A DNA stretch of 64,000 nt from Verrucomicrobiia bacterium (GTDB taxonomy: Bacteria; Verrucomicrobiota; Verrucomicrobiia; Limisphaerales; JADLHS01): assembly GCA_011525685.1 (NCBI GenBank), contig WYBW01000137.1, positions 1 through 64,000 on the forward strand, given 5' to 3'. The first letter of the stretch is position 1; each line of letters starts with the position of its first letter. Below, piece by piece: positions 1 through 64,000 of the stretch. A program made the translations under genes and the position numbers. Below the pieces are notes generated by a model. It made no database searches. It was not told where the DNA came from and saw only the letters and a list, made by a program, of their open reading frames with translations.

Positions 1-258
1 CCGCGCTTCCTGGAAAGCTGGGGGGCCAGCAACCCCTTCACCTACAACGGCTCGATGGTAAAAATGTTCCCCAGCCTCTACGCCACCAACTACTGGAACA
101 ACAACACGGACATCTACGATCCGCCCAGACGCAACTGGGCCTTTGACCTGAACTTCAACGATCCGGCCAAGCTCCCGCCACTGACGCCGAGCCTCCAGAA
201 GATCATCCGCGGCCAATGGGCCACCGTCGCCCCCCTGGCGGCCACGACGAAGAACTAG
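1..258 (+). CDS. C-terminal end of an unidentified protein (5' partial)
   Basis: The reading frame is open from the first base of the window to a TAG at 256-258, so this is the last 85 codons of a gene that begins upstream. The visible part is rich in aromatic residues, asparagine and proline (short motifs YNGSMV, DIYDPPRRNW, LPPLTPSLQ). Its end resembles, from memory, the C-termini of long secreted or pilus-associated Verrucomicrobia proteins that finish with a hydrophobic, proline-containing block; this is only an impression. No catalytic motif is visible. The next gene starts 17 bases downstream on the same strand, so the two may be co-transcribed. The function is not assigned. Confidence 0.6.
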   Translation, partial: PRFLESWGASNPFTYNGSMVKMFPSLYATNYWNNNTDIYDPPRRNWAFDLNFNDPAKLPPLTPSLQKIIRGQWATVAPLAATTKN

Positions 259-274
259 CACTTGCAACCCAGGC

Positions 275-2683
275 ATGAGCCAAAGCCCCTCAGTTGGGAG
301 CAGCAGGAAAGGAGCGAACTCGTCCATGTTCACGCTGCGGTCGGCCAGCCAGTGGCTGTTGTGGGCAGTTGAGTCTGCAGTTTCACTCTGGTTTGGATGG
401 CTTAAACCAGTTGTGCTTTTCCAACTGCTGTTCCTGACGTCCTGCCTTCATCCATTGCTCCCGGCGAGAGCGGCTGATCCCTACCTGATTCATTACGACG
501 AAACTTCACCAGAGGGTAATCCCTACCTGCAGGAGCGGAACCAGCGTATTGCGAGTGAGCAACAGGAGTTGTTTAGAAAAAAGGTGAACATAGCGGATGC
601 GGTTGCTGACGAGGTCCTTGCAGCGCATAAGGCGAAGCAAGAAAGAGCCACGATTTCAACACCTCCCGCAACGGCAGTGCAGCAATTGAGTCCCAAGAGC
701 CTTCTGGCGGCAGTATGCCTGTTGCTGGCGGGGGTGATCGCCATACGCAGACTTGCTCCAGAAGTCTTCAATGCCATCAATGCCGGGTTCAATCCGTGGG
801 CGCAAACCTCAGCATCCGCGTCGCTTGTTGATAAGTCACCAGCTGAGGATGAAGCCTTCTCCGAATTTCTCGCGGTTTTCCGCGGTGGCAGTTCGGCGGA
901 CACGGTGGAGGCCGTTGCCGGTGCCCGGCCGGCAACCCATTCCGCCGAGAGCAATCAGGCGCAAGCGAGCGAACACGGAACTGTCCTCGCGTCCAATCCG
1001 CTCGGAGACTTTCTTGCTGGCGCCTCGGGTCGCATTGCAGACCTGAGGAAGGTCTTCTCCGAAATCAGCCGGGCGGCTGACGCTTCGTCGCGCCAAGAAA
1101 TCCTCGGCAAGTTCGCGCAGGAAGTTGCCAGTTTCAAAGACAGCGCACGCGCGCCCGAGTTGCGGCCTGCCTGGCTTGTGGCCAGCGCCTTGGAGGGATT
1201 GCTCAAACAGTTGTCCAAAAGCGCAGATGAAGTTACAGCCTCGGCCTTGAACACTGCCGCGGGTGCCGTGGACCTGCTTGAATCATTGGCAATCAGGGGT
1301 GTCCCGCCAGACCTTGCCACAGAGCCGCCCGTAAAGCTCTTGGCTGTGGACGATGATCCTGTCAGCCGGCTCGCAATCTCATTCGCATTGAAAAAGGCGT
1401 TCAATGCACCGGACCTCGCGCCGGATGGCCAGTCTGCCATGGACCTGATCGCGCGTCACACTTACGACGTCATTTTCCTGGATGTGGACATGCCGGGCAT
1501 AGACGGTTACGAACTCTGCATGAAGATCCGCGAGAGCGAACTTCATCGAACAAAGCCAGCTGTCTTTGTGACGCGGCATGGCGACTTCAACTCTCGCGCC
1601 AAGTCCACCCTGAGTGGCGGGCAAGATCTCATTGCAAAACCCTTCTTGGCGTTCGAGATCACGGTCAAGGCGCTGACTTTGGCTTTGCGCGCCCGGCTTC
1701 AGGCATGCGCGGCAAATTCGCCTGTCACACGCCAGGAGGAAGCCGTTACCGCCCCTGAAACCGATACCGGTGTTTCCACGGAGTCTGCGGCTAATAGTCA
1801 CTCGGAAGAGCGGGGCCTTGGGTGGGCGTTGGAGCCGGCATCTTCTGCCACGAACAAACTGATGCAAGAGCCGCAGGAACATGGTTTCGAAGCTGTGGAC
1901 CGGCGGTTACGGGAAACCACTTCATCCGCAGTGGAGTCCGCGGTCAGGTTTCATTTGGATCAAGCCCGGCTTAGGCTGCTGGCCGCCCAGCAGGCGACCA
2001 GTCCATCCGAACTCACAGGATTGCTGGGCCAATTCTACATCGCGATTCATGCCTTCCACCTGGAGGCCGAACGCGCTGAACTGCGCAACGTCACCCACCT
2101 GGCCGCCGCCCTTGAAGGGATGCTCAAGAAGATGTTGGAGGCGACCAAGCGAAGTACGCCCTCAACGCTCGGCGCAGCGACCGCAGCTTTGGATTTGATG
2201 GAGGAACTTTGCGTTCAGCCCGAATCCGGTCGGCAACCGGACCTGTGTGGAACTCCTGCTCGCATCCTCGTGGTGGACGATGATCCAGTGGCGCGCCGGG
2301 GTGTCTCTACGGCCGTTCAACTGGCGTTTGGCAGGCCTGACAACGCCGAGAGCGGCGAAGTGGCCCTCGGGTTGGTGGCCGAGAAGCCCTATGATCTGAT
2401 TTTCCTCGATGTGCTGATGCCTGGCATTGACGGCTTTGCCACCTGTTCGAGAATCCACAAAACCCTTTTGAACCGCCGCACGCCGGTCGTGTTCGTGACC
2501 AGCCACGACGACGCGGATGCCCGTTCCAAAGCGGTGTCAGCGGGAGGCTGTGGGTTCATCCCCAAGCCCGTCCTGGCCAGCCAGATCAAACTCACGGCGC
2601 TCACCTGCATCATTCGCGCCCGGTTGAACGAATCCCGGATGGCATCCGAGCCGGTGGCGGAGGGATGTTTGCAACCGGCGTGA
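275..2683 (+). CDS. Membrane-anchored protein with two HPt-like/receiver modules
   Basis: An 802-residue two-component signalling protein of unusual architecture. A hydrophobic segment around residues 40-65 and a second around 132-150 bracket a short charged, probably extracytoplasmic stretch. The rest is two consecutive copies of one unit: a helical region (about 245-345 and 555-650) followed by a response-regulator receiver domain (about 350-475 and 660-785). Both receivers keep the acidic pocket (VDDDP) and the phospho-acceptor Asp (IFLDVDMPG, Asp403; IFLDVLMPG, Asp712), and both end with a Lys-Pro (IAKPF, IPKPV). The helical regions align with each other (SALEGLLKQL against AALEGMLKKM) and look like HPt folds, but only the second has a histidine (near residue 592) where the first has alanine. 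No DNA-binding or kinase domain is present. An internal ATG at 326 is an alternative start. It probably acts as a phosphorelay sink or scaffold at the membrane. Confidence 0.82.
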   Translation: MSQSPSVGSSRKGANSSMFTLRSASQWLLWAVESAVSLWFGWLKPVVLFQLLFLTSCLHPLLPARAADPYLIHYDETSPEGNPYLQERNQRIASEQQELFRKKVNIADAVADEVLAAHKAKQERATISTPPATAVQQLSPKSLLAAVCLLLAGVIAIRRLAPEVFNAINAGFNPWAQTSASASLVDKSPAEDEAFSEFLAVFRGGSSADTVEAVAGARPATHSAESNQAQASEHGTVLASNPLGDFLAGASGRIADLRKVFSEISRAADASSRQEILGKFAQEVASFKDSARAPELRPAWLVASALEGLLKQLSKSADEVTASALNTAAGAVDLLESLAIRGVPPDLATEPPVKLLAVDDDPVSRLAISFALKKAFNAPDLAPDGQSAMDLIARHTYDVIFLDVDMPGIDGYELCMKIRESELHRTKPAVFVTRHGDFNSRAKSTLSGGQDLIAKPFLAFEITVKALTLALRARLQACAANSPVTRQEEAVTAPETDTGVSTESAANSHSEERGLGWALEPASSATNKLMQEPQEHGFEAVDRRLRETTSSAVESAVRFHLDQARLRLLAAQQATSPSELTGLLGQFYIAIHAFHLEAERAELRNVTHLAAALEGMLKKMLEATKRSTPSTLGAATAALDLMEELCVQPESGRQPDLCGTPARILVVDDDPVARRGVSTAVQLAFGRPDNAESGEVALGLVAEKPYDLIFLDVLMPGIDGFATCSRIHKTLLNRRTPVVFVTSHDDADARSKAVSAGGCGFIPKPVLASQIKLTALTCIIRARLNESRMASEPVAEGCLQPA

Positions 2684-3121
2684 CTGCGAGGCCGGTTCAG
2701 TCCAGCGATGAATCCTTCAAACCTTGTTGAACCACGCATCCCTTACTTGCTTGCCTGTTGTGTCGAAGCTATTGGCCCGCAAAAGCTTGCCTGATTTCAC
2801 CAGGCTGCCGGCTTGCACTCTGGCGCGGAAGTGGTATGGCTCTCTCTGCGCAGCCTAAGCTGGCGTCACTTCCTTGATGCCAGCGCGGGGGAACCGAATT
2901 CCCTGTGTCACAAGAACGATGCGGGGACGGGGCGTAGGACCGCTGGCAACAGCGTTTCAGGCCACTTTCAAGGCCCAGCCCGTCAGCTAACCTCGTCGGC
3001 ATTTGGAAGGGCGGCCCTCTGGCTCGCGTCGTTCGCGGGCGTCATGGTCTCCCCACTGTAACTCCGGCTTGGACGTACGAGTCGCGCCCGCCTCGTCCGA
3101 GCCGCGTTGGTTGATGCTGAC
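2684..3121. other. Gene-free stretch between the double-receiver gene and ktrB
   Basis: This 438-base stretch has no open frame with convincing coding character. It was inspected for tRNA, SRP RNA and 6S RNA features; no T-loop box, SRP tetraloop region or clear terminator was found. It probably contains the ktrB promoter, but no good -35/-10 pair stands out. Confidence 0.4.
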
Positions 3122-4471
3122 ATGAAAGACTTGCTGATCGCGCTGGCCCGGCGCTTCCACGGCTGGGTGAGCGAACTGGACTCCACGCGGTTGCTGTTGC
3201 TGGGTTACACCTCCTATGTCGTGCTGGGCTGGCTGGTCTTGTGCCTGCCCATCGCCCACCAGACTTCGGGGCTGAAGATCCTCGACCACTTGTTCATGGC
3301 CACCTCGGCGGTTTCGACCACCGGTTTGACCACGGTCAGCACGTCGGACTCCTACAACTTTTTCGGCGAACTGGTGCTGCTGCTGCTGATCCAGTTCGGT
3401 GGCCTGGGTTACATGACATTGAGTTCGTTTACCATGCTTGCGCTGGTGGGGCATCTCTCGCCCATGAGACAGCGGATGTCTTCCACTTCGTTGAGCCTGC
3501 CGCAAGGTTTTGAGGTCCGTGCCTTTCTTCGCGTCATCGTTGGCTTCACTTTGATGATTGAAACCATCGGGGCGCTGGCGCTGTATCCGGTGTTCGTGCG
3601 ACACGCCGTGCCGCAGGCGGTCTGGAATGCGGTGTTTCACAGTGTCAGCGCGTTTTGCACCGCGGGGTTCAGCCTGTTCAACGACAGCCTCGAATCCTGC
3701 CGCAATGACGTGCAGTTGAACGCCGTGATCGCGGCATTAAGCTACCTGGGTGCGATCGGGTTCATCGTGATGCACGATTTGTGGCGAAGTCTGCGTCATT
3801 TGAAACCGAACATCACGCTCACCTCGAAGGTGATACTGGCCAGCACGGTGTGGATCAGCCTGGTGGGCACGGTACTGTTTGCGCTGGACGAACCTGCGGT
3901 CAAGGCATTGCCGCCGGGGCAACGCTGGATGGTGTCGCTGTTTCAAGTCATGACCGCCAGCACGACTGTCGGTTTCAACACGATTCCGGTTGCGGGGCTG
4001 TCGGCCAGCTCACTGCTGCTGATGACACTGCTGATGATTGTCGGCGCCTCGCCATCGGGGACGGGTGGCGGATTGAAGACAACGACGTTCACCGCGTTGT
4101 GGGCCGCGATGATGAGCGTGGTGCGTCGCCGGGATGAAACGACGTTCCTCGGTCGCGAGATCCCCGAGCATCGGATGCGGTCCGCCGTGGCGACGATGAT
4201 GTTTTACACACTAACGTTGGCGGCGGGCATCTATGCGCTCGCACTGGTGGAGAAGTCGCCACTGCCGGACCAGATGTTCGAGTGCGCCTCCGCGTTGGGC
4301 ACGGTGGGTTTGAGCCGTGGAATCACGGCCAGCCTGACGCCGCTCGGCAAGTTCATCATCATCGCGCTCATGTTTTTGGGCCGTGTCGGACCGGTGGGGT
4401 TGGGGATGGCGTTCTTTCAGCGAGCGCAGAAGCAGGCCGGGCCGACACCGCAGGAGGACGTGGCAATTTGA
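3122..4471 (+). CDS. ktrB: TrkH/KtrB-family potassium uptake channel subunit
   Basis: A 449-residue polytopic membrane protein of the Trk/Ktr superfamily, which moves K+ (with Na+ or H+) through a pore made of four membrane-pore-membrane repeats. All four selectivity-filter loops are visible in order: STTGLTT, CTAGFS, TTVGFNT and GTVGLSRG, each with the conserved filter glycine. A Lys/Arg-containing segment in the third repeat after ASPSGTGGGLKTT is typical of the gating loop. The size fits KtrB better than the longer TrkH. Translation could start at the in-frame TTG at 3107, but the ATG at 3122 removes only five residues and is preferred. The regulatory partner KtrA/TrkA (RCK domain) is not adjacent and is not seen in the window, so it must be elsewhere if the system is complete. 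Confidence 0.88.
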   Translation: MKDLLIALARRFHGWVSELDSTRLLLLGYTSYVVLGWLVLCLPIAHQTSGLKILDHLFMATSAVSTTGLTTVSTSDSYNFFGELVLLLLIQFGGLGYMTLSSFTMLALVGHLSPMRQRMSSTSLSLPQGFEVRAFLRVIVGFTLMIETIGALALYPVFVRHAVPQAVWNAVFHSVSAFCTAGFSLFNDSLESCRNDVQLNAVIAALSYLGAIGFIVMHDLWRSLRHLKPNITLTSKVILASTVWISLVGTVLFALDEPAVKALPPGQRWMVSLFQVMTASTTVGFNTIPVAGLSASSLLLMTLLMIVGASPSGTGGGLKTTTFTALWAAMMSVVRRRDETTFLGREIPEHRMRSAVATMMFYTLTLAAGIYALALVEKSPLPDQMFECASALGTVGLSRGITASLTPLGKFIIIALMFLGRVGPVGLGMAFFQRAQKQAGPTPQEDVAI

Positions 4472-4621
4472 CAAGCCAAGTATTCGGCGGCTCCATGCCT
4501 TTTTCGCAAGAGACTACGGGTTGGAATGCTGTGGCTGGAAAGGATTCCGAAGGACGCGGTGATTCGGCGACTTCGTAATAGCGGAGTCGTCGCGACTTAT
4601 CGGCACACTCGACCCGCGGAT

Positions 4622-5401
4622 TCAGGCCGGGTTGCCGCGCTGAACCCAAGCGGTGGCGTATTGGGTCAGTTCGGAGGCGTCGCGGAGCGTCAACTTGCGT
4701 TTGATCTGCTCGCGGTAGTATTCGACCGTCTTGACGCTCAGGTGGAGTTCCTGGGCAATTTCCTTGGTCTTCTTCCATTGGCCGACAAGCTGAAAAACCT
4801 CGAACTCGCGATCGCTCAGGCTTTTGACCGGAGAATCCTGCACCTCCATCTGGCCGCGCACCCGCTGTTGCAGCATCTTGGCGGCGAGCGCGTCGCTGAC
4901 GTAAACACTCCCCTCGAGCACGCGGCGGATGGCCGTGGGGATTTTGTCCAGGGCCTCCTGCTTCATCAAATAACCGGTCGCGCCGGCGCGGAAGGCCAGT
5001 TCGGCATAAATGGACTCGTCGTGAACGCTGACCACGAGGATCGGCAGGCGGGGATGCTGCGCTTTGATGTTGCGCATCAACTCCAGTCCGCTGCTGTCTT
5101 TCAGGGAAATATCGGCGATGACCAGGTCGGGCTTCAGGGTGTTGATGGCGTCGAGGGCTTTGGAGGCATCCTCTTCCTCCCCGCAAACGACCAGGTCGCT
5201 TTGCCGGTTGATGAGTTGGGTGATGCCGAAACGCACCACGGCATGATCGTCCACCAGCAAAATGCGTTTGCGGGTGTCTTTCGCCGCCGGTCGCTCGGGC
5301 GCGTCCTCGCGGAAGGGCACGACGTTCCGCGCCGGCTTGGTCCCGAAGTGTTCAGGCTTTTTGAGCATAGTGATGCCGCCGATGTCATCTCGCAAACCCA
5401 T
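4622..5401 (-). CDS. NarL/FixJ-family response regulator
   Basis: A two-component response regulator of about 259 residues with an N-terminal receiver (KRILLVDDHAVV, phospho-acceptor Asp in VIADISLKD, conserved Lys in LMKQE) and a C-terminal LuxR-type helix-turn-helix (LSDREFEVFQLV, then EIAQELHLSVKTVEYY). It is expected to bind DNA as a phosphorylated dimer. The first 45 residues form an unusual charged, proline-containing extension. Starts at TTG 5410, ATG 5401 or ATG 5368 are all in frame; ATG 5401 is listed, but 5368 is equally possible. No histidine kinase gene is adjacent, so it is an orphan regulator here. It converges with ktrB, 150 bases away. Confidence 0.88.
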   Translation of the reverse strand: MGLRDDIGGITMLKKPEHFGTKPARNVVPFREDAPERPAAKDTRKRILLVDDHAVVRFGITQLINRQSDLVVCGEEEDASKALDAINTLKPDLVIADISLKDSSGLELMRNIKAQHPRLPILVVSVHDESIYAELAFRAGATGYLMKQEALDKIPTAIRRVLEGSVYVSDALAAKMLQQRVRGQMEVQDSPVKSLSDREFEVFQLVGQWKKTKEIAQELHLSVKTVEYYREQIKRKLTLRDASELTQYATAWVQRGNPA

Positions 5402-5679
5402 GGACCGCAACTACCGCAAGTTGGAAGCCAAAATTCGGCGGAGGACGGGTTTGCCGCCGAATCCCGTCCCGATTCGCAACCAACCGGCAAAAAGTGTTCC
5501 CGGGTGATACAAGCCGCACAAGAACTGGACAGCCACAGCTTGGGGAAAACCCGCCCACCCATGCAGGCTTGTTCCGGCTTCTGGCCGTCCGCTTGACTCG
5601 CTCCCGTTGGACACTAGACTCGCGCAATGTTTGATCACGTTTACTGCCGCGCCGCCGGAGTTGCGCTGACCTCCCCCGC

Positions 5680-6969
5680 ATGAGGAAGCCTTCCGTTCTG
5701 GTCATCTTCCTGACCGTTTTCATTGACCTCATCGGCTTCGGCATCGTGGTGCCGTTTGTGCCGATCATCAGCCGTGATTTCGGGGCGCACGGCCTGGTGA
5801 TCGGAGTGATCATCGCCTCGTTTTCGGCGGCGCAGTTTGTGTTCTCGCCGCTGTGGGGACGCTGGTCGGATCGGATCGGAAGGCGGCCGGTGCTGCTGTT
5901 CAGCACTTTTGGAGCGGCTGGCTCGTATGTCCTCTTCGCCCTGAGTTGCGGCTTGCCGGATCATGGCACGGCCCTGTGGTTGATGGTGCTCTCGCGCGTG
6001 TTTGCCGGCGTCTGCGGCGGGAACATCACGGTCGCGCAGGCCTACATCGCCGACATCACCCCGCCGGAAAAACGTTCCAAGCGCATGGGACTGATCGGCA
6101 TGGCCTTTGGGTTGGGCTTCATCTTCGGTCCGGTGATCGGCGGCTTGAGTTTGAAGGCATTCGGTCTCAGTGGACCGGGCTGGGTGGCGGCCGGACTTTG
6201 CGCCGCCAACTTTCTTCTGGCACTGGTCATCCTGGGCGAAAGCCGCAAACCCACCTCCGAACATGTCGCCCAGCGTCCGCATCTCGAGCAATGGCTGCAC
6301 ACCTTGCGCGAACCGCGGATCGGCCTGCTGGTGGTGGTGTTCTTCCTGGCCACATTTTGCTTCAGTTGTTTCGAGAGCACGCTCCCGCTGCTGGTCAGCG
6401 ACAACTTTCAACTCGATCTTCGGAACGACGAAGCCTCCGCCGCCACGGTGATGTATCTGTTTGCCTATTGCGGCATCATTGGCGCCGTCATCCAAGGCGG
6501 AGCGATCGGGCGGGTGGTCAAGAGGCTTGGCGAACCGAAATTGATCACGGTGAGCCTCGTGTTGACCGCCATCAGCCTGATGCTTCTGCCATTCATCACC
6601 GGCACGGCCCAGCTTTCGTGGAAGGTATTGTTTGGGGCGCAGGGCCTTCCGTGGTGGCTGATGCTGGCGGCGCTGGGGCTGCTCGCCGTGGGCACGAGCC
6701 TGACGCGCCCGCCCTTGTTCGGGTTGCTCTCCAATCTCGCACCGGCGCACGAGCAAGGGGCGACCATTGGTGTGGCGCAGAGCGCCGGCAGCCTGGCGCG
6801 CATTCTCGGTCCGCTGTTCGCCACCACCACACTGCATTACGTCCCTGCCCTGCCGTACGTGCTCTGCGCGGTGGTGCTCCTGGTCACGGCCATGGTGTTC
6901 GTGAAACGAATGGGGCTGGCAACCGCACCGGCCGTTTCCGCGGAAGCGGTCAACCCGGCGAAATCCTGA
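5680..6969 (+). CDS. MFS transporter of the TCR/Tet type
   Basis: A 429-residue major facilitator with twelve predicted membrane segments. The loop between segments 2 and 3 carries the signature GRWSDRIGRRP, and the N-terminal half strongly resembles tetracycline-efflux-like carriers (VFIDLIGFGIVVPFVP; motif C-like GFIFGPVIGG). The substrate cannot be read from sequence; TetA-like members of environmental bacteria are often annotated generically and need not give drug resistance. Its stop codon lies six bases before the start of the sulfatase gene, which suggests one transcript and possibly a role in moving a product of sulfatase action, though that link is inference only. Confidence 0.87.
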   Translation: MRKPSVLVIFLTVFIDLIGFGIVVPFVPIISRDFGAHGLVIGVIIASFSAAQFVFSPLWGRWSDRIGRRPVLLFSTFGAAGSYVLFALSCGLPDHGTALWLMVLSRVFAGVCGGNITVAQAYIADITPPEKRSKRMGLIGMAFGLGFIFGPVIGGLSLKAFGLSGPGWVAAGLCAANFLLALVILGESRKPTSEHVAQRPHLEQWLHTLREPRIGLLVVVFFLATFCFSCFESTLPLLVSDNFQLDLRNDEASAATVMYLFAYCGIIGAVIQGGAIGRVVKRLGEPKLITVSLVLTAISLMLLPFITGTAQLSWKVLFGAQGLPWWLMLAALGLLAVGTSLTRPPLFGLLSNLAPAHEQGATIGVAQSAGSLARILGPLFATTTLHYVPALPYVLCAVVLLVTAMVFVKRMGLATAPAVSAEAVNPAKS

Positions 6970-6975
6970 AGCCGC

Positions 6976-8397
6976 ATGAACGGTAAGTGGATTTGCCGAG
7001 TGCTGTGCCTGGCAGTGGTCGAGGCGTCATTGTTCTGCGCTCAAGCCGCGTCCGTCCGCCCGCTGAATGTCGTGCTCATTCTGGCCGATGATCTCGGCTG
7101 GACGGACCTGGGTTGTTATGGATCGGACCTTCACCAGACCCCTCATCTGGACCAGCTCGCGCGCGAGGGGGTTCGCTTTACCCAGGCCTACGCCATGCCC
7201 GTGTGTTCGCCATCACGGGCCGCAATCCTCACCGGGCGTCACGCGGCCCGGCTGGGGATGACCATCTGGCGCGAAGGTGCGTTGCGGCCCTCGCAAAATG
7301 AGAAACTGCTGCCGGCGCAGGCGATTCCCGACCTGCCACACTCGGAAACCACGCTGGCCGAAGTGTTCAAGGCTGCCGGTTATCTCACCTTTCACGTCGG
7401 CAAATGGCATCTGGGCGATGCGGACCACTCACCCGAGACCCAGGGATTTGATCTCAACATTGGAGGCACCCACTGGGGTGCTCCGGCCACTTACTTCCAT
7501 CCGTTCAGCGGCCCTTTTGGACAGGAGCGAGAATTCCGCTACGTGCCGGGATTGGGTTTGGGCAAGCCGGGCGATTACCTCACGGATCGGCTCACCGACG
7601 AGGCGCTCAAGTTGATTGAAGCCGCCGACAGCCGGCCATTCTTTCTGAACTTGTGGTATTACACCCCCCACACGCCGTTGGACGGCAAACCCGGACTGGT
7701 CGAAAAATATCGCACCCGAATCCAACCCGGCCTGAGGCATCAGAATCCTGATTACGCCGCGATGATTGAAACCTTGGACACCAACGTCGGCCGCGTCCTG
7801 GCGCACCTCAAGAAGCGCAAGCTCACCGAGCGAACGGTGATCATTTTCGCCTCGGACAACGGCGGCACCATCATCCAGCACCGCGGCCGCCAGGTTACCA
7901 CCAATCACCCGCTTCGCTCCGGCAAGGGTTCGCTCTATGAAGGCGGCATCCGGGTGCCGCTCATCGTGCGCCTGCCCGGCAAAACGCCCCGCGGAGGAAC
8001 CTGCGAACAGCCGGTAATCTGCACGGACTTATTCCCCACGCTCCTCGAACTGTGCGGCTTGACCGCAACCAACGGAGTGGCGCCTGCCGGGCCGTTGGAG
8101 GGCATCAGCTTCGCGTCGTTGCTTCGCGAGCCGGGCGCCCGGCTGAACCGCGAGGCGTTGTTCTTCCATTACCCGCATTACTACATGACCACCACGCCCG
8201 TCAGCGCCGTGCGCTCTGGCGACTGGAAACTGTTGGAGTATTTCGCGGATCAACGCGTCGAGCTTTACAATCTCGCGAGCGATCCGGGCGAGCAAAACGA
8301 CCTGGCCCAACAGAAATCGGAAGAGGCGGCGCAACTTCGCGACCGGCTTCACGCCTGGCGGGCGGAAGTTGGAGCACGCGTGCCTTCGGCACGGTAG
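6976..8397 (+). CDS. Secreted formylglycine-dependent sulfatase
   Basis: A 473-residue arylsulfatase-type enzyme that hydrolyses sulfate esters, probably on sulfated polysaccharides, in the periplasm or outside the cell. A signal peptide covers about the first 25 residues (hydrophobic core ending in AQA). The metal-binding start LILADDLGW and the sulfatase signature CSPSRAAILTGR are intact; Cys77 is the residue converted to formylglycine by a separate maturation enzyme not found here. The second active-site block FHVGKWHLG and the later FASDNGG are also present. It lies six bases after the MFS gene and converges with hemW. Sulfatases of this class are greatly expanded in Verrucomicrobiota and Planctomycetota; the exact substrate is unknown. 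Confidence 0.92.
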   Translation: MNGKWICRVLCLAVVEASLFCAQAASVRPLNVVLILADDLGWTDLGCYGSDLHQTPHLDQLAREGVRFTQAYAMPVCSPSRAAILTGRHAARLGMTIWREGALRPSQNEKLLPAQAIPDLPHSETTLAEVFKAAGYLTFHVGKWHLGDADHSPETQGFDLNIGGTHWGAPATYFHPFSGPFGQEREFRYVPGLGLGKPGDYLTDRLTDEALKLIEAADSRPFFLNLWYYTPHTPLDGKPGLVEKYRTRIQPGLRHQNPDYAAMIETLDTNVGRVLAHLKKRKLTERTVIIFASDNGGTIIQHRGRQVTTNHPLRSGKGSLYEGGIRVPLIVRLPGKTPRGGTCEQPVICTDLFPTLLELCGLTATNGVAPAGPLEGISFASLLREPGARLNREALFFHYPHYYMTTTPVSAVRSGDWKLLEYFADQRVELYNLASDPGEQNDLAQQKSEEAAQLRDRLHAWRAEVGARVPSAR

Positions 8398-8460
8398 CTT
8401 CTTCCAAGTCCGGGGTCTTTGCTGTCGGCATTGTCCACGACAGCGATGCAAGGCGGGAGT

Positions 8461-9639
8461 TTACCGCAGAAACAACTCCGCTGCGGCGTCGGCAAAACGC
8501 AGGCCGGTGGGGCTGAGACGAAAGCTCTCTCGTGACCGCTCCCCCCACCCACGCCGCACCAGCGTCTCCATGTCGGAAGCCCACTCGCGTCGCAAGTCAT
8601 GGCCGGTGGTGCGCTGAAAGTCCTCGAATGGCCACCCGGCCACCATGCGCAGTCCGAAGGCGGCCGTTTCCCCGGCGCGCGCAAAGGGGGCAAGTTCCTC
8701 GCGGGACTCGAGGGCACGCTTCCCCTGCTCCAACTGCTCGCAGTAGCGTTGCGTATTGGCCCAGTTCCGGGTGCGAACGCCGCCGATGTACTCGGTGGCG
8801 CTCGGGCCGAGACCATGGAACGAGCCGCCCCGCCAGTAGTTCACGTTGTGGCGACAGGCGCGCGTAGGCAAACTGTGAGGCGATTTTGGCGAAGCGCCCT
8901 TTTCATTGCGGGCGAAGTTTGCGATCTCATACTGGCACAAGCCGGCGCTGGCCGCTCGCTCCACCAGTTCCTCATACATCGCACAGGCCAGGTCTTCATC
9001 CCTGTCGAATCTGCCAGCTTGAAGCTGCTGAAACAGGGGTGTGTCTTCCTCGTAAATGACTTCGTAGCTCGAAAGATGTTCGCTGCCCAGTGCCAGCGCC
9101 TCACGCAAGGTCTGGCGCCAAACCTCAAGGGTTTGACCGGGAATCGCGAACATCAGATCGAGATTCAAGTTGTCGAAGCCGGCCCGGCGCAAGATCTCGA
9201 ACGACCGGAAGACCATGTCGCGCGTGTGGACGCGCCCCAGCCGGTCGAGCAGGGAAGCATCCAAAGACTGCACGCCCAGGGACAGCCGGTTGACTCCGTG
9301 TTCCCGCAACAACCGCGCCTTGTCCAGCGAGACGGTGGCCGGGTTGCACTCGACGGTGAACTCTTCCGCGCCCAGCAAATTCAGCCGATCCATGGCGGAA
9401 AGGATTTCGCTCCATTGGCGTAAGTTCAGCAGTGAAGGCGTTCCGCCTCCGAAAAAGATCGTGCGAGGCTTCAACGCGGGGGCGACGAGTTCCAGTTCCC
9501 GGATCAGGGCGCGCACGTAGCGCTGGATGAGTTCGCCGCTGGAAGCCTCTGAGTAAAAGGCGCAGTAGATGCACTTCTGCGCGCAGAACGGCACGTGAAC
9601 GTATAGACCGCCGACGCGGCCATCGCACGAATCCAACAT
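8461..9639 (-). CDS. hemW: HemW-like radical SAM protein
   Basis: A 392-residue radical S-adenosylmethionine protein. The iron-sulfur ligands are CxxxCxxC at Cys19, Cys23 and Cys26 (PFCAQKCIYC), followed by the SAM-binding GGGTPSLL and the family block NRLSLGVQSLD. The HemN_C region (YEIANFAR, then HNVNYWRGGSFHGLGPSATEY) identifies HemW, a heme-binding chaperone that passes heme to respiratory enzymes. It lacks the N-terminal features of true coproporphyrinogen oxidase HemN and was historically misannotated as such. An ATG start at 9639 places the ligand cluster at the usual position. It ends 63 bases from the convergent sulfatase gene. Confidence 0.9.
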   Translation of the reverse strand: MLDSCDGRVGGLYVHVPFCAQKCIYCAFYSEASSGELIQRYVRALIRELELVAPALKPRTIFFGGGTPSLLNLRQWSEILSAMDRLNLLGAEEFTVECNPATVSLDKARLLREHGVNRLSLGVQSLDASLLDRLGRVHTRDMVFRSFEILRRAGFDNLNLDLMFAIPGQTLEVWRQTLREALALGSEHLSSYEVIYEEDTPLFQQLQAGRFDRDEDLACAMYEELVERAASAGLCQYEIANFARNEKGASPKSPHSLPTRACRHNVNYWRGGSFHGLGPSATEYIGGVRTRNWANTQRYCEQLEQGKRALESREELAPFARAGETAAFGLRMVAGWPFEDFQRTTGHDLRREWASDMETLVRRGWGERSRESFRLSPTGLRFADAAAELFLR

Positions 9640-9704
9640 GCGTGCAGATTAGCTGAGGTCCACGCCGGCGACGATTCAAAACTTTTCGCCGGTGGCGCGC
9701 GTGA

Positions 9705-9914
9705 TTACATGGGGTGAAGGCGTTGGACGTTCTGGGCTTTCAGGCCCTTTTCGCTTGGGATGACATCGAACGTAACCTCTTCCCCTTCGTTCAGAGTCTT
9801 GAATCCGGCACCGACAATGGACGTGTGGTGAACGAAGACATCCTGGCCGGATTCCTGGGCGATGAAACCAAACCCCTTCTTATTGTCGAACCACTTTACT
9901 TTGCCGCTAGCCAT
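9705..9914 (-). CDS. Cold-shock domain protein (CspA family)
   Basis: A 69-residue single-stranded nucleic-acid-binding protein with the two RNP motifs (GKVKWFDNKKGFGFI and VFVHHTS) and the usual beta-barrel length. It acts as an RNA chaperone in the cytoplasm. The start is fixed at ATG 9914 by the classic MASGKVKWF opening and by an AGGAG ribosome-binding site eight bases upstream, one of the few good Shine-Dalgarno sites in this window. A strong promoter at 10028-10056 implies a leader of about 100 nt, as is typical for cold-regulated csp messages. Confidence 0.95.
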   Translation of the reverse strand: MASGKVKWFDNKKGFGFIAQESGQDVFVHHTSIVGAGFKTLNEGEEVTFDVIPSEKGLKAQNVQRLHPM

Positions 9915-9964
9915 AGTTCTCTCTCCTGAGCCGAAGCAAGCGTGCCCCAAAAAGAAGCGGACAC

Positions 9965-9979
9965 CACTGTCGCACAGTG
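9965..9979 (-). promoter_or_regulatory. Small hairpin in the csp leader
   Basis: A six-base-pair inverted repeat (CACTGT and ACAGTG around CGC) in the 5' leader of the cold-shock gene, about 50 bases upstream of its start codon. It may be part of a temperature-responsive leader structure. The element is short and could be chance. Confidence 0.35.
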
Positions 9980-10027
9980 AGTGCCCGGATGGATTTTTGA
10001 AGGCTGCATACGCCGCAACTGGGTCGA

Positions 10028-10056
10028 AGAATAAAAACCCGTTATGATTCAGTCAA
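10028..10056 (-). promoter_or_regulatory. Sigma70-type promoter of the csp gene
   Basis: On the minus strand TTGACT and TATTCT are separated by exactly 17 bases. Transcription would begin near 10020, giving a leader of about 105 nt before the csp ATG at 9914. The match, spacing and position upstream of a cold-shock gene make this one of the better promoter calls here. Confidence 0.6.
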
Positions 10057-10131
10057 GTGTTAGTTTTCTGAACTCGATGGAAATTCGCTGTGCGGCGGCG
10101 GTTGGCCGTTCAGAACCCGGGGTCCATTCCG

Positions 10132-10506
10132 CTAATCCGCCTGCAAGGCCTGCTCGATCAATTGCGGCAAGTGCGCCAGCACCGCGGCGTCCGACACGAC
10201 GAGACTTGCCCCCGCCTTCCGCGCTGCGGACTGAAGCTCTTCGGCCGCTTCGTCCGCGAAAGCGATGACCGGGATGTGAGCGGTCTGCGGGTGCTTCTTG
10301 AGCTTGGCGATGGCCGCACTGACGTCGCTCTTTTCAGCACCCAAGTCCACAAACACGAGCATCGGCCCTTCCTTTTGGGCGCACGCGCTCAATTGGTCCG
10401 GGTCTGAAAGCGGTTGCACGCGATAACGCAGGTCCTGCAGCCGGTTCACAAGCTGGCTGCCGGGCATCAATTCTTCGTACAAGACGAGCGCCAACGGTTG
10501 CGTCAC
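10132..10506 (-). CDS. Small degenerate receiver-domain protein
   Basis: A 124-residue single-domain protein with the length and strand pattern of a CheY-like receiver (LALVLYEELM, then MLVFVDLGAEKSD, then IPVIAFADEAAEEL, then ASLVVSDAAV). The central Asp of strand 3 (VFVDLG) is present, but the N-terminal acidic pair is replaced by Glu-Glu in a different context and the conserved Lys after strand 5 is missing. It is therefore probably a pseudo-receiver that binds partners rather than a normal phosphorylation switch. Translation begins at a GTG at 10506; the next in-frame ATG would remove strand 1. It is divergent from nusA and 140 bases from the nusA promoter. Confidence 0.7.
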   Translation of the reverse strand: MTQPLALVLYEELMPGSQLVNRLQDLRYRVQPLSDPDQLSACAQKEGPMLVFVDLGAEKSDVSAAIAKLKKHPQTAHIPVIAFADEAAEELQSAARKAGASLVVSDAAVLAHLPQLIEQALQAD

Positions 10507-10646
10507 AACGCCAGATTGAGTCGAACCACCCTGAAAAGCAAAAATAATTCTCGCTTGCAGCGTTCCAGCGGTGTCCGGCGGCTATGACCCGAGGCCGGTG
10601 GCCCGGAAGCAGTCCGTCACGGCTTGGAATTTGGCTGGATTTTGGC

Positions 10647-10676
10647 TTGACGCACATTTGGAGTCCTTTTTATGCT
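10647..10676 (+). promoter_or_regulatory. Sigma70-type promoter upstream of nusA
   Basis: TTGACG and TATGCT are separated by 18 bases, upstream of nusA. A start site near 10683 would give a leader of about 85 nt containing the terminator-like hairpin at 10719-10751. Confidence 0.6.
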
Positions 10677-10718
10677 CAAGCTAGAACGGTAAAGTTTGCC
10701 GGCCTCGGTCGGCTTGTG

Positions 10719-10751
10719 AAAGTCGGAAGAGTCACCTTCTCCGACTTTTTT
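10719..10751 (+). terminator. Intrinsic terminator/attenuator in the nusA leader
   Basis: A nine-base-pair perfect stem (AAAGTCGGA and TCCGACTTT) closes a 12-base loop and runs directly into a T-rich tract ending at 10751, which is the full form of a rho-independent terminator. It lies between the nusA promoter and the nusA start at 10768, so it would act on nusA transcription itself rather than end another gene on this strand. A shorter GC-rich hairpin (GCCG and CGGC, about 10698-10714) precedes it and might compete. Autogenous attenuation by NusA is a reasonable inference. Confidence 0.7.
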
Positions 10752-10767
10752 GTTCCCCGGGTGGGGA

Positions 10768-12063
10768 ATGAGTGACGAGCGTATGAATGCAGATTTCCTG
10801 GCCGTCCTGGAGTTTTGGGAGCGCGAAAAGGGCATCAGCCGTGATGTCCTGATTTCGGCTGTACAAGAGGCTTTGCTCTCGGCCGCCAAAAAAGCTGTCG
10901 GCCCCGCCCGCGAGTTGCGGGTGGAAATTGACCCCAAGAACGGTGACATCCGGGCCTTCGCCAAGCTGGTGGTGGCCGACCGCGTCATCTCCAAGCATGA
11001 TCAGATTTCAGTGTTCGATGCCCGGCGCACCAAGCCGGAGGCTCAGGTGGGTGACGAACTCGAATTGGAAGTCACCCCCACCGGTTTCGGCCGCATCGCG
11101 TCCCAATATGCCAAGCAGGCGCTCATGCAACAGATCCGGCGTGCGGAGAAGGCGCTGATTTTCACGGAGTTCAAAGACCGCGTTGGAGACATCATCGGCG
11201 GTACCGTTCGGCGGTTCGATCGTTCGGATGTGCTGGTGGACTTGGGCAAATACGAAGCACTGCTGCCGAACAAGGAGCGCGTGCCCACCGAGGAATACCA
11301 GGTGGGCGAGCGGATTCGTTGTTACGTCAAGGCCGTCGAACAAGGCCCGCACGGCCCGGAGATCATTTTGTCGCGGGCCGACCCGCGGTTCGTCGTGAAA
11401 CTCTTTCAGTTGGAAGTGTCCGAGATCAACGACGGCACCATCGAGATCAAGGGCATTGCCCGGGAACCCGGCTTCCGCACCAAGCTCGCCGTCTGGACGC
11501 GTGATGAGAAGGTGGACCCTGTGGGCGCGTGCGTGGGGTTGCGGGGGCAGCGCGTCAAGAACATCGTTCGCGAGCTGAATAACGAGAAAGTGGACATCAT
11601 CCGCTGGGATCCGAACGTCCGCACCTTCATCACCAACGCCCTTTCCCCGGCCAAACTCAAGACTTTTGAGATAGACGAAGCCAGCAAACGCGTCAAAATT
11701 ATCGTTAGCGAAGATCAGCTCTCGCTGGCCATCGGCAAACGCGGGCAGAACGCCCGGCTCACCTCCAAACTCACGGGCTGGCAGGTGGACATCGAAGCGG
11801 AAGTGGTCCAAACCAAGGGTTTTGAGGAAAAAGTGGCCGAAGCGGTCGAACTGCTCGCCGCCATTCCGGGCATTGCGCGGGAAAGCGCGGATGCGCTCGT
11901 GCATGCGGGTTTGACCCGGCTGGAAGACTTGTTGCAGGCCGACGTCAGCGACCTGGCGGATATTCCGCAAATTGGCGAACAAGCCACGGCCGTGATGGAA
12001 GCGGCTCGCGCCGAGGCCGAACGCCGGAAGATTCAGGTGGGGGATAACGCCGCCGCCGAGTGA
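10768..12063 (+). CDS. nusA: Transcription termination/antitermination factor NusA
   Basis: A 431-residue RNA-polymerase-associated factor that modulates pausing, termination and antitermination. In order: the N-terminal polymerase-binding domain (ALLSAAKKAVGP), an S1 domain (about 130-200, GDIIGGTVRRF), two KH domains (GACVGLRGQRVKNI and LAIGKRGQNARL) and a C-terminal helix-hairpin-helix segment (AIPGIARESADALV). A GTG/TTG upstream at 10750 is in frame but overlaps the terminator; ATG 10768 is listed and ATG 10783 (MNADF) is equally credible. It heads nusA-infB-rbfA-nrnA. The rimP gene that normally precedes nusA is absent from this position. Confidence 0.95.
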   Translation: MSDERMNADFLAVLEFWEREKGISRDVLISAVQEALLSAAKKAVGPARELRVEIDPKNGDIRAFAKLVVADRVISKHDQISVFDARRTKPEAQVGDELELEVTPTGFGRIASQYAKQALMQQIRRAEKALIFTEFKDRVGDIIGGTVRRFDRSDVLVDLGKYEALLPNKERVPTEEYQVGERIRCYVKAVEQGPHGPEIILSRADPRFVVKLFQLEVSEINDGTIEIKGIAREPGFRTKLAVWTRDEKVDPVGACVGLRGQRVKNIVRELNNEKVDIIRWDPNVRTFITNALSPAKLKTFEIDEASKRVKIIVSEDQLSLAIGKRGQNARLTSKLTGWQVDIEAEVVQTKGFEEKVAEAVELLAAIPGIARESADALVHAGLTRLEDLLQADVSDLADIPQIGEQATAVMEAARAEAERRKIQVGDNAAAE

Positions 12064-12155
12064 GAATTTTATGTTTGCCGCGCCAGACCTTTGCGCCGGC
12101 AGCGTTTAGCCTATGAACGCTGTGTGGCAGAGTCGGTTGCACCGGATAGATCATT

Positions 12156-14654
12156 ATGCCCGTTCGTATTTACGAAATCTCGAAGAAGCTCGGATTGGAG
12201 AACAAACAAGTGATCTCCAAAGCCAAGGAACTGGGCATCGCCGGCGCGCGCGTTGCTTCCAGTTCGCTCGATAAGATCACCGCCGAGTATCTCGAAGAGC
12301 AACTGCGCAAGGACCACCCCGAAAAAGTCATCACCGCCGAGCCTCCACCCGCTCCGCCGCCCGCCTCGCCACCACCCGCAGCCCCGGAACCCATCGTCGT
12401 TCTTAAAGCCGCGCCCGCACCGGCCGGCCCTCCACCAACCGAGGCCGCGCCATCCCTGCCCAGCGTCGGGACTGAAGCGAAGCCCCAGCCCGATGGCGCA
12501 CCGGCTTCTCCGGCCGAGGTCATCGAGCCAGAACCGAAACCTGTCCCGCCCACTCCGCCCGCCCCACCACCGCCACCACCGCCACCACCCGGGCCCAAGG
12601 TCGGCGACAAAGTCGGGTTCATCCAATTACCCAGCAAACCCGCTCCGCGAGCGCCTGAACGGCGGGAACCACCCAAGTGGCCCTCCCGCCCCACAGATTC
12701 CTCCAAGACGGAGTTCACCCGGCGCGGTGACATTCGCAGCGTGCGAGGTGGAACAACCCCGCCGGGCATGCCTGCTGCCGGCACGCGGGCGGCGGCGCCG
12801 CAAAAGGCCGGAATCGGAGCGAAGGCTGAACCGGCTGCACCCAAGGTCGTTTTGCCCGCCGATGCGCAGGTCATCACGCTCAAGCCGCCCATCGTCGTGC
12901 GCGAACTGGCCGAGCAGCTCAAACAAAAGCCGTTCAAGGTCATCGCCGATCTGATGGAGGTAGGTGTCTTCGCCAACGTGAACCAGGCGATTGACGAAAA
13001 GATTGCCCAGCAAATATGCGCCAAGTACGGCTTCCGCTTCGAGGTCGAGAAACGCGAGCGCGGGGCGGGTGTGGTCCACGCGCCGGTCAAAAAGGTTGAA
13101 CTCGACATCGAGGACAAGGCCGAGGAGCTCAAGCCGCGCCCGCCTGTCGTGACCATCATGGGGCATGTGGACCACGGCAAGACCACGCTGCTGGACGTGA
13201 TCCGCAAGGCGAATGTGGCCGCGGGCGAAGCCGGCGGCATCACGCAGCACATCGGCGCCTACACCATTTCCTTCCCGCATCCCGAACGGAAGAACGAACT
13301 CCAGCAGATCACCTTCCTCGACACTCCGGGTCACGCCGCGTTCAGTTCCATGCGCGCCCGCGGCGCCAACGTCACCGACATTGTCGTGCTCGTCGTCGCC
13401 GCCAATGACGGCGTCATGCCGCAAACGTTGGAAGCGTTGAATCACGCCCGGGCGGCCAAAGTGCCAATTCTGGTCGCCGTCAACAAAATTGACCACCCGA
13501 ACGCCAACGCCATGAAGGTCCGGCAACAATTGCAGGACAAGGGCCTGGTGCCGGACGACTGGGGCGGCGATACGATTTTTGTGGACGTCTCCGCGCTCAC
13601 CAAGCAGGGCGTGGACAAGTTGCTCGAGATGATCCTTCTCCAGGCGGATTTGCTGGAACTCAAGGCCAATCCCAACCGCCGCGCCAAAGGCAACGTGATT
13701 GAATCCGGGCTGGAACCGGGCGGTCCCATGGCCACGGTCCTGGTGCGCAAAGGCACGTTGCGCGTGGGCGACGTGATCATCTGCGGCGAGTACTACGGCA
13801 AGGCGCGGGCGTTGATCAACGAGGAAGGCAAACGCCTCAAGGAGGCCGGCCCTTCGGTGGCGGTCAAAGTTCTGGGCCTGAACGGCGTGCCGGAGGCGGG
13901 CATCGAATTCAGCGCCGTCGAGGACGAGCGCTCCGCCCGCAACCTCGCCGAGCAGCGGGCTCAATTGGCCCGCACCCAAGACCAGGAGAAGCGCTCCAAA
14001 GTCACCCTGGAAAACCTGTTCGCCACGCTCGAGTCCCAACAGAGCAAGGTGCTCAAGGTCGTCGTCAAGGCCGACACCCAGGGATCGGTGGAGGCCATCG
14101 TCGAGGCACTCCAGAAAATCGAATCCGACAAGGTCACACTCGAGGTGATTCACAGCGACGTGGGCACCATCACCGAAAACGACGTGGCGCTGGCGTCGGC
14201 TTCGCACGGGGTGATCCTTGGATTCCATACGCGCTTGGACAGCACCGCGGCCGAGAAGGCAAAGCACGAGGGCGTGCAGATCAAACTCTACGCCATCATC
14301 TACGAGCTCATTGATCAGGTGAAGGAAGCCATGGCGGGTCTGCTCGAACCGGTCATCCGCGAAGTCGTGGTTGGCTCGGCGGAAGTGCGCCAGATATTCG
14401 AGCTGTCCAAAGGCGCGCCGGTGGCTGGCTGCATGGTCAGTTCCGGCCGCATCGTGAAGGGCAAGGTCCGCGTCCGCCGCCGCAAGGACATCATTTACGA
14501 GGGCATCATCCAATCGCTGCGCCGCTTCCAGGACGAGGTCAACGAGGTGCGCGCCGGCATGGAGTGCGGCATCCGCATCGAGGGCTACAGCGACTTTCAA
14601 GTCGGCGACGCCATCGAATGTTACTCCATTGAAAAGGTGGCCCAGAAACTTTGA
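12156..14654 (+). CDS. infB: Translation initiation factor IF-2
   Basis: An 832-residue GTPase that brings initiator tRNA to the 30S subunit. It has an N-terminal IF2_N helix bundle ([20 protein letters not shown]), then a long linker with proline runs (about residues 62-150), a second IF2_N-like element near 245-300 and the GTPase core: G1 GHVDHGKTT near 336, G3 DTPGHAAF, G4 NKID. Domains II-IV follow to the C-terminus ([17 protein letters not shown]). The poly-Pro runs probably need EF-P for translation. It lies 92 bases after nusA, in the standard order nusA-infB-rbfA. Confidence 0.97.
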
Positions 14655-14753
14655 AGCGAAACAGACCATGATCCGGAAAAAGATTGAGATCAGGAGCAGT
14701 GCCAATGCGGCGCGGGTTTCTTGATCTTCATCTGCCTCCCAAACTTTGACCTC

Positions 14754-15122
14754 ATGCCCTCTCATCGTCTCCAGCGTGTGCGCGAATTGTTGAAGCGCGA
14801 GATTGGCGAGGTCATCCGCCGCGAGATTCCCGTGGCGGAGGCCGGCCTGGTTTCCGTGAACGACGTCGAGCCTGCCGGCGATCTCAAGTCGGCCACCGTG
14901 TTCATCAGCATTCTCGGCAACGCCGACCAGCAAAAGCGCGGACTGGCGATGTTGACCCATCACCGCGCCCGCATCCAGGGCCTGGTGGGCCGCGCGGTGA
15001 TCCTCAAATACACCCCCACCTTGCGGTTCGTGATTGACGACTCGGTGGTGCGCGGCAATCGCGTCCTGGAGATCATTGACGAACTGGAAAAGGCCGCCCC
15101 GGCGGAATCCGGGACGGAATAG
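14754..15122 (+). CDS. rbfA: 30S ribosome-binding factor A
   Basis: A 122-residue KH-like protein that helps 16S rRNA 5'-end maturation and cold adaptation. The typical opening MPSHRLQRVRELLKREIGEV and the end of the domain (TPTLRFVIDDSV) are intact. The ATG at 14754 gives the usual RbfA start; an upstream in-frame start at 14721 would add unconserved residues. It sits 99 bases after infB, followed by the nrnA-type gene, as in many bacterial nus operons. Confidence 0.93.
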   Translation: MPSHRLQRVRELLKREIGEVIRREIPVAEAGLVSVNDVEPAGDLKSATVFISILGNADQQKRGLAMLTHHRARIQGLVGRAVILKYTPTLRFVIDDSVVRGNRVLEIIDELEKAAPAESGTE

Positions 15123-15176
15123 CCGGAAACAGATTAAATCAAACCAGCACTCCTTCCCGGCCCGACCCGACAGGTG

Positions 15177-16160
15177 ATGAAAAACACTCCCAGAATCGTT
15201 CAACGAATCCTCGAGGCCATCCGGCAAAATCACTCCTTCTGCGTCGTGGGCCATGTCCGGCCTGACGGCGATTGCATCGGATCGCAACTGGGTCTCACCC
15301 TGGCGCTTCGCAACCTGGGCAAGAAGGTGGTCTGCTGGAACCAAGACCCCTTGCCGCAAAAGTACCGTTTCCTTGACCCGGAAGGCATCATCCAACCGCC
15401 ACGGCGCGGGATGAAGTTCGACTGCGTCATCGCCACCGATTGCGCCAGTTTTGAGCGGTTGGGCAACGTGGGCCCGTTCATCGCCCGGCGCAAACCTCTC
15501 ATCAACATTGACCATCACGAGAGCAACACCCTTTACGGCGATTTGAACTGGGTTTCGGCCCGCGAACCCTCCACTGGCGAGCTCATTTATCGCCTGCTCA
15601 AGGCCGGACGCTGGCCGGTCACCCGGGCCATTGCCGACTGCCTGTTTGCGGCGGTCTCCACCGACACCGGCTCGTTCCAATACGCGACCACCCGCCCGGC
15701 CACCTTGCACGCCGCCGGCGAACTCGTGGCCCACGGCGCCAACCTCGCCCGGATTTGTGACGAGGTTTACCAGTCCTATCCCCTGTCCCGCGTCCGACTG
15801 CTCCAGCACGTGTACAACCGCTTCCGGCTGACGCACAATGACCGGATTGCCTGGTTCTGGCTCAAACAGGCGGACTTCACCCGCACGGGCGCGGACAGCG
15901 CGGATTCCGAGGGATTGATTGACCACATCCGCGCCATTGAACCGGTCGTCATCGCCTGCGTGTTTGAGGAACTGGAGCCGGAACTCACCCGGGTGAGCCT
16001 GCGCTCCAAAAGCGATAAAGTGAACGTGAATGAAATCGCCGCGCAGTTTGGCGGCGGCGGGCATCCGGCGGCGGCAGGCGCCCGCATCCCCGGCAAACCG
16101 GTCACCGTTCAACGCCGGGTGCTGGGCGCCCTCAAAAAAGCCCTCAACTCCACCCGCTGA
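15177..16160 (+). CDS. nrnA: DHH/DHHA1 phosphoesterase, NrnA-like
   Basis: A 327-residue DHH-family phosphoesterase of the NrnA (oligoribonuclease / pAp phosphatase) type that degrades nanoRNA or 3'-phosphoadenosine phosphate. The manganese-binding motifs are present: GHVRPDGDCIGS, the central ATDC, NIDHHESN (the DHH motif) and TDTGSFQYAT. The DHHA1 substrate-binding domain ends with GGGGHPAAAGARI. Start at ATG 15177, directly after an in-frame GTG; a GACAGGTG segment precedes it. The position after rbfA is common for this family. The truB gene that often follows is not here. Confidence 0.93.
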   Translation: MKNTPRIVQRILEAIRQNHSFCVVGHVRPDGDCIGSQLGLTLALRNLGKKVVCWNQDPLPQKYRFLDPEGIIQPPRRGMKFDCVIATDCASFERLGNVGPFIARRKPLINIDHHESNTLYGDLNWVSAREPSTGELIYRLLKAGRWPVTRAIADCLFAAVSTDTGSFQYATTRPATLHAAGELVAHGANLARICDEVYQSYPLSRVRLLQHVYNRFRLTHNDRIAWFWLKQADFTRTGADSADSEGLIDHIRAIEPVVIACVFEELEPELTRVSLRSKSDKVNVNEIAAQFGGGGHPAAAGARIPGKPVTVQRRVLGALKKALNSTR

Positions 16161-16169
16161 GTTTTCGCC

Positions 16170-16226
16170 ATGCAAGAATTGTCCACGCTCGACGGTGACA
16201 TCCTCAAAGCGGGTTTACATCCATGA
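16170..16226 (+). CDS. 18-codon ORF overlapping the following membrane-protein gene
   Basis: ATG 16170 opens an 18-residue frame (begins MQELSTLDG) whose TGA overlaps the ATG of the next gene in the four-base arrangement ATGA at 16223-16226. It could be a translational coupling leader or a remnant of a lost gene. There is no homology evidence, and the length makes it weak. Confidence 0.25.
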   Translation: MQELSTLDGDILKAGLHP

Positions 16227-16783
16227 CCTTGAAATTATCAACGCTGGCCATTCTGCTCGGGCTGGGCATGGCCGCGCCCCAGGTTTACGGTTTGATGAAG
16301 CCCGGCGCTTTTGCCGCGGCGGCGCGGAAATTTCCCCGCTCATTGCCCGCGGGTTATTGCCTCATCGCGCTGGGGACGCTCTGGTTCTTGTGGAACGTCA
16401 AGCAGGAATCCCTGGCCGATTTCGCGGCTTACAAGAATTACATGATGATCGGTTTTGCCGCGGTGGGTTTGGGGACCTGCATTTTCGTGCAGGACTTCCT
16501 GGCGGTGCGCGGACTGGCGGTGGTGCTGTTGCTTCTGGGCAAGCTCATGGTGGACACCGGCCGGCCGCACCTGGGCGAAACCCCGTGGGTGCTGGTGATC
16601 CAGACCTGGGCCTACGTGTTGGTGGTGGCGGGAATGTGGTTTACCATCTCGCCGTGGCGACTGCGGGACTTGCTGAACTGGGCCACGGCCACCGAACAGC
16701 GCGTCAAGATCGGCAGCTCCATCCGGCTCGCATTTGCGTTGTTCGTGATCGTGCTCGGGCTGACGGCGTTTCGGGCGCTGTGA
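16223..16783 (+). CDS. Small polytopic membrane protein of unknown function
   Basis: A 186-residue protein with four to six hydrophobic segments (for example LAILLGLGMAAPQVYGL, CLIALGTLWFLWNV, GLAVVLLLLGKLMV and a C-terminal LAFALFVIVLGLTAFRAL). Short loops and a few charged residues suggest an inner-membrane protein. No transport, enzyme or binding motif could be recognised. It lies 62 bases after nrnA and 66 before a GT9 glycosyltransferase gene, all on the same strand, so it may belong to the tail of the nus operon or to an envelope-polysaccharide unit. Both ends overlap short ORFs by four bases. Confidence 0.75.
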   Translation: MTLKLSTLAILLGLGMAAPQVYGLMKPGAFAAAARKFPRSLPAGYCLIALGTLWFLWNVKQESLADFAAYKNYMMIGFAAVGLGTCIFVQDFLAVRGLAVVLLLLGKLMVDTGRPHLGETPWVLVIQTWAYVLVVAGMWFTISPWRLRDLLNWATATEQRVKIGSSIRLAFALFVIVLGLTAFRAL

Positions 16784-16842
16784 AAGTGGTGGAGCTTCCA
16801 CAAAGCCCGCTCGGCGCGTTCTTGAACGCGATGAATAACTGA
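16780..16842 (+). CDS. 20-codon ORF coupled to the end of the membrane-protein gene
   Basis: GTG 16780 overlaps the TGA of the preceding gene (GTGA) and opens a 20-residue frame (VKVVELPQS) that stops at 16842, seven bases before the GT9 start. As with 16170-16226, it may be a coupling peptide or chance. No conserved motif is seen. Confidence 0.22.
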   Translation: MKVVELPQSPLGAFLNAMNN

Positions 16843-16849
16843 CGGACCA

Positions 16850-17800
16850 ATGCGATCGCGTGGCAAAATCCTGGTGATCCGCGGGGGCGCCATCGGCGAT
16901 TTCATCCTGACGTTGCCGGCCCTCGCGGCACTGCGACAGCAATTCCCGCACTCGCACCTGGAAGTGCTCGGTTATCCGCACATCGTCCAACTGGCCCTGG
17001 CGGGAGGACTGGTGGACCGCTTCGAGGCGATTGAGGCGCGCGGCCTGGCCGCCTTCTTCGCGCGCCATGGCGAGCTGTCCGAGGACTTGCGGGATTATTT
17101 TTCCGAGTTCGACCTGATCATCTCCTACCTCTACGATCCGGACGATATTTTCCGGACAAACATCGGCCGATGTTCCCCGGCGCAATTCATCGCCGGGCCG
17201 CATCGCCCGGACGAAAAAGAGCGGATTCACGCGACGCAGGTCTTTCTCCGGCCGCTGGAACGCCTGGCCATCTTCGACGCCGACACCGTGCCGCGGCTTT
17301 CGCTCACCGCCGTCGAACCGCCGGCGGACGTTGAAGCCGCAGGCCCGCTGGTGCTGGCGGTGCATCCCGGCAGCGGCAGCGAAGCCAAAAACTGGCCGGA
17401 AGCAAGTTGGGCCGGCCTGCTTGCGCAATTGATCGAGTCATCGAATTTGAATCTGCTGATGGTCGGAGGCGAAGCGGAAGGCGAACGGCTTGAGCGGCTC
17501 AGCGGAATCCTGCCTCCGGAGCGTTGCGAAGTGGCGCGCAGCCTGCCACTGGCCGAACTGGCCCAACGCCTCGTGCGATGCGTGGGTTTCGTGGGCCATG
17601 ATTCGGGCATCTCGCATCTGGCCGCGGCCCTGGGACTGCCCTGCCTGGTTTTGTGGGCAGGTACGAACGAGGAAGTCTGGCGCCCCCAGGGAGAACGGTT
17701 GGTGATCTTGCGCGATCCAGCCGGCATCCAAGCCATTACGGTGGAACGAGTGTTGGTGGAGCTTGCCTCCCTGCTCGTTCCGGAAACCGACCGGGCCTGA
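16850..17800 (+). CDS. Glycosyltransferase family 9 (ADP-heptose:LPS heptosyltransferase type)
   Basis: A 316-residue GT-B enzyme of the family that adds heptose from ADP-heptose to the lipopolysaccharide inner core. The family blocks are the N-terminal ILVIRGGAIGDFILTLP, a short conserved HPGSGSEAKNWP in the nucleotide-sugar site and the C-terminal GHDSGISHLAAALG. It acts on the cytoplasmic face of the inner membrane. The acceptor cannot be named; some members in Gram-negative bacteria lacking classical LPS core use other sugars. It follows the membrane-protein gene and converges with the oxidoreductase gene at 17820, 19 bases away. Confidence 0.88.
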   Translation: MRSRGKILVIRGGAIGDFILTLPALAALRQQFPHSHLEVLGYPHIVQLALAGGLVDRFEAIEARGLAAFFARHGELSEDLRDYFSEFDLIISYLYDPDDIFRTNIGRCSPAQFIAGPHRPDEKERIHATQVFLRPLERLAIFDADTVPRLSLTAVEPPADVEAAGPLVLAVHPGSGSEAKNWPEASWAGLLAQLIESSNLNLLMVGGEAEGERLERLSGILPPERCEVARSLPLAELAQRLVRCVGFVGHDSGISHLAAALGLPCLVLWAGTNEEVWRPQGERLVILRDPAGIQAITVERVLVELASLLVPETDRA

Positions 17801-17819
17801 GTACGGCCCGCGCGGTTGA

Positions 17820-19184
17820 TCACGAGAATTGGTGCTCGCCCGGGATTGCCACCTTGGGGAACGGCAGCGAACCGAACTCATAGTTGTCCGGGCCGAGTCG
17901 CATTTTGGAATTGAGAGCCTGTTCCCATTCGACCGATTGGCCGCTGTAGGCGGACTCGCGACCCATGATTCCGGTGAGCGTGGATTCGGCGATCGCCTGC
18001 GCCTCGTTGAGAGGTTTTCCGGCGCGGATGCTGGTGATGAGGTTGGCGTGTTCCGCCTGGTAGGGATTGACGTCGGGGTCGCGATAGCGCCAGCTCTGGC
18101 CCCCGGTGAAACGAATCCAGTCCTTGCAGTTGCTGTAGCCCTTCAGACCGACGATGGCTTCCTCCACCTTGCTCTCGCAATGGTCCATCTGGCGGCACTG
18201 GCTGAACATCCGCACGCCGTTCGGATATTCGTACTCGACGGCGAAGTGATCGTAGATGTGGCCGTAATTTTGATTGGGCCGCGCCTGTCGTCCGCCCATC
18301 GCCAGGGCCTTGATCGGATGCGTGCCGATGACCCAGTTCATGATGTCGAGATTGTGAACGTGCTGCTCGACGATGTGGTCGCCGGAGAGCCAGGTGAAGT
18401 AATTCCAGTTGCGCAACTGCCATTCCATGTCGCTCCACTCCGGCTTTCGTTCAATGACCCAGATGACACCCCCATTCCAGTAGCAGCGTCCATAGACGAG
18501 TTCGCCAATCGCGCCGTCCTGGATGCGCTTGATGGTCTCGTTGTAGCTGCGCAGGTGGCGGCGCTGCGTGCCGGCCGCGATGCCCAGGCCTTTCTTCTTC
18601 GCAAGTTCGCCCGCCTCCATCACCAGGCGGACGCCCGGCCCGTCCACGGCCACGGGCTTTTCCACAAAGACATGTTTGCCGGCCTCGATCGCCGCCTTGA
18701 GTTGCACCGGGCGGAAATGCGGCGGCGTGGCCAGAATGACGTAGTTGATTTCCGAGATGGCCAGCAGTTTCCGGTAACCATCGAAGCCGGTGAAGCAATT
18801 CTCGTTGGGGACGCTGATCCCCAGCCGCCCAAGGTTCTGCCGGCAGGAATTGAGCCGGTCGGGGAACGCGTCGGCCAGCGCGATCACGCGGACATTCTTG
18901 TTGGCAAGCGTGGCCCCCTCCTTGACGTCCTCCGTGTGGTATCCGGTTCGGGGATAAATGACCTTGGTTTCCGCCCCCAAAACATCCAACACCGCGCCGC
19001 TGCCGCGGCCTCCGCATCCAATCACGCCGACGCGGATCGGATCGTCCGCCGCGGCATGCGTCGTGAGCACAAAGGGAAAGTTCACCGCCGCCACCCCGGC
19101 GGCGGCCAGGGAGGAGTGCTTGAGAAACGAACGGCGGGAGAGAGGTTCAGCGTCGCGCGAAACCATGGCATCGTCTTTATTCAT
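17820..19184 (-). CDS. Tat-exported Gfo/Idh/MocA family oxidoreductase
   Basis: A 454-residue dehydrogenase-fold protein with a Tat signal (SRRSFLKHSS followed by a hydrophobic core) directing the folded, cofactor-loaded protein to the periplasm. The Rossmann region IRVGVIGCGGRGSGAV binds NAD(P); the conserved EKPVAVDGPG carries the family Lys-Pro, and later HIVEQHVHNLD is a probable catalytic/metal-like region. Exported members of this family in Verrucomicrobiota and Planctomycetota are assumed to act on sugars, but direct biochemistry is scarce. An alternative start at ATG 19166 removes six residues. It converges with GT9 and is divergent from the binding-protein gene at 19321. Confidence 0.9.
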   Translation of the reverse strand: MNKDDAMVSRDAEPLSRRSFLKHSSLAAAGVAAVNFPFVLTTHAAADDPIRVGVIGCGGRGSGAVLDVLGAETKVIYPRTGYHTEDVKEGATLANKNVRVIALADAFPDRLNSCRQNLGRLGISVPNENCFTGFDGYRKLLAISEINYVILATPPHFRPVQLKAAIEAGKHVFVEKPVAVDGPGVRLVMEAGELAKKKGLGIAAGTQRRHLRSYNETIKRIQDGAIGELVYGRCYWNGGVIWVIERKPEWSDMEWQLRNWNYFTWLSGDHIVEQHVHNLDIMNWVIGTHPIKALAMGGRQARPNQNYGHIYDHFAVEYEYPNGVRMFSQCRQMDHCESKVEEAIVGLKGYSNCKDWIRFTGGQSWRYRDPDVNPYQAEHANLITSIRAGKPLNEAQAIAESTLTGIMGRESAYSGQSVEWEQALNSKMRLGPDNYEFGSLPFPKVAIPGEHQFS

Positions 19185-19320
19185 AGGCTTTCGAGTGTGA
19201 CGCCGCCGGGCCGCTTTGTGAACTGAAAACTCTGCCGTTAATTATGATGACACGCCGCCGGGCGACCGGGCTTTGGGTCCTTGCCGCGAGTAAGAAGTTC
19301 GCTCTAACTTCTGCCGTCGC

Positions 19321-21114
19321 ATGAAATCCAAACGCTGGTTACTGCTCGTCCCAAGCGCGGTGCTCGTGGCCCTCTGGTCTGGCTGCGGGCAGAAGGCCTC
19401 CTCACCCTCGCCTGGCCAGCTATTGACCTCACCGCTCGTGGCTGCCGGCGAACCGGGTCAGCCCGGCGGACGACTCACGCTGACCTCGCCCGGCGTGCCG
19501 CAGACGTTCAACCCCTTGCTCGCCTCCGATGCCGCCTCCGAAGACGTCATCCGCCTGCTCTTCGCCCCTTTGGTGCGTTTCGATCCGGTTGCGCAAACCC
19601 CGCGGCCCGCGCTGGCCGAATCCTGGACGGTCGAGCCGGATCAAAGAACCTGGACCTTCACCCTGCGCCGGGGTTTACGCTGGAGCGACGGCCAGCCACT
19701 GACGGCCGCCGACGTCGTCTTCACCTGGAACGAGATCATGTATAACCCCGACATGAACCGCCAGACCTTCGACCTTTTCCGGATAGAGGGCCGGAATTTT
19801 GCCGTCACCCAGATGGACGAGCAAACGGTCCGAGTGGTGACTCCCGAGGTGTTCGCGCCGTTTCTGGAATTCTTTGGAGGCGTCGTCATCCTTCCCGAGC
19901 ACGCCATCGGTCAGGCCGTCCGCGCGCGTCGGTTTCTCTCGGTCCATACCCTGCACACGCGACCGGAAAGGATTGTCGGCTCCGGCCCGTTCCGTGTGAA
20001 GGAGTGTCAGCCCGGTCACCATGTCCTGCTGGAGCGCAATCCCGAGTATTGGGTTGTGGACAAACAGAACCTTCGCCTGCCGTATCTGGACGAGGTGCTG
20101 CTGCTGGCCTCGGACAGCACCACGGCGCCGTTTCTCTTTTTCAGCGGCAAGACCGATCTGTTCGAGCGGACGCGGCCGGAGGATTACGCGCATTTTCAGG
20201 AGACTGCGGCGGGCGGCAACTTCCGGCTGGTCGAACTTGGTGCCGGCACGGAACGGGACTTTCTCTGGTTCAATCTGAACACGAATCTGAACGCCGCGGG
20301 ACGGCCTGTGGTGAATCCAACCCGGTTGGTCTGGTTTCAGCACAAGAAGTTCCGCCAAGCCGTCTCCTGCGCGCTGGATCGCGACCGGATTGTGCGGGAG
20401 GTTTATGGCGGACGCGCGCAACCGCTCCACACTTTCGTCTCGGCGGAGGATCGCAAGTGGAACAATCCCCAGGTGCCACTGTTTGCCCACGACCCGGCTC
20501 GTGCCCGCGCGTTGCTGGGCGAAATCGGCATTCGCGATCGCGACGGCGATGGCGTGTTGGAGGATGCGGGTGGCGCGAAGCTCGAATTCAGTTTCTTTAC
20601 CAACAGCGGCAACCGGGCGCGAGAGCGCACCGCCGCCCTCGTTGCCGAAGACCTGGGCCGGCTCGGGATGAAGGTGGATTTGCAATTGTTGCCGTTCACC
20701 AACCTGGTGGATCGCATCGGTCGGACTTTCGACTACGAGTGCATCCTCATGGGCGTGGGCGGGGCGGGTTCGGAGCCCGCCTCGCAAATGAACGTGCTCA
20801 AATCCAGCGAACCCTTGCACCAGTGGTTTCCGGAGCAGGCGCGACCCGCGACGGAGTGGGAAGCACGGATTGACGCGCTGATGGACGAGCAAATGCGCAC
20901 CCTGGATCACGCCCGGCGCAAGCAGCTTTACGACGAGGTCCAGACCATCCTTGCCGAAGAACTCCCGATGATCTTCACCGTGTCGCCGTTTCACTTTGCG
21001 GTCGTTCGGGCCGATCTCGGCAACCTGCGGCCTTCGGCGCTCACTGCACATCGCCTGACTTGGAATCTGGAGGAACTCTTCTTCCGGTCCTCGAACAACC
21101 CCGGCCCGCGATGA
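19321..21114 (+). CDS. Peptide/nickel-type ABC substrate-binding lipoprotein (SBP_bac_5)
   Basis: A 597-residue extracytoplasmic solute-binding protein of family 5, which binds peptides or similar ligands. A lipoprotein signal (LVALWSGC, lipobox Cys near residue 23) anchors it in the membrane. Family features are TFNPLLASDAASEDVIRLLF, TWTFTLRRGLRWSDGQPLTAADV and the C-terminal TFDYECILMG region. No permease or ATPase of the Dpp/Opp type is adjacent; the next gene is an exporter-type ABC protein, which is not a normal partner. It may feed a system encoded elsewhere or act in sensing or scavenging. The start ATG 19321 is the only reasonable one. Confidence 0.88.
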   Translation: MKSKRWLLLVPSAVLVALWSGCGQKASSPSPGQLLTSPLVAAGEPGQPGGRLTLTSPGVPQTFNPLLASDAASEDVIRLLFAPLVRFDPVAQTPRPALAESWTVEPDQRTWTFTLRRGLRWSDGQPLTAADVVFTWNEIMYNPDMNRQTFDLFRIEGRNFAVTQMDEQTVRVVTPEVFAPFLEFFGGVVILPEHAIGQAVRARRFLSVHTLHTRPERIVGSGPFRVKECQPGHHVLLERNPEYWVVDKQNLRLPYLDEVLLLASDSTTAPFLFFSGKTDLFERTRPEDYAHFQETAAGGNFRLVELGAGTERDFLWFNLNTNLNAAGRPVVNPTRLVWFQHKKFRQAVSCALDRDRIVREVYGGRAQPLHTFVSAEDRKWNNPQVPLFAHDPARARALLGEIGIRDRDGDGVLEDAGGAKLEFSFFTNSGNRARERTAALVAEDLGRLGMKVDLQLLPFTNLVDRIGRTFDYECILMGVGGAGSEPASQMNVLKSSEPLHQWFPEQARPATEWEARIDALMDEQMRTLDHARRKQLYDEVQTILAEELPMIFTVSPFHFAVVRADLGNLRPSALTAHRLTWNLEELFFRSSNNPGPR

Positions 21115-21343
21115 TTGGATTCCCCAGCAGCCGCGGTTGATCATAAAGGCAGCCGCGGCGACCTCGTCGCTTCCCTATGACACAGTTTGCAGTTCCCATG
21201 GCCGAACTCGGCGACGCGGGCGACGCCGCCACCTCCAGGCGCCGGGGCGTGACCCCGACCCAAGCGCGAACCACTTCGCTGCGGCCCGGGTGAAGAAATT
21301 TGGCATCGCCACAGACAGGTGGACTTGCAAGGATTCTGGCGCA

Positions 21344-23239
21344 ATGGGCAACATCACGACTGTCTTCCGATTCGGCGCGCATTACCTGGGCCGATACTGG
21401 ACGCGTTTAACGATGGGGCTGATCCTCGGCGTGTTGTTTGGCCTCGCCAACGCCAGTTTCGTTTGGGCCGCCAAGACACTGGCCGACCGGTTTGAACCAG
21501 CCGCTCCCAAGGTGGTTTCGACACCAGCCGAACCGGAACGCGAAACCGCCGCGCCGGGAGTGCGTCAGGTGTTGAACGGCCTTCAGGAGCGCCTCGATGG
21601 TTGGATTGACCCGTGGCTGCCGCGCGTGGACGTGCCGCTGGACTGGCGGCGCATCGTCGGCGCGCTGTTGTTCTTGCCGGCACTGATGCTCCTGCGCAGC
21701 CTGCTCGATTACGGCAGCGGTTACTGCCTCGGCTGGGTGAGCGAGCGGGTCATCAACGATCTGCGCCTCGACGTGATGCGCAAGTTCAGCGTCCTGTCGC
21801 TGGACTTCTTCAATCGCTCGACCTCCGGTGATCTGCTGACCCGCATCAACAGCGACACCGCGAAGCTCCACAACTGTCTCAAGAACGGCGCGGCGAACCT
21901 GGTGAAGGAATCAGTCACCATCGTGGGATTGGTCGGGATGTTGTTGTGGTTGAACTGGCAGTTGACCCTGTTTGCGCTGGTGTTTCTGCCGGTCTGCGTC
22001 GTGCCGCTGGCCATCCTGGGCCGCAAAGCGCGTCGCGCGGCCAAGGCGAGTGTCAAGGCCGAGGTGCAGCAATCCAGCCAGTTGGTCGAACTCATCAACG
22101 GCATCCGGGTGATCAAGGCGTATTGCCTGGAAGGCCAGCAGGTCGAACGCTACCGCCAACTGGCCCGGCAACTGGTGCGGCAGGGCATGAAAGGCGTGCA
22201 AGCCCGGGAAATGGTGAATCCCGCCATCGAGGTGGTTTCCATGCTGGGCGTCGGCGCGCTCATCGTTTACATCTTCAAGACCCAGACCAGCATCGGCGAG
22301 TTCATGGGATTTCTCTACGGCATGGGTGCGATGTTCGTCGCCGTCAAGCGCCTGGCCAAGGTGCATGTGCAGTTTCAACAGGCGGGCGTGGGCGTGGAGC
22401 GCCTCCAGGAGATCATGCGCCACGAACCCACCGTGAAGGAAGCCACCGCGCCCAAGCCCTTGGCGAGGTTCCAACGGGAGATTCGTTTCGATCATGTCAG
22501 CTTCGCTTACGTGCCGGACCGGCCCGTGATTCGGGACTTCCATTTCACGATCCCGCGCGGAATGAAAGTGGGCGTGGCCGGCCCGAGCGGTTCGGGCAAG
22601 AGCACGTTGGTGAACCTGCTGTTCCGTTTTTACGATCCCACGCAAGGCGGGATCAGCATTGATGGAACGAATCTGCGCGAGGTTTCGTTTCAAGACCTGC
22701 GGCGGCTCATGGCGCTGGTCAGCCAGGAAATCGTGGTCTTCGATCAAACGGTCGCCGAGAACATCGCCTTGGGCAAAACCGACGCGACGCGCGCCGAGAT
22801 CGAGGCGGCGGCGAGGGAGGCCCACGCGCACGAGTTCATCACCCAGCTTCCCCAAGGCTACGACACGCGGCTGGGTGAGCGCGGCGTCTCGCTCTCGCAG
22901 GGCCAGCGCCAGCGAATTTCCATCGCGCGGGCCTTTGTGCGCAACGCGCCCATCCTGGTGCTGGACGAGGCGACTGCCTCGCTGGATTCGGCGGCCGAGG
23001 CGGAAGTGCAGCGGGCCATTGACCACCTGGCCGAGAATCGCACGGTGATTTCGGTGGCGCACCGGCTTTCCACGCTCGCCAATTGCGACCACATCCTGGT
23101 GCTGGTGCAGGGCCGGATCGTGGAGCAAGGAGGCTTTGAGGAATTGCTCCGCCGGGGCGGCGTGTTTGCGGCCATGGCCGCGCGGCAGGGTTTGAGCGCG
23201 ACAAGCTCGCCCACGCTTCAAGGCCAGCCGGTATCGTGA
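21344..23239 (+). CDS. ABC exporter with fused membrane and ATPase domains (MsbA-like)
   Basis: A 631-residue half-transporter with an N-terminal membrane domain (about residues 20-370; for example GLILGVLFGLANASFVW and IVGLVGMLLWLNW) and a C-terminal ATPase: Walker A GPSGSGKST near 413, Q-loop LVSQEIVVFD, signature VSLSQGQRQRISIARA, Walker B ILVLDEATASLDS and the H-loop VAHRLSTL. Homodimers of this family flip lipids or export lipid-linked material or drugs. An unusual charged, alanine-rich insert follows the first membrane segment. The ATG at 21344 is chosen; the frame is open upstream from 21137 but without coding character. Confidence 0.92.
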   Translation: MGNITTVFRFGAHYLGRYWTRLTMGLILGVLFGLANASFVWAAKTLADRFEPAAPKVVSTPAEPERETAAPGVRQVLNGLQERLDGWIDPWLPRVDVPLDWRRIVGALLFLPALMLLRSLLDYGSGYCLGWVSERVINDLRLDVMRKFSVLSLDFFNRSTSGDLLTRINSDTAKLHNCLKNGAANLVKESVTIVGLVGMLLWLNWQLTLFALVFLPVCVVPLAILGRKARRAAKASVKAEVQQSSQLVELINGIRVIKAYCLEGQQVERYRQLARQLVRQGMKGVQAREMVNPAIEVVSMLGVGALIVYIFKTQTSIGEFMGFLYGMGAMFVAVKRLAKVHVQFQQAGVGVERLQEIMRHEPTVKEATAPKPLARFQREIRFDHVSFAYVPDRPVIRDFHFTIPRGMKVGVAGPSGSGKSTLVNLLFRFYDPTQGGISIDGTNLREVSFQDLRRLMALVSQEIVVFDQTVAENIALGKTDATRAEIEAAAREAHAHEFITQLPQGYDTRLGERGVSLSQGQRQRISIARAFVRNAPILVLDEATASLDSAAEAEVQRAIDHLAENRTVISVAHRLSTLANCDHILVLVQGRIVEQGGFEELLRRGGVFAAMAARQGLSATSSPTLQGQPVS

Positions 23240-23332
23240 TTGGAGCGAGGGCCTTGCACGCCACCGGAAGAGCGCATCGTGGTAATCGTTCACGCACCTC
23301 GGCCAGCCAGGCACACCAACCGCATACTTGTC

Positions 23333-24742
23333 ATGGATCAATCAACGAATCGGGCACTTCGGTTCATAGCGCCAAAGAACTTCAACTGGCCGCTGGCCTA
23401 CGAGGCTGAGAGCCTCCTCCGCCGGCGAATCGAGTCGTTTCTCGACCGGAACAGTTTTGCCCGCGAACTGGCCCGGCGGATGCACGACGAAACGGGCACG
23501 GATTTCTTCGAGTGGGTGGATCACGTCGTTCTTTCACCGGTTGACGAAACGGCCCTGGCGGCAGCGGGTTTCGCCTGTGATCCCAGGTGCGAAACGCCAC
23601 GCGGGGAAGTGGTTCTGGAACATCCACAGGCGACGCTGCCCCGGGTTCTATGGCGCAAAGCCAGGCGAGGCCCGCAGGTGGTGGCGATCAAACCCGAGAT
23701 CGTGGCGGACCTCGTTGCGCGGCACAATCTGAGAGTCGAACCGGAAGGCGACCCGCACTCGCGCTATCGCCGCGTCGTCGTCTGCGAGGAGAAAAGTGCT
23801 CGCCTGGAGGCCGTGGAGCGGCGGGCATATCGGGGATTTGTTCCGGCCAAATTGAAGCGGGGAGAACTGGAGGCGGTCATCAAGGTCAGAGAGCTTTTTC
23901 ACACGCGCCCACGATGGTTTGAGAACAGCCGCGAGGGGTTCGTGGCGGCAAACCGGATTCTCAACCGTGCGTTGAAACTTGTTGGCCGCGACGTTGCTTG
24001 TCACTTGTTCTTCGAGGCGGAGCGGAGGTATTGGGAGAGTCGTAATCGTGCGGCGCGCATCCAGAAATTCCGGCAGGACGCGCTCGGCCTCGGCTGGGGC
24101 AATCACGACCATCACACGTTCCGCTGCTCGCGCGAGCATTTCACGGATTTGATCCAGTTTCTGACGAGGCTGGGTTTCCGCAAGCGTGAGCGGTTCTACG
24201 CCGGCGCGGAAGCGGGTTGGGGGGCACAAGTCCTGGAGCAACCGGTCGCCGGCATCGTGGTGTTTGCCGACGTGGATTTGACTCCGGAGGAAACGGAGAT
24301 TGATTTCTCGGTAACAAGGCTGCCGCGGACAAAGTCACTCGGGACGGTCGGGCTCTGGGTGGGATTGCATGGAGAGAGTTTTCTCGAGGCGGGAATGCAT
24401 CATCTGGAGGCGCGATTCGATTTCGTTGCTTTGCGCGACCAGTTGCGGCAGCAAGGTGTGAATCTCATGGAGCCGTTCTCGGATTTTGAGTTTCTGCGGC
24501 AGGCGTTCACGGAAGGCGAGCGGTGGCCCGTGTGCCGTGAGCGCGCTGAACGGCTGGCGGCAGCCGGTATGATCTCGCGCGAGCAATGCAAACATTTTGT
24601 CCAAAACGGCGCGATTGGCAGCCATTTGGAGAATTTACAGCGCCACGGCGGGTTCAAGGGCTTCAATCAGAAGGCTGTGAGCGCAATCATTTCCGTGACC
24701 GATCCGCGCCGGCAACCAGTTCATGGAACAAGCGCGGCGTAA
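23333..24742 (+). CDS. Protein of unknown function, possibly VOC/metal-binding
   Basis: A 469-residue, mostly soluble protein not recognised as a known family. No signal peptide or membrane segment is visible. A histidine-rich segment (GNHDHHTFRCSREHF) is followed by LGFRKRERFYAGAEAGW and VVFADVDLTPEE, a pattern that loosely recalls vicinal-oxygen-chelate (glyoxalase-like) folds; this is a suggestion only. The C-terminal part contains CRERAERLAAAGMIS and CKHFVQNGAIG. It lies 93 bases after the ABC exporter on the same strand and may share its transcript. ATG 23333 is used; an upstream frame is open but lacks conserved character. Confidence 0.6.
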   Translation: MDQSTNRALRFIAPKNFNWPLAYEAESLLRRRIESFLDRNSFARELARRMHDETGTDFFEWVDHVVLSPVDETALAAAGFACDPRCETPRGEVVLEHPQATLPRVLWRKARRGPQVVAIKPEIVADLVARHNLRVEPEGDPHSRYRRVVVCEEKSARLEAVERRAYRGFVPAKLKRGELEAVIKVRELFHTRPRWFENSREGFVAANRILNRALKLVGRDVACHLFFEAERRYWESRNRAARIQKFRQDALGLGWGNHDHHTFRCSREHFTDLIQFLTRLGFRKRERFYAGAEAGWGAQVLEQPVAGIVVFADVDLTPEETEIDFSVTRLPRTKSLGTVGLWVGLHGESFLEAGMHHLEARFDFVALRDQLRQQGVNLMEPFSDFEFLRQAFTEGERWPVCRERAERLAAAGMISREQCKHFVQNGAIGSHLENLQRHGGFKGFNQKAVSAIISVTDPRRQPVHGTSAA

Positions 24743-24876
24743 AAGCCTCTCAAGTTTGTACGGGGAACACGCTCTCGAGCCTCTGAATCAACCGATCACA
24801 TGGACCAAGCCGGTGGGACAGGCGGCGAGATGCCTGTCCGCGTTGAGAGTCTGGGAGGTCACGGTGACCGGCCAAA

Positions 24877-25299
24877 CTACCGGCCCATCATCACACGTCC
24901 AAGGTCCTGGTAAGCCTTGCGTGCCTTGGCATCGGTTTCCGCGCGCTGGCGGAGCGCCTCTTGGGCCAGATAAGCCCGGCGCGCGTATTCCGCGCGCAAC
25001 GCATCGTTCATGGCCGCCTGCTGGCGCGCCTGGTCCATGGCCACCCACGCGCGGACGGCATTTTCGTAATTCTGATTGGCGATGTCGTTGGAAACCGCGT
25101 CCCAATTGGCATTGACCTGCTGAACGTTGCCGAACTGCATGGAGGCGGCGTTCTGAACCGGTTGACCAGCCTCCTGAGCCACGGCCGGTTCTTCCGGTGC
25201 CGGAGGCGGGACAACCTCGGCGGTCTTCTTCGAGCATCCAAGGAGCACCGGCAGCGTCAAAAGCGCACCGGCCAGGAGGTATTGGCTAAAGCGTTTCAT
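24877..25299 (-). CDS. Small helical lipoprotein of unknown function
   Basis: A 140-residue predicted lipoprotein: signal core LLAGALLTLPVLLGCSKK with the lipobox Cys near residue 22. A proline-rich linker (VVPPPAPEEPA) is followed by an alpha-helical C-terminal part with heptad-like Ala/Arg/Gln content (ARQQAAMNDALRAEYARRAY). ATG 25299 is eight bases after the stop of the prepilin-like gene, so the two are probably one operon. A comparable lipoprotein is coupled to the prepilin-like gene at 61119-61958. No enzymatic motif is visible; it could be an outer-membrane or periplasmic partner of the pilin-like protein. Confidence 0.72.
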   Translation of the reverse strand: MKRFSQYLLAGALLTLPVLLGCSKKTAEVVPPPAPEEPAVAQEAGQPVQNAASMQFGNVQQVNANWDAVSNDIANQNYENAVRAWVAMDQARQQAAMNDALRAEYARRAYLAQEALRQRAETDAKARKAYQDLGRVMMGR

Positions 25300-25307
25300 A
25301 GACACAA

Positions 25308-26171
25308 TCAGCGATAACCGGGACCGCATAGCAGTTCATTGGACCGCCCAACGCCGCCCGTCGTGCGCAGCGTCCGGAAGATTCTCCACTTTACAAAGTC
25401 GGCACTGGCGCCGAAACGGCCCACGATGGCACCGCCGCCAACGTCGCGCGTCGGGTCCAGTGCGGTCCCCCCGGCGTGCCTTTGCGATACACCTTCGTTC
25501 GCATTGGCCGGGTTCTGCCCGGCGTCATTGAAGTTGAAAGGAATGGTCTCGTCGGACTCCCACATGAGGAAATCGTTGGCCTTGAACCCCGAGAGCTTAT
25601 AGGTGGCGCCAAGGGCCGTGGCGTTGGCCACCTCGCGACCGCCGCCGTAACCGCACACAGCTCCGTTCCATGTGTACGAAGTGAGCTTCATCTCGCGCTC
25701 GCGCCACCATTGCAGGTAACGTCCGGCGCCTCGCTGCTTCACGTCGCGAGGACATTCCATCACTTTCTGGTTCTTGCCGAGGAGCGGTCCCAGCAGTCCG
25801 ATTTCGAACCAGGGCAACTGGTTGGTGTTGTCAATGCGACCTGAGGCCGGAGGGATTTGCGCGGGCAGACCGGCCAATCGGCCATTGTTCCTGGTCGCAT
25901 AGGCCCAGCCATCTGGTCCGGGCCCCGAACTGATGGTGCCCCAAGTCGGGTGAGGCAGGAAATCGTTGTTGTCCGTGGCGTACATGCTCATCGCCACGAG
26001 AACCTGCCGGACATTGTTGAGGTCCATGGTCAACTCGGCCTTGTCCTTGGCCCGGGACAGGGCCGGCAACAGCATGGCGGCCAGGATGGCAATGATGGCA
26101 ATTACGACCAGCAACTCGATGAGGGTGAACGCGCGGGAGGCATTGGTGGAGGAATGGGTGCTTTTCATCAT
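25308..26171 (-). CDS. Prepilin-like protein (type II secretion/type IV pilin N-terminus)
   Basis: A 287-residue protein with the class III signal [16 protein letters not shown], processed by prepilin peptidase before the Phe, followed by the pseudopilin block [14 protein letters not shown]. The C-terminal region carries RHAGGT but the expected H-X9-DG motif is not clear, so this is a divergent copy compared with the two other such proteins here. It would be assembled in the inner membrane as a pseudopilin-like filament or presented as a single protein. The adjacent starts ATG 26171 and 26168 are both in frame. The lipoprotein gene follows after eight bases. Confidence 0.82.
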
Positions 26172-26495
26172 CGGACCTCGTGAAGACTCTGGTTTCGGAC
26201 TTTCGGCTCGGTTTTCATGGGCGTGCCCTTAGCACTGCCAGACACGGTTCTTATGGCAAATCTTTACGGACTTGTCACTTGAAAAATACTTAACAGCGTC
26301 AAGGAATTCAAGGGCCGGGTAATCGGCTGGGGCGTATGAAGGGATCCGGCAGACCAGGTTTCTGAAATAAACCAGTGAGCCAGTTGGGGTTGCCTCCGTG
26401 CAAGCCTGGCAGCCGCCGGAGTGAGCACGTCCTTGAGCGCGTCCCAAGGTGGCCAAACCGGCGGCCCTACAACGGACGCACGGCTTCATTCGAGG
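26172..26495. other. Gene-free region upstream of the prepilin-like gene
   Basis: This 324-base stretch separates the lamin-tail/CotH gene from the prepilin-like gene. It holds the candidate promoter at 26250-26278, and a GC-rich segment around 26425-26475 that may be an interspersed repeat. No coding frame is supported. Confidence 0.4.
26250..26278 (-). promoter_or_regulatory. Candidate promoter of the prepilin-like/lipoprotein operon
   Basis: On the minus strand GTGACA and CATAAG are separated by 17 bases (five and four matches to consensus), about 80 bases before ATG 26171. The match is moderate and unproven. Confidence 0.35.
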
Positions 26496-29400
26496 TTACT
26501 GCGACGGCGTCACCACCCGATAATAGCGTTGGGGCGCTTGCGACGGAGTGGAATCAATAAACTCGCCGATGCCATTGGCCGGCGACGGCGGGAAGTCTTG
26601 CAGATTTGTCCACGAACTTCCCGCCACGTCACCTCGCCGCTGAAGCGTGTAGGAGCGTCCGGCCACCGTTTGGAATCGAAGGTGGATGCCTTCCGGCGTC
26701 TCGAGTACGATCAGTTTCAGCACGCTGGCGGGATCGTTGGGATTGGTGCCGGCGAGGTACTCGTGCAGGTTGGACGCCCCGTCCTCGTCGGCGTCCAGTG
26801 CCGCGTCCGCCGGGTCGTCCGGATTCAAGTGATGCCCGATCTCCCAGGCGTCGGGCATCCCGTCGCCGTCACGATCCGAAACTGGAGGCAGCCCGGCGGT
26901 GGGAGTTCCCGCGAACCAATTGGCGGGATTGTTACCGCTGCCGTTGATGGCATGGCGCTGGAGCGAGTGGCCGCCGCCATTGGCCGAGGCGGACCAGGGA
27001 ATCTGATTACCGTAAATCACCTCGTCCACGATCACCCAGGAAAATGAGCCTCCCGGGACATCGGGCGCTTGGGGCCGCTCCAAGGCGACGCGGTCGCTGC
27101 GGTTGCCCAGTCTTCCGGAATACGGGCCATAGACGGGCACTGCCGCGTTCGTCACCGAGTAGCGGGAGCGGAAGTTGTTCAGCGCCGTGCTGTCGGCCGG
27201 GTTGAAACTCACCACCAGCGCCAGGCCGCCCGCAGCGAGCGATTGGCCCGGCGGAAAGGTGAAACCGATGCCGCCATCCATGCGCCAGGCGCCCTCCGCC
27301 GTGAACAGGTTCACGGTGTTGGTGGTGGGATTGAACAACTCGAAGAACTCATCCTCTGTATTGTCGTTAGTTCCAATGTCCGGCGGACGATACATCACCT
27401 CGCTGATGATCACGCGCGGAGTGGGCGGCAGATTCGTGCCATCGCGCGTCCGGAGCAACGTGAACCAGTCTCCGTTCCCGTCCGGGTAGCGCCCCAGCGA
27501 AACATCGTTTTCCTGGCCCTTGAATTGGATCGCATCCACGACCCGATCGTCGCCTCCGCCGGGCAGGTAGGACAGGAGGACCTGCTCGCCGCCCTTGTCC
27601 AGACCGAAGCCGGTGGTGATGGGATTGTGAAAACCGGTCACTTCGTCGAAGCTGACCCAACCATGCGGCAGCACAGCCACCGCCGGTATTGCCCATTTGC
27701 GCAGGTCGCTACGACTGTCGCTGAGAAACCAACCGTCGAGAGAGACGCCGGCGTCGGCGAGGTTGTAAAGCTCGATCCAATCGTTGGAGTCGTACTCCGG
27801 TTTGGCGGGGTTGGAATAATCGGTGTGCGCCGCGATTTCGTTCAAAACAACCGAAGGCAGCGGCGGCAGCGGGTCGGGCCCGCCTGGCGAACCACCGATG
27901 TGGGTGCTGGCCCGCCAGTTGCCGGGATAATCCAGCGCCCCCGAAGCCTGGCCGTCCACGGCTCGATCCAGAGGCACCAGCGAGTGGCCCGGGCCATCCG
28001 CCGCGATGGGCCAGCCGCGCCCATCGCTGTAGTCAAACGAGAAGATCTCCGAGCCGCCCGCGCCCGTCTTGAGCGCGAGCTTTTCGCCGTCGTTCGCAAG
28101 GCTGCCGGAAAACGGACCAGCCAGTGGCACCTCGGGCGCCAAGCCATAATGCGCGCGAAACGCCGCGAAGTCGGTCTTCACCACCAGCAAATAACCTTCC
28201 GGCGGCATGGTCGCTCCGGGTGGGAACGTAAGATCAATTCCCGCGGTGAAATTCACACCCTCCAGGTCGAGAGTCAGATCGGTGCTGCGGTTGTGGAGTT
28301 CTACGTACTCAAAGTCGTTTCCACCCGCCGGATTATACATCACTTCCGAAACGCGCAAATTCGCCAGCACGGCGGCGGCCTGGTCCGGCTCCGAGGTGAT
28401 GAACTGGATCGGGGCGGACCAGTTGCTCCAGCGGCCGGTGGCATCCATCATCTTCACGCGGACGCGATACGCCCGCCCCACCTTGACCACACTGGAGGGA
28501 ATCGTGAGGTCGCTGTTGAAGTTGGTCAGTTCCGGACTTTCCCACACGGCAGTGATTTCGTAAGGCCGCGGCGCGTTCGGATTGAAGGCCGGCGCGTTGG
28601 TGTCGGCGACCTCGCCGATGCGCCACTTCATGGCGGCAAACGGCTGGCTGCCGCTGTAATTCGAACAGCGGAAGCTCAACCGGTTGATTGGATAATTGGA
28701 CGCGCCGATGTAAGTGAGCGTCGGGGTCAGCGGGACCGCATCCGCCGCGATGCTGTTCAGCAAGGCGCTCCGGGTGGCCACATAGTTCTTCATCAATTGA
28801 ATACAGCCGTTGAAATCCTTGGTGACCGTCGGTTCGTTGGGCCACTGGTAGAAGCGGCCGTGTCCGGCCTTGCCCAACGACGAACTGTAGGCGGAGTCAA
28901 TCATCTTGGGGTTGTAGTCCCACATGCAACGGTCGGCATCGAGGATGGTGGGCGCATTGGTGGGTCCGCGAAGCCGCGAGGCGTACTCATCAATCAACTG
29001 CCAGGCCTGGTCGGTGTTGAACAGCAGATCGCGCACTTCCCGGACGCGATTCTTATACGCAATGGTCAGCGCTGGTTTGGCCGGATAGCTCCCGCCACCA
29101 AAGACGGGCAGGTACAGGTCGTCCCGGCCACCGCAACCGGAATCGAACATGTTGTCCGCCCATGTCAGGTCCAGGTCCCAGGTGTGGACCGACCAGAGGC
29201 CGGTTTGCGGGTTGCGATAGTAAAAGTAGTTCTTGCCGTAGCAGATGTCGTAGTGATGGATGCCTTGCACGATGGCTTGGTAGCTCCAGTAATTGAACAG
29301 GTTCAAGTTGGTCCGCCACCATGCATCCGGAGGCGGTGCCGCGGTGCTGCGGTAGGTGTTGAGAAAGTAGTTCAAGTCGGATTTGTCGGTTGGCCCCAGT

Positions 29401-31646
29401 GGCCCCAGGTTGTTCAGTTCGCCGGTGCCTCCCTCCATCTTGTAGAGGTTGCCGTCAGGCAGGCCGTGTTCGTCCAGGAAGCGGCCATCCTCCTGCTCGA
29501 TTGCCAGATACACCCCCCAGAAATCGCCCTCGTATTGGGTGGTGGGATTCGTCTCGGCGGCGCTATGGATCACCCGGTATTGCAGGAAGGTGGTGTTGGG
29601 TGACTCGACCCCGGCCAGATTGAACAACCGGAAACCGACCGACTCGAACATGCCTTGTTCGCCGCGATGCCCGTAATCGCCCTGTTGAATGGAGGCTCCA
29701 AGATTCAGCTTGCGCCATGTCGTGCCGAACTTTCGGCCATAATCATCGCGCATCTCCAAGTCGTGCCCGCGGTTGAAGTCAAACTTCCACATGTTCTTGA
29801 CCATGGCGTAGCGCCACACGCCGCCGCGGGCGCGATAGCGAATGTGGTCGTACACCTTCCCGTCATAGACCAGTGCGCCCTGCCACAGATAGCCGTCGCC
29901 GGTATAACGACTGAACCAGGTGGCATTGACCACGGCGTTGCTCTTGGCAATGAGATGCACCACCGGGAGCCGGCCCATGACGTTGGTGTCAAAGTTCAAC
30001 ACGGGCGTCACCCCCGGCCGCACCGCCCCCTGCCAGGCGGGAACTCCATCGTAACAGAACAAGGCGAAATTCGGCTGCGGATCATCGGGATACGGCACCA
30101 GCACGTTCAGGCCAATCCCATCCGTGGCGCTGATCCGATAGCGCACCAGCCGGCGGTGGGTCATCAGCGAACCGGGCAGCACCACCGTGTAAATGCTGTC
30201 GCCCGCCAGGGCATCGCCATTGATCCCGGAATCGTTCATGAGCACGGTCGTCCAGTTGTTGGTGTACGCCGCGTCGGTCAACTCGATGTAATTACCCGGG
30301 TCCACGAATTGATACCGGAGGCTGACCGCGGCGACGCCCTCGGGATCGGTGATCTTGGCCGTGATGGTGACCGATTCGCCCGACCGGGGCTGCTTGGGAG
30401 CGTGACTCACCTGCCGGATGGCCGGGGGCAGGTTGGTGGCAAAGACGGAATTAAGCGCGCCGGGCGTCGGGCCACGAGCCGCCGGCCCGAAAGCGGCCAG
30501 CAGGCGGGCATCGAAGAAGAAGTCGCTGCTGCTGCTGAGGCTGGAATTGGCGGCCTGCACGGCGATGATGTTCGTGCCGTTCACGAGATAGCTTTGCGGC
30601 CAGTTCAAATTGAAGGTGTTGTAAGTGAGGTCCTCGCGCGCCGTGCCCGCTGTGCCGGTGTACGGCACCTCGCCCGTGGACATGTTCGCGTTCAGCACGT
30701 TCGTACCGTTGATCCAGACCTTGAAGCCGTCGTCATAAACTGCCGCAAGCGTCAGTCCGGTGATCTGACCCACGTTTGTCACCACGAAGGTTTTGCGGAA
30801 GAACACGGTGGAGTATGTTCCCTGCATGTCGCCCAAGGTCGTGCCCAGGAAGCTCGCGCTCTCGCCATAGCCAATCGGGCCCGTGCCGCTCAACCAGCCG
30901 GCGTCAGAAAAATTCAAGGCCCGCCAGGCGGACGTGGGATTGGAAGCTTCGGACAATCCCTTGAAATACTTCCAGGTCGAGCGCTCGGGGATGAGCGTGA
31001 GCGTGCCTTGAAGGGGATTGCCCGCCACGGAAGCCCGCCAACTGCCCCCGAGGTCGTTGTCGAAGCCGGGGTTGACCAGTTCCATGGAATAGCCTGGCGC
31101 ATCGCCCACCGTGGGCCAGGGAAAGCCGAGTTGATAATCCACCTGATCGGCCACGTTTCCAGCCGCGTCGCGCAGCACGATTCTTTCGCCGTCGTTGGCG
31201 AGCCGGCCCGTCCACGGTCCAAGAGCGCTTACGCCAAATTTCGCCTGGAGCGCCACCGGGTCCTGCGCCACGACCAGATAGTCGCCCGCCGGGATTTGCG
31301 CTCCCGGTGGGAAATCATAGGTGACGCCTTCCGAGAACCGCCAACCGGTCAAGTCCACCGACTGATTGCCGGAGTTGAACAGTTCGATGAACTCGACCAG
31401 TTCGGTCTTAACGTCCGGATCGTAATGGATTTCGTTGATGACGATCTCGGCCCGCGCTGCGGGGAGCAACAACCCGAGACATAGCAGGGCGGCGAAGCCC
31501 TTTTGTAAACCGCTGGTGACACAGGCTTGAAGCCCGTTGGCATGGTGTCCTACATGTGGAGCGACCGCGCGTCCATCACCGGCATACGCCGGTCGTTCAT
31601 TCTTGTTTATGGCATCACCGCCTTGGAACCGCCTGGCTCTTGTCAT
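26496..31646 (-). CDS. Giant secreted protein with lamin-tail and CotH-kinase domains
   Basis: A 1716-residue secreted protein. A hydrophobic segment (FAALLCLGLLLPAARA) lies about 50 residues from the ATG at 31646, so the signal has an unusually long n-region or the true start is later. The first lamin-tail domain begins at the mature end (IVINEIHYDPDVKTELVEFIELFN, about residue 65). A CotH-like kinase domain occupies about 555-840, including YEGDFWGVYLAIEQEDGRF and HTWDLDLTWADN, where CotH family members phosphorylate proteins. Three more lamin-tail blocks begin near 1095, 1267 and 1410 (LRVSEVMYNP, VVLNEIAAHT, VIISEVMYRP). The C-terminus has calcium-type Asp repeats (DRDGDGMPDAWE) and the end typical of Verrucomicrobia secreted proteins. 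Likely surface or extracellular. Confidence 0.86.
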   Translation of the reverse strand: MTRARRFQGGDAINKNERPAYAGDGRAVAPHVGHHANGLQACVTSGLQKGFAALLCLGLLLPAARAEIVINEIHYDPDVKTELVEFIELFNSGNQSVDLTGWRFSEGVTYDFPPGAQIPAGDYLVVAQDPVALQAKFGVSALGPWTGRLANDGERIVLRDAAGNVADQVDYQLGFPWPTVGDAPGYSMELVNPGFDNDLGGSWRASVAGNPLQGTLTLIPERSTWKYFKGLSEASNPTSAWRALNFSDAGWLSGTGPIGYGESASFLGTTLGDMQGTYSTVFFRKTFVVTNVGQITGLTLAAVYDDGFKVWINGTNVLNANMSTGEVPYTGTAGTAREDLTYNTFNLNWPQSYLVNGTNIIAVQAANSSLSSSSDFFFDARLLAAFGPAARGPTPGALNSVFATNLPPAIRQVSHAPKQPRSGESVTITAKITDPEGVAAVSLRYQFVDPGNYIELTDAAYTNNWTTVLMNDSGINGDALAGDSIYTVVLPGSLMTHRRLVRYRISATDGIGLNVLVPYPDDPQPNFALFCYDGVPAWQGAVRPGVTPVLNFDTNVMGRLPVVHLIAKSNAVVNATWFSRYTGDGYLWQGALVYDGKVYDHIRYRARGGVWRYAMVKNMWKFDFNRGHDLEMRDDYGRKFGTTWRKLNLGASIQQGDYGHRGEQGMFESVGFRLFNLAGVESPNTTFLQYRVIHSAAETNPTTQYEGDFWGVYLAIEQEDGRFLDEHGLPDGNLYKMEGGTGELNNLGPLGPTDKSDLNYFLNTYRSTAAPPPDAWWRTNLNLFNYWSYQAIVQGIHHYDICYGKNYFYYRNPQTGLWSVHTWDLDLTWADNMFDSGCGGRDDLYLPVFGGGSYPAKPALTIAYKNRVREVRDLLFNTDQAWQLIDEYASRLRGPTNAPTILDADRCMWDYNPKMIDSAYSSSLGKAGHGRFYQWPNEPTVTKDFNGCIQLMKNYVATRSALLNSIAADAVPLTPTLTYIGASNYPINRLSFRCSNYSGSQPFAAMKWRIGEVADTNAPAFNPNAPRPYEITAVWESPELTNFNSDLTIPSSVVKVGRAYRVRVKMMDATGRWSNWSAPIQFITSEPDQAAAVLANLRVSEVMYNPAGGNDFEYVELHNRSTDLTLDLEGVNFTAGIDLTFPPGATMPPEGYLLVVKTDFAAFRAHYGLAPEVPLAGPFSGSLANDGEKLALKTGAGGSEIFSFDYSDGRGWPIAADGPGHSLVPLDRAVDGQASGALDYPGNWRASTHIGGSPGGPDPLPPLPSVVLNEIAAHTDYSNPAKPEYDSNDWIELYNLADAGVSLDGWFLSDSRSDLRKWAIPAVAVLPHGWVSFDEVTGFHNPITTGFGLDKGGEQVLLSYLPGGGDDRVVDAIQFKGQENDVSLGRYPDGNGDWFTLLRTRDGTNLPPTPRVIISEVMYRPPDIGTNDNTEDEFFELFNPTTNTVNLFTAEGAWRMDGGIGFTFPPGQSLAAGGLALVVSFNPADSTALNNFRSRYSVTNAAVPVYGPYSGRLGNRSDRVALERPQAPDVPGGSFSWVIVDEVIYGNQIPWSASANGGGHSLQRHAINGSGNNPANWFAGTPTAGLPPVSDRDGDGMPDAWEIGHHLNPDDPADAALDADEDGASNLHEYLAGTNPNDPASVLKLIVLETPEGIHLRFQTVAGRSYTLQRRGDVAGSSWTNLQDFPPSPANGIGEFIDSTPSQAPQRYYRVVTPSQ

Positions 31647-31660
31647 TTTGTCGTTACGTC

Positions 31661-31695
31661 ACGAAAACGGCCGGGGCATCACGCCCCGGCCGTGT
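31661..31695 (-). terminator. Intrinsic terminator of the Ig/LamG gene
   Basis: A perfect 11-base-pair stem (ACGGCCGGGGC and GCCCCGGCCGT) with loop ATCAC, followed on the minus strand by a TTTTC tract. It lies 30 bases after the stop at 31725 and 15 bases before the start of the lamin-tail gene, so the two giant genes are separate transcription units or partly insulated. Confidence 0.8.
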
Positions 31696-31724
31696 GCTGG
31701 GAGTATTATACACCAAACACCCGC

Positions 31725-34700
31725 CTACTTCACAATAACTTGATAGAACTTCCGCGGGGCGGTGGGCGCGATGATGTAGGGTGAGGCCACGTTGTTGGTC
31801 GTATAAGGACCGGTCACTTCGTTGGCTTCCAACAGCGTGCCCCGCGGCCACGTCAACACCACGTTGTCCCCGACTCGCTGGACAGCCAGACTCACGGCTG
31901 GCACACCCGCATAGAGGCTTTGGATGTCACTGGCGGATAGCGCGTAGGGATAGATTGCCACCTCGTCAATGATGCCGTTGAAAGTGCGAGCATCACTGTT
32001 GGGATCGCCGCCTATGCGGATGGTGTCCGAGAAGGGCCGGGCCGCGTGGGCGAACACGTTGACCGCACTCTGCGATCCGTTTGCGTTCTTGAGATAAATG
32101 GTGGCTTGGGCAGGCTCGACCACCAATGCCACGAACGACCATTGGCTCAACGGGACATTCAGCCCGGAATCCCAATTGTAAGTGGCCGCTGCGTCCAGCC
32201 AGTGGTAATTCAGGTTGCCCGTGCCGATGAAATTCAAGCCGGTGGCTGGCTGGCCGGCCCGCGCGAAGACAATTCCGGCGCGGTCAACGTGCGCGAAAGG
32301 ATTTATCCAGGCCGTGATCGTCAAAGCGTTGGTCGTCAGTCCCAAGGCCGGAACCGTGACAAACGAATTGGGGACGCCCGGGGTGGTTTGGACGGCGGTG
32401 TTCGAGCTCTCGAAGACGCTGAACCCGTCCGCGGGCCGAGGGCCGGCGATGCTGTTGAAACCGTTTTGCGAAGCAACGCCATAAGTGCCGGCCAGACTCC
32501 CGTAGAAGTCGAAAGCCGGCGCGGTGCCGGTCGAGGGGTCCTGCTGTTCGTTGAGCCGCCAATAGGCGACGGGATTGTAGCTAACCGCGACGCTTTCGTA
32601 ATCCGACGTCGGCAGGACCACCGTCAACACCGCCACGCTGCTCGTCACTGAGCCACCGGCGTTGCTGACGATGACATCGTAGTCACCATCATCGGCGGCC
32701 GTGACCGCCGTCAGACTGACCGCCAGAGTGTTGGCCCCGGCAACATTGCCGCCGTCCGCAAGATTCACTCCATCTTTTCGCCACTGATATTGGATCGGCT
32801 CCGTGCCGACGGCAGTGATGGCGAACCGCGCGTTGCGGCCGGGATACACGGCGGTTGAAACTGGCTGGGACGAAATCGCCGGCGGCAGCACGCCGCCCAC
32901 TTGGGCGGCGCCGTACAGGCTGGCCACTTCGCTGGCGCTCAAAGCGCGATCGAAGATGGCGACGTCATCAATCTCGCCGACAAAGTGGTTGCCGGTCCCG
33001 TCCAGAATGCCGCCACCGCCGATGCGGAATGGGAAGGCCGAACTGCCGTAGTTGGTGGTAGCGGCATTGACCGTGGCCTGCATCGCCAGATTGGTGGAGA
33101 GCAGGTAAAGGCTGAGGCTGGAACCGTTGCCAGAAGCGGCCACGAAATACCATTGGCCGGGGTTGATCATGTTCTGGCCCTGGCCCGCGAAGGAAGCGAA
33201 CCCGCCGCCCGGCGTCCAGATGCCCAAGTCCGCGCCATGGAAACCGAACTCGGCCACGTCGTTCTGGCCGAACAAGCCTGCACGCGCCGGTTGGGTGATC
33301 GGGGAATTGAACCAGCCCACAATCGCGAACTGGGCACGGTTGTTCATGTAGCTGACACCGGTTTCGGTGGCCGTGCTGAAGCCGTCATAAGAGGCGGCCG
33401 CGTTGGCAGGCTCGAAACCCGTGAAGTCCGGTGGGCGCGGACCGGCCACTCCGACCGTGGTGAAGGTGTGGTTGGCGATGTTGCCACCCCAGTAATCGTG
33501 GGCGACCGTTTCGCTGGTTTCATCCAGTCGCCAGTAGGCAATCGGGTTGGCGGCACGCAACGCGGCCTCGTAAGGCGAAAGCGTGGGATTGTCCGCCACG
33601 ACGGTCAGCGTGACTGTGTCACTGGTGGCCGGGATGCCCGCCACGTTGTTGAGCACGACGTCATAGTTGCCGGCGTCGCCAAAGGCAACCTCGGTGAGGA
33701 CGAGGTTCGGGCTGTTGGCGCCCGAAATCCGGCCGCCGTTGACGAGGTTGCCGCCGTTCCTGCGCCACTGGTAGGACAAGGGTTGGTCCCCCGCGCCCGC
33801 GACGCTGAACCTCGCCGTGCGTCCTTCGTAGAGCGCCTGTGAGACCGGTTGGCGCGACACGCTCGCCGGGATCAGGCCGACATTCAGCCCTTTCTTGTAA
33901 TAGAGGTAGAGTTCCTGGTCGGAGAACGCCCGGTTGAACACCGCCACTTCGTCAATCGTGCCGTTGAAGGCGCGATCCTGTGGGAGCGTGGTGGAACTTG
34001 GATCCACCCCAATCATCGTGAACCCCGAAAAGGCTACACTCACATGATCCACCGTGTTGGTCGCCGAGAACTGGCCGTTCTGGTTGTAGAGATAGATGAT
34101 GGCATTGGTGGGCGTAACCACCCAGGCCACGAAGGACCATTGGTTGAGCGTTGGGGACAAACCCGAAGAGAAATTGAACTGGCCGTTGTTCCAAGTGTAG
34201 CCGAGGAAATTGTTGGCGTTGTTGCCCCAGCCGAAGGTGTTCACGTCAGCGCCTCGGGCCGAGAGGATCGCGGTGTTGGCGGTCTGGTTGGCAATCGGAT
34301 AAATCCAGGCGCAAACCGTCACGGTGTTGGTGTTGAGGTTCAGCGGCGGAGCCACAACCCAGCTTATGTAGGAAGAAGGATAGAGAATGGGGGTGGTGGT
34401 GTTGCGGATGGTCCGGAGCGCGTAGTTGTTGGCTTCGAAGCCGGGGAACTCCGCAGGCTGTGGTCCCACAGTGCCCAAGTAGCCGTTTTGGGCCAGAGGA
34501 CCGTAGATGCCGTTGAAGCCACCGGCAAAGTCGTAGGCGGGACTGTCGCCAAGAGAAGGATCAGCAGTTTCGTTCAACCGCCAGTACGCGACGGGGTTGT
34601 TGGTGAAGACCTTCTCGGCATAGCTGTCGCCGGCCGGGGTCAGCACGACGAGCGGCGCCACAGTGCTGGTCACGATGCCGCTGGCGTTGGACACCACGAC

Positions 34701-35675
34701 CGAATAATCACCTTGATCGGCCGCGCTCACTCCGGAAATGACCAGCGTGGAGGTGGTGGTCCCGGAGAGGTTGCCGCCGTCGGTCAGCGGCGTCGCTCCT
34801 TTGCGCCACTGGTAGGCGATCGGCAGCACCCCGGCCGCAGTCACGCGGAACGTGGCCCGTCCCCCGGCGAAGGTTTGGGAGCCAGCCAAGGGCGCGAGCG
34901 TGGCGCCAGCCGCCGTGGCGCGAGGAACAATCTGGATCGCATTGATCGGGACGCGCGTGTTGAATTCCGCGGTGCGGATGAGGAACGAGTCGGCCGACAG
35001 TCCTTTGATCACAGTGTAGTTACCGGAGCCGGCTACGCGGCCGTTCAGGGAAGTGGCGGGCACTTCCTGATAAACGGCATTGTTTTGGAAGTTATTGTAG
35101 TCCCGGAGAAACACGCGCGTCGTAAGGTCCGCGCCCACGGTCATGCTCTCCGCCGACCCGGAAGCGGCTTGAATCCAATACTCACCTGTGCGCCCGGCCT
35201 GGTTGTCGCCATCCGAGTAAATCACCACGTCATATTGACCCACACCCTCCGCCGTCAGCCACGCGCTCAAGCCCGAGAAATACAACAGCGGCCAGTTGCC
35301 GTTGGGAAACGCGTACAGGTTCGGGTCAACCGCCGTGTTGCCGTTGTTGTTCGAGTCGAGGTAACAATTCATCAAATTGCCGTCCGGTGAAAAAGCGGCT
35401 GCCGGATTGCCGCCGCCGAGAACACTCCAGTTGTTGGTCGCCGCCCAACTCACCGTGACAGTGGTGGCGGCCCCGGAACTGTTCACGAGCGCGATGTTCG
35501 TGCCCCGTCGCCCCAGGTTGTTCCAATTCGGCTGAACATAACCGGGCGCACCCGCTTCGTCGGCGGGCGCCAACGCATTGGCGGCACCGTTCGCAATGTT
35601 CTCGACGTCGGCGCCCGGGCCGCGGACAAAATTCAGTCCGATGGACGCGCCAAAAGCCAGGTTGGGCAGAAGCAA
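31725..35675 (-). CDS. Ig/LamG repeat surface protein, signal peptide interrupted
   Basis: A 1316-residue open frame from TTG 35675, but the natural gene almost certainly begins at ATG 35795 (see the next entry) and is cut by an in-frame TGA at 35691-35693. After a lead domain (about 1-255) come three repeats of an Ig-like domain (near 262-345, 605-700, 930-1020) and a LamG/concanavalin-type domain (near 350-590, 705-920, 1025-1270). Ig blocks share the phrase YQWRKxG or YQWRRNG; LamG blocks share NPVAYWRLNE or NPIAYWRLDE and IDEVAIF/IDDVAIF. It is a modular adhesin or carbohydrate-binding surface protein. It is followed by a strong terminator and by the lamin-tail/CotH gene. Confidence 0.82.
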   Translation of the reverse strand: MLLPNLAFGASIGLNFVRGPGADVENIANGAANALAPADEAGAPGYVQPNWNNLGRRGTNIALVNSSGAATTVTVSWAATNNWSVLGGGNPAAAFSPDGNLMNCYLDSNNNGNTAVDPNLYAFPNGNWPLLYFSGLSAWLTAEGVGQYDVVIYSDGDNQAGRTGEYWIQAASGSAESMTVGADLTTRVFLRDYNNFQNNAVYQEVPATSLNGRVAGSGNYTVIKGLSADSFLIRTAEFNTRVPINAIQIVPRATAAGATLAPLAGSQTFAGGRATFRVTAAGVLPIAYQWRKGATPLTDGGNLSGTTTSTLVISGVSAADQGDYSVVVSNASGIVTSTVAPLVVLTPAGDSYAEKVFTNNPVAYWRLNETADPSLGDSPAYDFAGGFNGIYGPLAQNGYLGTVGPQPAEFPGFEANNYALRTIRNTTTPILYPSSYISWVVAPPLNLNTNTVTVCAWIYPIANQTANTAILSARGADVNTFGWGNNANNFLGYTWNNGQFNFSSGLSPTLNQWSFVAWVVTPTNAIIYLYNQNGQFSATNTVDHVSVAFSGFTMIGVDPSSTTLPQDRAFNGTIDEVAVFNRAFSDQELYLYYKKGLNVGLIPASVSRQPVSQALYEGRTARFSVAGAGDQPLSYQWRRNGGNLVNGGRISGANSPNLVLTEVAFGDAGNYDVVLNNVAGIPATSDTVTLTVVADNPTLSPYEAALRAANPIAYWRLDETSETVAHDYWGGNIANHTFTTVGVAGPRPPDFTGFEPANAAASYDGFSTATETGVSYMNNRAQFAIVGWFNSPITQPARAGLFGQNDVAEFGFHGADLGIWTPGGGFASFAGQGQNMINPGQWYFVAASGNGSSLSLYLLSTNLAMQATVNAATTNYGSSAFPFRIGGGGILDGTGNHFVGEIDDVAIFDRALSASEVASLYGAAQVGGVLPPAISSQPVSTAVYPGRNARFAITAVGTEPIQYQWRKDGVNLADGGNVAGANTLAVSLTAVTAADDGDYDVIVSNAGGSVTSSVAVLTVVLPTSDYESVAVSYNPVAYWRLNEQQDPSTGTAPAFDFYGSLAGTYGVASQNGFNSIAGPRPADGFSVFESSNTAVQTTPGVPNSFVTVPALGLTTNALTITAWINPFAHVDRAGIVFARAGQPATGLNFIGTGNLNYHWLDAAATYNWDSGLNVPLSQWSFVALVVEPAQATIYLKNANGSQSAVNVFAHAARPFSDTIRIGGDPNSDARTFNGIIDEVAIYPYALSASDIQSLYAGVPAVSLAVQRVGDNVVLTWPRGTLLEANEVTGPYTTNNVASPYIIAPTAPRKFYQVIVK

Positions 35676-35690
35676 GGTGAGGCCGCCAAA

Positions 35691-35795
35691 TCACCCGAGC
35701 ACTCGGAGGGTTCTGGATACATTGACTGAGGCAAACAAGGCCGCAGGAATTTTCCCGCACGGCGACGGCAGGTGAGCAGCAGGTGATGGTTTCAT
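35691..35795 (-). pseudogene. N-terminal signal region of the Ig/LamG gene, with in-frame TGA
   Basis: From ATG 35795 the frame runs 34 codons (start MKPSPAAHL, end RTLRVLG), meets TGA at 35691-35693, and then continues in the same frame as FGGLTLLLPNLAFGAS into the 1316-residue frame. Together these form a normal-looking signal peptide with a hydrophobic core and an Ala-x-Ala-like cleavage site, broken only by the TGA. A single base change from TGG (Trp) would explain it. Possible causes are a sequencing error, a recent nonsense mutation or readthrough; these cannot be distinguished here. Confidence 0.65.
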
Positions 35796-36066
35796 AAACA
35801 GGGGCTGGAGTTGAGGTTTTGACGGTTTGAAACTTAACTGGGCGTCACGTCCACACTGATGGACAATCATTCACGGGGTTACGGATTGATGCTAAAATCC
35901 TGTGCCAACACCCCGAAAAGTAAAGAGGTTCTTGCCGGATTGTCACAGGGCTTGATCTCTCCCGCCGGGATGGATTTGGCAATCGGGCAGCAACCATCCA
36001 ACGAGCAGTGAGGCGGCAAACCTGTCCTCCCATCTGACCAAGTTGGCCGGTCAACCTGGCTGTGAT

Positions 36067-36771
36067 TCAATCCTTCGCCCCACGCACCGGCGCTGTCAGC
36101 GGTTTGCCATTGTCCGCATAACCGAGTTGGAGCAGGAAAGGGACGACCGCCTTCGCCCATTCACCGGGACGCGGATAGGACGCTGCCGAACCGCCAAACG
36201 CGCTGCGCAGCATGTCCGTGTCAATGATGCCCGGATTCAGCGGCACCGCCGCCATGCCCGACGGCAGTTCCTGGGCAAGCGCCTGGGTCAACCCTTCGAT
36301 GGCCCACTTCGTGGCACAATAGGGCGCGACTTCGGCGTCCGTCGAACGGCCCCAGCCGGAACTGAAATTCACAATCACGCCCCGCTTGCGTCTTACCATG
36401 GCCGGGACAAAGTGACGGATCACGTTGGCCACTCCCTTGAGGTTGATATCCACCACCTCGTTGAATTCCCGCGATCCGATCTCCCACAGCGGCGCGTTCC
36501 GGTTGATCACGCCGGCGTTGTTGACCAGGAGATCGGGCGGGCCGTGCGCGGCCAAAAGCACGCTGGCCCAGGATTTCACGGCGTCATCATCGGCCACATC
36601 CACCGGATAGAAATCATGTGGCGGGCGCAACAACCGCCGCAACCGCTCGATTTCTTTGGACGACCGGCCGCAGCCCAACACTGTGTGACCCCGCCGGGCG
36701 AATTCCTCTGCCATCGCCCGGCCCAACCCGCGCGTAACGCCAGTGATCAAAACGACTTTGCCGTGGGACAT
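36067..36771 (-). CDS. Short-chain dehydrogenase/reductase
   Basis: A 234-residue SDR-family oxidoreductase with the NAD(P)-binding motif TGVTRGLG, the structural NNAG and the active-site pair YCATKWA (Tyr-x3-Lys) preceded by the Ser-containing strand VNFSSGWG. Classical SDRs reduce or oxidise a hydroxy/keto group; the substrate is unknown. The N-terminal residues GKVVLITG show that the ATG at 36771 is right and there is no signal peptide, so it is cytoplasmic. It is divergent from the gene at 37028 and lies 271 bases downstream of the interrupted surface gene. Confidence 0.92.
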   Translation of the reverse strand: MSHGKVVLITGVTRGLGRAMAEEFARRGHTVLGCGRSSKEIERLRRLLRPPHDFYPVDVADDDAVKSWASVLLAAHGPPDLLVNNAGVINRNAPLWEIGSREFNEVVDINLKGVANVIRHFVPAMVRRKRGVIVNFSSGWGRSTDAEVAPYCATKWAIEGLTQALAQELPSGMAAVPLNPGIIDTDMLRSAFGGSAASYPRPGEWAKAVVPFLLQLGYADNGKPLTAPVRGAKD

Positions 36772-37027
36772 ACACAGGGATACTGGGTATTTCGCCCGGT
36801 CCCTTTCAATGCAATTCTGATTCCGGCCGGGAGCTGCTTAAGCGATCCGGGCGAAACCGCTGCGCGAGCGGATTTGCAATCGGGGGCTGCTTGCACCAGT
36901 CTTTCAGGGCAAACGCGCGCTTGAGTTCGCGACCGTTGGTCGGGTGCGGTTCACACGACCAGTCATCAACGAAGAGGGGCAAAGCCGGGATCTCGGAAAC
37001 TCCAAGCCGTTCGTTCGAGTTGTAAAC

Positions 37028-38674
37028 ATGAAAATGGCCTGGTGGTTTTCTGGTCTGGCAGTGGGGTTGGCGGTGCTCAGGCCGCCGGTCGCTCCCGCCA
37101 GCGGGAGCGAGGTGTTGGTGGTTTTCAATTCCGCCCTGCCGGAATCGAAAGCCGTGGCGGCGTATTACGCGGAGCGCCGCGGTGTTCCCGCCGGACAGGT
37201 GCTGGGCTTCGAATTAAGCCGCGAGGAAAGCGTCTCCCGCGCCGAATATCGCGACACACTCGAGCAACCACTGCTGAAAGAGTTGGAGGCCCGGTTCTGG
37301 CGTTTGGGGGACGCCGAAATCGCCGACACCAACGGGCGGCCTGTCAAGATCGAGCGGAAAGTGTTGGAATCCAAGATCCGCTACCTGGCGCTGTGCTACG
37401 GCGTGCCCTTGCGCATCCTCCCCGACTCAAATCTCAAGGAGCCCGCCGAGGACACCATGCGACCCGAGTTTCGTCGCAATGAGGCCGCTGTGGACAGTGA
37501 ATTGGCGGTGCTGCCTTTGACTCACCAGAAACTGCCGCTGGCCGGGCCGTTGCGCAATCACACCTACACCACCACCAACGCGGCCTGGCTGAGTCCCACC
37601 AATGGGGTGTTGATGGTGACGCGATTGGACGGGCCGACGCCCGAGATTGCCCGCGGACTGGTGGACAAGGCGATGCAGGCCGAAACCGAGGGTCTCTGGG
37701 GACGGGCTTACTTTGACTGGCGCAACGTCGCCGACCCCGCCATGAAACCGGGGGACGACTGGATTCGCACGGCCGCCGACATGGCGCGCCTTCTCGGATT
37801 TGAAACCATCACCAACGACCAGGAAGCGACGTTTCCCGCCAGTTTTCCCATGAGCCAGATCGCCTATTACCTGGGCTGGTATCGGCAGCATGTGGACGGA
37901 CCGTTCACCTTGCCGAACGTCGAATTCATGCCCGGCGCGTTCGCGTATCACCTGCACTCCTTCAGTGCGGCGACCTTGCGCTCCACGAGCAACCACTGGG
38001 CCGGGCCGCTGCTGGCGAAGGGTGCCACCGCCACCATGGGCTGCGTGCATGAGCCTTACCTCGGCGGCACGCCGGACCTGGGCGTGTTCACCGCGCGATT
38101 GTTGTTCCACAACTTCACGTTCGGAGAAGCCGCCTACGCCAGCCAGAATGTCTTGTCCTGGATGACCACGGTGGTGGGTGACCCGCTTTACCGTCCCGGC
38201 GCCAAACCGCCGCCGCGCTTGCACATCGAGCTGGAGGCGAAACAGAACAAGCTGGTCGAATGGTCGCACCTGCGCGTGGTGAATCTGAATCAGTCCCGCG
38301 GAGCCTCGCTGGCGGAGATGATCAGCTATCTCGAACAAATCCCGATTACGAAGCAAAGCGCGGTGTTGAGCGAGAAGCTCGGCGACCTTTGCGCCGCTCA
38401 GGGGAAACCCGCCTCCGCCGTCCACGCTTACGAGCGGGCGCTCAAGCTCGATCCTTCGCCACAACAGCGCATCCGGCTGCGGCTCACGCTGGGGGAACGA
38501 TTGCTCGCGTTGAACCGCCACGCGGAGGCCGCAGCGAACTACGAGAAGCTACTCGAGGAATCACCGGATTACGCGGGCAAGGATTCGGTTCAGGTGAAGC
38601 TTCAAGAGTTGAAAGGCAAACTCGGCCCGTCGCCAGAAGCGACGCCAGCCGGAGAGGCAAGGTCCGCACGGTAA
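37028..38674 (+). CDS. TIGR03790-type secreted protein with a C-terminal TPR-like region
   Basis: A 548-residue protein beginning with a signal peptide (MKMAWWFSGLAVGLAV). The body has features I associate with the TIGR03790 family: EVLVVFNSALPESKAVAAYYAERR near the start, then RYLALCYGVPLRI, then SNHWAGPLLAKGATATMGCVHEPYLGG. This group is found in Verrucomicrobia, Planctomycetes and related lineages and has no established function. A TPR-like helical tail follows (LGDLCAAQGKPASAVHAYERALKLDPS, then RHAEAAANYEKLLEE), suggesting protein-protein interaction outside the cytoplasm. ATG 37028 is chosen over an upstream in-frame start because it begins the signal peptide. Confidence 0.82.
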   Translation: MKMAWWFSGLAVGLAVLRPPVAPASGSEVLVVFNSALPESKAVAAYYAERRGVPAGQVLGFELSREESVSRAEYRDTLEQPLLKELEARFWRLGDAEIADTNGRPVKIERKVLESKIRYLALCYGVPLRILPDSNLKEPAEDTMRPEFRRNEAAVDSELAVLPLTHQKLPLAGPLRNHTYTTTNAAWLSPTNGVLMVTRLDGPTPEIARGLVDKAMQAETEGLWGRAYFDWRNVADPAMKPGDDWIRTAADMARLLGFETITNDQEATFPASFPMSQIAYYLGWYRQHVDGPFTLPNVEFMPGAFAYHLHSFSAATLRSTSNHWAGPLLAKGATATMGCVHEPYLGGTPDLGVFTARLLFHNFTFGEAAYASQNVLSWMTTVVGDPLYRPGAKPPPRLHIELEAKQNKLVEWSHLRVVNLNQSRGASLAEMISYLEQIPITKQSAVLSEKLGDLCAAQGKPASAVHAYERALKLDPSPQQRIRLRLTLGERLLALNRHAEAAANYEKLLEESPDYAGKDSVQVKLQELKGKLGPSPEATPAGEARSAR

Positions 38675-38685
38675 ACTTCAACCGG

Positions 38686-39336
38686 TCACGCCAGCCATCT
38701 CCGCAGAATCGAAAAGTTGGTTCGGGAATTGAAGATGGCGCGAACCGGAACGCGGAAGCCCGTTACAACTTCGCTGCGGATTACACCGGACTTCTGCGGC
38801 CGCGTCTTGCCATAGCGCCCCGATTTCAAGACATGCTTCTCGACCGTCTCGGCGTCCGGGTCCACGATCCAATACTCGCCAACCCCGTGCGCGGCGTAGT
38901 CCCGAAACTTCACGCCCCGGTCTATGGCTTCGGTGGATTCGGACAGCACTTCGATGACAAAATCGGGGACGGGATACTTGAGTGTATCGCCCGTGATACC
39001 GCGGCTCTTTTTGCGGCCGAAGAAAACCACATCCGGTTCATAGTCGTTTCGGGGAAAGACGCAAAGCGTGCGTTCCGAGCGCACCAGACCGAGCCTTTCA
39101 ACCTCGACGAACGTCGAAAGGAGACGGACGAGCTGCTGGACTGTCAGGGTATGTTTATCTCTTGAAGGCGAATGCGTGAGAACCCTTCCGTTGATGAACT
39201 CGGCCCGCACATCCTCGGTCAGTTCATCGTAGAATGCCTCGCGTTGTTCCCGCTCCCGTTCCAGCGTGCGGGTCAGTTCGTCCACGAACTCAGGGAGTTC
39301 GGGCGATTGCAGCAACGGCTCGAGCACGGACTTCAT
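38686..39336 (-). CDS. Uma2 family (DUF820) putative PD-(D/E)XK protein
   Basis: A 216-residue Uma2-family protein with the restriction-nuclease-like core: LFINGR-like strand (AEFINGRVL), EPDVVFF and FVIEVLSES, then YAAHGVGEYWIVDPD. The family is abundant in cyanobacteria and Verrucomicrobiota and is predicted to be a nuclease, although cellular roles are unproven. An N-terminal coiled-coil-like extension (TRTLERERE) precedes the domain. ATG 39336 is preferred over 39363. A second, interrupted member lies at 46926-47519. Confidence 0.85.
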   Translation of the reverse strand: MKSVLEPLLQSPELPEFVDELTRTLEREREQREAFYDELTEDVRAEFINGRVLTHSPSRDKHTLTVQQLVRLLSTFVEVERLGLVRSERTLCVFPRNDYEPDVVFFGRKKSRGITGDTLKYPVPDFVIEVLSESTEAIDRGVKFRDYAAHGVGEYWIVDPDAETVEKHVLKSGRYGKTRPQKSGVIRSEVVTGFRVPVRAIFNSRTNFSILRRWLA

Positions 39337-39425
39337 ACATCTCAATATGCCGCGGGACGGCACAAAGTCATGCCGATTTCACACCGCAATCCTGGACCGC
39401 AGGCCATGAATGACCCGCGGGCAGG

Positions 39426-40457
39426 CTACGCCCCCATGCCCTCTTCAAACGAACCGGCGGCCAGCGGGAAGCACAGATTATCGCGCACGTAGGCAATGCC
39501 GTTGGCGCTCGTCGCGTCGAGATCGCGATAGGCGCTCTCGGCTTCCACGATCAGCGGCGCGGTCTTCGTTCCCATTACCTGGCAGTACCGTTGCGGATAG
39601 CCCACGTTGATGAGCATCTCGACGTAGCGCATCATGTTCAGGTCGCCGGTCGGGATGTCCACAAATTGCATCGCGCGATCCGGCCAGTTGGGCGCCATCA
39701 TCCGCAGCGGCAGGCGCGGACGGACCACAAAATTCTTCACGTGGCACGCATAAACGCGCGGGCCGACCTTGCGGAAGCGCGTTTCCCAGTCCTCACCTTC
39801 CCAGCAATGCGATGGGTCGGCGTTCACCGCGAGGCATTTGTCGCCGCCGCAGATGTTCACGAGCAGGTTGAAATCATCGGCGCACATCGCTGCCGTGCCG
39901 GGATGAATTTCATGGGCCAGATAAATGCCCAGCTTGCGGGCGTGCGTGCGGACCTTGCCGGTCTTTTTGACGAAGCGGTCCTCGCCTTCCTTGAGCAGAT
40001 CGTAATCGCTGCCCTTCCAGAAGCCCCACGGATAACCCGTTGCCAGTTCCCAGCCGAAGGCCACGCCCCAGAACATCGGCACAATCTTCACGCCGAGTTC
40101 CGCGCACAAATCCAGCAGGCGCAGCAAATAATCTTCCGCCCATCTCTCGATGTCGGCGGGAGACTTCTTGGCGACGTCCGGCGGGATGAACGGGCGGATG
40201 CTCGGACTGCCGGTCCAGGCCGTGGTGTGAACCCAGAACGGGCAGTGCGCGGACACTCCGTCCAAAGTCATCTTCGCCTTGGCGAAGGTGGCCTTGATGT
40301 CTTTGGCGCTTTTGAAGCCCTTGTCGGCTTGCAGCATGTAGTTGGAAGGTTGCGCGCCCGTGGCGCCGGACTTCTTCGCGTAGTCGAGGAACTGGGCGAG
40401 ACTCTTGGCGCCGTGCTGTGCGCCTTCGATGCTGGGATGATAACAGGTGTTGGCCAT
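39426..40457 (-). CDS. TIM-barrel sugar isomerase/epimerase-like protein
   Basis: A 343-residue protein of the xylose-isomerase-like TIM-barrel superfamily. The strands and acid/His residues typical of the metal site are visible: AELGVKIVPMFWG, IYLAHEIHPGTAAM, AVNADPSHCWEG and YACHVKNFVV. This fold covers sugar isomerases, epimerases and AP endonucleases, so activity is not fixed. No signal peptide is seen, so it is cytoplasmic, unlike the other TIM-barrel protein at 44537-45421. The start MANTCYHPSIEG at ATG 40457 is natural; the frame is open further upstream without coding character. It is divergent from the TatD gene. Confidence 0.87.
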   Translation of the reverse strand: MANTCYHPSIEGAQHGAKSLAQFLDYAKKSGATGAQPSNYMLQADKGFKSAKDIKATFAKAKMTLDGVSAHCPFWVHTTAWTGSPSIRPFIPPDVAKKSPADIERWAEDYLLRLLDLCAELGVKIVPMFWGVAFGWELATGYPWGFWKGSDYDLLKEGEDRFVKKTGKVRTHARKLGIYLAHEIHPGTAAMCADDFNLLVNICGGDKCLAVNADPSHCWEGEDWETRFRKVGPRVYACHVKNFVVRPRLPLRMMAPNWPDRAMQFVDIPTGDLNMMRYVEMLINVGYPQRYCQVMGTKTAPLIVEAESAYRDLDATSANGIAYVRDNLCFPLAAGSFEEGMGA

Positions 40458-40625
40458 AGCTGGTAAAAGTTGTTGGTTCAAACCGACGCAGGAGGAATAG
40501 CGACAGCGCGCGCGCAATTCAACTGTAAACCTTTTCGAGAATTGAGTATTCAGAGTGCGGTTTGACGACATGCTAACAACTGATGCGGGCGCGCCTGGCT
40601 GGGGCCGGCGTCCCGAATTTGGCAC

Positions 40626-41447
40626 ATGAAGCTCCCCACCTTTTTCGACACGCATGCCCATCTCGACTTCCCGGATTTCGAGAACGACCTGCCGCAAGTC
40701 ATTGAACGCGCGCAGGCGGCCGGCATCGCAAATGTCATTTCCATCGGCACGGACTTCGAGAGCAGCAAACGCGCGATCGCTTTGGCTGAACGCTTCCCGC
40801 GCGTGTTCGCCGCCGTTGGCTGGCATCCCGGACATGTGACCGCCGCGCCGGCCGACGTGCGGCCGGTTTTGCGCGAACTGGCCCGTCACCCCAAAGTGGT
40901 CGCCATCGGAGAAACCGGTTTGGATTACTATCGCCTGCCGAGCGCGCAGAATGCCGGCACGACCGAGGATGACGAGCGCTACAAGCATCGCCAGGCGGAG
41001 TTGTTCAGGCAACAGCTCGAAGTGGCCGCGGATACCGGCTTGAACTGCGTCATCCACCAACGCGGTGATTGTTTCCATGACACCCTGGGGCTGCTGGAGC
41101 CGTTTCGCGACCGGGTGAAAGGCGTGTTCCATTGTTTTGCCGGCGACCTCGAAATGATGCGGCGGGTGCTGGCGCTGGGCTCGATCGTCAGCTTCACCGG
41201 CATCGTGACCTTCAAGAAGGCGCAATCCGTGCGCAACACTGTGGCGGCCGTGCCGCTCGGAAAGTTCATGTTGGAAACCGATTGTCCCTATCTCGCGCCC
41301 GTGCCATATCGCGGAAAGCGTTGTGAGCCGGCTCATGTAAAGGAGATCTCGGAGACGGTCGCCAACGTGAAAGGATGTTCGCTCGAAGCACTCAGCGTGG
41401 CCACGTGCGGGACGGCCCGCGAGTTTTTCCCCAAAATGGCGGTTTGA
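40626..41447 (+). CDS. tatD: TatD-family metal-dependent deoxyribonuclease
   Basis: A 273-residue TIM-barrel hydrolase with the metal ligands of TatD: FDTHAHLD, then GETGLDYY, VIHQRG, VFHCFAG and ETDCPYLAP. Members act as 3'-5' exonucleases or deoxyribonucleases and are linked to DNA repair and apoptosis-like decay. A 15-residue insertion follows GLDYY (from RLPSAQ to DDERY), as in some larger bacterial members. Start ATG 40626. It converges with the FAD/Fe-S gene; a hairpin at 41476-41539 sits between them. Confidence 0.92.
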   Translation: MKLPTFFDTHAHLDFPDFENDLPQVIERAQAAGIANVISIGTDFESSKRAIALAERFPRVFAAVGWHPGHVTAAPADVRPVLRELARHPKVVAIGETGLDYYRLPSAQNAGTTEDDERYKHRQAELFRQQLEVAADTGLNCVIHQRGDCFHDTLGLLEPFRDRVKGVFHCFAGDLEMMRRVLALGSIVSFTGIVTFKKAQSVRNTVAAVPLGKFMLETDCPYLAPVPYRGKRCEPAHVKEISETVANVKGCSLEALSVATCGTAREFFPKMAV

Positions 41448-41475
41448 CGGGAAGTTACCGAAGCATCCGAAAACC

Positions 41476-41539
41476 CAAACACCCAACTACCCAATCCCCG
41501 ACGCCCCTCAGCCCATCACTTTGGGTGCTTGGGTGTTTG
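41476..41539. repeat. Inverted repeat between convergent tatD and FAD/Fe-S genes
   Basis: An exact 11-base inverted repeat (CAAACACCCAA and TTGGGTGTTTG) around a 42-base loop lies in the 98-base gap between two convergent genes. There is no T-tract on either side, so it is not a typical terminator, but it could block readthrough or stabilise 3' ends. Confidence 0.45.
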
Positions 41540-41545
41540 CGTAAT

Positions 41546-44377
41546 TCACCCCTCCTCCAACGCCTCGGCCAGCACCTCGACAATGTGCCTGGGTTTGACC
41601 GGCGCAAGGTGCTCGATCTGCTGCCGGCAGCTTGTGCCGGACGCGATGACCACCGTGCCGAACGGCAGCCCTCGGATTCGCTCAATCAACGGCCGGGCCA
41701 CTTCGAGCGACAACTCATACTTGTCCTTCAACATTCCAAAAGCGCCGGCCATGCCGCAACAGCCCGCGTCGAGATAGTTCACCCTGCCGCTGGTCACGCG
41801 CGCCACCAACCGGTGCGTATAGGCCGGATTGGTGAGCGCCTTGGCGTGGCAATGGACGTGAATGGCAAAGTGGGCAGCAGTTTGCTTGAACCGCAACGCC
41901 TCCGGCGCGCGTCGCAGCAGGTCGTCCAGAAATTCCCCCACCAGGAAACAGCGCGTGGCCACGCGCGCCGCGTCGGGCAGGTTCAACTCGCGGTAATCCT
42001 CGATGAACATCGAATAGCAAGAGGCCTCGAGAAACAGGATGGGCGCGTTGTCAGTGTCGTTGGCGAACAGCGCCAGGTTGTGACGGCCCAGGCGACTGGC
42101 TTCCTCGAGGTGGCCCTGACTGAACGCGGGCCGCCCGCAGCACTTCCGCCCCGGCGGCAACACAACCTCAAAGCCCGCCGCTTCCAACAGCTTCACCGCC
42201 GCCATCCCGATGTGCGGATGATGATACCGGACAAAGGTGTCGTCCCAAAGAATCACGCGCCCGCGGGTCAACGCCCGTTCGTTTCGATGCTGGGCGAACC
42301 ACTGATCAAAGCGCGCCCGCGTGTAGTGCGGCAGGGGCCGTTCCGCCGCCGTGCCAATCAACCGCCCCAGCAGTTTCCGGAACGTCCTCGAGTCGAGCAT
42401 GAAATTGGCAAAGCCCGGCATGGCAGTGCCGAGCCGGCCCAACCGGTCCACCGCGCTCAACAACCGCGCCCGCAAGGACAGTCCCTCCCGGCGGATGCGC
42501 GCATATTGCAGCTCCGCCTTGAGCAGCGCCAGGTTCACGTTCGAGGGACATTCCGCCGTGCAGGCTTTGCAGGCCAGACAGTTGCTCAACGCCGCCTCGA
42601 GTTCCACCGCCCGCAACGGGTCGCTGCCGCTGCCGCGTTGTTCGAGCACGGCGCGAATCGCGTTGGCCCGGCCTCGCGTGGACATGAATTCCTCGCTGGT
42701 CGCGATGAACGTCGGACACATCGTGGGCGTTTCCTTGCGGCAACCCCCGCAGCCGTTGCACTGCTCGAGGTTGCGGACAAACGAGCCATCCCGCGCCGCA
42801 AAGGCCAGCACCGGCTCGAACGGCAGCTTCAACGAATAACCCGGCCCGTGGCGCAGGTTTGTATCGAGCTTGTATCGGCCATCGTCAATGATCTTGCCCG
42901 GGTTGAACAGGTTGTGCGGATCGAACGAACGCTTGATCTCGTGCATCAACTGGTAGAGCTCCTCGCCCACCTGGGCCTTGAGAAACTCCGTGCGCGCGAG
43001 GCCGACGCCGTGTTCCGCCGCGAACGAACCTCTGAACTGGCGCACCAGCGCCGCCACTTCCTGGGTGACCTGGCGAAACTTCTTCACTTCCTCCGCCGAA
43101 TGCAAGTCCAACACGGGCCGCACATGGAGCAGGCCGGAGGAAGCGTGCCCATAGTAGGAAGCCTGCAAGCCCAGCCGCTTGATCACCCCCTCCAGACCCG
43201 CGTAATACGCCGGCAAATCCTCGGGTCGCACGGCGGCATCCTCAATGCACGTGACCGGTTTCGCATCTCCCTTGCAGCCGGTCAAAAGCGAAAGGCCGGC
43301 CTTCCGCAGCGCCCAGACCTGATTGATCTCGGCCAGGGTTTGCATGATTTTTTTCCGCCGCCCGAGGGCTTTCTTTTCCATCGCCGCCAGCCGGTCTTCG
43401 ACGTCTTCGTAAAACTCCACGGCCAGCACCGACTCGCAAGGCTGCGCGTCCAGCTCGAGCAATTCCCGGGCGACGGCAAATTCACGTTGTCCCCGCGTCT
43501 GATCCAGCAACACCCGGTCAATGTGCTCGATGGCCACCGGCTTGAGGTCCTGCAACTCCACCGTCGCCTGCATCGCCTCGGCAATCGAATCGAAGAAGAT
43601 CAGCCCCAGTCCGATTTCGTCAGGAGTGGAAACCAGTTTCAGTTCCGCCGAAATGATGGCCGCCAGCGTGCCTTCACTGCCGGCGAGGATGTGGATCAGA
43701 TTCTCCGGCTCGCGCACGGCCCGGTCGAGCGCGTAGCCGGGCCAGCGCTTCAACAGGCCTTTCGGAAATCGTTCGGCGATTTCGAGGCTGTTGAACATCG
43801 CCATGTTGCCCATCAACTCGCGCTGCCTTGGCAGGCTCTCGTGACCGGGGCCAATCTTGAACACGCGCCCGTCGCCAATCACAATTTCCAATTCGGCAAT
43901 GTGGTCTGCGGTGGTGCCGTAAATGGGTGTGTGCGCGCCGGAGGAATTGTTGGCGATCATCCCGCCGATGGTCGCGCGTGAACTGGTGGCCACGTCCGGG
44001 CCGAAGGCCAGGCCCTCGTGGCGCAGGTAGTTGTTGAGGTGATCCAGCACCACGCCCGCCCCGACTCGCACCGTGCGGCGCTCGGGATCGAAATCCCAGA
44101 TCATCCGGTTGTAACGGGAAAAATCAATCACCACGCCGTCGCCAATCGCGCCGCCGACCAATCCCGTGCCCGCGCCGCGCGGGATGATGGACACGCCCGC
44201 CTGAACGGCCGCCTGAATGATGGCGCTGGCCTGACGGGCGTCCCGCGGAAACGCCACGGCCAGCGGCTCGATCTGATAATGTGACGCGTCCGTGGCGTAG
44301 AGCTGGCGCGTCAAATTGTCGAAGGCGATCGGACAATTCGACGCAGCCAAAGTCGCGTGTTGTTGGGTAGGCGTCAT
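41546..44377 (-). CDS. FAD-binding and 4Fe-4S oxidoreductase (D-lactate/2-hydroxyacid dehydrogenase type)
   Basis: A 943-residue fused flavoprotein of the GlcD/YdiJ kind. The FAD-binding-4 domain (about 30-210) contains IIPRGAGTGLVGGAIGDG and GGMIANNSSGAHTPIYG; the FAD-oxidase C-terminal domain follows (about 240-500, AAEHGVGLARTE). Two 4Fe-4S motifs are near 537 (CNGCGGCRKETPTMCP) and 596 (CLACKACTAECPSNV), and two CCG-type cysteine-rich blocks near 742 and 867 (GRKCCGRPAF, DAGCCGMAGAF). Such proteins oxidise D-lactate, glycolate or other 2-hydroxyacids, passing electrons through the Fe-S clusters to the quinone pool. No LldP-type permease is adjacent. ATG 44377. Confidence 0.92.
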   Translation of the reverse strand: MTPTQQHATLAASNCPIAFDNLTRQLYATDASHYQIEPLAVAFPRDARQASAIIQAAVQAGVSIIPRGAGTGLVGGAIGDGVVIDFSRYNRMIWDFDPERRTVRVGAGVVLDHLNNYLRHEGLAFGPDVATSSRATIGGMIANNSSGAHTPIYGTTADHIAELEIVIGDGRVFKIGPGHESLPRQRELMGNMAMFNSLEIAERFPKGLLKRWPGYALDRAVREPENLIHILAGSEGTLAAIISAELKLVSTPDEIGLGLIFFDSIAEAMQATVELQDLKPVAIEHIDRVLLDQTRGQREFAVARELLELDAQPCESVLAVEFYEDVEDRLAAMEKKALGRRKKIMQTLAEINQVWALRKAGLSLLTGCKGDAKPVTCIEDAAVRPEDLPAYYAGLEGVIKRLGLQASYYGHASSGLLHVRPVLDLHSAEEVKKFRQVTQEVAALVRQFRGSFAAEHGVGLARTEFLKAQVGEELYQLMHEIKRSFDPHNLFNPGKIIDDGRYKLDTNLRHGPGYSLKLPFEPVLAFAARDGSFVRNLEQCNGCGGCRKETPTMCPTFIATSEEFMSTRGRANAIRAVLEQRGSGSDPLRAVELEAALSNCLACKACTAECPSNVNLALLKAELQYARIRREGLSLRARLLSAVDRLGRLGTAMPGFANFMLDSRTFRKLLGRLIGTAAERPLPHYTRARFDQWFAQHRNERALTRGRVILWDDTFVRYHHPHIGMAAVKLLEAAGFEVVLPPGRKCCGRPAFSQGHLEEASRLGRHNLALFANDTDNAPILFLEASCYSMFIEDYRELNLPDAARVATRCFLVGEFLDDLLRRAPEALRFKQTAAHFAIHVHCHAKALTNPAYTHRLVARVTSGRVNYLDAGCCGMAGAFGMLKDKYELSLEVARPLIERIRGLPFGTVVIASGTSCRQQIEHLAPVKPRHIVEVLAEALEEG

Positions 44378-44536
44378 CGCGCGTTCCGGTCAAGGCGAGG
44401 GTAAAACAGCAACGGCGATTGACAACCGGGAATTGGAAACGGCAGGAGAGAAAGTGAAAACGTGAGTGGGTGAGTGGGTATGTGAGCAAGCGAGTGCCGT
44501 GTTTTCGTGGTTGAAGCCAATACAGCATGCCGACCC

Positions 44537-45421
44537 TCAGAATATCCCCCGCAGAAACTTCTGGTTTGCCTGATAACTCTCGAGCACCGCTTTGCCGGAA
44601 GGAATGGCCCCCTCGATTTGAATCCAGCCCGAGTAACCAATGTCGTCCATGGCCGCGCGGACCTTCTGGAAATCCACCTTGCCCTGGCCGAGCAATGAGC
44701 CGTTCTCTTTCGCATGAAATTCGCAGATGCGTTTGCCGAGCTGGCGAATCTCTTTGTAGATGTCGTAGCCCCGGTCGTTCGAGTTGCACACGTCGTAATA
44801 GACCTGCACGGCTTCCGAGCCGACGCGGTCCAGAATTTCCACGTGGGCGTCGGCGCTCAACCAGCTTTCAATGCCAAGAATGACTCCGGCTTTCTCCGCC
44901 TTGGGCGCCACGGCTTTGAGCCGTCGCACGACTTCCTCCACGCCCGGCTTGTCGTCCCGCAGATCCCCTTTGCCGAAGAAAGCCAGCAACACCACGCGGA
45001 CGCCCAGCGCCTTGCACACATCAATGGAATCGCTCACCCACTCGATCGTCCGCGGATCACTCTTGTAAGGCACGTTGTTCAGTTCGCCAATGGCCAACGA
45101 GGCAATCTTCACGTCGTTTGCCTTCGCGGCCTCCTTGAACTGCTGTTGCACGTCCGCCCGGCGCAGATGCATGTCGTTGGCCACCGTGCCAAGACTCACC
45201 TGCACACCATCGAGGCCGATTTCCTTGGCCAGCGCAAACGCCGACGGGTCGGAAAGTTTGCCGATGGACCAATCGCACGCTCCGATTTTGAAACGGCTGT
45301 TGCTGGTGGCCGCCAGAAGCGGCGAAACGTTTGCCGCCAACGCCAGTCCGCCGGCGACCAGGCCAGCGCGGCGCAGCATTTCTCGTCGGGAGAACTTCGT
45401 TGGGGAAAGGTGCTGATTCAT
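44537..45421 (-). CDS. Tat-exported TIM-barrel sugar phosphate isomerase/epimerase-like protein
   Basis: A 294-residue protein of the xylose-isomerase-like TIM-barrel family with a Tat signal (SRREMLRRAG then VAGGLALAAN). Metal-site strands are LGIESWLSADAH and VQVYYDVCNSND, then CEFHAKEN. The carbohydrate substrate is unknown; enzymes of this type often work beside Gfo/Idh/MocA proteins in sugar 3-keto pathways. It starts at ATG 45421, 11 bases after the stop of the exported oxidoreductase gene at 45433, so the pair forms one operon. Export of both partners implies chemistry in the periplasm. Confidence 0.9.
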   Translation of the reverse strand: MNQHLSPTKFSRREMLRRAGLVAGGLALAANVSPLLAATSNSRFKIGACDWSIGKLSDPSAFALAKEIGLDGVQVSLGTVANDMHLRRADVQQQFKEAAKANDVKIASLAIGELNNVPYKSDPRTIEWVSDSIDVCKALGVRVVLLAFFGKGDLRDDKPGVEEVVRRLKAVAPKAEKAGVILGIESWLSADAHVEILDRVGSEAVQVYYDVCNSNDRGYDIYKEIRQLGKRICEFHAKENGSLLGQGKVDFQKVRAAMDDIGYSGWIQIEGAIPSGKAVLESYQANQKFLRGIF

Positions 45422-45432
45422 GTCGCCTCCAA

Positions 45433-46677
45433 TCACGCCTTCAATCCTTTCAAATCAACCTCCAACTTCTCCTGCTGGCGCATCATGTCCTGCCAGGTCA
45501 CGACGCCCTTCCGGTAAGCCGCCATCCGGCCGAGAATCGCCGTCAGGTTGCTCCGCACGCTCTCGGCCACGGTGGGATTGCTGAAGTCACCCTTCGTGAT
45601 GTTGTTGTGGAAGGTCGCGATGTTGGCCTCCGCGCCGGTCGTGTAAAGATTGCCCACGTCGCCGGAGCGGGAGAATTCGGTGGACTTGAACGTAACCTTC
45701 CCGAAGTAATGCGTGTCCAGCGTGCCGTTCAGACCGTAAGCCCGGCACATGATGTCGTCGTAGGCGAAACCGTACTGGCGCGAGTTGAAGCTGCAAACCA
45801 CGTCGTTGGGATAATGGAACACCACGGCGTAATGGTCCCAGCACTTGCCGACAAACTCCCGCGCCCGCCCGCCCGTCCCATAGGCGCTGACGGGATGCGT
45901 GTTGAGCATCCAACTGGCCACGTCGAGCGCGTGGATGTTCTGCTCAACGATGACGTCGCCGGAAATCACCGGGTCCACGCCCCAGGCGCGCAGGCGGACC
46001 TCGGGGTTGTTCGGGTTTTCGCGGAGCCATCGGTCGCGCTCGGTGAAGGTCGGGCCGCACTGGTAATTGGCCTCAACCAGCGCAATCTTGCCCAACTCGC
46101 CGTCATGCACCCGCCGCACGGCGTCCTGATAAAGCTCATTGGCGCGCGTCTGGAAATCCACGAGGAACGCGAGCTTCCTGGCCGTCGCGCGCTTGCCGCT
46201 TGCCTCAATGCTCAGGCAACCGGGCACATCCACCGCCGCGGGTTTGGCGAGGTACACGTGCTTGCCGGCTTCCACCGCGGCCGCGCACTGTTCCGGATGA
46301 AAGTAGGGCGGACTCTGGACCACGACGGCGTCGAGTTTTTGTTCCAACAGTTTGCGATAACCGGACAATCCGGTGAACCGGCTGCCGGCGGGCAGATTGA
46401 ATTTCTCCCCCACGGCGTCCACGTGATCCTGAAAGTAATCCGCCACCGCCACGAGTTGAAACCCGCCGTGCTTCTGGAACAGATCCGCTATCCAGCGGCC
46501 GCGACCGCCACAACCAACGAGGCCGATGGCAATTTTGGAATTCGCCTCCGTGCCGGCCATGAGTCCGGGTCGGAGCACCGTGAGGGTCACGACCGAAGCG
46601 CCAGTTCCGGCAAGGAAACCGCGGCGGGTCATGGCGGAGGGGGTAGGAGGTGTGGAAGATGGGCTGCGCGTTTTCAT
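45433..46677 (-). CDS. Tat-exported Gfo/Idh/MocA family oxidoreductase
   Basis: A 414-residue NAD(P)-dependent-fold protein with a Tat signal (MTRRGFLAGTG; the ATG at 46677 gives a 15-residue n-region). The Rossmann motif is IAIGLVGCGGRGRWIADLF; the conserved lysine lies in the family block YLAKPAAVDVPG, and later VIVEQNIHALDVASWML provides the second conserved region. It is first in an operon with the Tat-exported TIM-barrel protein, 11 bases away. The related exported protein at 17820-19184 shares this layout. Sugar oxidation is plausible but unproven. Confidence 0.9.
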   Translation of the reverse strand: MKTRSPSSTPPTPSAMTRRGFLAGTGASVVTLTVLRPGLMAGTEANSKIAIGLVGCGGRGRWIADLFQKHGGFQLVAVADYFQDHVDAVGEKFNLPAGSRFTGLSGYRKLLEQKLDAVVVQSPPYFHPEQCAAAVEAGKHVYLAKPAAVDVPGCLSIEASGKRATARKLAFLVDFQTRANELYQDAVRRVHDGELGKIALVEANYQCGPTFTERDRWLRENPNNPEVRLRAWGVDPVISGDVIVEQNIHALDVASWMLNTHPVSAYGTGGRAREFVGKCWDHYAVVFHYPNDVVCSFNSRQYGFAYDDIMCRAYGLNGTLDTHYFGKVTFKSTEFSRSGDVGNLYTTGAEANIATFHNNITKGDFSNPTVAESVRSNLTAILGRMAAYRKGVVTWQDMMRQQEKLEVDLKGLKA

Positions 46678-46814
46678 ACTGGAAACACATTCAAGCCCGG
46701 GCGCGTGTAATTGCCAGACTTTTATTCAGCCCAGCAAGGAGCAAGGCGGGGAGTGGTTGAAAGAAAGGCCTTGGTTGTCAGCAGACCTGCGCCCGGCTCA
46801 AGAACCGCAAAGGC

Positions 46815-46929
46815 GTAACGCCGGTTTTCCAACCGGCACGCTTGCCCCGCGGTGTAAAACCGGCGTCCAGCACTGCGGGCTCCTGGCGAAATACGCCACA
46901 GGACGCGCCGACTGGAAAGTCGGCGTTAC
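46815..46929. repeat. Composite inverted-repeat element (hairpin array)
   Basis: A 115-base element closed by an exact 9-base outer inverted repeat (GTAACGCCG and CGGCGTTAC). Inside are GCCGGTT-TTCC-AACCGGC and CGCCGACT-GGAA-AGTCGGCG stems. Its right end overlaps the last codon and TAA stop of the Uma2 gene at 46926. A second, similar element is at 51861-51995. It resembles REP/BIME-type elements mobilised by a transposase elsewhere; none is present here. Confidence 0.7.
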
Positions 46930-47519
46930 AGAGCGGCTGTTGCTGAGGAGTGTGACACGAACAACTCGGACACGGGGACTTTCACCCCGGGAACGGCGAC
47001 ACATTCCAGCACTTCGCCAGCCTCACATACGCGCTTGTCCTGGTAATGTCCCTTCACCGGCCGGCGATAGACCTCGACCCGACGTTCGTTGCCAAGAATG
47101 ATCCAGTATTCCTTGATGCCCGCCTCGGCATACAAGGCGGCATTCTCGCGGTCGAGGGCGGGACTGGAGACGGCAATCTCCTCCACCAGTTCGGCCGAAC
47201 TCGGGTGCGACTTGGAGTAATCATGTTCATCACCCTGCGTGACCGCGATATCCGGTTCAGGTTCAGAGTCCAGAAATGTAATCGGCTCTTCCTTCCATAC
47301 TGAAAAATCTTTGGGCAACTGGGCCAGAATGCAGCGATAAAGCCAGGAACTGATGGTGCGATGCAGAGGAGATTTCGACGTCTTTTCGATGATAATCCCG
47401 CGAATCAGTTCGGTGCGCCGGCCCCGTTCGTTGTACTCGCCCAAACGATGCTAGTCCTCCACCGAGAGTCGCGACACCCGTTGGCGAACTTCGGCCAGTT
47501 CCAAAATCGCAGATGTCAT
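46926..47519 (-). pseudogene. Uma2 family gene interrupted by an in-frame TAG
   Basis: From ATG 47519 the frame runs 22 codons (MTSAILELAEV to RLSVED), meets TAG at 47451-47453, then continues as HRLGEYNERGRRTELIRG through a complete Uma2 domain of 172 residues to TAA 46926. Key residues EPDIAV and VEEIAVSS, then AGIKEYWIIL, are kept. A normal Uma2 reads V-E-x-Y-H-R-L at this point, so a Tyr codon TAC/TAT changed to TAG is the likely history. An alternative start at TTG 47444 would give a truncated protein. The stop is embedded in a repeat element. May be a decaying gene. Confidence 0.7.
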
Positions 47520-47887
47520 GGCTGAATTGTACACAATGGCTGCCGATGTCGTCGAGGTGCGATTTGGAGGTATACCCTTCGAGATGGATTACTTCTGCTG
47601 CAAATTCAGGAAAGCTGACGTGCATCCAGTTGTGGGAGCCCTGCTCAAAATTCTGGATCTTCGAATTGGGATCGAGATGGCTCTACTCTTAAATACTAAT
47701 GAAGCTCAGGAAAATGCCTAGTCACGTTTGGTAAGAACCCCTATTGCCAGCATCAAGGTTTGTGAAATAGCGTACTCATAGTGTTTGCGAGGTTCTCGTT
47801 TAACACTTCAAACACCTGAGATTAGAAGCCTGCGCAAAGTGAAGAATGTTTTCCAAAGACGTTGCTGGAAAGGCATGGTAGTGTGCT
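47520..47887. other. Gene-free, AT-richer stretch upstream of the unknown secreted gene
   Basis: A 368-base stretch whose composition is visibly more AT-rich than its neighbours, up to the gene at 47888. A 67-codon plus-strand frame at 47518-47721 has no supporting features and is not called. No terminator or repeat was recognised. A weak ribosome-binding segment (AAAGG) lies near 47872. Confidence 0.4.
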
Positions 47888-49078
47888 ATGAAAACTCCTC
47901 GTTCGGTTCTTACGCTGATTCTGGCGTACACTTCAGTCACCGCGCTTGCCGGGTGGGATACCTCGTTTTCATCGGCTTTTCCGCCTGACAAAAGCTGCGC
48001 ATCGATACTTGCTACTGCGGATACTGTATACGTTGGTACCGATGACGGTAGCCTTCTTAAATGGACGCCAGGGGCGGGCTGGTCCTACCTGACGCCCAAC
48101 TTGGTCAATGGTCCTATCCGTTTCATTGGCATTTATGCGGGACAGTTCTTCATAGGAGGAGACTTCTCCACTGGGTATAACGGTGGCGACTGGGTCACGC
48201 TGAATAACGTGGCTCAGGTGAATCTGAGTAATGGTCAGTTTATCGCGCTGGGAAACGGAGTGGTCGGGGTGTTGAGGACGATGGTCGTGGCTCCTGATGA
48301 TAGCAAATACCGCGGGGATTTCCTGTACGTTGGCGGTTACCTTTCGCAAGCTGGTGGTCAACCGATTGCCCACATTGCTGCGTGGAATGGTTGGGATTGG
48401 TACAATCTTGAAGGGGGCTTACCTTCTAGTCATTGGTATACAACCGACGGCGTACACTCCATGGTGGTTGATCGCTTTAGTCGGAAGCACGAACTGATAG
48501 TGGTGGGACGCTTCGATGTCGGGCCCAATGTCTCGAAGTTCGTAGAGTCAAGCGATGGCGGCACGTGGACACCTGTGGGGACTGGTTTTCAGATCTGTGG
48601 CTACGATCCCTATGACAATTGCGTTTTTAAGGTCTATCAAGGACGCGCGACTTACGCTCATAATGCAGTGAAGCTTGGCACCAACGTCTATATGCAAACG
48701 TTTGAAACTTCATGGGTGAACGGATATTTCATTCTTGATCCTTGTCCTGAATGTACTTGTGGAGCCGCTGCCAGGGGCTTCGACTTCGCTAAGCTCGGCA
48801 TACGAAACCCTACGACGCTCACAGTATGGACCTGGCAAAGCGGCCCAGCCATCAGTTCGATTTGGTCTGACGGTAATCAGATGTATGCTTACGCCGACTT
48901 TCCGCCTTACCAGACTGTGGCACCATTCGACACTGTGGCGCTGTACTCATCGGGTGTCTGGGTAGACCTGACCGGGGGAGGTCTTGAAGGCCTAGGAATC
49001 TGCGAAGGCCCGAACAGCATGGGCAAGTCAACGCTCGGTCTTTTTCTCGCAACAAGCGTCCCGCGTCGTTGGCAGTAG
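47888..49078 (+). CDS. Secreted protein of unknown function, possible beta-propeller
   Basis: A 396-residue protein with a clear N-terminal signal (LTLILAYTSVTALAG). The rest has repeated beta-like blocks with Trp/Gly (VYVGTDDGSLLKW, FFIGGDFSTGYNGGDWV, FLYVGGYLSQAGGQPIAHIAAWNGWDWYNL), which suggests a beta-propeller. Two cysteine pairs (ICGYDPYDNC, CPECTC) might form disulphides. GC content is visibly lower than surrounding genes, which hints at acquisition by transfer. It has no recognisable catalytic motif, stands alone between a broken Uma2 gene and a prepilin-like gene, and is not assigned a function. Confidence 0.72.
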   Translation: MKTPRSVLTLILAYTSVTALAGWDTSFSSAFPPDKSCASILATADTVYVGTDDGSLLKWTPGAGWSYLTPNLVNGPIRFIGIYAGQFFIGGDFSTGYNGGDWVTLNNVAQVNLSNGQFIALGNGVVGVLRTMVVAPDDSKYRGDFLYVGGYLSQAGGQPIAHIAAWNGWDWYNLEGGLPSSHWYTTDGVHSMVVDRFSRKHELIVVGRFDVGPNVSKFVESSDGGTWTPVGTGFQICGYDPYDNCVFKVYQGRATYAHNAVKLGTNVYMQTFETSWVNGYFILDPCPECTCGAAARGFDFAKLGIRNPTTLTVWTWQSGPAISSIWSDGNQMYAYADFPPYQTVAPFDTVALYSSGVWVDLTGGGLEGLGICEGPNSMGKSTLGLFLATSVPRRWQ

Positions 49079-49196
49079 CAAAACAACAGGCCCGCAGACG
49101 GCCGACATAAACGCGGTCTTGGAGAGACTGGGGCGGAGCATTGGCTCTGCAGAACGGATTCTGTCTGTGACCAGTATTCCGGTGCATCCATACTAT

Positions 49197-50168
49197 TCAG
49201 TAGCCGAACATCGGCCGGCTATCTACGAAGCTGATATACCCAGTACGCTCGCGGTACCAGTAAAAGTCATTTCGACCAGCGGCATCGAAGCCCATTCTGG
49301 GTGGATTACCATCGAAATACACGCGGTACTTGGATGTTCTGCTCTGCCATTTCTTGATCTCGGAATGCCCGTCGACGAAAGAGAATCCACAAGCGCCGTT
49401 ATGGTAGGATGCCGGAATATCCTGCCAATTGCCGGCATCTGGGTTGTTAATGAAGTAACCGTCATTGATGGAATCAGGGTGCTCGTCCACCACAAGCCAG
49501 GTTCGGCCTGGCTTGGGAACTTGGGCGAGCTTTAGATATTGCCGATAATCCTGAAAGCCCCAGTTCCTGCCCAAGGCAGTTGGATCGTTCAGTGTAATGC
49601 TTCTGAACCGTCCAAACACTGAGTTCATCGCCAGACTACGGTTGCGCTGGATCCACCCAGCATTGCGCTGGACAGGACTTAGGAACGTGTCCGCCGGGCA
49701 TTTGTAGGCTGCGATCGCGGCTGCGGTGTACTTGCCCAAAACACCGGTAGCCACCCACAAATTGTTGGTATTGCTCCTGTCCCCCGTGGAACCGCCGGCC
49801 CCCCAAGTCATGACGTTGTTGACCCAATTATCGAGGCGGCTCGGAGGATCTATCGCTTCTATGGTTTCGGTGACTCCGTAATTGTTGGCCACCCGGTCAT
49901 CGTTGTCCCCAGTGTAAAGGTGCCAGGCCAGCGTGATTTGCTTGGTATTATTCAGGCAACCGATGCCCTGCGCCTTGGTCTTGGCCTTGGAAAGTGCGGG
50001 CAAGAGCATCGAAGCGAGAATGGCGATGATCGCGATCACCACCAGCAGTTCGATGAGGGTAAAGCCGCGCCCGGTCGGCGCCTGGAGCAGGGATTGGAAA
50101 CGTTGACACGCAGGCCGGGTCGCCGCCTGCCGGTTTAATGGGTTGGAGTGCAGGTGCATAAGCAACAT
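49197..50168 (-). CDS. Prepilin-like protein with H-X9-DG motif
   Basis: A 323-residue protein with the class III prepilin signal ([17 protein letters not shown]) and the following block [14 protein letters not shown]. The C-terminal part has the H-X9-DG signature ([13 protein letters not shown]), which is a hallmark of a large Verrucomicrobiota/Planctomycetota group of pseudopilin-like proteins. Residues between are variable and rich in Trp/Asn. ATG 50168 (MLLMHLHS) gives a 60-residue n-region before the helix; ATG 50159 is equally possible. Its neighbours are the unknown secreted protein and the GH13 gene; no lipoprotein partner is adjacent, unlike the other two prepilin-like genes. Confidence 0.85.
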
Positions 50169-50298
50169 TCTCTGGGCGCAGTTTAGTGTTTCGCATCCAG
50201 CCCGGCCAGTGTGCGTTTGACCGCACACCGGACCTGCTGAAGACACGGTGAAAGTTAACAGGCGTGTCTGCTTCTGGCCACCAAAATTTACTGGCCGG

Positions 50299-51570
50299 TC
50301 AGTCGCGTTCGGTCACCAGCACGATGCCCTGACCGGGCCGCAGCGAGTAGTGAAATGGCTCGTGAAGATATTCGAGCGGGTGCTCGGGCGAAACGTCCCT
50401 GAGCGGCGCGCCGGCCTGCACGTAATGGCGGAAGTGGTCGGTGTAAAAATCCTGATGGTTCCACGGGTCCTTGTTGAGAATCAACAGGGCCTCGTCGCGC
50501 TTTTTGGCCGAGGCTTTCCAGAGCAACAGGACATTGGGATTGTTGCACGGCAGGATGTTGGTGGGGCTTTCCTCGCGGAAGACCGCGAAGCGTTGCTTGA
50601 TGGCGTTGACCCTGGCCACGTAGTCCGAGAGATCCACGCCGTTGCGTTGCCAATCCGCCGGGCTGGTGTGAATGACATGGAGCGGTTTGCGCAGGGCATA
50701 TTCGTAGCCCATCGGCATCATGACCCCCGCCGAGAACAGGGCGGAGAACAGGTAACGTTGTTTGAGCGCGCTGAGGTTGCCGTTTGTCTCCTCGGCCAGC
50801 CGCGGGGTGTCGTGGCTTTCGGGAAAACTGATGGACGGTGCGGTTTCGCGGATCAGGTTGTATTGCTCGATCAACCACCAGCCGTGAAAGTCCCACCACT
50901 TGGAACTGTTGAACACGTAATCGAAGCCCGCGCGCGCCGTCTCGCGGGTTTGATCCAACGTGCATCCGAGGGTCTCGGCGACGAAACAGGTCTTGGGATG
51001 GCGCGCCCGGACGTCGTGCATCAAACGCCGCCAGAATGGATTCGGCACCTGGTAAGCCGCGTCGCAACGGAAGCCGTCAAAGCCCAGCGACAACAAGTGC
51101 TCGGCCACACTCAAGCAGTAGCGGTAAAGCCCTTCGGCGTCGCGACTGTGCCGATGGTCGAACCGGGCCAGATCGCGCCAGACGACGACCTCGCCGTTGT
51201 GGTCGCAGGAGGCGTTGACGATGCGGCCTTCGTGATCCCGGACGAACCACTCCGGGTGCTCGCGCGTCAGGGGCGAGTCCACGGCGCAGTGGTTGATGAC
51301 CAGGTCCACCATCAGTTTGAGACCGGCGGCGTGCCCGGCCGCCAGCGCGGCGCGGCATTGTTCCTCCGCGGCGGCGGCGCTGTGGGGATCGAGAAAAGCG
51401 GGGTTCAACTGGAAGTAATCGCTGATTGAATAAAGGCTGCGCGAGGCGCCGAGTTTCTGGATGGGATTGATGTAAATCCAGTCAAAGCGCATCGCCGCCG
51501 CGCGGGCAAAATGCTCGTGCCAACGGGAAAACGGGCCGGCCAGCAAGGGAAACAGGTTGTAGAGTATCAT
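50299..51570 (-). CDS. GH13 alpha-amylase-family enzyme, GlgE-like core
   Basis: A 423-residue (beta/alpha)8 enzyme of glycoside hydrolase family 13. The catalytic residues are Asp170 (GFRCDAAYQ, nucleophile), Glu199 (VAETLG, acid/base) and Asp254 (ESHDTPR). The GFRCDAAY form is characteristic of the maltosyltransferase GlgE subfamily, which makes alpha-glucan from maltose-1-phosphate, but the N-terminal domain of GlgE is missing and the protein is much shorter. It could act on maltooligosaccharides. It has no signal peptide and is divergent from a GH57 gene, with a 542-base gap containing a repeat. Both are likely cytoplasmic glycogen or maltodextrin enzymes. Confidence 0.87.
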
Positions 51571-52112
51571 TCGTCTGGTCCTTGAAACGTACTGGTCAAA
51601 GAAATCGCGACGGCGCTCATGAACCTGGATTCATGCGCCGTTCCATGTCGGAGATTGTCAGAATCACCTTTCAACAAGGACGGAAAATGCCGGCAAATCG
51701 GTGTTCTGGCAAGAAGCTGTGAAATCTGTGATCGGTTCGAGCGCAGGTGCGGTATCTCCGCCGTCGCCGGGTGCGGTGGTCAGTCGCGGTCAAAGAGGGA
51801 GGCTGCCCGCGTTGCGAAGGGCGCATCTCATTTTCTGTTAGGAGGTCATCGGGGCGATGCCGTAGCGCAGACTTCCCGTCTGCCGGATCGCGGATTTCCA
51901 ATCCGCAAACGCCGCGAACTCCTGGCCCGCCACGCCTTGCCATGGCCAGCCGACTGGAAGTCGGCGATACCGCAGGTTGGGAAACCTGCGCTACGCCAGG
52001 AATGCCTGCCTGCAATGAACTAAGATGCGCACCGTTATGAGCAGTCGCGACTCACAACATTGACGAAAGCGTTTTGGTTCAGGAGCATGGCCGCCGTTGA
52101 AGATGACTTGTT
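51571..52112. other. Gene-free intergenic region between divergent GH13 and GH57 genes
   Basis: This 542-base stretch must hold the divergent promoters of GH13 and GH57. Apart from the composite repeat at 51861-51995 nothing recognisable is seen; no coding frame is supported. Confidence 0.45.
51861..51995. repeat. Composite inverted-repeat element (four hairpins)
   Basis: A 135-base element bounded by an exact 10-base outer inverted repeat (CGTAGCGCAG and CTGCGCTACG). Inside are four stems with loops of three to five bases: GCAGAC/GTCTGC, GCGGATT/AATCCGC, GCCGACT/AGTCGGC and GCAGGTT/AACCTGC. It is the same type as the element at 46815-46929. The layout resembles REP/BIME sequences, with the outer repeats probably defining the mobile unit. 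Confidence 0.75.
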
Positions 52113-53573
52113 ATGAGCACATTGCCTGAATACGTGGATGGGTGGCCCAACTTGAGCGGGTCGGAGGGTTTGATCGAGCAAACGGTCCGAAATCGCGGTG
52201 CTGCGGTGTTTCTGCCGGAAAGCCACCTGGATTTTGGCGGCATTCAGAGCGCGTTCGCCATCGCGCTCCACATGCATCAGCCGTTGATCCCCGCCGGCGG
52301 ACGTGACCTGGCCACCGCCGCGATCATCAGCAACCTCAAGCACATGATGGACAACCCGGGCATCGGCGATAATCACAATGCGTCGGTGTTCCACTGGTGC
52401 TACAAGCGCATGGGGGAGTTTGTCCCGCAGCTCATCGAGGAGGGAAAACAACCGCGGGTGATGCTGGAATACACCGGCACTTTGTTGCACGGCCTGCGTC
52501 AGATGGGACTCCACGATGTGTTCGACAACTTGAAACGCATAGCCTGCGAACCGCGCTATCGTCGCGCCGTGGAATGGCTGGGTTGTCCCTGGGGTCATGC
52601 GGTGGCGCCGTCCACACCGGTGCAGGACTATCGTTTGCACGTCCGGGCCTGGCAGCATCACTTTGCCGCGATCTTTGGCCTCGAAGCTTTGCAGCGGGTG
52701 CGCGGTTTTTCGCCATCGGAAATGGCCCTGCCGAATCATCCCGATACGGCTTACGAGTTTGTCAGGACGCTCAAGGATTGCGGCTTCGAGTGGGTGCTGG
52801 TGCAGGAACACACGGTCGAGCGGCCCGAGAACGGTCACGGACCGGAGCGCAAACATCTGCCGCACCGGTTGGTCTGCCGCAGTTCGCGCGGCGAGGAGGC
52901 GAGCATCATCGCCATCATCAAGACCCAGGGCAGCGACACCAAGCTGGTGGCTCAGATGCAGCCTTACTACGAGGCCAAGGGTCTGTCGCGCTGGGAACTG
53001 GCCGGCAAGCAGGTGCCGCCGCTGGTGACGCAAATCGCCGATGGCGAAAACGGCGGGGTGATGATGAACGAGTTTCCGCCCAAGTATCTCGAGGTCATGC
53101 GCGAGTGCTCCGGTTCGCGAACGCCGGCCATGAACGTGACGGAGTATCTGGAGCACCTATTCGCGCTCGGGATTCGGGAGAAGGACTTTCCGGTGGTTCA
53201 ACCAATCTTTCAGAAGCGCATCTGGGATCGCCTCCAGCCGGGCGAAGGTCCGGAGCGCCTGGCGAAAGTGATCGAGGAGTTGAAGAAGGAGGACCATCGC
53301 TTTCACATGGAGGGCGGCAGTTGGACCAACAGCATTTCGTGGGTCCGAGGCTATGAGAACGTGATTGGCCCGATGGAACGCACCAGTTCCCATTTCTACG
53401 AGAAGGTGATCAAACCCGGCGTTTCCCCCGCCGATCCCCGTTACCGCAATGTCCTGTTCCACCTGCTTTGCTCGCAGACCAGTTGCTATCGCTACTGGGG
53501 CCAGGGGATTTGGACCGATTACGGCCGCGAAATCTGCCGGCGGACCGAGGCCGTGTTGAATCATGACTTTTGA
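52113..53573 (+). CDS. GH57 alpha-glucan enzyme
   Basis: A 486-residue glycoside hydrolase family 57 protein (alpha-amylase / 4-alpha-glucanotransferase / branching-enzyme group). Conserved region 1 is HMHQP (His53), and the catalytic nucleophile is Glu203 in GFSPSEMALP. The barrel begins at ALHMHQPLIP and the family region GLHDVFDNLKRIA is also present. The substrate is probably glycogen or maltodextrin; amylase and transferase activity cannot be told apart by eye. No signal peptide: cytoplasmic. It is divergent from the GH13 gene and together they suggest an alpha-glucan metabolic unit. ATG 52113. Confidence 0.88.
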   Translation: MSTLPEYVDGWPNLSGSEGLIEQTVRNRGAAVFLPESHLDFGGIQSAFAIALHMHQPLIPAGGRDLATAAIISNLKHMMDNPGIGDNHNASVFHWCYKRMGEFVPQLIEEGKQPRVMLEYTGTLLHGLRQMGLHDVFDNLKRIACEPRYRRAVEWLGCPWGHAVAPSTPVQDYRLHVRAWQHHFAAIFGLEALQRVRGFSPSEMALPNHPDTAYEFVRTLKDCGFEWVLVQEHTVERPENGHGPERKHLPHRLVCRSSRGEEASIIAIIKTQGSDTKLVAQMQPYYEAKGLSRWELAGKQVPPLVTQIADGENGGVMMNEFPPKYLEVMRECSGSRTPAMNVTEYLEHLFALGIREKDFPVVQPIFQKRIWDRLQPGEGPERLAKVIEELKKEDHRFHMEGGSWTNSISWVRGYENVIGPMERTSSHFYEKVIKPGVSPADPRYRNVLFHLLCSQTSCYRYWGQGIWTDYGREICRRTEAVLNHDF

Positions 53574-53587
53574 TCAGCGCCATTGAT

Positions 53588-53623
53588 GAAAAAACTGGCG
53601 GCCGGTGCGAGCCAGCCGCCAGT
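53588..53623 (-). terminator. Intrinsic terminator downstream of the 38-codon minus-strand ORF
   Basis: A nine-base-pair stem (ACTGGCGGC and GCCGCCAGT, 53594-53623) with a 12-base loop, followed on the minus strand by TTTTTT (from 53593 downward). It terminates leftward transcription, as expected for a small minus-strand transcript ending after 53649; it is in the wrong orientation to be the best terminator for GH57, although it could act both ways. Confidence 0.65.
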
Positions 53624-53648
53624 AAACCAAACCCAGTAGAGAAGAGCG

Positions 53649-53765
53649 TCAGGCGTTACGCCCGCCGCATTCCAGCGGATTCAAGTGGTAGAGTTTCGCC
53701 TCCACCGTGACGGTGAAGACGGCGGGAAATACACGGTCCTGAGTTTCGGAACGTTGTATTTTCAT
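53649..53765 (-). CDS. Possible 38-residue small protein with own promoter and terminator
   Basis: ATG 53765 opens a 38-codon frame (MKIQRSETQD, ends NPLECGGRNA). A promoter (extended -10 at 53785-53793) lies just upstream, a short purine run (AAGGG) precedes the ATG, and an intrinsic terminator follows the stop. This arrangement suggests a real small transcript, coding or not. The C-terminal segment falls in a sequence with inverted-repeat character (ACGCC/GGCGT), so the protein part may be spurious. Confidence 0.4.
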   Translation of the reverse strand: MKIQRSETQDRVFPAVFTVTVEAKLYHLNPLECGGRNA

Positions 53766-53784
53766 GGCCCTTGGAAAAGCAACC

Positions 53785-53811
53785 ACTATACCAGCGGCGA
53801 ATCCGGCGCAA
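53785..53811 (-). promoter_or_regulatory. Candidate extended -10 promoter for the 38-codon unit
   Basis: On the minus strand TGGTATAGT (extended -10, 53785-53793) preceded by TTGCGC at 53806-53811, with a rather short 15-base spacer. The ATG at 53765 lies about 20 bases downstream. Moderate match. Confidence 0.4.
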
Positions 53812-53968
53812 GGCAGCCTCACCACGCACGGGAGTGTGTCTTGAGAAAAGACACCGAGTATGATTTCCGACTTCGACCTTTGGTCGCCCCGGGACGGACC
53901 CCGGCTCTCAACCCGGAGATTCCCGGGCCAGCCGCGAGTGAGGTGCGCCGTGTGGGCGCAGTAACAAC

Positions 53969-54592
53969 TCAAGGGGTGCAGCGGAGGGCAAGCTGCACAA
54001 CCGTTTCCCGGAGTTGATCGCTCCAGCGGAGGTAGAAACTCAACTGCCCGTGGATGTTTTGAACCTTGCGCAACACGGCCCGCCGCCGCTCCGGGTCGCG
54101 TTTGGATGCGACCCATTCAGTGTCCAGGTTCGGTAGCTCCCGCATCAGTTTCGTCTGGCGGCTGGAAAGCCCGGCTTGCAGGGCGCGCAGTCGGTCCGTC
54201 CACTCCTGCGCCTCGGTAAACGCCCGCACCCGCAGCAGGGGCGATTGGATGTCAGCGGAGGCGGCCAGAAAAGCGGTCGCATCCCGCCGAAGGCGTCCCA
54301 CCTCGGTGAACAAGTCTGCCAGGTCCGCCGGGATTTCCTGCAGGTCTTTGGGCAGGTCTCCCAGTTCCAGTTCGAGCCAGTGGCGGAGGCGGTCCTTGGG
54401 ATTTCGGAGACACTGGTACGCCGCGTTCAAGCGCGCGAAACGGTGGTCGGCTGTCGCCCGATCCGCGGGTCGGTTGGCGGGCATTTTGTCCGGATGGACC
54501 TGAGCCGAGAGCGCGAGGAACTTGACCTTGAGTTGATCCGGGTCGAGCCAGAGTCGGCGCGGTTCGTCGAGCAAGGCGAAATAGTCGGTCAT
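53969..54592 (-). CDS. hscB: HscB-like J-domain co-chaperone
   Basis: A 207-residue protein with an N-terminal J-domain (FALLDEPRRLWLDPDQL with HPDK at about 33-36) and a C-terminal coiled/helical domain (TEAQEWTDRLRALQ). This is the layout of HscB, which stimulates the HscA/DnaK-type chaperone during iron-sulfur cluster transfer from IscU. It starts 24 bases after the stop of an iscA/erpA-type gene, supporting the role. No iscU, iscS or hscA gene is present in the window. Confidence 0.88.
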   Translation of the reverse strand: MTDYFALLDEPRRLWLDPDQLKVKFLALSAQVHPDKMPANRPADRATADHRFARLNAAYQCLRNPKDRLRHWLELELGDLPKDLQEIPADLADLFTEVGRLRRDATAFLAASADIQSPLLRVRAFTEAQEWTDRLRALQAGLSSRQTKLMRELPNLDTEWVASKRDPERRRAVLRKVQNIHGQLSFYLRWSDQLRETVVQLALRCTP

Positions 54593-54616
54593 TGAGAACG
54601 GCGACGCACTCCAGGA

Positions 54617-55006
54617 TCAGGCGCTGAAACTCTCCCCGCAGGAGCAACTGGTTGCTGCGTTCGGATTCTTGACCTTGAAGCCCCCGTCGAGTGCGTCCAC
54701 GTAATCCAGTTCGCTGCCGGTGACGTAAAGGGCGCTCTTCGGGTCCACCACCACCCGCACACCGGCGGTTTCCACCAGGAAATCCCGATTGGCCGGACCG
54801 TCCTGCAAATCCATCTTGTATTGCAGCCCGGAGCACCCACCGCCGACGACCGCGACGCGCAGGACACCATTCGGGCGGCCTTGCCGGCTGAGAAGCGAAG
54901 TGACTTTGCCGGCAGCGGAAGGAGTGAGTTTGATCAGGCGCTCGTCGCCCACCCGAAAACTCGGCGGTGCGGCGGTGGTCGTCGGTTGAACAGTCCGGGC
55001 AATCAT
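54617..55006 (-). CDS. erpA: Iron-sulfur cluster carrier of the IscA/ErpA/HesB family
   Basis: A 129-residue A-type carrier with the three conserved cysteines: the first in GGGCSGLQY, and the last two in SCSCGESF. The HesB core is preceded by about 20 extra N-terminal residues (ARTVQPTTTAAPP). A-type carriers pass Fe-S clusters from the assembly scaffold to target apoproteins. Whether it is IscA or ErpA cannot be decided from the sequence; erpA is the label most often used for a copy outside an isc operon. It precedes hscB in the same direction, 24 bases away. Confidence 0.9.
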   Translation of the reverse strand: MIARTVQPTTTAAPPSFRVGDERLIKLTPSAAGKVTSLLSRQGRPNGVLRVAVVGGGCSGLQYKMDLQDGPANRDFLVETAGVRVVVDPKSALYVTGSELDYVDALDGGFKVKNPNAATSCSCGESFSA

Positions 55007-55046
55007 GAATGCAACGCCCGCAAACTAGTCGGCACCGGCCCGGTCG

Positions 55047-55862
55047 TCAACGAAGCTGCGCGGTCTCTGTTTCCAGCACCTTTCGGACGTCCTTGTGCTC
55101 CTCGTAGAAATCCACCTTGCGGCGCAGGAACACTTCCCTGCCCTCCAGATGCCAGTTCTGTTTCCGGGTGTACCACAGCCCCTCGGGCGTGCGGTCGCGT
55201 TCCATGGACAGCGTGAACTTGGAGACGGCTCCGACCAGGCCGCCCACGACGTTGACCTGCTCGGTCAGGTGGATTTCGGCTTTGACCAGCGCGTACTCAA
55301 TTTCATCCACCCAGGCGCGCCCGGCAGCCTTGTTGAGGAACCGGTCCTTGATGCCTTTCTCCGGGGGCTTTTTCCTCGCCGGCTTGAACTCCACGATCAG
55401 CGCCGGCCTCCCATTGACGACTTCCCGACCCGCCACTGAGAAATCGAACCGCCTGAGCAAATCCTCGTTCAAGGGAAAATCGGACTTCTCAAAAGCCTTG
55501 CCTTTGACGTTGGTGTGCGTGTCCGAAACGGCTCGCGGCTTGTCACCGGTGTCGGAGCTCTCGTCCGGCTCGGCTGGCTCCGGCTGATTTACCGCGGTAA
55601 TTGCCGGGTTGTTGACGCGGGTCTTGGTTTCGCGTTTCTTCAACTGGTTGTCGCCGTTCCGAAATTCCTTCACCCGCGTGCGGGTGTAGCTGTAACGATG
55701 CTTGAACGTGTGCGCATCCACCTCCTCCTGCTCGACGCGCTCCAACATTCGCTCGAGCACTGTGCGGACGGGCGGCAGCGGCGGCTCCTCGCCGCGGGCG
55801 GAGAATCCCGCGAACAGCACCGGCAGAATTGTCGCCGCCAACATCTTCCAAGCTCTTCTCAT
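55047..55862 (-). CDS. Secreted LolA/outer-membrane lipoprotein-sorting-like protein
   Basis: A 271-residue protein with a signal peptide (MLAATILPVLFAGFSARG). The mature part has the beta-rich pattern of the LolA/LppX superfamily: FDFSVAGREVVNGRPALIVEFKP, DRFLNKAAGRAWVDEIEYALVKAEIHL and a C-terminal RRKVDFYEEHKDVRKV. Such proteins bind lipids or lipoproteins in the periplasm. A charged, proline-containing insert interrupts the early region. The assignment rests on strand pattern and is tentative. It is upstream of iscA/erpA-hscB with 40 bases between. Confidence 0.68.
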   Translation of the reverse strand: MRRAWKMLAATILPVLFAGFSARGEEPPLPPVRTVLERMLERVEQEEVDAHTFKHRYSYTRTRVKEFRNGDNQLKKRETKTRVNNPAITAVNQPEPAEPDESSDTGDKPRAVSDTHTNVKGKAFEKSDFPLNEDLLRRFDFSVAGREVVNGRPALIVEFKPARKKPPEKGIKDRFLNKAAGRAWVDEIEYALVKAEIHLTEQVNVVGGLVGAVSKFTLSMERDRTPEGLWYTRKQNWHLEGREVFLRRKVDFYEEHKDVRKVLETETAQLR

Positions 55863-55940
55863 AACTGGTGTCGGTTAGATGCCACTGGTCCTGCCGCTAT
55901 TCAACGCCGGCCATCACGGACGGAAAGGTCGGGCCGTGGC

Positions 55941-56789
55941 TCACGCCCGTTCCGTACTGCTCCAGCGCTCGCCCGCTCGCAAGACCCGCTGCGGCTGGCC
56001 GAGTTCACGGGCCCTTTCAACAAACAGGTCTGGCGAGACGGAGTTGAACTCAAACATCTCGAAATGGCAAGGAATGACCAAACGCGCTCCGATGTCCGCA
56101 GCCAGTTGGGCGGCTTCGCGGCCATCGAGGTTGCCCGCCACCCGTCGCTCGGGTCGGTTTCCGTTGATCGGCAGCAACGCCACATGCACGCCCAAAGGCT
56201 TCAGCCGTTCGACCATGCCGGGATAAAGCAACGTGTCCCCCGAGTGATAAATCTTCCATGGGCCGCACTCGACCACGTACCCGAGAAATCTGTGCCGCCC
56301 CCGCTCGTCGGTCTCCAAATCATTGTGTGCCGCCGGAATGCCGTGAAACTTGAAGCCGGCCAGCGTGGTTTCCTGGCCCACCTCCAAACCGCAGGGAAAA
56401 TCGCCCGGCACCCCCAGCCGCTCCGCGACGAACGGCCGGTTGGCTTCGGGAACGAGCAGTCGCAGGTTTGGATTCACCCTCATCAACGGGCACAATGTCT
56501 CCGCGTCGAGATGATCGGTGTGATTGTGGCTGGAAGTAACGACCTCAATAAAGTCGAGCCGCTCGGGTGCAATCACGCGTTCGGTCATGCGGACGTGCGG
56601 CTTGTCCGTGCCGGCGTACTTGCGCGTCAGCGAGTCGGAGAGATACGGATCGAACAGGAGATGCCGACCCTGCCATTGCGCCAGGAAGCCGCTCTGGCCG
56701 AGCCACCACAGGTGCAGCCGCTCCGGCTGCGCGCGTGCGGCTTCGATGTCGGCAAGAAACGCCTCATCCTGCAGGTGTGGCTTGATCAT
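55941..56789 (-). CDS. MBL-fold metallo-hydrolase, UlaG-like
   Basis: A 282-residue metallo-beta-lactamase-fold protein. The zinc motif is HNHTDHLD (HxHxDH), followed by IYHSGDTLLYPGM and VIPCHFEMF, which supply later metal ligands. The family includes L-ascorbate-6-phosphate lactonase UlaG and cell-wall NAPE-PLD-like enzymes; substrate is unknown. No signal peptide is visible, so it is cytoplasmic. It begins at ATG 56789; a TTG four codons upstream is in frame. It lies between a LolA-like gene and a MetE-like gene on the same strand. Confidence 0.87.
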   Translation of the reverse strand: MIKPHLQDEAFLADIEAARAQPERLHLWWLGQSGFLAQWQGRHLLFDPYLSDSLTRKYAGTDKPHVRMTERVIAPERLDFIEVVTSSHNHTDHLDAETLCPLMRVNPNLRLLVPEANRPFVAERLGVPGDFPCGLEVGQETTLAGFKFHGIPAAHNDLETDERGRHRFLGYVVECGPWKIYHSGDTLLYPGMVERLKPLGVHVALLPINGNRPERRVAGNLDGREAAQLAADIGARLVIPCHFEMFEFNSVSPDLFVERARELGQPQRVLRAGERWSSTERA

Positions 56790-56876
56790 TTGTTGCTGCA
56801 ACTCTCGGCGATCCTCTGCGGCAACCGTCGCACACGGCGTGAACGTCTGATTCTCTTGGACCGCAAGCCTTCCAAG

Positions 56877-57992
56877 TCAAATCCCGAGCTCCTTTCGGAC
56901 CTGCCTCACTCCCTCGACCATGTTTCGCAGCTTCTGCCGCGCCGCCCAGCGCGCGGTCTGGCTCAAGCCGCAATCGGGTGCGAATGACAGGCGCTCGGGG
57001 GTCGCGTGCTTCAAGCACGCCCGCACCCGCTTCGCCACGTCTTCGGCGGTTTCGACGTAATAGCTCTTCACGTCAATGATGCCGACCGCCGCATCCTTCC
57101 GCTTTGCGATCCCGCCGATGATCTCCAGTTCGGCGAATTCGCGGCTGGCCATCTCGACGTGGATTTCGTCCACATGAAAATCCAGGAACGCCGGGAACAT
57201 CGGCGCGTAACGGCGCGGGCCGACGGCGCGGCCCTTGAAATTGCCAAAGCAAAGATGCGTGGAGAGATGGCACTTTCCGGCAACCGGTTCGACCGTCCGA
57301 TTGAAAATGTCCACGAACTTCTTCGGGTCTTCCCGGTGCGCGTAACAACTCATGGAAGGTTCATCCACGGTGATTTCGCGGCAACCGGCCTGCACAAGCG
57401 CCTCCAACTCCCCGCGCACGATGGGCAACAAGGCCTCCGTCAGCGCATAACGATCCGGGTATCTCGGCGAGGGCAACAACCGGCCGCTCAAGGTGTACGG
57501 CCCCGGCACGCTGGCCTTCAATGCGACCTTGGATGTCGGACTTCGGATTTCGGATTCCGCGATGCGCTGCAACCGGGCAAAGTCCGCCACCGTTCCCAAT
57601 CCGCGCGGCGCTCGCAACTCATGCACGACCTTGTGTTTGCCGCGCTGATCGTGCGCCGGCGGCCCGAATCGCCGGGGTGGCGTGGACTCCAGTTCGATCC
57701 CTTCGAGGAAACCGTAGAACGACAAGTTGAAGTCCAGGCGCGTCTGTTCGCCATCCGAGATGACGTCCAGCCCCGCGTCCAATTGGTCGCGCACCGCCAC
57801 CGTAACGGCGTCCTCGATCAATTCTTCGCGATCCGCCGGTCCGAACTGGTCCAGATGCTGGCAGGCAAATTCCAGCCAGCCGGGAAACGGGTAGCTGCCA
57901 ATCACCGTGGTGCGCAGAGGTTGTTCAATCATCGGATGAAGTATTGGTTGCGAAAACGGGCTGACTCGCAAGGTGAAAGTTTTCTGAGACAT
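56877..57992 (-). CDS. MetE-like cobalamin-independent methionine synthase C-terminal family
   Basis: A 371-residue protein of the C-terminal domain family of MetE (5-methyltetrahydropteroyltriglutamate-homocysteine methyltransferase), with the opening TTVIGSYPFPGW, substrate loops DVISDGEQTR, ITVDEPSMSCY, and zinc ligands STHLCFG, HVEMAS and FAPDCGLSQT. Short proteins of this kind may transfer methyl groups to other thiols. The segment ESEIRSPTSK near residue 147 is encoded by a copy of the GGATTTCGG repeat (57534-57559) and looks like an insertion. Starts at 57992 or at ATG 57932 (MIEQPLRT) are possible. Confidence 0.85.
   Translation of the reverse strand: MSQKTFTLRVSPFSQPILHPMIEQPLRTTVIGSYPFPGWLEFACQHLDQFGPADREELIEDAVTVAVRDQLDAGLDVISDGEQTRLDFNLSFYGFLEGIELESTPPRRFGPPAHDQRGKHKVVHELRAPRGLGTVADFARLQRIAESEIRSPTSKVALKASVPGPYTLSGRLLPSPRYPDRYALTEALLPIVRGELEALVQAGCREITVDEPSMSCYAHREDPKKFVDIFNRTVEPVAGKCHLSTHLCFGNFKGRAVGPRRYAPMFPAFLDFHVDEIHVEMASREFAELEIIGGIAKRKDAAVGIIDVKSYYVETAEDVAKRVRACLKHATPERLSFAPDCGLSQTARWAARQKLRNMVEGVRQVRKELGI
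57534..57559. repeat. GGATTTCGG-type repeat inside the MetE-like gene
   Basis: A 26-base segment containing CTTCGGATTTCGGATTCCG, closely matching the repeated motifs at 58846-58988. It lies in frame within the MetE-like gene, encoding ESEIRSPTSK. Spread of a small repeat into a coding sequence is inferred from the shared motif. Confidence 0.5.
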
Positions 57993-58039
57993 GTTTCCCG
58001 CGGATTGCTTGGGGCGCCGTTTCCAATAATCTCCGCGCG

Positions 58040-58792
58040 GTGAAATTGATTTCGTGGAACGTCAACGGCCTGCGCGCCGCGCTGCGCAAGAACTTCCTTG
58101 ACTACCTTGACGCCGAGAAGCCCGACGTGCTTTGCCTCCAGGAAACCAAATGCGGCCCGAACGATGTCGAACAACTCTGGCCCGCCAGATACACCACCTA
58201 CTGGAACACCGCCGAAAAGAAGGGCTACGCCGGCACGGCCCTCTTCACCAAAACCAGACCGTTGCGGGTCATTCCCGGCATCGGCAAACCCGAGCACGAC
58301 CAGGAGGGGCGCGTGCTCACAGCCGACTTTCCAGATTTCTTTCTCGTCAACGTCTATGTGCCCAACTCGAAGCGCGAACTTACACGGCTCGCTTACCGTC
58401 AAAAGTGGGACCGCGACTTCTTGCGTTTCCTGAAAAAGCTGGAACAAAGAAAGCCGGTCATCTTCTGCGGCGACTTGAACGTGGCGCACACGGAGTTGGA
58501 CCTGGCAAACCCAAAGGCCAACGTCGGCAACCACGGCTTCACGCCCGAAGAACGCGCCGGGTTTCGCGCGTTCGTGAGAGCCGGCTTCCTGGACACCTTT
58601 CGCGAGTTTGAGAAATCCGGCGGACATTACACCTGGTGGAGCCAGATGCCCGGCGTGCGCGAGCGGAACGTTGGCTGGCGCATTGATTACTTCCTCATCA
58701 GCGCCGCTCTTCGTCCGCGGCTCAAGCGCGCGTTCATCCGGGCGGACGTCACCGGCAGCGACCATTGCCCGGTGGGCATTGAAATCGAGTGA
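58040..58792 (+). CDS. xth: Exodeoxyribonuclease III
   Basis: A 250-residue endonuclease/exonuclease/phosphatase-fold enzyme for base-excision repair (apurinic/apyrimidinic endonuclease and 3'-5' exonuclease). Conserved motifs in order: SWNVNGLRA, LCLQETKCG (metal Glu), VNVYVPNS, CGDLNVAH, RIDYFLIS and the C-terminal GSDHCPVGI with the catalytic Asp-His pair. Translation starts at GTG 58040, giving the canonical opening VKLISWNVNGLRA. It is divergent from the MetE-like gene, 48 bases away, so promoters are close or overlap. Confidence 0.94.
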   Translation: MKLISWNVNGLRAALRKNFLDYLDAEKPDVLCLQETKCGPNDVEQLWPARYTTYWNTAEKKGYAGTALFTKTRPLRVIPGIGKPEHDQEGRVLTADFPDFFLVNVYVPNSKRELTRLAYRQKWDRDFLRFLKKLEQRKPVIFCGDLNVAHTELDLANPKANVGNHGFTPEERAGFRAFVRAGFLDTFREFEKSGGHYTWWSQMPGVRERNVGWRIDYFLISAALRPRLKRAFIRADVTGSDHCPVGIEIE

Positions 58793-59109
58793 GGGCCAAA
58801 CGGGCAGGACAGATCTAACTTTCGACGTAAATCGTTGAATCAGGTCGAAGTCCGAAATCCGTAGAACCGAAATCCGATAGAAGCCCGAGACCCGAAATCC
58901 GAATGGCCAGGACACGCTTCGACAGGCAAGCCATTCAGGCTTCGGATTTCGGTATTCTTTCGGCCCTCGGATTTCGGGGTTCGGATTCCTGCTCCATGGC
59001 TTACGCAGTCGAAGCCAGCGGTCCTCGCCGGCCCAGGTGGAGAGCCGAATTCCTGCTGTCGAATTCCTCCTTGCCCAAGGCGGCTTGCCGGGTGTATTTC
59101 CGCCCCGGT
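58793..59109. other. Gene-free stretch dominated by an inverted repeat
   Basis: This 317-base stretch between xth and the Pmp3 gene contains the imperfect inverted repeat described at 58846-58988. The rest, including the Pmp3 upstream region (58989-59109), shows no coding evidence. Confidence 0.45.
58846..58988. repeat. Large imperfect inverted repeat with CCGAAATCCGA/TCGGATTTCGG motifs
   Basis: The left arm holds several CGAAATCCG motifs up to AAATCCGAATGGC; the right arm starts GCCATTCAGGCTTCGG and continues with GGATTTCGG motifs up to TCGGATTC. The arms fold back around a central segment near 58900-58930. A related copy is found within the MetE-like gene at 57534-57559. It may be a mobile mini-element. 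Confidence 0.55.
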
Positions 59110-59274
59110 ATGCCAACCATAATCCTGATCATCCTCGCCATCCTGCTCCCGCCGCTGGCTGTCTATCTGAAGACCAACTCGGGCAAACAAACCCTCATCA
59201 ACCTTGTCCTGTGCATCTTCTTCTGGCTGCCGGGCGTTCTGCACGCGCTCTACCTCATTCTGGCCAAGAAGTAG
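59110..59274 (+). CDS. Pmp3/YqaE-family small membrane peptide
   Basis: A 54-residue protein with two membrane segments (IILIILAILLPPLAVYL and LINLVLCIFFWLPGVLHALYLIL) separated by a short polar turn (KTNSGKQT). This is the compact layout of the Pmp3/YqaE family, which influences membrane potential and stress tolerance in yeast and bacteria. ATG 59110 sets the correct size. It is separated by 175 bases from the subtilase gene. Confidence 0.88.
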   Translation: MPTIILIILAILLPPLAVYLKTNSGKQTLINLVLCIFFWLPGVLHALYLILAKK

Positions 59275-59449
59275 GCCGCGCAGCGGCACGGGCGGTAATT
59301 GGTGAGGACCAAATCCAGGCTGCTGCGGTTTATTGGCTTGGACGGGGATTGGAGTTAAAGCCTTGGATCAGCGGTTGAAACTCACGAGTGTTCAACCTGC
59401 AAGCGATGCGCTACATTGTTGCGCAATCAAATGAATCCCGCGTCGTCGC

Positions 59450-61051
59450 ATGCGTGAATCAGTCCACGGCTGCACATGGTCGGAGCGTCAACGCCGCCCG
59501 GTTTCAGTCAGAGGTAGAATCCGCTCAACGCAGCGTCTTCAGATCGGCGCGCCAGCTTTGACGCTGATGTGCGGTCTGGTGCTTGCTTCGGCCCGGCCTG
59601 AATTTGCGCAGCACACTTCTGAGCGGGAGCGGCGTGTTCACGACAGCCGGTTGCTGGTCCAGCCCAAGCCCGAGGTTTCGGCGGAGGGCCTTGGCGAATT
59701 CCATGCCTTTCAGAGGGTCCGGGTGCTCCGAACCTTCACCGGATTGCGGGGGCTCCAGATTCTGGAAGTGCCCGCCGGAGAATCACTCGAAGCGGCCTTG
59801 CAGACCTACCGCAACAGCGGGCTTTTCCAGATTGCCGAACCGGACTGCGTGGCCCGATTGGCCGCCACTGTGCCTGATGATCCGAAGTTCCTGGACGGAA
59901 CGCTCTGGGGTCTGAACAATTTTGGCCAGAATGGAGGGTTGGCGGACGCGGACATTGACGCGCCCGAGGCATGGGACATCCGCCACAGTGCCAGCAACCT
60001 TGTGGTAGCCGTAATTGATTCGGGCGTGCGTCAGACGCACCATGACCTCTCTGCCAATCTCTGGCAACACCCGACCACCGGCAGTCATGGATTCAACGCA
60101 CTGTCGCCGGCCGAGCAACCCGACGATGACAACGGCCACGGCACTTTGGTCGCCGGAATCCTGGGCGCGGTCGGCAACAATGGCCTCGGGGTGGTGGGTG
60201 TCTGCTGGTCGGTGCAGATCATGGCGTGCAAATTCGTGGACCGATTTGGCGAAGGAACGCTCTCCGACGCGATTGCCTGCATTGATTTTGCCCGGAGCAA
60301 CGGGGCAAAGGTGATCAACACCAGTTGGGGCATCGAGGAGTTTTCCGAGGCGCTCTCGAACGTCGTCCAGCAGGCGGGCAGTGAAGGCATCATCGTGGTG
60401 GCGGCAGCGGGCAACCGATCCAGCGACACGGACGTGTATCCCTACTATCCAGCCAGTCTGGCGCTGGACAATGTCGTGGCGGTCGCGGCCACCACCCGGA
60501 CTGACGAACTCCACTTTCAGTCCAATTACGGTCTGAACTCCGTGCATCTCGGAGCGCCCGGAAGTGAGATCGTTTCAACTTACCACTTGTCGGACGACGC
60601 CTATGCAACCCGTTTCGGCTCCTCGATGGCCACGCCGTTTGTAGCCGGGGCGATGGCGCTCCTGTGCGCGGAGTTTCCCGCCGCTTCACCGGCGCAGTTG
60701 ATTCAGAGATTGCTGAATGGCACCGATCCTTTGCCCGGCCTTCAGGGCAAATCCATCTCCGGTGGGCGATTGAATCTCCAGAAGGCCCTGAGCGATGGTC
60801 CGGCGCAAACTTTCCTGACCATCCAACTTGCTCCGGAACAAGACTGGCTGGAGTTGCAGGTTCGCGGCCAGCCGGGCAGACGCTTTGTAGTGGAATCCTC
60901 GATTGATTTCCGAGAATGGCTGCCCGTGGTTACGAATCAGATTCCATCCGGCGGATTTTTTGCCGTGACGAATTCCGTCTGCGAGAACTGTCCGACATTT
61001 TTCTACCGGGCCGTTGAAACGCTCGCCGACGGGGGGACGAGGTCAGAATAG
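59450..61051 (+). CDS. Secreted subtilisin-like serine peptidase (S8)
   Basis: A 533-residue subtilase with the catalytic triad Asp190 (VIDSGV), His230 (NGHGTLV) and Ser392 (GSSMATP). A hydrophobic signal-like segment (LTLMCGLVLASA) is at about 38-50, followed by a propeptide-like region (60-150) containing VPAGESLEAALQTYR, then the protease domain (about 160-445). A C-terminal tail with RRFVVESSIDFREW ends the protein. The ATG at 59450 leaves a long n-region before the hydrophobic segment. It probably degrades extracellular or surface proteins. Confidence 0.92.
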   Translation: MRESVHGCTWSERQRRPVSVRGRIRSTQRLQIGAPALTLMCGLVLASARPEFAQHTSERERRVHDSRLLVQPKPEVSAEGLGEFHAFQRVRVLRTFTGLRGLQILEVPAGESLEAALQTYRNSGLFQIAEPDCVARLAATVPDDPKFLDGTLWGLNNFGQNGGLADADIDAPEAWDIRHSASNLVVAVIDSGVRQTHHDLSANLWQHPTTGSHGFNALSPAEQPDDDNGHGTLVAGILGAVGNNGLGVVGVCWSVQIMACKFVDRFGEGTLSDAIACIDFARSNGAKVINTSWGIEEFSEALSNVVQQAGSEGIIVVAAAGNRSSDTDVYPYYPASLALDNVVAVAATTRTDELHFQSNYGLNSVHLGAPGSEIVSTYHLSDDAYATRFGSSMATPFVAGAMALLCAEFPAASPAQLIQRLLNGTDPLPGLQGKSISGGRLNLQKALSDGPAQTFLTIQLAPEQDWLELQVRGQPGRRFVVESSIDFREWLPVVTNQIPSGGFFAVTNSVCENCPTFFYRAVETLADGGTRSE

Positions 61052-61118
61052 AATCATCATGCGATCCAGCGCGTGCCGTCTCACGGCTTTGGCCTGACGC
61101 GGCCACTCATATAAGATT

Positions 61119-61958
61119 CTACCAGAGCGCATCGAAGTACTCCGGGTTGTTGCCCAAGCTTGGCTTCACCGTTTCGACGTGCCCGTCGGCAAATGAAACA
61201 TTCCCGCGTTTGTTATGCCGATCGGTGATATAACTGGGCAACGCCTCGAAGGGGGGCGGATGGGCCAGGCCGGGAAGCAGTCGAGTGGTGGGAGTCCACC
61301 GCCCGTCGTTGGGCAGGTCGCGATAGGCGTGCTCCTCAATGAGCATAAGCTTCTTGGCCGGCATCCGAATCATCTGCGAACGAAAGTGGCGTTGCGCGTA
61401 ATCGGCGAACTCGGGGTCATTCGTGTAAAGCGACATGATACCGTGGTTCTCCTCGCCGACCAGGTAGCTGTTTGCCGTGTAACTGAAAGGATAGACAATC
61501 ATGCCCGGCAGGGCCTGGCGCTTCAGAACATCCTTGTCGCTGGGGCAACGAAACAGATTCGTATCGAAGCGCCCCATGTAGGGCACCAAGGGAGCCTGAT
61601 GGGGATCACGACGCGCCGGGTTAATGATGGAGGGGTCTCCAGCATTCCAATAAACCCAATCCTCGAGCATCGGCGAACTCGGGGTGCCGGCGGCAGGAGC
61701 GGGAAAGGTGTCGCGGGTGTCTCCGATGTAGGAATGAAATGCCAGGCTGATCTGCTTGAGATTGTTCAGGCAATAAGCCTGTCCGGCCCGCGCTTTGGCT
61801 TTGGAGAGCGCCGGCAGGAGCATCGCCGCCAGAATGGCGATAATGGCGATTACGACCAGCAACTCGATCAAGGTGAAAGCCGGACGACCCCCGGCTGGGT
61901 GGGAGCGAAATCGAACTCCCAAACCAAAGGACGGAACGGATGTGGATTTATTTTTCAT
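61119..61958 (-). CDS. Prepilin-like protein with H-X9-DG motif
   Basis: A 279-residue pseudopilin-like protein. The class III signal [18 protein letters not shown] is followed by the block [14 protein letters not shown] and a variable centre; the C-terminal signature is [13 protein letters not shown] (H-X9-DG). The ATG at 61958 overlaps the TGA of the preceding lipoprotein gene in an ATGA arrangement, so translation is probably coupled; an in-frame TTG nine bases upstream is an alternative. It is thus the second gene of a two-gene unit with a lipoprotein. Confidence 0.86.
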
Positions 61959-62458
61959 ACGGCGCAATGAGATTGGATGAATAGGTTGCTCCCAAAGCTC
62001 GTCCGGTCAAGCTTCCGGCTGCTGGCGCGTTGTCTGGAAGAGGTCTTTCTTCCCTGCCGGAGTTGCGCGTCCAGATCTTTCAATATCTCCTGCAGCCGCT
62101 GGGTGCCAGCCAAGGTCGCCTCTTCGTGTTTGCGGCCAGAAGCCGCGTCCAACTGATTCACGACTTTCAAGATGTCGGCCAGCGGCTGTTTGGCCTGCGC
62201 CTTTTGCTCGTCATCAAGGTGAGAGTAAAGCGCCTGGGCTAGATTCTTCACGTAGTACGCGTAGTCATGGACGTACTTGAAGTCCTTTCGCTTCGCGGCA
62301 TCCTCCAACAGACCGACGTGCTGGATGATTTGATCCATCACTCCATCGAGGGAGTGCGGGTTGGTTTGGGCTGTGTTGTCCGACTTTTTACATCCTGGGA
62401 GCGAGAGCCCGGCAATACACACCACAACGAACGCGATTGGTTGAACCTTACAACGCAT
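61955..62458 (-). CDS. Helical lipoprotein coupled to the prepilin-like gene
   Basis: A 167-residue predicted lipoprotein with signal core [19 protein letters not shown] (lipobox Cys near residue 23). The mature part is alpha-helical: [19 protein letters not shown] and [23 protein letters not shown] role is not known. The stop overlaps the start of the prepilin-like gene in the ATGA form, so the two products are probably made in linked amounts. A comparable lipoprotein accompanies the prepilin-like gene at 25308. Confidence 0.75.
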
Positions 62459-62550
62459 GGATGATGGAGCTTGAGGTATGGGATCTATGTGCGCCAGCGG
62501 CGAACGAATCCAATTTTATTCGTCCGCCGCCGGTCTGATTTCAGAACTCG

Positions 62551-64000
62551 TTATTGTCCAGTTACTTGATAATAACCTTCGGGTGAGGAGCTGATCGAAT
62601 CCGTGAATGTGCGGTCGGTTAATCCCGCGGCAATTTCGCTCCAATCTCCGCTGATCGTGGTCTTCTTTCGCACGGCGAACGGTGGCGTGCCTCCCTCCCA
62701 GGAGATTTGCACCTCACCGCCCACGATCGCGACCGAGTTGATCAGGATTGGCGCGTCGTACGGGGCCTGGAAGAACCGGGTGCCCACAATACGATTGGCG
62801 GTGATGTCACTGTTGCCATGTGCCTCCCAAACGACGGCAATCAAGCCTTCGCGCCAGGCCACACGCGGGCGTTGGGAGAAGCCAAGCGCGGCGGGTGGAT
62901 ACTCGCCTTCCTTCTCGCTCACGCGGAAGGTTGGCCCAAGCGCGGCGCCGTTCCTGTTAAAGATGCGACCGAGGATCACCCGCCCGGAGCCACCTTCAAA
63001 TTGGTTAGACGCATCGAAAATGACCACAACCCGGCCGTCTGCCGCGATGGCGGCATCGACCCGGTCGGTATTCGGGAGAACATCTCCGTCTGCCACCCGG
63101 CGACCCCATCGCAGCGAGCCGTCGGCATTGAACACCCCCACCCAAGCGGTGCCGCCGAAACTGGCTGCATGTACGTAGGCATCGGTGCCATTGCCTTGGA
63201 AACCCACACCATCACCGCGCCCGCCACCGTTCAACTCCGGCACGCCGCTGTCAATTCCCAGATCAATGTTGTCCGAAGTCGGATTGCCGTTGTTGTCGAA
63301 CAGTCGCATGGTGGCCCGGCCATTGAATCCCCACCGGATTGCAAAACCATTGGCCGTTACACCCACCCCATGCCACATGTCCGACGGTCCCGGCTCCGAA
63401 CTCGCCGCCGACCACGCCTTAATCTCCGTTCCATCCGGCTTCACAACTCGATAGGTAACGACGTTGCCACCGGCTTGGCCGGTCAATGCACGATCCGCAA
63501 CCTGTCCACTCTGGTTCGCGATCACGATGTTCCCATTGGCTAGATAATGCCAGTCCCCAATGCGCACATCCCCAGGCGGATCATAATCGGCCGCCGTTCC
63601 TCCGGCCAGTGCCGGCGCCGCCATTGTGCCGTCATTGTTCACCAATTGCAGCCCGGCAAACGCCCCACCCGCAGTCTTCTGCAAGATTTCGCCCGCCGCG
63701 TTGGTCGTGTTGACGGTGGTGCTGGAGTCCAGGTTGATCGGGAGCAAATGCGCGATTTCGTTGCCCAGTCCATTGGTTCCCGAGGCGCTAAAGAACGCGT
63801 TCACCGCGTAGGAAACCGCTCCCATGCCGAAACCGGGACCAAACGGATTGGCCTTGATTTTAGGCCCCCAAGCCGAGCGTCCTGGAATCGGCGTGCCATC
63901 ATTGCGGAAAAACGAGCGATAGGAGGTGTCAATGGAAGAGGGCACCACGCTTGCAAGCCCTGGATTACCGTTGGTGATCGTAGCCACGGGCGTGATGAGG
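62551..64000 (-). CDS. C-terminal part of a secreted protein of unknown function (5' truncated by window edge)
   Basis: The frame is open through the right edge of the window, so the N-terminus is missing. The visible 483 residues contain repeated beta-like blocks (VRIGDWHYLANGNIVIANQSG, NGTDAYVHAASFGGTAWVGVF, VAIAADGRVVVIFDASNQF) that suggest a beta-propeller, and a C-terminal segment (SVAIVGGEVQISWEGG to YYQVTGQ) of a kind common at the end of Verrucomicrobia secreted proteins. The function is not assigned. Confidence 0.65.
   Translation of the reverse strand, partial: LITPVATITNGNPGLASVVPSSIDTSYRSFFRNDGTPIPGRSAWGPKIKANPFGPGFGMGAVSYAVNAFFSASGTNGLGNEIAHLLPINLDSSTTVNTTNAAGEILQKTAGGAFAGLQLVNNDGTMAAPALAGGTAADYDPPGDVRIGDWHYLANGNIVIANQSGQVADRALTGQAGGNVVTYRVVKPDGTEIKAWSAASSEPGPSDMWHGVGVTANGFAIRWGFNGRATMRLFDNNGNPTSDNIDLGIDSGVPELNGGGRGDGVGFQGNGTDAYVHAASFGGTAWVGVFNADGSLRWGRRVADGDVLPNTDRVDAAIAADGRVVVIFDASNQFEGGSGRVILGRIFNRNGAALGPTFRVSEKEGEYPPAALGFSQRPRVAWREGLIAVVWEAHGNSDITANRIVGTRFFQAPYDAPILINSVAIVGGEVQISWEGGTPPFAVRKKTTISGDWSEIAAGLTDRTFTDSISSSPEGYYQVTGQ

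Follow-up and report, generated by a model that had tools for sequence, protein, structure and literature searches.

An in-frame TGA in the presumed signal peptide of an otherwise intact Ig/LamG exported-protein gene of a Verrucomicrobiia bacterium

In ordinary prokaryotic genomes, 1-5% of the gene-like sequences are pseudogenes (PMC522871), so one such case is expected in a genome of 6.7 Mb such as the one considered here. In-frame stops occur widely in conserved bacterial genes; they often seem to be tolerated, and many of them are short-lived (PMC7918605). Among systems in which UGA is read as sense, UGA reading by tRNA-Trp has been linked to a four-pair stem and to the changes A9C and G24A (PMC13092985). 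A search of the literature on Verrucomicrobia LamG/Ig surface proteins, and on stops in signal peptides, returned nothing specific. The gene described here lies in the window, a stretch of 64,000 nucleotides that is part of contig 120 of a draft genome (6.73 Mb, 199 contigs, 97.8% complete), which was sampled region by region.

According to the sequence and its translation, a reading frame on the minus strand begins at ATG 35795-35793, continues for 34 sense codons (35694..35795) and reaches a TGA at 35693-35691. The 34-codon leader holds the n-region and the start of the hydrophobic core of a presumed signal peptide. Directly behind the TGA, the ORF list gives a frame of 1321 codons without a stop, ended by the terminator at 31725-31727 (31725..35690 in all, minus strand). 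The product counts 1321 residues from the codon after the TGA and 1316 from TTG 35675 (35673..35675), the sole start codon in the stretch from the TGA to the mature protein. With the TGA masked, the N-terminus reads MKPSPAAHLPSPCGKIPAALFASVNVSRTLRVLG-X-FGGLTLLLPNLAFGA|SIGLNF, where FGGLTLLLPNLAFGA (35646..35690) is the rest of the signal peptide up to the likely cleavage site, as aligned with the signal peptides of relatives. The original prediction had placed a TGA in the signal-peptide frame of a 1316-residue Ig/LamG protein, and the bases are exactly as it described them. Three LamG domains (Pfam PF13385, Laminin_G_3, 1.1e-56; the best-scoring one at 31920..32369) and three Ig domains (Pfam PF07679, I-set, 1.2e-27; the best-scoring one at 32628..32882) are present in the product, and a complete signal peptide is obtained only by passing the TGA. 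One base upstream of the TGA lies a short inverted repeat, CCGAGTGCTCGG (35695-35706, minus strand), which is probably due to chance, and which could be a spot where sequencing errors arise.

The gene is flanked downstream by a 1716-residue LTD/CotH protein (26496-31646, minus strand), in which a start at the first ATG puts an unusually long n-region, of about 50 residues, ahead of the hydrophobic core; its start may be misplaced. On the plus strand, 36944-38674 encodes a protein of the TIGR03790 family (317 bits against a cut-off of 67), followed by TPR repeats.

Five full-length relatives were identified (L082-L086, from genomes G116, G115, G265, G113, and G256; 1367-1414 residues from stop to stop), which are 48-53% identical to the product and collinear with it over about 1300 residues, together with one incomplete copy. 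These relatives sit in families other than that of the present genome, within the same order. All six have an uninterrupted signal peptide of about 35-43 residues that starts with ATG and ends at the position equivalent to FGA|S, which makes the stop specific to this sequence. The comparison with relatives that the original prediction had proposed as a check thus found the stop missing in six of six.

Translation from TTG 35675 would give a charge-free stub of ten residues, MLLPNLAFGA, ahead of the cleavage site, which would be too short and too uncharged to serve as a signal peptide. The TGA is more than a stop that happens to precede a good start, because only this TTG intervenes and yields such a stub, and because all six close relatives have complete, ATG-started signal peptides. 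Inspection of around 30 further large proteins of this genome that share matching Ig/LamG stretches showed that most of them have an ordinary signal peptide and a plausible start. Together with the signal peptides of the relatives, this indicates that the gene needs the part before the TGA, and that the TGA interrupts it. It is most improbable that translation simply starts past the TGA, at TTG 35675, leaving the upstream frame irrelevant: this TTG is the first start codon past the stop and the coding signal sets in directly after the TGA, but such a start leaves a signal stub without positive charge where a full signal peptide is present in all six close relatives and in most Ig/LamG exported proteins of this genome.

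The gene is a single copy, with no intact second copy in the assembly; the next-best match is 41% identical over part of the protein. Apart from the present copy, the gene was not found in the genomes of the genus and the family, being missing in the other 11 family genomes, and the ancestral state at the stop site is known from other families alone. A scan of genome contigs found only distant Ig/LamG relatives, and the relatives that carry names point to Verrucomicrobiota. The distribution of the gene is patchy, as at least three other families of the order have it, which suggests loss or horizontal transfer. A possible second interrupted case in this genome, L125 (contig C60), was set aside, since the TGA before it sits at the edge of the contig and seems to terminate an earlier frame.

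The 34-codon leader is probably the original one, although this falls short of proof. Its frame is open for 59 codons back from the stop, to TGA 35871-35873; by a rough estimate, an open run of this length is expected about 15% of the time at this GC content, so the open frame is little evidence. Codon usage was compared with that of 23 signal peptides, from among the approximately 30 genes inspected in this genome. The leader has a codon score of -0.49 and a GC3 of 0.56, and its score is below those of all 23 (mean -0.08, sd 0.23); directly after the TGA, the values are +0.58 and 0.73. The whole read-through signal peptide scores -0.16, inside the range of the comparison set. Against the leaders of the six relatives, the leader reaches a summed score of 120 (shuffled mean 106), a weak likeness that is not significant (p 0.085). 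The other two leader frames scored 103 and 81, without a fitting signal peptide. The original prediction of one continuous signal peptide is therefore plausible, while its upstream half is unproven as the original leader.

These observations also bear on the reading that a larger change at the 5' end (a deletion, a rearrangement or older decay) removed the true leader, so that the TGA is only the first stop in unrelated DNA. We consider it unlikely. The sharp drop of codon score and GC3 at the TGA would fit such a change, as would a leader about ten residues longer than those of the relatives and only weakly like them, and no significant similarity to the relatives was found in the upstream DNA. 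However, the signal peptides of intact genes also score poorly in this genome, and the read-through peptide as a whole is not an outlier among them. Moreover, ATG-AAA is the usual start of the exported proteins of this genome, and the basic residues come before the hydrophobic core, as is proper.

The condition of the gene body was assessed separately. No further stop or frameshift was found in it. Over 1271 shared columns, its similarity to the outgroup L086 is 0.489, compared with 0.474-0.515 for the relatives; among the columns invariant in the other five, it keeps 340 of 415 (82%), while leave-one-out values for the others are 79-97%. The relaxed constraint expected of older pseudogenes was not observed. 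Judged by these comparisons, the body is not decaying and is as conserved as its relatives; therefore, a lesion, if real, is of recent date; otherwise, the gene is intact in the living organism.

We favour, with moderate confidence, an otherwise intact gene for a large, adhesion-like Ig/LamG exported protein in which one recent and real nonsense change has occurred in the signal peptide. A lone stop in a frame that is otherwise open for 1321 codons argues for this reading; against it, a consensus error would look identical in sequence alone, the ancestral state comes from other families, and the leader is not proven to be original. Such an error of one base, or a minority allele represented in the draft while the gene is intact in the organism, is a possible but clearly less probable explanation. 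The genome is an unfinished draft in 199 contigs, the body is intact and as conserved as a working gene would be, and one lone substitution is as compatible with an error as with a mutation. On the other hand, nothing points directly to poor sequence quality: homopolymers at the site do not exceed three bases, and the gene shows no break of frame elsewhere; likewise, neither a frame break nor an in-frame stop was found in any of the genome's 69 other Ig/LamG matches. A nonsense mutation and a sequencing error jointly provide the best account of the locus.

If the nonsense change is real in the organism, ribosomes starting at ATG 35795 would stop after 34 residues, and re-initiation at TTG 35675 would produce at best a protein without an export signal, so that export would be lost. 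The gene would then be a very young null allele of this strain, apart from trace product from ordinary leaky termination at UGA; this status would follow from the early stop at codon 35 and from a re-initiation product that lacks the export signal. The original prediction had listed a TGG-to-TGA mutation among its options. In the relatives, the aligned site lacks conservation, with basic, small, and aromatic residues all occurring nearby, and a loss of TGG in particular is consequently not supported.

Programmed readthrough, another of those options, and recoding are disfavoured by the evidence from tRNA, SelB, and RF2 and by the missing stop in every relative. The only tRNA-Sec match over the cut-off (Rfam) proved to be a tRNA-Ser with anticodon tga, which dismissed selenocysteine as a candidate, and SelB had matches only under its curated cut-off in this genome. 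RF2 is present, over its cut-off. ARAGORN named no TCA anticodon on the loci of 61 tRNA matches (it gave no call for one weak match, of 29.8 bits). The only tRNA-Trp found carries the anticodon CCA, a five-pair anticodon stem (with G-U as the top pair), A9, and G24, and is hence without the UGA-reading changes (PMC13092985). An RNA signal at the stop was considered and rejected, as the fold is not unusually stable (z +1.3 against shuffles).

Lower-scoring tRNA genes form clusters in two other regions, with 11 in L169 (contig C29, 24000-39162) and four in L173 (contig C76, 8000-10918). Among them are Leu tRNAs some 75 bases long. The clusters differ from the chromosomal set and resemble the tRNA arrays carried by a phage or another mobile element.

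Passage of the TGA by leaky UGA termination or by recoding, giving a low but useful amount of exported protein, is improbable in our opinion. Termination at UGA is leaky, the body is under constraint, and in-frame stops are often seemingly tolerated in conserved genes (PMC7918605); nevertheless, none of the relatives has the stop, neither tRNA-Sec, SelB over its cut-off nor a TCA anticodon was found, RF2 is present, the tRNA-Trp is ordinary, and the fold of the RNA at the stop is no better than that of shuffled sequence. That a tolerated leaky TGA sets a low export level of this large surface protein in this strain is more doubtful still. Phase-type switching, another suggestion of the original prediction, is unsupported. 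Inspection by eye around 35691 revealed no homopolymer or repeat tract over three bases and no other structure that could act as a switch, and the exchange of one base does not amount to switching.

The consequence of the favoured nonsense change, and equally of a consensus error, is mainly one of annotation: an entry that marks the gene as interrupted, or possibly as an assembly error, is preferable to one that calls it from TTG 35675 as if it encoded a normal protein of the cytoplasm. If the stop were real and read through, the locus would offer a minor instance of a surface protein controlled by a stop codon, although nothing here indicates so.

Compared with known systems, the closest counterparts of the gene are its full-length relatives L082-L086, which resemble it in length, in collinearity, and in the level of identity throughout, but differ in having signal peptides without interruption. 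UGA readthrough and recoding systems, such as selenocysteine insertion and UGA-reading tRNA-Trp (PMC13092985), share with this locus an in-frame TGA before conserved coding sequence; unlike in those systems, tRNA-Sec, SelB, a TCA anticodon, and a four-pair tRNA-Trp stem were not found in this genome, and the stop is unconserved. Prokaryotic single-stop pseudogenes (PMC522871; PMC7918605) likewise have one in-frame stop in a gene that is otherwise conserved, while the stop described here differs in lying at codon 35, within the signal peptide, and in being known from one assembly.
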